Under the pieces are notes generated by a model that was given only the letters and a program-made list of their open reading frames with translations, ran no database searches and was not told the origin of the DNA. Positions 1 through 22,434 of a DNA stretch of 22,434 nucleotides are shown piece by piece; the stretch's first letter is position 1; each line of letters opens with the position of its first letter. Location of the stretch: the IMG/VR virus record IMGVR_UViG_3300017917_001063, positions 1 through 22,434 of that record. One strand, 5' to 3'. The translations under genes were made by a program, and so were the position numbers. The stretch is from a virus.

Positions 1-5
1 ACTTA

Positions 6-14
6 TGATAGAAT
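6..14 (+). promoter_or_regulatory. Extended -10 promoter for the 48-326 gene
   Basis: The bases read TGATAGAAT, matching the TGnTAnAAT motif found before most genes here. The -10 hexamer is 9-14 and transcription should start near 21. A similar TGGTACAAA follows at 14-22. No -35 can be judged because the window begins here. Confidence 0.5.
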
Positions 15-47
15 GGTACAAAACTAAACATTAAAGATAGAAAGGAA

Positions 48-326
48 GTGGTTATCATCGCGCACTTTGCACAGGTAGAAGATGGAGTAGTAAGACAAGT
101 AATAGTAGTTAATAATACTGATTGCGGTGGAGGCAATTTTCCAGAATCAGAGCCAGCAGGACAAGCATTTATTGCTTCAATAGGCTTATCTGGTGAATGG
201 AGACAAACCTCCTACAACTCTAAGTTTAGAAATACATATGCTGGTATTGGATTTACATTTGATTCAGAAGCAAATGATGGAGAGGGAGCATTTTATCCAC
301 CCTTAGTTCAAGCACCAACTGAGTAA
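48..326 (+). CDS. Conserved phage protein of the 'AHFA...QTSYN..FR..YAGIG' type, unknown role
   Basis: This small soluble protein belongs to a family I recognise from many tailed phages, with the pattern AHFAxV, VIVVNNxDC, WRQTSYN, FRNTYAGIGFT and a C-terminal YPP. Its function is not established; it usually sits near tail or accessory genes. The start is unclear. GTG at 48 gives the coordinates used, but it touches the Shine-Dalgarno sequence AAAGGAAG (41-48), which is too close. Family members begin M-AHFA, and the codon just before AHFA is ATC at 57, eight bases after the Shine-Dalgarno site, so an ATC start giving an 89-residue protein is possible. A terminator follows at 340-369. Confidence 0.8.
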   Translation: MVIIAHFAQVEDGVVRQVIVVNNTDCGGGNFPESEPAGQAFIASIGLSGEWRQTSYNSKFRNTYAGIGFTFDSEANDGEGAFYPPLVQAPTE

Positions 327-339
327 TCCTTTTAATAAT

Positions 340-369
340 AAAAGGGGCATATTATGTGCCCCTTTTTTA
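340..369 (+). terminator. Rho-independent terminator after the 48-326 gene
   Basis: AAAAGGGGCA (340-349) pairs with TGCCCCTTTT (357-366) around a 7-base loop, and a T-run follows. The next promoter motif begins only a few bases later at 373. Confidence 0.85.
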
Positions 370-372
370 TTT

Positions 373-381
373 TGATACAAT
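373..381 (+). promoter_or_regulatory. Extended -10 promoter giving a predicted leaderless mRNA
   Basis: The bases read TGATACAAT. The hexamer TACAAT ends at 381 and the ATG of the next gene is at 388, exactly where transcription should begin. There is no Shine-Dalgarno site between them, so the mRNA is probably leaderless. Confidence 0.65.
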
Positions 382-387
382 AAATAT

Positions 388-687
388 ATGTCAGCACAAC
401 CATCATGGAAATTTAGAAGAAGAGCAATATTTGGGTCATTGATATTTGCCGCATGTATTATTTTATATGTTGCAATACGATGGGAAGATAAGAATATTGG
501 CGATACCCTTGCCCTTGGTGCATTTGGAATGATGGGTGCAATTGTTGCATCATATATTGGTGGGGCAACATATCAAGATGTAAAGCTTTATAGACAAATG
601 TCATTAAATGATAAAGAATATGTTGCAGAGCCAACTGATCAATTAACTGACGTTTCTCAAGATGAGTTTCCAATTGAAAATCAATAG
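388..687 (+). CDS. Small two-helix membrane protein, candidate holin or holin partner
   Basis: The 99-residue protein has a basic N-terminus (KFRRR), a first hydrophobic helix at about residues 12-30, a short polar turn with WEDKNIGD, a second Gly/Ala-rich helix at about 40-60, and a polar acidic tail. This is a class II holin-like layout. Similar proteins sit beside r1t-type holins in actinobacteriophages as I recall them, and a holin gene follows here at 726. Role inferred: membrane permeabilisation at lysis or control of the neighbouring holin. ATG at 388 coincides with the predicted transcript start and lacks a Shine-Dalgarno site. It could instead be a membrane protein unrelated to lysis. 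Confidence 0.75.
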   Translation: MSAQPSWKFRRRAIFGSLIFAACIILYVAIRWEDKNIGDTLALGAFGMMGAIVASYIGGATYQDVKLYRQMSLNDKEYVAEPTDQLTDVSQDEFPIENQ

Positions 688-693
688 TTATTA

Positions 694-702
694 TGCTAAA
701 AT
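694..702 (+). promoter_or_regulatory. Extended -10 promoter of the holin gene
   Basis: The bases read TGCTAAAAT, identical to the motif at 5205-5213. Transcription should start near 709, leaving a short leader with a strong Shine-Dalgarno site, AAGGAGG (714-720). An ATG at 693 lies inside this promoter and so cannot be the start. Confidence 0.6.
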
Positions 703-725
703 GTGTATGCTTTAAGGAGGCACAA

Positions 726-974
726 TTGTTTACAAGAGTATTTTGGCTAGAGAGTACAGAACGTGCATTAAAGACTTTAGCTCAATTCTTCGTTACACTT
801 ACTGCTGGAACAGCATTTAACGTATTTTCAGCAGATTGGCAGACTATAGTTGGCCTATCATTAGGTGGCACAGTACTATCATATGCAACATCAATACTTT
901 CTGTTAAGGTAGGAAAGACTGGAACACCAAGCCTTGTTGCAGAAGAAGAATATCCACCATCACCAACGGTATAA
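726..974 (+). CDS. Phage holin, r1t type
   Basis: The 82-residue protein begins FTRVFWLESTERALKTLAQ, the hallmark of the r1t-like holin family, which is common in actinobacteriophages. Holins form inner-membrane lesions that time lysis and release or activate the endolysin. Two membrane helices are visible at about residues 18-36 and 40-58, followed by the family-typical segment KVGKTGTPSLV and a short acidic, proline-containing tail. I chose TTG at 726 because AAGGAGG lies five bases before it; the in-frame ATG at 693 overlaps the promoter. The likely partner is the leftward lysin at 2216-2767. A terminator follows at 993-1025. Confidence 0.85.
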   Translation: MFTRVFWLESTERALKTLAQFFVTLTAGTAFNVFSADWQTIVGLSLGGTVLSYATSILSVKVGKTGTPSLVAEEEYPPSPTV

Positions 975-992
975 AATATTAAAATAGTAATT

Positions 993-1025
993 GAAAAGGG
1001 ATTCTTAGGAGTCCCTTTTCTTTTT
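993..1025 (+). terminator. Rho-independent terminator after the holin
   Basis: GAAAAGGGA (993-1001) pairs with TCCCTTTTC (1012-1020) around a 10-base loop, followed by five T bases (1021-1025). The last T is also the first base of the next promoter motif. Confidence 0.8.
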
Positions 1026-1033
1026 GGTAGAAT
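1025..1033 (+). promoter_or_regulatory. Extended -10 promoter of the glycosyltransferase gene
   Basis: The bases read TGGTAGAAT, placing the transcript start near 1040. A Shine-Dalgarno site, AAAGGA (1048-1053), lies five bases before ATG 1059. The motif abuts the T-run of the preceding terminator. Confidence 0.6.
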
Positions 1034-1058
1034 ATATAACCTAGAGTAAAGGAAATTT

Positions 1059-2150
1059 ATGAACGAAATACCCACAGCAGCATTTTTAACATTTGATTGG
1101 GCATGGGGGTCAAATCCAGTTCAGCCGAACGGTTGTGCATGGTATAGATGTTGTCTTCCAGCAATGGAATTAAGAAAGCATGGATGGGGAGCTGAAGTTG
1201 GGATACCTGGATATAATAAAGAACACGGTTTTGGACTTCTTCTTCCAGACGACAGGGCAATTCATGGATGGGATCTTATTATATTTAAACTTGTTATGCT
1301 TAAGGATGTTGCTGATAGTGTTGATGAAGCAATGTCAAACGGTCAAAAAATTATAGTAGATATAGATGACTGGTTTGAAGGATTAGAAAAAACAAATCTT
1401 GCATATTCATTAACAGACCCTTCAAAAAATCCAGACAATAATAGAGATCATTATATGAAAATAATTAATAGTGCAGATGCAATAATTACATCAACTCCAT
1501 TTTTATATGATTTTTATAAAGAAAAAGGTATAAAAAATGTATTTCTAGTAAGAAATGGAATAGATTTGGATAGATGGAAACAACGTAATGATTATGCTGG
1601 ATCAATGCCTACTATAGGATGGGTTGGAGCTACACCGTGGAGGTCAAAAGATCTTGAGTCACTTTCCTCATTCTTTGGATCATATATGGAAAAATCTAGA
1701 TTAAGATTTCATCATTCTGGAAATATTATTGGCGCACCTATGGCAAAAGATCAACTTGGACTTCCAAAAACAGTAAAAACATCGTATGAGCCAATGCAGC
1801 CAATTAATACATATCCACAACTTTTTAGAAAATTTGATATAGGAATAGTTCCACTCAATAATGTAAAATTTAATTATGCAAAAAGTTGTATCAAAGGTCT
1901 TGAATATGCTGCTGCTGGAATACCATTTATAGCATCCTATAGTCCAGAATACAAGCTTCTAGAAGAACAGGGAATAGGTAGGGTAGCAAATACTCCGCAG
2001 GAATGGATTGGTCATCTATCAGAGCTAGAAGATCCAAAAGTAAGAAAAAATGATATAGAAAAAAATTTAGAAGGAATAAGAAAATATCATTCAATGGAAA
2101 TTCGTGGTAGTGAATGGAATGAAGTATTTCATGCAATAAAAGATCTATAA
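1059..2150 (+). CDS. GT-B fold glycosyltransferase
   Basis: This 363-residue protein looks like a family 4-type retaining glycosyltransferase that moves a sugar from a nucleotide-sugar donor to an unknown acceptor. The N-terminal half has the acidic segment VDIDDW at 100-105. The linker RNGIDLDRW (165-173) leads to the C-terminal Rossmann half, which opens with IGWVGATPWRSKD (186-198). The donor-binding signature KSCIKGLEYAAAGIPFIAS is at 275-293. Its place between lysis genes suggests a role in changing host surface glycans, or sugars on the virion or DNA, but the substrate cannot be told from sequence. There is no signal peptide. The gene has its own promoter (1025-1033) and Shine-Dalgarno site, and converges on the leftward lysin across a shared hairpin. 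Confidence 0.85.
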   Translation: MNEIPTAAFLTFDWAWGSNPVQPNGCAWYRCCLPAMELRKHGWGAEVGIPGYNKEHGFGLLLPDDRAIHGWDLIIFKLVMLKDVADSVDEAMSNGQKIIVDIDDWFEGLEKTNLAYSLTDPSKNPDNNRDHYMKIINSADAIITSTPFLYDFYKEKGIKNVFLVRNGIDLDRWKQRNDYAGSMPTIGWVGATPWRSKDLESLSSFFGSYMEKSRLRFHHSGNIIGAPMAKDQLGLPKTVKTSYEPMQPINTYPQLFRKFDIGIVPLNNVKFNYAKSCIKGLEYAAAGIPFIASYSPEYKLLEEQGIGRVANTPQEWIGHLSELEDPKVRKNDIEKNLEGIRKYHSMEIRGSEWNEVFHAIKDL

Positions 2151-2153
2151 GAA

Positions 2154-2208
2154 ATACCCCCTATCAATGTCTTTGCCACCATTTTATTGGTTGTTTGATA
2201 GGGGGTAT
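2154..2208. terminator. Hairpin between convergent genes, likely bidirectional terminator
   Basis: ATACCCCCTATCAA (2154-2167) pairs perfectly over 14 bases with TTGATAGGGGGTAT (2195-2208), with a 27-base loop. It lies between the stop of the glycosyltransferase and the stop of the leftward lysin, so it could end transcription from both sides. Neither side has a long T-run, so termination may be weak or rely on roadblock effects. Confidence 0.6.
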
Positions 2209-2215
2209 AACTTAT

Positions 2216-2767
2216 TTACTTACAATATTCTGGATATTTATCATACCAAGACTTATATTTATTGTAGACAAATGAACTTGTATAGTTACCCTTGTGCCTA
2301 CCTTTTCCATCTATATCCCAGGGGTAGAATGTTTTTCCATTCTGAGATATCTCATACGCAATCATAATATTATAGTTCTTATCAAGCATCCTTGATGTAT
2401 TCCACCAAGGTTGGTTTCCCCATGCTGCACGATTGAACTGAAATACTCCATAGTCTCCTGTTGATGAGACAGCATCTGCTCTTCCTCCGCTTTCTCTCAT
2501 TGCAATTGACCATGCAATTCTTAGTCCATTTTTTCTAAAACCAGCCTTGTATAAAGACTTAGCTAAAGAATTTTTGCATCCAAACTGCTGCTTGGATTTC
2601 TTTGCTGGATAAAATACAACGGCTGGTTTAACGACCATGACCGTCGCAGTTGGTGCAGACTGAACATACACTTGTTCGTTTGCAGCATTTGCATTAGATA
2701 CTATTCCAGTTGCTGAGAATAGCATTGTAGATGCAAATAATGCGCCTAGCAGTTTAGTTTTCGTCAT
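2216..2767 (-). CDS. Secreted lysozyme/transglycosylase-like endolysin
   Basis: This 183-residue protein probably cuts peptidoglycan during lysis. It opens with a signal peptide (basic MTKTK, hydrophobic core, likely cut after ANA at 28), then a short linker to about residue 60. The catalytic region contains AWSIAMRESGGRADAVSS with candidate catalytic Glu92, then GDYGVFQFN and AAWG, typical of the transglycosylase/goose-lysozyme-like fold. Cys64 and Cys182 could form a disulfide outside the cell. I chose ATG at 2767 because AGGAGG (2772-2777) is four bases upstream and the signal peptide begins there; an in-frame ATG at 2809 lies near the predicted -10 region. A signal peptide would allow Sec export without the holin. 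It could instead be a virion or accessory wall hydrolase. Confidence 0.85.
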   Translation of the reverse strand: MTKTKLLGALFASTMLFSATGIVSNANAANEQVYVQSAPTATVMVVKPAVVFYPAKKSKQQFGCKNSLAKSLYKAGFRKNGLRIAWSIAMRESGGRADAVSSTGDYGVFQFNRAAWGNQPWWNTSRMLDKNYNIMIAYEISQNGKTFYPWDIDGKGRHKGNYTSSFVYNKYKSWYDKYPEYCK

Positions 2768-2788
2768 GTTTCCTCCTGACGGCGGCAA

Positions 2789-2827
2789 GACATTCATCAA
2801 GTCTAACAAAGAATGTACATGAATGTC
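2789..2827. promoter_or_regulatory. Operator-like dyad at the lysin promoter
   Basis: GACATTCAT (2789-2797) and ATGAATGTC (2819-2827) are perfect inverted repeats. One arm covers the predicted transcript start and the other overlaps the -35, with the -10 between them. An extra half-site-like GAATGT lies at 2811-2816. This geometry suits a repressor, but no repressor gene is evident in the window. Confidence 0.4.
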
Positions 2828-2829
2828 AA
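2800..2829 (-). promoter_or_regulatory. Lysin promoter with -35 and extended -10
   Basis: Read leftward, TTGACA (2829-2824) is followed 18 bases later by TAGACT (2805-2800), with TG one base upstream of the hexamer. The transcript should begin near 2793, leaving a leader of about 26 bases with a strong AGGAGG site. It is the only promoter here with a clear consensus -35. Confidence 0.55.
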
Positions 2830-2872
2830 ATTGAAATGGTACAAATCGGACAGTGTGATCTATATAACATAT

Positions 2873-2905
2873 ATTAATATACTATTAATATAATATTAAT
2901 ATAAT
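2873..2905. repeat. Three tandem 11-bp AT repeats upstream of the lysin promoter
   Basis: ATTAATATACT (2873-2883) is followed by two exact copies of ATTAATATAAT (2884-2894 and 2895-2905), with degenerate flanks. The 11-bp period is close to one DNA helical turn, so the repeats lie on one face of the helix. They could be a bent-DNA or UP-like element or a phased binding site. Confidence 0.6.
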
Positions 2906-2949
2906 ATATTAGTAGTATATCTTTTCCCTCCCACCACCCTGAAATCCTA

Positions 2950-3186
2950 TCATGCTTTTTGGCTTTTAGCAAGTGCAATATAAATCTTTTTTATAGTATC
3001 AAGACCAGGGTATATTTTACTCTTTGATAGAGTATCATAAAAATATACATCATCGTTTTCATCTAACCTTGGTATTATAAAGCTTCCTCCAGGGGTGTTG
3101 TCAATACCTGGAAACTTTAATTCTTCTGCTTCGCCATTCTTTACCAAATTGTAATATGAATGAACCTCTTGAATCGTCAATTTCAT
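2950..3186 (-). CDS. Unknown 78-residue protein, leftward
   Basis: I do not recognise this protein. It is small and soluble, rich in Lys, Asp and Tyr, with no membrane helix, cysteine pair or clear DNA-binding motif; the middle contains GIDNTPGGSFIIPRL, and the C-terminus looks helical. It is probably real, because AAAGGAAG lies four bases before ATG 3186 and a TGATAGAAT promoter (3237-3229, leftward) lies upstream. The promoter is interlocked with that of the reductase gene, so the two genes may be expressed in a mutually exclusive way. It may be read together with the lysin, since no terminator separates them, although the lysin seems to have its own promoter. A small regulator is possible, but only as a guess. 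Confidence 0.65.
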   Translation of the reverse strand: MKLTIQEVHSYYNLVKNGEAEELKFPGIDNTPGGSFIIPRLDENDDVYFYDTLSKSKIYPGLDTIKKIYIALAKSQKA

Positions 3187-3205
3187 GGAACTTCCTTTTC
3201 TTTAC

Positions 3206-3237
3206 TGGTAGAATATATCTCATCCCATATTCTATCA
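3206..3237. promoter_or_regulatory. Face-to-face divergent promoter pair
   Basis: TGGTAGAAT (3206-3214) reads rightward into the reductase gene, and TGATAGAAT (3237-3229) reads leftward into the 78-residue gene. The arms TGGTAGAATAT and ATATTCTATCA form a near-perfect dyad with a 10-base spacer. Both transcripts would start near 3221-3222, so each polymerase would cover the other's -10. Confidence 0.6.
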
Positions 3238-3253
3238 AAGGAAGTGTTTTATT

Positions 3254-5197
3254 TTGTCTCTCATTAACGAAAACGACGGAACCATTAAGGACCATTATAG
3301 AAACTTTATTCATTTAAGCAGATACGCAAGATGGATTGAATCTCAAGGAAGAAGAGAAACCTGGGTTGAAACAGTAGATAGATATATCTTGTTTATGAAA
3401 AATCACCTTGTTTCTAATTATAAGTACGATGAAAACGATAAAATATTTAATGAAGTTTACGATGCAATCCTAAATCATAGGATAATGCCATCAATGAGAG
3501 CCATGATGACTGCTGGCCCCGCACTTGAACGAGATAACATTGCTGCATATAACTGCTCATTTATAGCTGTTGACTCAGTTCGTGCATTTGATGAAGCAAT
3601 GTATATTCTTATGAATGGTACAGGTGTCGGATTCTCAGTAGAGCAAAAATATATAGATCAGCTTCCAATCATTGCTGATGAATTTTTTAATACTGAAACA
3701 ACAATAGTTGTCGATGATTCAAAGCTTGGATGGGCAAAGGCATACAAGGAGTTAATAGCTCTTCTTGTTCAAGGTCAAGTTCCAAACTGGGATATGTCAA
3801 AGGTAAGGCCAGCAGGAGAAAGACTAAAGGTTTTTGGTGGCAGGGCTAGTGGACCAGAGCCATTAGATATGTTGTTTACATTTACAGTAGATACATTTAA
3901 GAGTTCCAGAGGACGTAGACTTAAATCAATTGAAGCACATGACATAATGTGTAAAATTGGAGAAATAGTTGTTGTTGGTGGAGTACGACGATCAGCACTA
4001 ATATCTTTGTCAAATCTTGATGATTTCGAAATGGCAAAGGCAAAGTCTGGACAGTGGTGGGAGGATAATGGTCAACGTGCATTAGCAAACAACTCTGCTG
4101 TTTATAACATGAAACCAAATACAGCACAATTTTTAAGGGAATGGAGGAACCTATATGAATCTAAATCGGGTGAGCGGGGAATTTATAATATGGATAGTGT
4201 TCGTAAGCATATTGATAAGTTCGGGCGTCGTGATTCTTCTAAAGTAATGGGAACAAATCCATGTGGTGAAATTTTATTGAGGCCAAATCAATTTTGTAAT
4301 TTAACAGAAGTTGTTATTGAGTACTCAGACACAGTTGAAGACCTTATAAGTAAGATAAGGCTTGCAACAATTCTAGGAACATGGCAGAGTACTCTTACAA
4401 ACTTCAAGTATATAAGAAAGTCATGGAAGGATAACTGTGAAGAAGAAAGACTTCTAGGTGTTTCTTTGACTGGAATCTTTGGAAATAAGATAACTTCAAC
4501 AAATAATAGTATACTTGCAGACACTCTTGATTTGCTTAGAGAAAAGGCGGTATTAGCAAATGAAACAGAGGCAGATAAACTAGGAATTCCTCATTCTGCT
4601 TCAATTACATGTGTGAAACCATCTGGAACTGTATCTCAGCTAACTGGTGTGTCAAGCGGTATTCATCCATGGTATGCACCATACTATCTAAGATCTGTTC
4701 GTGGAGATACAAAAGATCCACTAACAACATTTCTTAAAGATTGTGGTATTCCAAATGAACCAGATGTTATGAAGCCAAATGATACTACAGTATTTTATTT
4801 CCCAATCAAGGCTCCAGAAAACGCAATAGTGACAAAGAATCTATCTGCAATAGATCATCTTGAGATGTGGAAGACATATCGCAATCATTGGACAGAGCAT
4901 AATCCATCTGTAACAATTAATATACGAGAAGATGAGTGGATTCGTGTAGGGGCATGGGTATATGATAATTTTGATGAAGTGGGCGGAATATCGTTTCTTC
5001 CATATTCAGAGCACTCATATAAGCAAGCGCCATATCAGGAGATAACAGAAGAAGAATACAACGAGTGGATAGCAAAGATGCCTGACTCTATCCCATGGCA
5101 AATGCTTTCTCTTTATGAGTTTGAAGATGGTACTACTGGTTCACAGGAACTTTCATGTGTTGCTGGAGTATGTGAAATAGTTGATATAACGAAATAA
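3254..5197 (+). CDS. nrdJ: Adenosylcobalamin-dependent ribonucleoside-triphosphate reductase, class II monomeric
   Basis: The enzyme reduces ribonucleotides to deoxyribonucleotides with a B12-generated radical, supplying DNA precursors. The residues known from Lactobacillus leichmannii RTPR are recognisable: Cys101 (in AYNCSF) and Cys348 as the redox pair, Cys337 in NPCGE as the thiyl radical site with Asn335 and Glu339, and the C-terminal reducing pair Cys635/Cys640 in SCVAGVCE. Other family segments include GGVRRSALIS (about 242-251), LLGVSLTG and VKPSGTVSQLTG. At 647 residues it is about 90 shorter than the 739-residue RTPR, part of the loss lying between Cys101 and Cys337 near the allosteric region. 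TTG at 3254 is the start, nine bases after AAAGGAAG (3237-3244). B12 must come from the host or environment. The gene sits oddly between lysis and tail genes. Confidence 0.93.
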   Translation: MSLINENDGTIKDHYRNFIHLSRYARWIESQGRRETWVETVDRYILFMKNHLVSNYKYDENDKIFNEVYDAILNHRIMPSMRAMMTAGPALERDNIAAYNCSFIAVDSVRAFDEAMYILMNGTGVGFSVEQKYIDQLPIIADEFFNTETTIVVDDSKLGWAKAYKELIALLVQGQVPNWDMSKVRPAGERLKVFGGRASGPEPLDMLFTFTVDTFKSSRGRRLKSIEAHDIMCKIGEIVVVGGVRRSALISLSNLDDFEMAKAKSGQWWEDNGQRALANNSAVYNMKPNTAQFLREWRNLYESKSGERGIYNMDSVRKHIDKFGRRDSSKVMGTNPCGEILLRPNQFCNLTEVVIEYSDTVEDLISKIRLATILGTWQSTLTNFKYIRKSWKDNCEEERLLGVSLTGIFGNKITSTNNSILADTLDLLREKAVLANETEADKLGIPHSASITCVKPSGTVSQLTGVSSGIHPWYAPYYLRSVRGDTKDPLTTFLKDCGIPNEPDVMKPNDTTVFYFPIKAPENAIVTKNLSAIDHLEMWKTYRNHWTEHNPSVTINIREDEWIRVGAWVYDNFDEVGGISFLPYSEHSYKQAPYQEITEEEYNEWIAKMPDSIPWQMLSLYEFEDGTTGSQELSCVAGVCEIVDITK

Positions 5198-5204
5198 CTT
5201 ATCA

Positions 5205-5213
5205 TGCTAAAAT
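5205..5213 (+). promoter_or_regulatory. Extended -10 promoter of the large tail protein gene
   Basis: The bases read TGCTAAAAT, seven bases after the reductase stop. Transcription should start near 5220, right at the Shine-Dalgarno AAGGAG (5220-5225). The ATG at 5217 is therefore unlikely to be in the mRNA, and ATG 5232 is preferred. Confidence 0.55.
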
Positions 5214-5231
5214 AGTATGAAGGAGTTATTA

Positions 5232-8200
5232 ATGCCTCAAAATATTTTCAACTTATATTCAGCAGTAGCATTTGCTGACCATCCACTTGCAACATGGTCG
5301 CTTGACGATGATTTTTCATTTTTGTCATTAGTTGGTGCAAGTCCAGTATGGACAATAACAAATGGTGCGTCTGCAAGTATAGTTAATCCACCAAAACAAA
5401 AACCTCAGGAAACTGTGGGGATAGGCGATGTTGGACTTTTTACATATGACTTTGCTGCATCTGCATCAACTATGACAATAAAGTCACAGTCATTTTCAAA
5501 TGCTAGTACAGATTCTTTAAAACCAACCGTATGCATTAATACATTTTTATATACATATAACTCAGATATTTCTTCAGTTGAAATAGGATTTGAATATGGA
5601 GATACAAAAAGTTATTCAACATATACAAATCCAGCAAAGGATTCATGGACAAGAATAGCTCATACTGCACCAGTACCAAATTCAACATCAATATATCCAT
5701 ATATAAAATTTACATTTTCAACATCTAATAGAACAATTTCTTTATATAATTTTTCTGTAGGGCAATGGTCAGAACTTTCAAATCATTTATCAACTGGATC
5801 AGTTCCAATTAATTTTAATTCATTGTCTTCTTCTGCATCACTTGCAACTGCATGGGGTACTTCATTTTCTACGTCACCATCAGCATATAAGGTATACGAG
5901 GCAGATACATATGGGTTTGTTGACGATCATGGCTACTATATTGTTGAAAATAATAGAATGCTTGCAGAAAATAATAATATGCCAATGGTATACGGATCTG
6001 GAAATATAACATCAATAAACGCTTCGCAAAATAACGTACCTTCATTAGTATTCCCTGGAAAAGGATTTCTAAATGAAAGTGGAAAGTATGATACTTATAC
6101 AGCAGAATTTTGGATGAGAATAGCTCCGTTATCAAATACTCCAGTAAAAATATTTGGATGTACATCTAATGATGATGGAATATATGTTGATCAAAACTTC
6201 ATAACAATAAATGTTGGTCCGTATATTACATCATACTTTGTTGGAAAATGGTATAGACCAATGCTTATTCATTTTATGTATTCTTCAAATCAAATATCAT
6301 TAATGATAAATGGTTCTCTTGTAATAACTAAAAATATTAGTATTGATGATATTGAGTATCAGGGTATATCAAATGATTGGGTTGGATTTTATTCAAGTTC
6401 ATCAATTAAAAAATTTGAAATTGATTCATTTTCAATATATCCATATATAGTTACATCTAATATGGCAAAAAGAAAATTTGTATATGGTCAGGGAGTAGAC
6501 AATATTAATGATATTGTTAAAAAATTTGGTGGAAATCCAACAGCAATTGATTTTTCTTTTTCAAATTATTCAAAAAATATTATGTTTCCAGACACAATGC
6601 CATGGAATTCAGGTATACACTCAAATCTTACTCCACAAAAAAATTATTTAGAACTTCCTCAATATTTACTACCTCAATTTGTATCTTATACAGAAAATAA
6701 AGAATTATTTAATAAAAATAGAGATCTTAGGTCATGGAACGGAATACTTCAATATACCTGGACATATTGGAAAGACTATCTATGGCAAAAACTTAGCATG
6801 TCTAGAGAAATGCAACTTTTATATGACAATTATTATAATCAATCTAGTTCAAATGAAAAAGTATATATATCAATGAGGCCAAATACATCATATACATTTA
6901 ATAGTTCATTATTATTTGAAGATGCAAATCCAATTAATGATAATGTAGCTAGTTTTTTTGGAATTTATTCAATAAATAAAAATGAAATTGAATATGCAAT
7001 AAATTCAGTAGCAAATGGCGGTCTTGGTCAAACATATATGACGCTCCTTGAATTTAAAAATAAAAATAATGATATATTCAGTGTAAGAATATCTGATATT
7101 AATTTATCATTAAGAACTTTTAAAATAAAATATTATATAAATTCATATCAAATAAATAGTGATTTAGAGGAAACAATTTCATATCCATCTACACAATATG
7201 ATAATGTTTACTTCTTTGTTGGACTTGATATTGCAAAAGTTTCTTTATATGCATCATCAAGATTAAAAAATTATTTTAAAAATATGAATGACTTACAGTT
7301 ATCAATATCTGGAAATAGTACAAATCAATTCACTGGAAGATTCTATAGGTTTAATTTTGATAATCAATTTTTTACTAATAATAATATGTCTAGTTATTTT
7401 GACATAAATGGTTTTGCAAAAAAATCAACATCATGCACAATTTTATATACAGATGCAATATTTTCCTATATAGGAAATTATACGCTTTTATTTAAAAAAG
7501 CAAATAAGTCAATTATAATGGATATTGGATCATCTGGATATTGGCAATCATCAATACCAATGTACCAGCTTGGATCTTATATAACAAAGCCAAATGGTAG
7601 TCAAATATTTGATCTTGATATGATTCAATTTAATATTGATATTCCAAGTGGATTCTCAAATGCAGATAGTTATGATAATTCAGATGTATTTAATGCATAT
7701 GTAACAATTCAAAGATATCAAGATGTAGGAAAAATTCCATATTCAAATTATACTGAAGTAGAAAATATAAATTCAGAAAGATATGTTGATTTTAATAAAT
7801 ATTCAAAAATAGTTCTTGATGTTAAAAAGTTTAAAATAAGCAATGGATCAATTATATTCCCCCCAAAAAGTATAGTTGATTTTAAAAATATGTATCTTAC
7901 ATTTCATATTGAAATAAAAAGCAATGGTATAAATACAGGAAACTTTCAGTTACAGAAAATGTCATTAGCATCACTTGCATTTGATAATGATAAGCTATAC
8001 CAGCTTGGAACATCAAATGGAAATAATCTTTATCCATTTACTAGACAATCTGTATCGTATAGTCCAAAATTAAATAATCCATTTCTTATATATAAAGAGT
8101 CAACTCCATACCTATATTTAACATCTGATTCTGGAATTCAAACACTTCCATATTCTGATTTAGATAATGAAGGTTTTACAAGAGGAATATCAATACCAAT

Positions 8201-8732
8201 AAATTCTAATAAATCAATTGGATATAATTTATATGGATTTCAGATATGGGCCTTATATAATAATAGTTATTCATTTACAGAAAGAAAAAAATTATTTGGA
8301 ATATATGTTAATGATACAGAGTTAATATTTTATGCAGAACCAGAGTATGGTAGCAAAAGAGCTATTATATCTGCATACGAAAGAGTAGCAACTGTAGAAA
8401 CCAAATATACAAATGTTACATATCATCAAAACGGTATAAAACAAAATATATATATAGAGCCATTAAAGTGGTCAATGTTTACAATTGAGTTTCCAACACC
8501 AATGGCATTTAATGGAATATCTGGACAACTAGAGTTATATAGTGGATCAGTTTTTAATAATATTTCTTTATATAATTCTTCAATAACAAATATAGTTGAT
8601 GATATATTTGAATCGCATCTAGGGTTATCAAACATTGTTCATCAAGATAGTACTACACTTTCTATTGATTCAGATGCATTAGAGTTTTATAGTGGCGTTA
8701 GTTGGTCAAATTTTACATACAAAGCGATATAA
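5232..8732 (+). CDS. Large lectin-like minor tail / receptor-binding protein
   Basis: This 1166-residue protein probably forms a tail-tip fibre or baseplate component that binds the host surface. The N-terminus (PQNIFNLYSAVAFADHPLATWSLDDD) resembles actinophage minor tail proteins with a 'HPLAxWxLDD' opening. A concanavalin/LamG-like beta-sandwich is suggested at about residues 285-415 (TAEFWMRIAP, then LMINGSLVITK and KFEIDSFSIYPY). Similar strand patterns recur around 650-715 (YFFVGLDIAKVSLYASS) and 980-1120 (YGFQIWALYNN), so there may be three lectin-like units. The sequence is strikingly rich in Asn, Ser, Tyr, Ile and Lys and visibly more AT-rich than the capsid genes. ATG 5232 is chosen for its Shine-Dalgarno site AAGGAG. 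Its position upstream of the portal, not downstream of the tape measure, is unusual. No depolymerase motif was recognised. Confidence 0.75.
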   Translation: MPQNIFNLYSAVAFADHPLATWSLDDDFSFLSLVGASPVWTITNGASASIVNPPKQKPQETVGIGDVGLFTYDFAASASTMTIKSQSFSNASTDSLKPTVCINTFLYTYNSDISSVEIGFEYGDTKSYSTYTNPAKDSWTRIAHTAPVPNSTSIYPYIKFTFSTSNRTISLYNFSVGQWSELSNHLSTGSVPINFNSLSSSASLATAWGTSFSTSPSAYKVYEADTYGFVDDHGYYIVENNRMLAENNNMPMVYGSGNITSINASQNNVPSLVFPGKGFLNESGKYDTYTAEFWMRIAPLSNTPVKIFGCTSNDDGIYVDQNFITINVGPYITSYFVGKWYRPMLIHFMYSSNQISLMINGSLVITKNISIDDIEYQGISNDWVGFYSSSSIKKFEIDSFSIYPYIVTSNMAKRKFVYGQGVDNINDIVKKFGGNPTAIDFSFSNYSKNIMFPDTMPWNSGIHSNLTPQKNYLELPQYLLPQFVSYTENKELFNKNRDLRSWNGILQYTWTYWKDYLWQKLSMSREMQLLYDNYYNQSSSNEKVYISMRPNTSYTFNSSLLFEDANPINDNVASFFGIYSINKNEIEYAINSVANGGLGQTYMTLLEFKNKNNDIFSVRISDINLSLRTFKIKYYINSYQINSDLEETISYPSTQYDNVYFFVGLDIAKVSLYASSRLKNYFKNMNDLQLSISGNSTNQFTGRFYRFNFDNQFFTNNNMSSYFDINGFAKKSTSCTILYTDAIFSYIGNYTLLFKKANKSIIMDIGSSGYWQSSIPMYQLGSYITKPNGSQIFDLDMIQFNIDIPSGFSNADSYDNSDVFNAYVTIQRYQDVGKIPYSNYTEVENINSERYVDFNKYSKIVLDVKKFKISNGSIIFPPKSIVDFKNMYLTFHIEIKSNGINTGNFQLQKMSLASLAFDNDKLYQLGTSNGNNLYPFTRQSVSYSPKLNNPFLIYKESTPYLYLTSDSGIQTLPYSDLDNEGFTRGISIPINSNKSIGYNLYGFQIWALYNNSYSFTERKKLFGIYVNDTELIFYAEPEYGSKRAIISAYERVATVETKYTNVTYHQNGIKQNIYIEPLKWSMFTIEFPTPMAFNGISGQLELYSGSVFNNISLYNSSITNIVDDIFESHLGLSNIVHQDSTTLSIDSDALEFYSGVSWSNFTYKAI

Positions 8733-8734
8733 TA

Positions 8735-8743
8735 TGGTACAAT
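8735..8743 (+). promoter_or_regulatory. Extended -10 promoter giving a predicted leaderless mRNA
   Basis: The bases read TGGTACAAT. The hexamer TACAAT ends at 8743 and ATG is at 8750, the same six-base gap as at 381/388. No Shine-Dalgarno site is present. A second TATAAT (8728-8733) overlaps the previous stop codon. Confidence 0.6.
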
Positions 8744-8749
8744 TATGTC

Positions 8750-9094
8750 ATGAAAGAGCCAAACTCTAAATTAACTGTTCTTAAAAAGAATAGAAAAGAT
8801 GGAATTTATGTATGGATGTTGCCAACTGGAAAAGTAATTGGTGACGGAAATGGCAATATAATGAACATACCTGCAATTGAGTATGACATTGATGCAATAA
8901 ATAAAATTACAAATGCTGCTAGACACTATGGATATCAAGAAGGAAAAGCAGAGTTTTGGCCAGGTACAAGAAGAGTATCAGAGATGGAACATTCAGAACA
9001 GTTAGATAGATTAAAAGAAGGATACATTCCTAGTGAAACAGATCTAGGCGCATGGATAGACGCAGCAAAGGGTATAGCAGCGCATGGAGAATGA
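8750..9094 (+). CDS. Conserved small protein upstream of portal, unknown role
   Basis: The 114-residue soluble protein has the pattern GIYVWMLPTGKVIGDGNGNIMN, a middle segment IDAINKITNAARHYGYQEGKAEF, then PGTRRVSEMEHSEQLDRLKEGYIPSE. I recall similar proteins just before the portal gene in many actinobacteriophages; their function is unknown. They may take part in head assembly or in coupling with the terminase, but that is only inferred from position. ATG 8750 is chosen because it falls at the predicted transcript start; an in-frame ATG at 8702 lies inside the preceding gene. The end overlaps the portal gene start by 11 bases, suggesting translational coupling. Confidence 0.8.
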   Translation: MKEPNSKLTVLKKNRKDGIYVWMLPTGKVIGDGNGNIMNIPAIEYDIDAINKITNAARHYGYQEGKAEFWPGTRRVSEMEHSEQLDRLKEGYIPSETDLGAWIDAAKGIAAHGE

Positions 9095-10640
9095 AGATAT
9101 GCTAAGCGCAAGAATAGATCGACCAATAGTAAAAGATTCACTAATGGCAGATCCATTTTTAGTAGACTCTGAAATAGCAAAGCAATATTCTGGTATTGAT
9201 ACAAATTTTAAACGTCGTATGAGTAGAAAAATGTCAAAGGTGTGGACAGGCACTGATGATGCAAAGTCAAAACAACTAATTCCTCTTCAAGACATTACAA
9301 CTGCGTATGGCCTGTTTGACGTTATTGTTCCACCATATAATCTTGATGAATTGGCGTCATTCTATGAAACTTCATTTGCAAACCATGCAGCAATAAATGC
9401 AAAGGTATCAAACATAGCTGGACTAGGATATCATTTTGACTTGTCATCATCTACAAAAGAAAAGCTTGAAGAGGCTGGTAATGATGAGCAGCTTATGCGG
9501 GCATATAATAAAATTGAACGTGGTAAGAATGAGTTAACAGAATGGCTTGAGTCAAAGAATGATGAGGATACTTTTACACACATTCTTGAAAAAGCACTTA
9601 TTGATTACGAAGCTACTGGTAATGGATATATAGAAATTGGAAGAACTGTAACTGGTGAAATAGGATATATTGGACATATACCTGCAACTACAATAAGAGT
9701 AAGACGAATGAGAGATGGGTATGTTCAAATTGTAAATCAACAGACAGTTTTCTTTAAAAACTTTCAAGATAAAAGTGGAAAGAATCCAGTAACATCTGAT
9801 CCAAGGCCAAATGAACTTATTCATCTAAAGAAATATACTCCAAAAAATAGCTATTATGGAATTCCAGATGCCCTTTCTGCTGCCAACTCAATAGTTGGAG
9901 ATTCTTTAGCATCAAGATATAATATTGATTATTTTGAAAATAAGGCTGTACCACGATATATTGTTACTCTTAAGGGTGGGAAACTATCAAATGAGTCTGA
10001 AGATAAATTATTTAGATTTTTGCAGGCTGGACTAAGAGGTCAAAATCATAGAACTCTATTTCTTCCACTACCTGGAGACAGTCCAGATAATAAAGTAGAA
10101 TTTAAGATGGAGGCAATAGAAAACGGTATACAAGATGGATCATTTGACCAATATCGTAAATCAAATCGTGAAGATATTCTAATGTCTCATCAAATGCCAA
10201 TGTCTAAGGTAGGATCTGCTGCTGGAGTATCAATTGCATCTGCACTAGCATCTGATCGAACATTCAAGGAGCAAGTAGCTAGACCAGCTCAAAGAAATAT
10301 TGAAAAAATTATAAATAAAATAATAAAAGAACGAACAGATATGTTTATATTTAAATTAAATGAATTAACTCTTACAGACGAAAATACTCAAAGCCAAATT
10401 GATGAAAGATATTTGAAGATGCAGGTTGTTGTACCAAATGAAGTACGACAAAGACTTGGATTAACAATGAGAGCAGAGGGACAAAATCCAGTAGTGATAA
10501 GTCCTCAGCAAAGAGCAGAAATGCTAGCACAAACACGCGGTACAAGGCAAAGAGATACTCAAAGGCAGAATAATGCATCCGACTCAACAGCTACCACAAC
10601 TGGTAGAAATCCTGGTGGAGAAGGAAGAGTAGCGCAGTAA
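9084..10640 (+). CDS. Portal protein (PBSX/XkdE-like)
   Basis: The portal forms the dodecameric ring at one capsid vertex through which DNA enters and leaves. The 518-residue protein has the typical order: an N-terminal wing with LASFYETSFANHAAINAKVSN (about 90-110), ATGNGYIEI at 177-185, the strong family segment NELIHLKKYTPKNSYYGIPD at 243-262, then a helical stem region with SIASALASDRTFKEQVARPAQR, and a disordered Gln/Thr/Arg-rich tail. The start is either ATG 9084, overlapping the previous gene, or ATG 9099, which has GGAG nine bases upstream. No terminase gene precedes it, which is unusual. The next gene has its own promoter at 10655-10666. Confidence 0.92.
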   Translation: MENEDMLSARIDRPIVKDSLMADPFLVDSEIAKQYSGIDTNFKRRMSRKMSKVWTGTDDAKSKQLIPLQDITTAYGLFDVIVPPYNLDELASFYETSFANHAAINAKVSNIAGLGYHFDLSSSTKEKLEEAGNDEQLMRAYNKIERGKNELTEWLESKNDEDTFTHILEKALIDYEATGNGYIEIGRTVTGEIGYIGHIPATTIRVRRMRDGYVQIVNQQTVFFKNFQDKSGKNPVTSDPRPNELIHLKKYTPKNSYYGIPDALSAANSIVGDSLASRYNIDYFENKAVPRYIVTLKGGKLSNESEDKLFRFLQAGLRGQNHRTLFLPLPGDSPDNKVEFKMEAIENGIQDGSFDQYRKSNREDILMSHQMPMSKVGSAAGVSIASALASDRTFKEQVARPAQRNIEKIINKIIKERTDMFIFKLNELTLTDENTQSQIDERYLKMQVVVPNEVRQRLGLTMRAEGQNPVVISPQQRAEMLAQTRGTRQRDTQRQNNASDSTATTTGRNPGGEGRVAQ

Positions 10641-10654
10641 CAATTAATAAAAAA

Positions 10655-10666
10655 TACATATATAAT
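10655..10666 (+). promoter_or_regulatory. Promoter of the protease gene, TACATATATAAT type
   Basis: TATAAT at 10661-10666 is a consensus -10. The 12 bases TACATATATAAT recur exactly at 15803-15814 before the tail-tube gene. The start should be near 10673 and ATG is at 10676, so the leader is nearly absent and no Shine-Dalgarno site is seen. Confidence 0.55.
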
Positions 10667-10675
10667 AGGTATGAT

Positions 10676-12049
10676 ATGACTACTTTATCAAAAGCTTTTT
10701 GGGCTACAGACGGTGACAAAATTAGTTTTTCTATGCCAATTCAAAAAGTAGACAAGGAAAAGAGAATAGTCTCTGGATGGGCAACCTTGGATACACTTGA
10801 TAAGCAGGGAGATATCGTCAGTATAGACGCATCTGCTAAGGCATTTCAAAGATTTAGAGGAAATATTCGTGAACAGCATACTCCAATAGCAGTTGGCAAG
10901 ATGGTTTCTTTTAAACAAGATAAGTATTTTGACAAGGAAACGGGCCAGGTACATAATGGAATATATGTTGATGTATATATTTCAAAAGGAGCACAAGACA
11001 CATGGTATAAGGTTACTGAGGATATCCTTACAGGATTTTCTATTGGTGGAAGAATAAAAGACTCAGAAGATACCTATACAAAAAGTGTAGATGGTCCAGT
11101 TAGACTTATAAAAGAGTATGAGCTTGATGAGCTTTCTCTTGTAGATAATCCAGCTAATCCAGATGCAAATATTGTTTCAATTCAAAAATTTGCATCAAAT
11201 GGAGATGAGTTGCAGGTAGAAAAGAACTATCTAGAAAACGTACTTTGGTGCTCAAAGAATGACATGATTATATTAAGCGATGCTAGTTCAAAGTCATGTC
11301 CACAGTGTAATAATGACATGGTTAATGTAGGATTTGTTGAAAGTAATGATATAAATAAGTCTGAAACAATCATGAATCTTTTTGACACATTTATAAAGAG
11401 TTCAGATGAGCAATCTGATGATAGAGAAGCGATTGACGAACTAGCCAAGTCAATTGCTGAAAATAATGAGAAGGAGGGGATTAGCATGGCAGGACGCAGA
11501 AAAGCTGTTGCTGTAGAAGACGATTCTATTACAAAGTCAGAAGAAGTTGTTGAAGAAGTTGTTGAAGAAACAGCAGAAGAAGCAGCAGAAGAAGTCGTTG
11601 AAGAGCCTGTTGATGAACCAGCAGAAGAGCCAGCAGAGGATGATGAAGATGATGAAGATTCTGAAGCTGATGTTGTTGTAGAAGAGGCTATCGAAAAATC
11701 CGAAACTCCTACAGATATTAATGAGGACTTGGCAAAATCAATTAATGAAGTCAAGACTTCTCTTGTAGAGGTTTTTGCAGATCTATCTGCAACAATTAAG
11801 TCCCTTAAGAGTGAAATTGAAGGTTTAACAAAGTCAGTTGAATCTACAAATAATGAAATTAATGTTGTAAAAAGCAATGTTAATGACGTTAAGGGAAACT
11901 TAAGCGAATTTGGTCAGCGTATTGATGAAGTTGAAGCAGATACAGCTGTCCGTAAGTCTGGCGATCTTGGCGGGGTCGTTCAGGAAGTAAGGATAAATAA
12001 GTCGATGTGGGGCGGTCGTTTCCTCAGTTCCGCTGACCTATATCGGTAA
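10676..12049 (+). CDS. Prohead protease fused to capsid scaffold
   Basis: The N-terminal part (to about residue 170) is a prohead serine protease of the HK97/XkdF-like type that processes capsid proteins during maturation. Catalytic candidates are His68 in REQHTPIAVGK, Ser122 in TGFSIGGRI and an acidic residue in ELDELSLVDNPANP (150-162). A Cys cluster follows (Cys192, then CPQC at 208-211), like an incomplete zinc ribbon. The C-terminal part is scaffold-like: a long Glu/Asp/Val-rich stretch (about 285-345), a coiled coil (about 355-425) and a basic end, INKSMWGGRF. A strong internal start at 11486 could make the scaffold alone. The order protease-scaffold-capsid fits its role. The first half has a nearly leaderless start and the nested gene a strong ribosome site, which could set the ratio of the two products. 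Confidence 0.88.
   Translation: MTTLSKAFWATDGDKISFSMPIQKVDKEKRIVSGWATLDTLDKQGDIVSIDASAKAFQRFRGNIREQHTPIAVGKMVSFKQDKYFDKETGQVHNGIYVDVYISKGAQDTWYKVTEDILTGFSIGGRIKDSEDTYTKSVDGPVRLIKEYELDELSLVDNPANPDANIVSIQKFASNGDELQVEKNYLENVLWCSKNDMIILSDASSKSCPQCNNDMVNVGFVESNDINKSETIMNLFDTFIKSSDEQSDDREAIDELAKSIAENNEKEGISMAGRRKAVAVEDDSITKSEEVVEEVVEETAEEAAEEVVEEPVDEPAEEPAEDDEDDEDSEADVVVEEAIEKSETPTDINEDLAKSINEVKTSLVEVFADLSATIKSLKSEIEGLTKSVESTNNEINVVKSNVNDVKGNLSEFGQRIDEVEADTAVRKSGDLGGVVQEVRINKSMWGGRFLSSADLYR
11486..12049 (+). CDS. Candidate separate scaffold protein from an in-frame internal start
   Basis: An internal ATG (MAGRRKAVAV...) in the same frame as the protease gene is preceded by AAGGAGGGG (11471-11479) with good spacing. 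It would yield a 187-residue product made only of the acidic stretch, coiled coil and basic tail: a free scaffold that holds capsid subunits during assembly and is then removed. The layout matches lambda C/Nu3, where a scaffold is nested in-frame at the 3' end of a protease gene. The purine-rich site could be a chance result of the Glu/Lys/Gly codons, but it is the best Shine-Dalgarno match in the gene and lies exactly at the domain boundary. Confidence 0.6.
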   Translation: MAGRRKAVAVEDDSITKSEEVVEEVVEETAEEAAEEVVEEPVDEPAEEPAEDDEDDEDSEADVVVEEAIEKSETPTDINEDLAKSINEVKTSLVEVFADLSATIKSLKSEIEGLTKSVESTNNEINVVKSNVNDVKGNLSEFGQRIDEVEADTAVRKSGDLGGVVQEVRINKSMWGGRFLSSADLYR

Positions 12050-12069
12050 TAAACCAGGAGGTGAAAAAA

Positions 12070-13071
12070 ATGTCAGATGAAATTCTAGAAAAAGCAGCCG
12101 CAGCAGGCGTAGTAGTATCTGGAGGTATCGGTGCTGTTACAAATCCAGCACTCTACGACCTTGGTGTAGTTGGCAGTACAACTGACGACGGCGGTATTCT
12201 CAGTCCTGAGCAGTCTCGCCAGTTCATTGAGTACATTTGGGAGCAGCAGGTTTTGGCACAGGATGGTCGCAGAGTAACAATGCGTTCCAATACAGCAGAA
12301 CTTGAAAAACTAAATGTTGGTGAACGTGTTATTCGTGCAGCAAACCAGGCAGATGGTACATATACAAATGCAGCAGTTGCTTTCACAAAGGTTGAAATAA
12401 CAACCAAGAAGATTAGACTAGATTGGGAAGTATCTACTGAAGCCCTAGAGGACAACCTAGAGGGTTCAGCATTGGAAGACCATCTTGTTCGTACAATGAC
12501 TAGAGCATTTGCTAATGATCTTGAAGATCTTGCTATTAACGGTACTGGATCTGGAACAAACTCATTCCTTAATATCCTACAGGGATTTTATGCAAAGGAA
12601 GCAAGTGGAAACCAGGCAACAGCCGTTAGCTCAAGTGGTTCAGCATGGACTGTTCAGGATCTACAGAGCATTGTTCTAGCTATGCCACGCAAGTATCGTG
12701 GATCTCGTTCAGCAATGAAGTTCTACACAGGTAGCCCAACAATGTCAAGCTTGTTGAATCAGCTAGCTCAGACAGGAAACTTCAACTCTGAAAGAATTGT
12801 TGAGAGAATTGTTGATGGAACAGTTCCTCAAATAGTTGGTGCTCCAATACAGTATCGTGTACTTGGACTACCAATTGTTGAGGTTCCATTCTTCCCTGAC
12901 AATTATGTAGCTCTTACATTCCCTGAAAATAGAATTTGGGGCTTCCAGAGAGATGTAACTGTTCATCGTGAATTCAAGCCAAAGAAGGACACAGTTGAAT
13001 ATACAGTATTTGTTCGTTTCGGCGTACAGATCGAAGAAGTCGGCGCAGTCGCTTACGGCAAGAAGTCATAA
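12070..13071 (+). CDS. Major capsid protein, HK97 fold
   Basis: This 333-residue protein forms the icosahedral shell. It has the order expected of HK97-fold capsids: an N-terminal arm, the E-loop region with VGERVIRAANQADGTYTNAAVAFTKVEI (about 85-115), a spine helix after LDWEVSTEALEDNLEG, the P-domain with LEDLAINGTGSG, and an A-domain with VPQIVGAPIQYRVLGLPIVEVP and FVRFGVQIEEVGAV near the end. ATG 12070 is chosen because AGGAGGTGA (12055-12063) is placed ideally; GTG 12061 overlaps it. There is no long delta domain, in keeping with a separate scaffold in the upstream gene. Arg is often coded by CGT/CGC, unlike the AGA-rich neighbours, as expected of a very highly expressed gene. A strong terminator follows. 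Confidence 0.95.
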   Translation: MSDEILEKAAAAGVVVSGGIGAVTNPALYDLGVVGSTTDDGGILSPEQSRQFIEYIWEQQVLAQDGRRVTMRSNTAELEKLNVGERVIRAANQADGTYTNAAVAFTKVEITTKKIRLDWEVSTEALEDNLEGSALEDHLVRTMTRAFANDLEDLAINGTGSGTNSFLNILQGFYAKEASGNQATAVSSSGSAWTVQDLQSIVLAMPRKYRGSRSAMKFYTGSPTMSSLLNQLAQTGNFNSERIVERIVDGTVPQIVGAPIQYRVLGLPIVEVPFFPDNYVALTFPENRIWGFQRDVTVHREFKPKKDTVEYTVFVRFGVQIEEVGAVAYGKKS

Positions 13072-13088
13072 TAATTAAATAATGCTGA

Positions 13089-13121
13089 GAGGGGAGGCTA
13101 CGGCCTCCCTTCTTGCATTTT
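13089..13121 (+). terminator. Terminator with UACG tetraloop after the capsid gene
   Basis: A 10-base stem (13089-13098 with 13103-13112, one G-T pair) closes on a C(TACG)G loop, the very stable UNCG tetraloop class. A T-rich tail follows. It should cap the capsid mRNA; the next promoter begins at 13126. Confidence 0.85.
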
Positions 13122-13125
13122 GTAA

Positions 13126-13134
13126 TGATATAAT
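13126..13134 (+). promoter_or_regulatory. Consensus extended -10 promoter, leaderless downstream gene
   Basis: TGATATAAT is a perfect extended -10 except for the missing -35. The next ATG is at 13142, at the predicted transcript start, with no Shine-Dalgarno site. It restarts transcription for the neck operon (13142-15798). Confidence 0.65.
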
Positions 13135-13141
13135 GAATAAT

Positions 13142-13315
13142 ATGTCAGATAAAGTAGCTGTTTTTGCAGAAAATGGCCTCTTTGATCCCTTCCTTGGAAG
13201 ATTAAACAAGGGGTATAACATTGTAACTGAAGAAAATGCAGATGCTTGGATGCATATAACAAATAAAGTAAGATTAGCAACTTCACAAGAAGTAGCTAAT
13301 TTTTATGGAGTATAA
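13142..13315 (+). CDS. Small capsid-adjacent protein, unknown role
   Basis: The 57-residue protein contains GYNIVTEENADAWMHI and ends VRLATSQEVANFYGV, a pattern I recall from small proteins next to capsid genes in actinobacteriophages (GYNIVT.., VR.AT.EEVA..YGV). Function is unknown; its position suggests a capsid decoration, head-completion or assembly helper role. ATG 13142 is chosen because it lies at the predicted transcript start of the TGATATAAT promoter; upstream in-frame codons overlap the terminator and promoter. The stop codon is directly followed by the next ATG, indicating coupled translation. Confidence 0.75.
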   Translation: MSDKVAVFAENGLFDPFLGRLNKGYNIVTEENADAWMHITNKVRLATSQEVANFYGV

Positions 13316-14182
13316 ATGGAAATACTTAGGCTTCCTGAATCAGGCTCAATTCAGGCTACATTTGATGTACCAGTTTCAAATGCTATATATACTGCTTCTT
13401 ATACAGACCTAATTACTGGTAAATCATATTCTGCTTCTGCAACATCAACAAATAATAAATCTATAACATTTACTTTAGACAATTATTATATGACATACTC
13501 TGGTGACATTGAATTTAGCATATATCGCTCTGGATCAATTATTTATTCAGATTTAGTAAGAGTTGTTAGGCCATATTGTGATATATCATCAATAAAAAAT
13601 GTATTAAGTATAACTTCTGCAAAAGCAATTGAACTTGAATCAACTGCTAGAGCAATTATTGAATCTCAAGCTGGAGAGTTTCATTTTATAAGAAAAGAAA
13701 AAGAAATATCTGCAATGGGTCTTGACTTTTTACCAGTAAATGAAAGAATAGAAACATTATATAAAATGTATGAAAATGGAGAGCTTATTCATGACTCTTC
13801 AAATAGTGAATTAAATCTATATAGAATAAGTGTTGATAAGTCATCTATTGTTCCAATTGATACAATTCAAAATAAAGTAGAATACCAAAAGGTATGGAAA
13901 GATAGATACCTTGATGTATCATTTGCAAATGGATACGATTATTTATTAGATGCAGATTTTGGATATAGAGTAATTCCACAAGATATACAGAAGGCTTGCT
14001 CACTTCTTATAACAGATCTATCAAACAATAATATGCAATATATTAATAAGTATATTGAAATGTTTGACAATGTTGAATTTAGACTTCAGTTTGCTAAAGA
14101 TTTTGCAAAAGGTACTGGGAATATGATAGTTGACAATATTCTATCTAAATATAAAAATAGAATAGTTCCTGGAGTAATATAA
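13316..14182 (+). CDS. Head-tail connector (adaptor) protein with extra N-terminal beta domain
   Basis: By position and size this 288-residue protein is the adaptor that docks under the portal. The first 90 residues look like a beta-sandwich (alternating segments such as IYTASYTDLITGKSYSASA and ITFTLDNYYMTY, then IEFSIYRSGSIIYSDLVRVV), possibly Ig-like. The remainder is mainly helical (CDISSIKNVLSITSAKAIELESTARAIIES; then VIPQDIQKACSLLITDLSNN), in keeping with the gp6/gp15-like adaptor fold, in which helices near the N-terminus form the ring. The start ATG directly abuts the previous stop, and the end overlaps the next start by one base (TAATG). Assignment rests mostly on order within the neck operon; a receptor or tail role for the beta domain is not excluded. 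Confidence 0.65.
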   Translation: MEILRLPESGSIQATFDVPVSNAIYTASYTDLITGKSYSASATSTNNKSITFTLDNYYMTYSGDIEFSIYRSGSIIYSDLVRVVRPYCDISSIKNVLSITSAKAIELESTARAIIESQAGEFHFIRKEKEISAMGLDFLPVNERIETLYKMYENGELIHDSSNSELNLYRISVDKSSIVPIDTIQNKVEYQKVWKDRYLDVSFANGYDYLLDADFGYRVIPQDIQKACSLLITDLSNNNMQYINKYIEMFDNVEFRLQFAKDFAKGTGNMIVDNILSKYKNRIVPGVI

Positions 14183-14619
14183 TGTTTAGCGGGATGAACG
14201 ATCTTCTTTATCCAATGTCAGCAGATATATATTATGCAGAGCAGGAACAAAATGATTTTGGAGAAGTTACAAGATCATGGAAAAAAGATAGAACTATAAA
14301 ATGCTCTGCAATTAAAAAGAATCCAAATGCAAGAACACCAAACTATGTTGATGTATCAACAGAACTTGAATACGATATTGTAATAAACTTTAGAACAAAT
14401 GAAGATGTTCAAATTTCATCTGAAGATAATTCATATAGAATTACAGATATTATTATTGCAAATATTTGTGATGCTGCGGGTAATGTGGTATGGAAAGAAG
14501 ATCGTGATCACTCAACACTGTTTGAGATAAGGTCAATAGAACCAATGCTTGATCCACTAAGCGTAACTATGGGATATAGAATTCATTGTGTCCGTCTAGA
14601 CAATCAGGGGACGATATGA
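14182..14619 (+). CDS. Head closure (stopper) protein, probable
   Basis: The 145-residue beta-rich protein has the plan of phage head-closure proteins: short N-terminus (MNDLLYPMSADIYYAEQEQNDFGEVTRSW), several strands, VNFRTNEDVQ-like loop and a C-terminal strand with ITDIIIANICDAAG and RSIEPMLDPLS. Such proteins form the ring that seals the head after packaging and joins it to the tail. Start and stop overlap the neighbours (TAATG at the start, ATGA at the end), so translation is coupled in the neck operon. Name is based on order and fold impression. Confidence 0.65.
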   Translation: MFSGMNDLLYPMSADIYYAEQEQNDFGEVTRSWKKDRTIKCSAIKKNPNARTPNYVDVSTELEYDIVINFRTNEDVQISSEDNSYRITDIIIANICDAAGNVVWKEDRDHSTLFEIRSIEPMLDPLSVTMGYRIHCVRLDNQGTI

Positions 14620-15308
14620 TTCAAACAAAAATAAACTCAAAAAAGGCTTCTAAAATATTAAATAATCTTGTTCAATATACAAATGGATTTTTAGAAGAAA
14701 CAAAGGAAAAAGAGTCAAAGGTTACCGCAAGAATTGCAGATTTAAGTATTGACGGATTTTATGAATATCTTGATCAATTAGCAAGAGTAAATCCAGGTAT
14801 GCTACATCATGTATATGAATGGGGTAGAGTTGGAGATCCAAACTCTAGACTTTTTGAATTAAAAAAGGCTTTATCAAGTAAGAATGCAGTTATATCTTCA
14901 GAATTTTTGCAGTCAGAGGTTCCGTCAAATTCATCTAATGAGCCATTTTATAATAAAGCAGAAGTAATGGAAGAGGGATTACCAATTATAATTCAAGAGG
15001 TAAGGGCGCAAGCACTATTTTTTGAAATTGATGGAGAAGAATATTTTAGAGCAGGACCAATAGTTATTCAAAATCCTGGTGGACCAGATGTGCGAGGATC
15101 TTTTGTTGAGCAGTTTGAAGAATTTTATAATACATATTTAGAAGATGTATATCTTAGGGCAATTAGATTTTATCAATACTTTATGGATGCAAAAGAGTAT
15201 GAGCAAAACTTTAATGTTGCAATGAACTCAAATAATGCAAAAAGTATGGGAAGGGCTAGCGCACTTTCATGGATAGAAAATATGCCAATGGGGAATGTAT
15301 ATGAGTGA
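14616..15308 (+). CDS. Neck / tail-completion protein of unknown exact role
   Basis: The 230-residue protein lies between head closure and tail terminator genes, where HK97 gp10-like neck proteins usually sit. A helical N-terminus (ASKILNNLVQYTNGFLEETKEKESKVTARIADLSIDGFYEYL) is followed by a beta-rich middle with ALFFEIDGEEYFRAGPIVIQNPGGP and a C-terminal helix pair (FVEQFEEFYNTYLEDVYLRAI). ATG 14616 overlaps the previous stop in ATGA and has AGGGGA a few bases upstream; an in-frame ATG at 14586 lies within the previous gene. I cannot tell it from a minor capsid or tail-completion protein by sequence alone. Confidence 0.65.
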   Translation: MIQTKINSKKASKILNNLVQYTNGFLEETKEKESKVTARIADLSIDGFYEYLDQLARVNPGMLHHVYEWGRVGDPNSRLFELKKALSSKNAVISSEFLQSEVPSNSSNEPFYNKAEVMEEGLPIIIQEVRAQALFFEIDGEEYFRAGPIVIQNPGGPDVRGSFVEQFEEFYNTYLEDVYLRAIRFYQYFMDAKEYEQNFNVAMNSNNAKSMGRASALSWIENMPMGNVYE

Positions 15309-15798
15309 TTATCCTGAAGTAGCAATAAACAAATATGTATGGGAACAGTTTAAGGTGGCAAAACCATCAATTTATTCTCAATATGGCTCAATAGTTCCAT
15401 TTTTTCCAGTTACAGATGTAAAAGCTGGAGATACAGCATGGGGTACAAAACCATATGTAATATATGACTCATTTATTCGTGCAAGATCAACTAATAGATA
15501 TTTTTATCCAGTTAAATGTGCTCAACTTATGTATTCAATAAAAGGATCATTATCTGAAATATATGAGTGGAGAGATTTCATATCAAACGTACTTGATAGA
15601 GAAGATGATGCTGCACATGATATTAACGAGTTTGCCGGAACTATTGATAATACTAAATATTTTTTTCATTGTATTAATGTATCTCAGTTAAAATATGTAG
15701 GAACAACTACAAAAGAAGCAAGTATAGATAAGAGATACTCAACAGAGCTTATTATTCGTTATGACTATCACATAACAAATATTTATAATAATTCCTAA
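15301..15798 (+). CDS. Tail terminator-like protein, probable
   Basis: By order (just before the tail-tube gene) and size (165 residues) this is probably the protein that caps the tail tube and joins it to the head. Features seen include PYVIYDSFIRARSTNRYFYPVKC, which resembles the tail-terminator strand with a Y-D-S motif, a helix (LSEIYEWRDFISNVLDRED) and late beta strands (LKYVGTTTKEASI; TELIIRYDYHIT). Two ATGs are possible, 15295 and 15301; 15301 is six bases after GGGGAA-like purines and overlaps the preceding gene by eight bases. No terminator follows; a promoter for the tail-tube gene starts five bases after the stop. Confidence 0.6.
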   Translation: MSDYPEVAINKYVWEQFKVAKPSIYSQYGSIVPFFPVTDVKAGDTAWGTKPYVIYDSFIRARSTNRYFYPVKCAQLMYSIKGSLSEIYEWRDFISNVLDREDDAAHDINEFAGTIDNTKYFFHCINVSQLKYVGTTTKEASIDKRYSTELIIRYDYHITNIYNNS

Positions 15799-15802
15799 AA
15801 TA

Positions 15803-15814
15803 TACATATATAAT
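15803..15814 (+). promoter_or_regulatory. Promoter of the tail-tube gene, TACATATATAAT type
   Basis: These 12 bases are identical to those at 10655-10666. TATAAT is at 15809-15814 and transcription should begin near 15821, giving a leader of about 51 bases that contains a relatively GC-rich patch (GCGAGGAAACACCCCACGCC) and then an AT-rich spacer before the Shine-Dalgarno AAGAGGTGA. Confidence 0.55.
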
Positions 15815-15871
15815 TATAGCGAGGAAACACCCCACGCCAAATAAAAAATATTTTATAAAGAGGTGAAAGAA

Positions 15872-16570
15872 ATGGCATTACCAAGAACAGGTTTAGGTGA
15901 AGCAAAGAATATTATTGTTGGTGCAGCTAGAGTATTTATTGCTTCTGGACCACTAGAATACTATTCTGGAACAAGTTCATCAGCAGAATATCGTTTCTCT
16001 GGTGGTGTAGCTAGCGGAGTTCCAGCTTTTTCAGCCAGTGCAAAATATGCTGACACAATGACAGCTGCTTCTGCCACATGGACAAATGTTGGATATACAA
16101 ATAATGGTTTGGAAATTCAATTCCAGCCAGACTTTGGTGAAGTTCAGGTAGATCAGCTACTTGACGTTGCACGCATGTTCAAGCAGGGAATGAAGGTAAA
16201 TCTAGTTACTTCATTTGCTGAAGCAACTCTAGAGAATCTTCTTATTGCTACAGCAGGAAGCTCAGATGACTTCTCTGATGGAGCACAAAGAGATGCTCTT
16301 AATCTACAGTCAGGTAATCTAGGGCAGGTTCCATTAGAACGTGCTCTTATTGCAGTAGGACCAGGAACTGGAGATCCATTAGCAACTCAAGCAGCAGCAA
16401 TCGAACGTGTATATTTAGCACTTCGCGTACTTTCAATTGAAAGTGTGAACGTTACTGCAAAGCGTGACGCAGCTTCTATGTTCGATGTAACATTCCGTTT
16501 GATGCCAGCATCAAATGGCTCATATGGTAAGATCGTTGATCGTGTAGTAGCATACTCAGGCGCAGTCTGA
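15872..16570 (+). CDS. Major tail-tube protein
   Basis: This 232-residue protein should polymerise into the tail tube. It contains WTNVGYTNNGLEIQFQPDFG followed by EVQVDQLLDVARMF, a pattern typical of actinophage tail-tube subunits, an alanine-rich central region, and a C-terminal SMFDVTFRLMPASNGSYGKI. ATG 15872 is preferred because AAGAGGTGA (15858-15866) is placed just as at the capsid gene; GTG 15863 overlaps that site. CGT/CGC arginine codons are more frequent here than in most neighbours, matching high expression. The gene has its own promoter and is followed by a perfect 11-base-pair terminator, so it forms a separate transcription unit. Confidence 0.88.
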   Translation: MALPRTGLGEAKNIIVGAARVFIASGPLEYYSGTSSSAEYRFSGGVASGVPAFSASAKYADTMTAASATWTNVGYTNNGLEIQFQPDFGEVQVDQLLDVARMFKQGMKVNLVTSFAEATLENLLIATAGSSDDFSDGAQRDALNLQSGNLGQVPLERALIAVGPGTGDPLATQAAAIERVYLALRVLSIESVNVTAKRDAASMFDVTFRLMPASNGSYGKIVDRVVAYSGAV

Positions 16571-16586
16571 TACACATTAATAGTAG

Positions 16587-16620
16587 TTTGGCCCACCTTA
16601 ATCGGTGGGCCAAATTATTT
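16587..16620 (+). terminator. Terminator after the tail-tube gene
   Basis: TTTGGCCCACC (16587-16597) pairs perfectly with GGTGGGCCAAA (16604-16614) around a six-base loop, followed by TTATTTTGT. It is the strongest hairpin in the window. The next promoter motif starts 13 bases after the stem. Confidence 0.9.
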
Positions 16621-16626
16621 TGTATA

Positions 16627-16635
16627 TGTTATAAT
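16627..16635 (+). promoter_or_regulatory. Consensus extended -10 promoter of the tail chaperone/tape measure operon
   Basis: TGTTATAAT matches the full extended -10 consensus. A second TATAAT lies at 16641-16646 and could be an alternative. The strong Shine-Dalgarno AGGAGG (16649-16654) is five bases before ATG 16660. Confidence 0.65.
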
Positions 16636-16659
16636 TTATATATAATCTAGGAGGATTAA

Positions 16660-16995
16660 ATGGCAACATCTGTCTACGAAATTGTAGAAGTAGAGCTAAT
16701 GGATGGATCAACAATCAGTATGCGTCCATTAAAAATTTCACTTCTTCGTGAATTTATGAAAGAATTTCAGAAGATTGGTGATGAGAAGATTTCTGAAGAT
16801 AATATAAAGTCTATGGACCTTCTTCTTGCATGTGCAACAATAGCAATGAAGCAGTATAATCCAGATATTGCAACAAAAGAGCAAATGGAAGATATTGTTG
16901 ACTTGCCAACAGTTTATAAAATTATTGAAATAGCGGCAGGAATAAAACTAAATGACCCAAACGCTCTAGCGGCGGCTCTAGCTGGAACGAACTAG
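16660..16995 (+). CDS. Tail assembly chaperone, short form (gpG-like)
   Basis: The 111-residue protein helps assemble the tail around the tape measure and is absent from the virion. It is acidic and helical after a short beta start (VYEIVEVELMDGSTISMRPLKISLLREFMKEF), as in actinophage gpG proteins. It sits between the tail-tube and tape measure genes, the usual place for lambda G/GT-type chaperones, and carries the slippery site CCCAAAC (16956-16962) near its end. Without the shift, translation ends at TAG 16993-16995. The AGGAGG site suggests high expression. Confidence 0.85.
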   Translation: MATSVYEIVEVELMDGSTISMRPLKISLLREFMKEFQKIGDEKISEDNIKSMDLLLACATIAMKQYNPDIATKEQMEDIVDLPTVYKIIEIAAGIKLNDPNALAAALAGTN

Positions 16996-17330
16996 ATCTA
17001 GTCGCCCTAGAATCACAGGTATTCCTTCTAGGACACTGGAAGGATTATCAGGAACTGGAGGATAATCTTTCAATGCCGGAATTGGTAGCAGTGCTTGAGG
17101 CAAAGCATAAAGAAGATTATGAAAATAAAAAATTTTTTGCTGCGCTCAAGGGTATTGACATAGATAAACAATCAGGTTCAAATCAAGATCCATGGGAGGC
17201 AATGAAAGCTAGAGTGATGAGTCGTGGAACTACATCTGATCCAAACGATGTTGTTTCATTACAAGGATACTCTGCACAACGTGCTGGATTTGGTATTGGA
17301 AATGGCCTAGATTACGAGGTAATTAGCTAA
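16660..17330 (+). CDS. Tail assembly chaperone G-T fusion via -1 frameshift
   Basis: Ribosomes shifting back one base at CCCAAAC (codons CCA AAC re-paired as CCC AAA) move from the G frame into the downstream frame, which opens at 16956 just after a TGA at 16953-16955. The fusion has 101 residues of G, then RSSGGSSWNELDLVALES, QVFLLGHWKDYQELEDNLSMP, and the T part through to the stop at 17328-17330, about 223 residues in all. The T part contains the features expected of actinophage gpT (GHWKDYQELEDNLS; EAKHKEDYENKKFFAALKG). It recruits the tail-tube protein to the tape measure. An internal ATG at 17073 has no clear ribosome site, so a separate T start is not favoured. The tape measure ATG overlaps this stop by one base. 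Confidence 0.87.
16956..16962 (+). promoter_or_regulatory. Programmed -1 ribosomal frameshift site CCCAAAC
   Basis: The heptamer has the canonical X XXY YYZ form in the G frame (C CCA AAC). Downstream lie two direct copies of GCTCTAGC (16963-16970 and 16975-16982) and the palindrome ACTAGATCTAGT (16991-17002), possible parts of a stimulating RNA fold, though no strong stem is obvious by eye. Confidence 0.85.
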
Positions 17331-20300
17331 TGGCAACTACTAGAGCTATTATTGATGTATCTATTAATACCAGTGATGCTGCTCAACAATTAAGAAACCT
17401 TCAGAATCAAATAAATTCATTTAATGCTGCCCTAAATAAGAACAATTTAGTTCATGCCCAAGCATCAAAGCAATTTGCAGATACCCTTATAGCTGCTACA
17501 AATGCTAGTCAAGCATTTACAGCAGAGCAAGTCCGTATGGAAACATCTGCAAGAAGACTAGATCAGACACTAGTAAAGGGCAAAGGAACAATAGGCCAAT
17601 ACTTTAATGCTGTATTTAGAAAAGATAGTTCTGAAGCAGCATCAGTATTGTCTCTTGCAAATGCAAGAGTTCAAGCAATGCAGACTCAGTTTATTCAGGC
17701 AACTGGAGCTGCCAATGGATTTAGAGATGCAATTGCTATACGGCCAATGGCAGCATTTAATGATCAATCAGCAGTAGCAAATGAAAGACTTGCAATTCAC
17801 AGAGCTATGTTGCGTCAAGCAACAACCTCAATGATTAACTTCGGTAAGAATACTCAATGGGCTGGTCGTCAGCTTATGGTTGGTTTTACAGTTCCATTAG
17901 CAATTTTTGGTTCAACAGCAGGAAAAACATTTCAAGAAATTGAACAGGCTGCTGTAAGATTTAAAAAGGTATATGGAGATGCATTTACAACTCCAGAAGA
18001 AATAAATCAAAATATGGAAGCTATAAAAGGTCTTGCAGCAGAATTTACAAAATATGGAATAGCAGTAAAAGATACAATTGGCTTAGCAGCAGATGCAGCA
18101 GCAGCAGGAGCACAAAATGCAGCATTGATATCTGCAACTACTGAAGCAACAAGGCTTGCAACTCTTGGTCAAATGGATCAACAAGAGGCTTTGACTGCAA
18201 CAATTGCACTACAAAATGCATTTAAACTATCTGGTGAAGGATTAACAAAATCAATTAATTTCTTGAATATGGTTGAAAACCAAACTGTTGTTACTTTACA
18301 AGATCTTGCAGATGCAATTCCAAGAGTTGCCCCAGTTATTGTAGGTCTTGGTGGAAATGTAGAAGAACTTGCAGCATTCATGGCTGCTATGCAAGAAGGA
18401 GGTGTTTCTGCTGCTCAGGGAGCAAATGCTTTAAAATCAGGTCTTGGATCGCTTATTAACCCAACTAAAAAGGCAAGTGATGAACTTGCAAAAATGGGTA
18501 TAAATATTAATGGAATAGTTCAATCAAATCGTGGAGACTTGATGGGAACTGTAAAAAGTTTTGCTCAAGCCTTATCTGGTTTAGATCAGTTTACTAGACA
18601 GCAAGCTTTAGAAGAGCTATTTGGAAAATATCAGTATGCAAGACTTGGAGCATTATTTGATAATATTATTAAAGATGGAACTCAAGCTTCAAGGGTATTG
18701 CAAATCGCTGGTCTATCTGCTGAACAAATGGCTAATTCTGCTCAAAGAGAATTAAGTATTATTTCTGAGGCAACATCAACAAAGTATACTGCTGCAATAG
18801 AAAAATTTAAACTATCAATTGCTCCTCTAGGAGAATTGTTTATGAAGGTTTCTACTCCAGTTATAAACTTCTTTACAAAATTATTTGAAATGTTTAATAA
18901 TCTACCAGACGGGGTAAAAAGCTTTGCTGCACTCGCAACAATTATAACTGGTGTTGTTATCCCTGCTGGAACTATGTTCCTTGGTCTTTTAATGAACTTA
19001 ATAGGAACATTAGCAAAATTTGGTCACATTATAGGTGTTGCAGTTAAGGGTTTTGGCGCTGGAGGTCTTGGTGGAGCTATAAGTGCAGTATCTCAGTCAC
19101 TAAGATATATGGGTATTCAAGAAATTGAGGCTGCTACAGCAGCTCAACAACTTGGTTCATCAACAGAACTTGCTAATACTGCATTATTAAATCAAGTAAC
19201 TGCTGCTGGTGATGCAAAATTAGCAATTAAAAGATTAACAGATGCATATGATATTTTAATTCAAAAACAGATGCAAACTGCTCAAATGAGCAACGTAGTC
19301 TTTGGTCCATCAGCAAATGCTGCAACTAATGCGGCAAATAATCCACCAGTAAGACTAAGAAGAGTTCAAAGAAGAAATTCTGGTGGTTCAATATTTACCT
19401 TAAATGATGGAAATACTGTTCCAGGATTTGGAAATACAGATACTGTTCCTGCCATGTTAACGCCAGGAGAGTTTGTCGTAAATAAGCAGGCTGCTCAAGA
19501 AAACTTACCACTACTTTATGCAATTAACAATGGATCAAGAGTTGGTAAATTTAATAAGGGTGGAAGAATTCCTGGTGTTCAATACTTTGGAGTACAGGGA
19601 GGAAGACTTGGTGGTGGAGCTGTATCAGATCTTGCACAATTACTTGCTGAAAATGAAAGAGTAGCAGCAAGAATTGGTGCATTTATGCCATCACAAGCAG
19701 AAAGAGTATCGTCTGGAAGAGTATTTCAGTATTTATCAGAAGTTAATGATCCAAAGGTATTAAAGGCAATTCAAGATAGAATGGCTGGCTATTTTGGAAC
19801 ACCAGTTCTTCAGTCATATTCAACAAATGTAGGACTTGCATCAGGCAAAAAGGGTGCAGATATTAATAGAGACTTAAAGTTTGGCAGAGCATCTATACAA
19901 GATTTGGAAGAACTAACAAGACTTGTTGACTTCTATCAGTCAACATTTAATGAAGTTCCTGCTGCAAGATTAGCGCTTGCTAATCTAGGACTTACTCCAT
20001 TCCAGGCTTCTGAAATGATGGCAAAGTCTCTTCCAAAGAGACTATCAAGTTTAAGATCAAAAATGATAATTGGTGATCCAGCACTATATGCTGAAACTCG
20101 TAGCGCATATAAAGATGCTGGATTAGAAACAGTATTTGATGCATTAATGAGAGAGCGTGGGGCAATAAGATATGCTCTTCCACAAGATGTTTCATCATCA
20201 ATGAGATCTGGAAGTGGATCAATTCATGGAACAGCCCTTGGAGCGGTATTTGGACATGGAAATGTATCTACAGAAAGAGATAGTGGTGGAAGATTAGTTT

Positions 20301-22434
20301 ATATATTAAAGGGTTCTGCTTTAGGATACCCATCAGATATTGGAATTCGTCCAGGTATTACAGAAGATTTCCCAGCACTTGGATTTAGCTATCAAAATAT
20401 TGCTAAGAGTACAAAGGGTATGACAAGAATACATCTTGGAGAACCACAAGGATTTAATAGTGGTGGAATGATACCAGGAGTTCAATATGCAAATGTTGGG
20501 GCAATAATAGAATCTCTTAGAAACTCAAGATTAGTTATTAGTGGATTAAAAGCATTTACTGGTAAGGGAAATAGAACTTCAGCAAGAAATTTCACAGGTG
20601 TTGGTGGAGATCTTTATAGCAGATTTTCAAGACCATTTAAAGGCAAAAGACAAGGAGAAAAACTAGAAGATTATGTAAGAAGGAGAAAATCAGTTCAGCA
20701 AGGCAGTGGATTTAGAGATGCTCTTAAAGCAGGGTATATAACACCAGAAGAATATGAGTTATACGCTGATAGATATACTTCTCATGGCATTTCTCCAGAA
20801 GATGAAGCTTTTAAGGAAGTAGTCGGAAGGCAGCTTACCATTCAATCAAGGGGAACTTATGATGGTTCATATCCAGTTGTTGGTTGGACAACTCCAATAT
20901 CTAAAAGAAGTACCCAAGCATTGGCCCTTCCAGGTACATTAGTTTCAGTTCCAGGTAAATTTAATACTGAACTAACAAAAGGACGAGGAACTGCTGATTC
21001 ACTTGGAGAATTAAATGCATCACATATGTTAAGTTTAATGAATTTTTTAATGGAAAGAAATGTTCCACCAGGGCTAGCAAGAGATATATTAAGTCACGCC
21101 GCAGGGCGATTAAAAGAATTAGTAAAAAGATTTGATGGTCGAATTACAGAAGATGTATGGTTACAGTCAATAATTAATGCAGAAGAATATGCAATAACTA
21201 GATTTGGACCAGAATTAACTTCTATAGGTATTAAAAGAAATAAAGGTGGAATAATTCCAGGAATTCAGTATTTTAGTAATGCTGGAATGGTTAAAGATCT
21301 TCTTAAGGAATTTAGTTCTGAAACACTTCCAAGCGGATTAAAAGTATTAAGAAATAAATCTGGAAATGCTGGTGGAGTTGGTCTTCAAATTGGTAAATAC
21401 CAGCCATTCCATATTGGTCATCAAGGTTTATTAGCCCAAGGTCTTTCAACAGCAAAAGAAAGAGAACTTGATTTTATTCTTGCAGCTAGTGGCGCACATG
21501 GAAGGCAGCCACAACACGCTCTTGATCCAATGCTTAAGCGTCAACTTATACAGCAGGCAACTGGTGTAGATCCAAATATGATAGATCCATCTGGCGGAAT
21601 GTCAAGACTTTTTGAGGCAATTCATGCAGCTGGATATAAAGATGTTATGGAGGCTGTTGGAGAAGACAGGGCTGGAAATTATATAGGATTCATAAAGTCA
21701 CTAGGAATGAATCCATCTACAATGAGTATGACAAGAGATGAGGTATCTGGAACTGTATTGCGTCAACTTGCTATGGATGGAGATTACGAACAGTTTGCAT
21801 CATTAATTCCATCAACAGTTAGCGAATCAATAATAAGAGATGCATATGATGCAATTAGATCTTATACACCATTTTTAAAGCGTGGGGAAAAGCAGCAATG
21901 GCCATTCCAAGGTTTTAATACTGGTGGTTTAATTCCAGGAATTCAAAAATTTATTAGCGGTGGACAAATAAAAAGATTAATGGGGTCACTAAATCCTGGT
22001 CAACTAGAAAGATATTTAATTGAAAATAATCTATTTGACGATATAACTCCAGATCAACTTAGTTTAATTAGAAATTTTGATGGTAAGCCAGTAGCTAGAA
22101 CTCAGTCAGTACCACAAAGATCAAAAATTCCAAATATAGATGAATTATTTAAATCAGGTGCAACATTTGATCAAATTGAAAAAATATTTTCTCTAAATCC
22201 ACAGAAAACATCATCAGTTGCTGGAATGACAACAAGAGAGCAACTTGAAAAGTGGATAAAGCCACAAATGAGAATTGCAGATCTTCAAACAATGTATTCA
22301 AATAATCCAATGGATGATGAAACAAGAAGATGGTTCTTAACAGAAGTTATAGCTAGAAGATTTGCAGAGGCTGGATTTAATAAAGGCGGCATGATTCCAG
22401 GCGTTCAATACTTTGGCATACCAGGAGCAGCGGG
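17330..22434 (+). CDS. Tape measure protein with embedded enzyme-like modules, partial at window end
   Basis: The open frame runs at least 1701 residues and leaves the window. Residues 1-175 are helical; about 180-600 form the TP901-1/PhageMin_Tail core (AAEFTKYGIAVKDTIGLAADAAAAG; then VIVGLGGNVEELAAFMAAMQEGGVSAAQG). A membrane-like stretch (SFAALATIITGVVIPAGTMFLGLL) lies at about 528-555. The motif DTVPAMLTPGEFVVNK is at 704-719. After it, NxGGxIPGxQ(Y)F-type motifs at 741, 1042, 1303, 1529 and 1683 mark off blocks. Block 3 holds GKYQPFHIGH (1355-1364) and SGTVLRQLAMDGD (1473-1485), the signatures of HxGH nucleotidyltransferases. The others are unrecognised. Tape measures set tail length and enter the host envelope, so enzyme blocks may be delivered with the DNA. 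ATG overlaps the chaperone stop, with GAGG about 10 bases before. Confidence 0.92.
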   Translation, partial: MATTRAIIDVSINTSDAAQQLRNLQNQINSFNAALNKNNLVHAQASKQFADTLIAATNASQAFTAEQVRMETSARRLDQTLVKGKGTIGQYFNAVFRKDSSEAASVLSLANARVQAMQTQFIQATGAANGFRDAIAIRPMAAFNDQSAVANERLAIHRAMLRQATTSMINFGKNTQWAGRQLMVGFTVPLAIFGSTAGKTFQEIEQAAVRFKKVYGDAFTTPEEINQNMEAIKGLAAEFTKYGIAVKDTIGLAADAAAAGAQNAALISATTEATRLATLGQMDQQEALTATIALQNAFKLSGEGLTKSINFLNMVENQTVVTLQDLADAIPRVAPVIVGLGGNVEELAAFMAAMQEGGVSAAQGANALKSGLGSLINPTKKASDELAKMGININGIVQSNRGDLMGTVKSFAQALSGLDQFTRQQALEELFGKYQYARLGALFDNIIKDGTQASRVLQIAGLSAEQMANSAQRELSIISEATSTKYTAAIEKFKLSIAPLGELFMKVSTPVINFFTKLFEMFNNLPDGVKSFAALATIITGVVIPAGTMFLGLLMNLIGTLAKFGHIIGVAVKGFGAGGLGGAISAVSQSLRYMGIQEIEAATAAQQLGSSTELANTALLNQVTAAGDAKLAIKRLTDAYDILIQKQMQTAQMSNVVFGPSANAATNAANNPPVRLRRVQRRNSGGSIFTLNDGNTVPGFGNTDTVPAMLTPGEFVVNKQAAQENLPLLYAINNGSRVGKFNKGGRIPGVQYFGVQGGRLGGGAVSDLAQLLAENERVAARIGAFMPSQAERVSSGRVFQYLSEVNDPKVLKAIQDRMAGYFGTPVLQSYSTNVGLASGKKGADINRDLKFGRASIQDLEELTRLVDFYQSTFNEVPAARLALANLGLTPFQASEMMAKSLPKRLSSLRSKMIIGDPALYAETRSAYKDAGLETVFDALMRERGAIRYALPQDVSSSMRSGSGSIHGTALGAVFGHGNVSTERDSGGRLVYILKGSALGYPSDIGIRPGITEDFPALGFSYQNIAKSTKGMTRIHLGEPQGFNSGGMIPGVQYANVGAIIESLRNSRLVISGLKAFTGKGNRTSARNFTGVGGDLYSRFSRPFKGKRQGEKLEDYVRRRKSVQQGSGFRDALKAGYITPEEYELYADRYTSHGISPEDEAFKEVVGRQLTIQSRGTYDGSYPVVGWTTPISKRSTQALALPGTLVSVPGKFNTELTKGRGTADSLGELNASHMLSLMNFLMERNVPPGLARDILSHAAGRLKELVKRFDGRITEDVWLQSIINAEEYAITRFGPELTSIGIKRNKGGIIPGIQYFSNAGMVKDLLKEFSSETLPSGLKVLRNKSGNAGGVGLQIGKYQPFHIGHQGLLAQGLSTAKERELDFILAASGAHGRQPQHALDPMLKRQLIQQATGVDPNMIDPSGGMSRLFEAIHAAGYKDVMEAVGEDRAGNYIGFIKSLGMNPSTMSMTRDEVSGTVLRQLAMDGDYEQFASLIPSTVSESIIRDAYDAIRSYTPFLKRGEKQQWPFQGFNTGGLIPGIQKFISGGQIKRLMGSLNPGQLERYLIENNLFDDITPDQLSLIRNFDGKPVARTQSVPQRSKIPNIDELFKSGATFDQIEKIFSLNPQKTSSVAGMTTREQLEKWIKPQMRIADLQTMYSNNPMDDETRRWFLTEVIARRFAEAGFNKGGMIPGVQYFGIPGAA
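19550..22414 (+). repeat. Five dispersed copies of the protein motif (F)NxGGxIPGxQ(Y)F in the tape measure gene
   Basis: Copies lie at 19550-19588 (FNKGGRIPGVQYF), 20453-20491 (FNSGGMIPGVQYA), 21236-21274 (RNKGGIIPGIQYF), 21914-21952 (FNTGGLIPGIQKF) and 22376-22414 (FNKGGMIPGVQYF). The distances between copies are 301, 261, 226 and 154 residues. A related NSGGS segment starts at 19376 just before the DTVPAMLTPGEFVV motif. Confidence 0.9.
21275..21913 (+). other. Nucleotidyltransferase-like module within the tape measure gene
   Basis: Residues about 1316-1528, bounded by two copies of the linker motif. The first signature, LQIGKYQPFHIGHQGLL, follows a predicted beta strand and matches the nucleotide-binding GxxxPxHxGH motif (His1361, His1364). 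The second, VSGTVLRQLAMDGDYEQF followed by ASLIPSTV, matches ISSTxxR/ISGTxxR with Arg1478. Both are the defining elements of the HIGH nucleotidylyltransferase superfamily (NMN adenylyltransferase, PPAT, cytidylyltransferases). The specific substrate cannot be told; the G(R/K)xQPFHxGH form is most like NMN adenylyltransferases. Confidence 0.7.

Follow-up and report, generated by a model that had tools for sequence, protein, structure and literature searches.

The face-to-face promoters of the coliphage 186 lysis–lysogeny switch were reportedly described by Dodd et al. in 1990. The messages from these two promoters share tens of bases, and their products are regulators. In RP4, the promoters trfAp and trbAp also face each other and one is able to inhibit the other; the inhibition is exerted by elongating complexes and is relieved when trfAp is repressed by KorA/KorB (PMC7314908). 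A further class, the prokaryotic bidirectional promoters, is defined by starts lying 7–25 bp apart (PMC10268837), with separations of 18, 10 and 23 bp being common (PMC12825309).

The locus analysed here lies in a virus record of 22,434 bases (the window, meaning this whole stretch of DNA), which carries structural genes, a holin, a reductase and a lysozyme-like gene. The ATG at 3186 of a leftward gene for a 78-residue protein is separated by 67 bases from the TTG at 3254 of the rightward reductase gene. With an extended −10 defined as TGN plus TANNNT ahead of a gene, one was found on each strand of this intergenic region. The rightward element, TGGTAGAAT (3206–3214, + strand), consists of TGG and TAGAAT, with the hexamer at 3209–3214, and would serve the reductase gene. 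The leftward element, TGATAGAAT (3237–3229, − strand), consists of TGA and TAGAAT, with the hexamer at 3234–3229, and would serve the 78-residue gene. The rightward promoter in the window has no good −35 (best match 3/6), a deficiency for which its TGG probably makes up, and the leftward promoter in the window has no recognisable −35 (best match 1/6). Ribosome-binding sites could be read from the sequence for both genes, AAAGGAAG (3237–3244, + strand) for the reductase and AAGGAAG (3191–3197, − strand) for the 78-residue protein.

Together the two facing −10 elements make an imperfect dyad at 3206–3237. Its arms, TGGTAGAATAT (3206–3216, + strand) and ATATTCTATCA (3227–3237), are 11 nt long with one mismatch (91% complementary) and are separated by a 10-nt spacer. 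The original prediction of a near-perfect dyad with a 10-base spacer is therefore true of the 11-nt arms, the spacer between the two 9-mers being 14. Placing each start 7 bp beyond its −10 gave predicted transcription starts at 3221 on the + strand and 3222 on the − strand, each ±1–2 nt, in agreement with the start positions proposed at the outset.

Like the coliphage 186 promoters, those of the window are aimed at each other between two phage genes. However, the predicted overlap of their messages is at most a few bases, and their products, a reductase and a zinc-ribbon-like protein, include no known regulator. The likeness to RP4 is limited in the same way, as no KorA/KorB-like regulators were seen in the window. 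With the bidirectional promoters of Warman, Grainger and colleagues the locus shares close −10s on opposite strands, and would share the exclusion of one polymerase by the other and the divergent messages, which in that class are often those of two genes (PMC12825309, PMC10268837). The window has two separate extended −10s, whereas a bidirectional promoter has one symmetric −10.

Within the window, the facing pair is moderately unusual. One pair of facing TGnTAGAAT sites with a gap of −2 to 20 was observed, compared with 0/300 dinucleotide shuffles. With the looser TGnTAnAAT, at least one facing pair was present in 3.7% of shuffles, and with TGnTAnnnT the three pairs observed were equalled in 33% of shuffles; the looser motifs were not significant. 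As a bare inverted repeat the dyad is unremarkable, being one of 32 such repeats in the window, many of them overlapping, compared with 6–21 per shuffle in six shuffles. The plus-strand TGnTAnAAT sites of the window are nevertheless concentrated upstream of genes, 7 of the 10 having a gene start no more than 50 nt downstream (binomial p = 2e-8). These window statistics are suggestive only, and it is the comparison with relatives that is decisive; it shows that relatives can settle the status of a motif too short to reach significance within a single genome.

Relatives of the reductase were taken from IMG/VR, and relatives of the small protein were collected as well. All small-protein loci were head-to-head with the reductase gene wherever the contig extended far enough, and a bottom-strand extended −10 was present in 44/44 distinct intergenic regions, compared with 7.3 expected from shuffles of the same sequences. 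Leftward motifs were then counted in a region of fixed position ahead of the reductase gene. A leftward TGN followed by a hexamer with at least 5/6 matches to TATAAT was present in 53 of the 55 distinct regions with the small gene and in 0/41 regions without it; after clustering at 85% identity, the counts were 27/29 clusters with the gene and 0/38 without. At a looser threshold of 4/6, the motif was found in 54/55 regions with the gene and 7/41 without. One of the two exceptions, L023, has TGATAGATT, the hexamer of which matches at 4/6 positions; in the other, L128, the reductase start is displaced by an insertion and the fixed region misses the −10. Because the 5/6 threshold was set after the 44/44 intergenic result had been seen, and because the contrast between regions with and without the gene covers few independent gains or losses on the reductase tree, we place no weight on the Fisher p-value of this contrast as evidence of independent events.

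The distance between the facing elements differs among the clades of relatives. The gap between hexamers is 11–15 in clades A and B, the window having 14. In clade D it is 3, and in clade C the −10s overlap by 2 bp (gap −2). By the 7-bp rule, the predicted starts are separated by −2 to +2 bp in clades A and B (−1 in the window), by 10 bp in clade D and by 15 bp in clade C. The predicted starts of clades C and D lie within the 7–25 bp range that defines bidirectional promoters, whereas those of the window and of clades A and B lie outside it. The shared or overlapping −10 of that class is absent from the window, clade C alone having −10s that overlap. Many relatives have TTGACN at 16–17 bp upstream of the rightward −10. 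On the leftward side, clades A and B yielded no −35 beyond one in L040 that matches at 4/6 positions; in clade C, TTGATT stands at 17 bp. One gene pair with interlocked promoters at different spacings, together with natural controls that have no leftward gene, constitutes a natural series that enables a direct test of how spacing affects polymerase competition at interlocked promoters, and does so in phages for which promoter data are scarce. The insertion in L128 is itself a natural experiment on spacing, its extra sequence shifting the reductase start by ~43 bp with both facing −10s kept.

To follow how the two elements evolve, parsimony changes were counted on a tree of reductase proteins. 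In the left arm, 0 changes were counted at T, G, T, A, A or T, 5 at the free N, 2 at the third hexamer position, and 3–7 over the flanking positions 9–19 (the spacer and further upstream). In the right arm, the hexamer TA.AAT underwent 0 changes in 37 rows, the third position alone varying (6 changes). This pattern of change is the signature of two −10 elements. The original prediction of a facing promoter pair, serving the reductase on one side and the 78-residue gene on the other, with near-coincident predicted starts, is thus supported by a leftward −10 that tracks the leftward gene and evolves like an extended −10.

We consider it very probable that the locus consists of two facing sigma-70-type promoters that can be bound by only one polymerase at a time, with simple competition, not a dedicated switch, as the most likely effect. 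The analysis establishes the sequence, its conservation and the dependence of the leftward −10 on the leftward gene, while promoter activity, start sites and steric exclusion are inferred. The rightward promoter, TGG-TAGAAT, would start the reductase message at about 3221, while the leftward promoter, TGA-TAGAAT, an extended −10 with no −35, would begin transcription of the 78-residue gene near 3222, and the two messages would diverge with almost no overlap. Each promoter would sit within the first 40 bp that the other transcribes and would be covered by a polymerase bound at the other. With overlapping footprints, two polymerases could not occupy the site together, and this geometry makes it likely that polymerase binding is mutually exclusive. 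When highly active, the stronger side would mildly damp the other, and the tight packing would chiefly reflect genome compactness. In the five E. coli bidirectional promoters tested, one direction at basal activity responds little when the other is weakened, and competition appears only once one direction is raised (PMC12825309). This lack of basal competition leads us to expect mild competition, not a switch. By the same analogy, an increase in the output of one promoter upon mutation of the other's −10, as originally expected, is not a safe expectation unless one side is strong.

The facing geometry could instead be a selected regulatory switch, in which exclusive polymerase binding would let either the reductase or the small protein be expressed during infection, the choice perhaps resting with a regulator of phage or host origin. 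In favour of a switch, the facing arrangement has been kept across the family in three spacings (gaps of 11–15 and 3, and an overlap of 2), and it is accepted that polymerases exclude each other sterically at sites of this kind (PMC12825309). However, no regulator or conserved operator was found in the sequence, the distance between the −10s is not constant, any two promoters placed within 62–76 bp must overlap whatever their role, and basal competition was negligible in the five E. coli cases. We therefore regard a switch as unlikely. We are equally doubtful of its more specific form, a mutual-exclusion module under selection, through which nucleotide reduction and the small zinc-ribbon-like protein would be inversely coupled, with the exclusion kept while the leftward −10 was relocated between lineages.

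Much less likely again is a reading of the dyad as a repressor's palindromic operator that overlaps the −10 elements only secondarily. The near-perfect 11-nt arms in the window are what such an operator would provide, and the facing promoters of E. coli bioA/bioB, which have an operator between them, are a comparable case. The symmetry is not conserved, however, the arms being TAGAAT against TAAAAT or TATCAT and their distance ranging from 15 to −2, and the fixed positions are exactly those of an extended −10. Since the arms and the spacing change independently, a palindromic operator does not fit. Slightly less probable still is a locus in which the rightward promoter alone is real, the leftward motif arising incidentally from the reductase leader and its ribosome-binding site. 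The leftward element does lack a −35 and lies beside a conserved ribosome-binding site, but leaders without the leftward gene keep a ribosome-binding site and never have the motif (0/41), and in clades C and D the leftward −10 is placed elsewhere, away from the ribosome-binding site. An RNA element was also considered and rejected, as the Rfam match was at chance level and neither predicted message holds both arms.

The rightward gene (3254–5197, + strand) encodes a ribonucleotide reductase (phrog_367) and has a TTG start, where some relatives have ATG. Among isolated phages, its closest relatives are in Streptomyces phages such as Liandry (64% identical; family Stanwilliamsviridae), which makes an actinobacterial host likely. 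A search of genome contigs for the host returned only distant reductases, in Patescibacteria MAGs. The 78-residue protein (2950–3186, − strand) belongs to a small zinc-ribbon-like family and has lost its cysteines in this phage; clades B, C and D retain them, and the window protein shares their absence with the other clade-A proteins. The window protein has no Pfam match and lacks zinc-binding Cys/His residues. One relative, L034, just passes the cut-off for the DnaG CHC2 zinc ribbon (PF01807; 25.1 against 24.9 bits), and matches to PF01807 were found in 20/41 family members at E up to 1, which is a weak link. With Foldseek, no significant match was obtained for a model of the window protein or of a cysteine-bearing relative; VIA-align paired it with Rpb9 zinc ribbons as well as other folds at Z of about 3, which is uninformative, and a PDB sequence search returned nothing. 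Distant relatives of the small protein are encoded on the minus strand of Streptomyces phages. In one of these, BillNye (L309), the distant homologue (2489–2704, minus strand) has genes for a transglycosylase, a glycosyltransferase and a reductase nearby, which suggests a gene order that is shared but rearranged.

The lysin, a secreted lysozyme-like (SLT_3) protein encoded at 2216–2767 on the − strand, had been proposed as a possible member of the leftward unit, but the comparison places it outside. It has a putative promoter of its own, TTGACA-18-TAGACT (2829–2800, − strand), which is separate from the facing pair; similar TTGACA-type elements occur in most of the clade-A relatives. In clade B, the place of the lysin after the small gene is taken by a convergent gene. 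The conserved leftward unit is the small gene alone.

Several other elements of the window were observed. A G-rich element, GGGTGGTGGGAGGG (2926–2939, minus strand), single-copy in the window, directly follows the small gene and is itself followed by an AT-rich hairpin. Clades A, C and D have it behind the small gene in the form GGGTGG(n)GGGnGGGAATAGAT, and it is missing from loci with a convergent gene at that place. The element is a possible G-quadruplex; a role as terminator or origin is a guess. At TGATACAAT (373–381, + strand) and TGGTACAAT (8735–8743, + strand), the −10 ends 6 nt before the ATG at 388 and 8750, respectively, so that the predicted start is the A of the ATG and the messages of these two genes are possibly leaderless. 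Finally, at 340–381 and 993–1033 on the plus strand, a terminator-like hairpin is followed immediately by a TGnTAnAAT site and then by a gene, forming a terminator–promoter cassette.

Follow-up and report, generated by a model that had tools for sequence, protein, structure and literature searches.

A nucleotidylyltransferase domain among the repeat-linked modules of a phage tape measure protein

Tape measure proteins (TMPs) occupy the tail tube; during infection they are ejected and insert into the membrane to let the DNA through (PMC11126660, PMC13277306). Tme of Streptomyces davawensis (PMC11126660) and Sle1 of S. lividans (PMC13277306) are TMP-like carriers packed in a tail tube, each with an exchangeable catalytic or functional domain; they belong to bacterial contractile injection devices, bear this one domain at the C-terminus and take no part in infection, whereas the carrier described here is a TMP of a phage and has several modules in its interior. 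The wall hydrolase motifs of TMPs of the mycobacteriophage TM4 type (PMC1796659) likewise represent an enzyme domain within a phage TMP, but that hydrolase acts on peptidoglycan outside the membrane, whereas the NTP-dependent nucleotidylyltransferase (NTase) reported here would need the cytoplasm. Polyvalent proteins (Iyer et al., 2017; PMC5512222) combine many unlike enzymatic domains in one virion-borne polypeptide and are thought to be co-injected with the DNA. In the present case the carrier is a TMP, a protein class that does not appear in that paper (0 occurrences), and the modules are joined by a repeated GG-x-IPG-x-Q linker. The T4 internal proteins IPII and IPIII are also delivered with the virion and injected, and have in common with NTase homologs a start resembling MKxFxxFLxE; they travel by the head rather than the tail and are not enzymes of the NTase family.

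The domain itself has relatives in phages and in cellular metabolism. Proteins of the families phrog_395 and phrog_3041 (e.g., from T4-like cyanophages, PSSM2_194 of P-SSM2, PSSM4_155 of P-SSM4 and the 'NadR-like' protein of S-CREM1; from Sinorhizobium phage Phosso, an adenylyltransferase) carry the same domain at 25-29% identity, with shared motifs and predicted fold. These NTases either stand alone or form the N-terminal domain of a soluble multidomain protein, and many have a T4-like head-targeting start, whereas the one described here lies within a TMP. NadM/NadR, PPAT (CoaD), FAD synthase and TmcAL/UPF0348 have the HIGH-superfamily fold and catalytic motifs in common with it, but are only 10-18% identical when structurally aligned, and the substrate-specific models score far below cutoff. 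No report of an NTase or cytidylyltransferase domain in a TMP is apparent in titles and abstracts of the open-access literature, where a search for domain insertions in TMPs also found nothing.

The tape measure gene and its string of modules

The window, i.e., the whole stretch of DNA analysed here, is a viral contig of 22.4 kb (IMG/VR record IMGVR_UViG_3300017917_001063). Its late genes follow the order portal, protease, capsid, presumed tail tube and frameshifted chaperone pair, after which comes the TMP gene (Table 1). Besides this position after the tail tube and chaperone genes, profile matches to PF10145 (6.8e-27) and phrog_10030 (8e-103) identify the product as a TMP, in agreement with the first-pass annotation, which had placed the domain within a tape measure. 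The 80 best relatives of the TMP were found among viral contigs, and matches of its N-terminal part in cultured phages are mostly to TMPs of Gordonia and Streptomyces phages. Judged from sequence, the phage likely has an actinobacterial host. The C-terminal part of the TMP falls beyond the end of the contig; it is present in one of the NTase-bearing relatives described below (L189). Elsewhere in the window we noted a glycosyltransferase-like ORF (1059-2150) and a Peptidase_S78 match (10676-12049).

A direct repeat of 53 nt (family D1) is present in five copies in the TMP gene and encodes the linker GG-x-IPG-x-Q. The NTase occupies exactly the interval from linker copy 3 to copy 4, in the variable middle of the TMP; the first-pass annotation, while correct on the domain and its carrier, had overlooked this place as one module in a repeat-linked string. 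The three other modules (m1, m2 and m4) have no family match in Pfam or PHROGs, and for m1 only three distinct sequences were found. The TMP of the window is thus made of one recognised enzyme and three modules without a family match, and nearly all inter-linker modules of this TMP family match no known family. The repeated linker probably allows module swapping by recombination.

Repeated linkers on both flanks of a module could also be cleaved, and phage head proteases exist (the Peptidase_S78 match being one candidate in the window), so that the NTase might be cut from the TMP after translation and act solely in the producing cell. We regard such processing as quite improbable: the linkers contain no known protease site, the late synthesis of a TMP would be poor timing for a defence function, and family members in T4-like phages appear to be targeted to the head.

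Table 1. Features of the tape measure gene in the window (positions of the whole stretch).
Feature	Position	Strand	Remarks
Tape measure protein (TMP) ORF	17330..22432	+	ATG at 17330; at least 1701 aa, open at contig end, no stop seen
Conserved TMP N-terminal part, residues 1-670	17330..19340	+	44-80% identical to viral-contig TMPs
Linker repeat copy 1, GGRIPGVQYF, residue 744	19549..19601	+	direct repeat D1
Module m1	19589..20461	+	homologs only in other TMPs; common to closest relatives
Linker repeat copy 2, GGMIPGVQ, residue 1045	20452..20504	+	direct repeat D1
Module m2	20489..21244	+	weak match in L002
Linker repeat copy 3, GGIIPGIQYF, residue 1306	21235..21287	+	direct repeat D1; start of NTase module
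NTase domain, confident part of model, residues 1318-1516	21281..21877	+	profile, AlphaFold, Foldseek
HxGH motif, GKYQPFHIGH, residues 1355-1364	21392..21421	+	agrees with (H/T)xGH
GxDR motif, VGEDR, residues 1443-1447	21656..21670	+	aligns with the near-invariant GxDR of the family
ISSTxxR-type motif, SGTVLRQLAMDGD, residues 1473-1485	21746..21784	+	SGTVLR at 1473-1478, including Arg1478
Linker repeat copy 4, GGLIPGIQKF, residue 1532	21913..21965	+	direct repeat D1; end of NTase module
Module m4	21950..22381	+	31% identical (2.4e-14) to one module in L175, an NTase-bearing TMP
Linker repeat copy 5, GGMIPGVQYF, residue 1686	22375..22427	+	direct repeat D1; at contig end

Identity of the nucleotidylyltransferase domain

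The NTase block spans 21275-21913 (residues 1316-1528 of the TMP ORF), where the TMP frame is open and each of the other five frames has 9-17 stops. Both motifs from which the first-pass annotation had proposed a nucleotidylyltransferase, GKYQPFHIGH and SGTVLRQLAMDGD, are in this one frame with the residues exactly as it gave them. Across 69 aligned sequences, every fixed letter of GxxxPxxxGH (G, P, G, H) is invariant, as are G in GxDR and R in SxxxxR, and the S of the ISSTxxR-type motif is conserved in at least 90%. Searched alone, the block matches the phage 'cytidyltransferase' families phrog_3041 (4.6e-13) and phrog_395 (6.4e-12). The generic models remain below cutoff (Pfam CTP_transf_like, 13.1 bits against 21; NCBIfam domain model TIGR00125, 17.8 bits against 27.7), indicating a divergent member of the family. 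It is also without a stretch that other members have after GxDR, and its acceptor site may therefore differ.

AlphaFold2 returned a confident model of the block (pLDDT 85.3, pTM 0.81) with a Rossmann-like order of elements. Foldseek searches with this model retrieved NadM, PPAT, NMNAT, NadD and FAD synthase from the PDB (best E 1.6e-5, prob 1.00) and phage cytidyltransferase-like proteins from a viral library (best 2.9e-10). The significant profile match and the NTase-like model that the first-pass annotation had named as checks were thus both obtained, with no refuting outcome, and the proposed domain is borne out by profile, predicted fold and all family motifs. A chance motif match is ruled out by the profile match and the fold. 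Taken on its profile matches and modelled structure, the block is a genuine HIGH-superfamily nucleotidylyltransferase and is probably active, and from the shared fold we infer that His1364 and Arg1478 lie in one pocket.

The substrate is a separate question. NMN adenylyltransferases are among the best PDB matches by both profile and fold and GKYQPFHIGH resembles the NMNAT motif, which would fit an enzyme restoring NAD after an NAD-depleting defence, the lead example given in the first-pass annotation. Phages do encode NAD salvage enzymes, with NadM reported to be always accompanied by NadV (PMC9503650). On the other hand, the NMNAT equivalog model TIGR01527 gives 21.5 bits against a cutoff of 181.2, and no NAPRTase (NadV) was found in the window record and four related records, all of them possibly fragments. 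The enzyme copies of a virion, moreover, would be too few to replenish a pool of very many molecules. With no NMNAT-specific score, no NAPRTase found in these five records and so few copies, the NAD role is not supported, and we consider it unlikely.

Occurrence in other tape measures and in T4-like phages

No close relatives of the NTase were found by single-sequence search, but a two-sequence alignment succeeded. More specifically, a DNA-pattern scan for the linker identified a contig (L175) whose TMP holds the NTase (6.7e-29), and the resulting two-sequence NTase profile led to three loci, L189, L190 and L188, the last being on the L175 contig. The NTase lies inside the TMPs of three other uncultivated contigs (L175/L188, L189 and L190) from other samples, at 40-44% identity, a number of contigs that is a lower bound because the scan relied on two short peptide patterns. 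A scan of one-per-species bacterial and archaeal genome contigs with the same kind of patterns found no NTase in a TMP.

L189 is a closed ORF of 4,579 residues which runs from the TMP N-terminus through modules, the NTase (1682-1866) and further modules to the hydrophobic, coiled C-terminal half of the TMP. This bears on an assembly artefact fusing an NTase gene to a TMP gene, a reading that the end of the window TMP at the contig end might invite and to which we assign a negligible chance. The same fusion is present in the three contigs from other samples and linker repeats are found at both joins; the artefact is refuted by L189, whose two TMP ends in one closed ORF exclude a chimeric assembly.

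Among the nearest relatives (L002, L003 and L192, the last about identical to the L002 TMP), which are 80% identical in the N-terminus and have m1 in common, no NTase was detected in the sequence read (to residue 1057 in L003, 1752 in L002 and 2707 in L192); nor was any found in the 80 best TMP relatives within the sequence covered. Since the closest relatives do without it in as much of their TMPs as is covered, the NTase would serve no general structural need.

We compared substitution rates among L175, L189 and L190. The NTase had a dN/dS of 0.38-0.87; values were 0.06-0.07 in the TMP N-terminus and 0.09-0.15 in a kinase-like module of the same proteins. The dS of the NTase (0.14-0.28) was also below the N-terminal one (0.53-0.91), as module exchange would predict. 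The raised dN/dS can mean a fast-evolving effector, as in an arms race, or relaxed constraint. The latter would suit a dead or structural domain, i.e., a spacer lengthening the TMP or a non-catalytic binding module, as would the post-GxDR stretch missing in the window copy and the GxDR motif that reads GSDK in L175, L189 and L190. This is doubtful in our judgement, given that HxGH and SGTxxR are intact in all four TMP copies and that the NTase fold is predicted with confidence.

The same relatives carry further modules next to the NTase. A HAD phosphatase module related to polynucleotide-kinase phosphatase (PNKP) precedes the NTase in L175 and L189 (in L189, phrog_415 at 3.3e-12 and PF03767 at 30.8 bits against a cutoff of 27). 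Another module, found in L175, L189, L190 and 12 other TMPs, has an invariant K, E, RxDxD....N and D. Its model (pLDDT 76) returned mostly kinases (CtkA, HipT, actin-fragmin kinase), and a PDB profile search with its alignment gave nothing meaningful; as no structure match had an E-value below 1e-3, this predicted kinase is graded as probable only. L175 and L189 combine an NTase, a HAD phosphatase and a probable kinase in one polypeptide, a content that would suit a polyvalent protein, and we view the TMP of the window as a candidate protein of this type borne by the tail. Blocks resembling ART domains were also noted by eye from motifs in L189, L190 (residues ~2555-2710, LYRG...SWTEDKS...EKEIIP) and L002; they had no match in Pfam or PHROGs, and we make no claim for them.

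Outside TMPs, tblastn with the NTase matched 118 phage records, among the matches listed mostly T4-like cyanophages. None of the listed cultured-phage matches (60 of the 118 tblastn records, and 11/11 in another set) had the NTase in a TMP. The T4-like homologs are annotated as 'cytidyltransferase', 'cytitidyltransferase' (a term absent from the open-access literature) or 'NadR-like'. In line with the first of these names, which is also the database name of the family, and with the proposal that cyanophage HIGH NTases make NDP-sugars (PMC7824862), the domain might be a cytidylyl- or sugar-nucleotide transferase whose target is envelope precursors or the glycosylation of the phage; the glycosyltransferase-like ORF of the window would fit. 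We hold this to be very unlikely, since the database name reflects no tested function, the enzyme copies are few for bulk synthesis and no sugar-pathway partner was seen in the TMPs.

Many homologs in other viral contigs have a distinctive start. A sequence resembling MKxFxxFLxE opens 39 of 74 NTase homologs that are free-standing or have the NTase near the N-terminus, against 8 of 1066 other ORFs on the same contigs, a contrast that does not amount to a probability because the T4 signal guided the design of the pattern and the homologs are themselves related. In the T4 record, IPII and IPIII start with MKTYQEFIAE, and IPI is off-pattern. Both are internal head proteins, and IPIII is reported to be packed and injected (PMC9391042). 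A T4-like head-targeting N-terminus in about half of the T4-like members is expected if the enzyme is virion-delivered. These N-termini suggest that the NTase family is head cargo in T4-like phages; if so, the fusion to a TMP represents a different entry for the same enzyme, and the family may travel in virions in two ways, by head targeting and through the TMP.

Proposed delivery with the tail and its consequences

We favour, with somewhat more confidence than doubt, the reading that the block is a catalytically complete NTase and forms a cargo module within the exchangeable middle of a siphophage-type TMP. TMPs belong to the virion and pass into the cell envelope during infection, which makes co-delivery with the DNA a reasonable inference; in this respect the first-pass annotation, which had the enzyme delivered together with the DNA, stands on its choice of carrier, although not on the NAD-type role. 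Under this proposal, the TMP would lie inside the tail tube until infection and then be ejected with its middle modules carried along, and a few copies of the enzyme would arrive in the cytoplasm or at the inner membrane ahead of the DNA or together with it. As an NTase requires NTPs, its site of action should be the cytoplasm. There, it would move a nucleotide from an NTP onto a scarce host target such as a protein, an RNA end, a defence signal or a sensor. A virion holds only few copies of the TMP, which makes a macromolecular or signalling target of low abundance likelier than a bulk metabolite: a handful of molecules could saturate the former, unlike a bulk metabolite pool. One limit on the cargo reading is the narrowness of the tail tube, in which a folded domain would have to find space or be partly unfolded.

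More broadly, we give about even chances to the view that in one lineage of phages the TMP is a modular vehicle in which host-directed enzyme cassettes (NTase, HAD, kinase-like, ART-like), arrayed between its conserved ends, are swapped through recombination-prone linkers, with the NTase routed through the head in T4-like phages. The tail would then inject an exchangeable effector set together with the DNA or ahead of it. The enzymes so far known in phage TMPs act mainly on the cell wall, and the need of the NTase for NTPs points to a TMP that delivers cytoplasmic effectors. Such delivery has so far been shown for the TMP-like effectors of bacterial contractile injection systems (PMC11126660, PMC13277306). 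Our findings suggest that enzymes, and not DNA alone, are delivered by the tail, and make it testable whether the middle of a TMP reaches the cytoplasm and with which cargo. With so few inter-linker modules assignable to a family, the linker grammar provides a handle on many unnamed phage effectors.

Genes around the tape measure gene

Immediately upstream of the window's tape measure gene lie two short open reading frames (ORFs), and the shifted frame of the second stays open far 5' of its ATG. Judged from the sequence, this is the usual arrangement of a putative frameshifted tail assembly chaperone pair. The ribonucleotide reductase gene adjoins the late genes, and the lysozyme-like gene lies on the strand opposite to theirs. 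The 1171-residue ORF had no match in Pfam or PHROG searches and looks like a virion surface protein.

Features of the window (nucleotides) and of tape measure proteins from other uncultivated viral contigs (L175, L189 and L190, with the nucleotidylyltransferase domain; L002, a close relative in which it was not detected in the part read, up to residue 1752; residues)
Feature	Location	Remark
SLT-type lysozyme-like protein	window 2216-2809 (-)	apparent signal peptide
Ribonucleotide reductase	window 3254-5197	match to B12-dependent (class II) insertion domain
ORF, 1171 aa	window 5217-8732	between ribonucleotide reductase and portal region
Short ORFs	window 16660-16995, 17073-17330	overlapping frames
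Kinase-like module	L189 1030-1365; L190 1083-1418; L175 1022-1357	protein middle
HAD phosphatase domain	L175 ~1455-1605; L189 ~1440-1610	PNKP-like
ADP-ribosyltransferase-like blocks	L190 ~1925-2115, ~2555-2710, ~3065-3330; L189 ~1900-2160, ~2185-2375; L002 ~1285-1540	

Further modules in tape measure proteins

The phosphatase domain directly precedes the nucleotidylyltransferase in the same protein. The kinase-like module recurs in 12 tape measure proteins besides the three tabulated, with K, E, RxDxD....N and D positions invariant, and its predicted structure bears a weak likeness to CtkA, HipT and actin-fragmin kinase. The last group of tabulated blocks looks ADP-ribosyltransferase-like by eye (e.g., LYRG...SWTED...EKE) but had no profile match in Pfam or PHROG.

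Relatives outside tape measures

In four large phage proteins (L091, L092, L101 and L153), the nucleotidylyltransferase forms the N-terminal domain of a fusion with ATP-grasp (RimK-like) plus Zn-protease-like, DUF5824, DUF192 or HNH domains; they are probable polyvalent-like relatives and are not tape measures. About half of the homologs in viral contigs outside tape measures (L088-L166) start with MKxFxxFLxE. Because this start resembles the N-terminus of the T4 internal head proteins IPII and IPIII, it suggests that the cyanophage 'cytidyltransferases' may be packed in the head.
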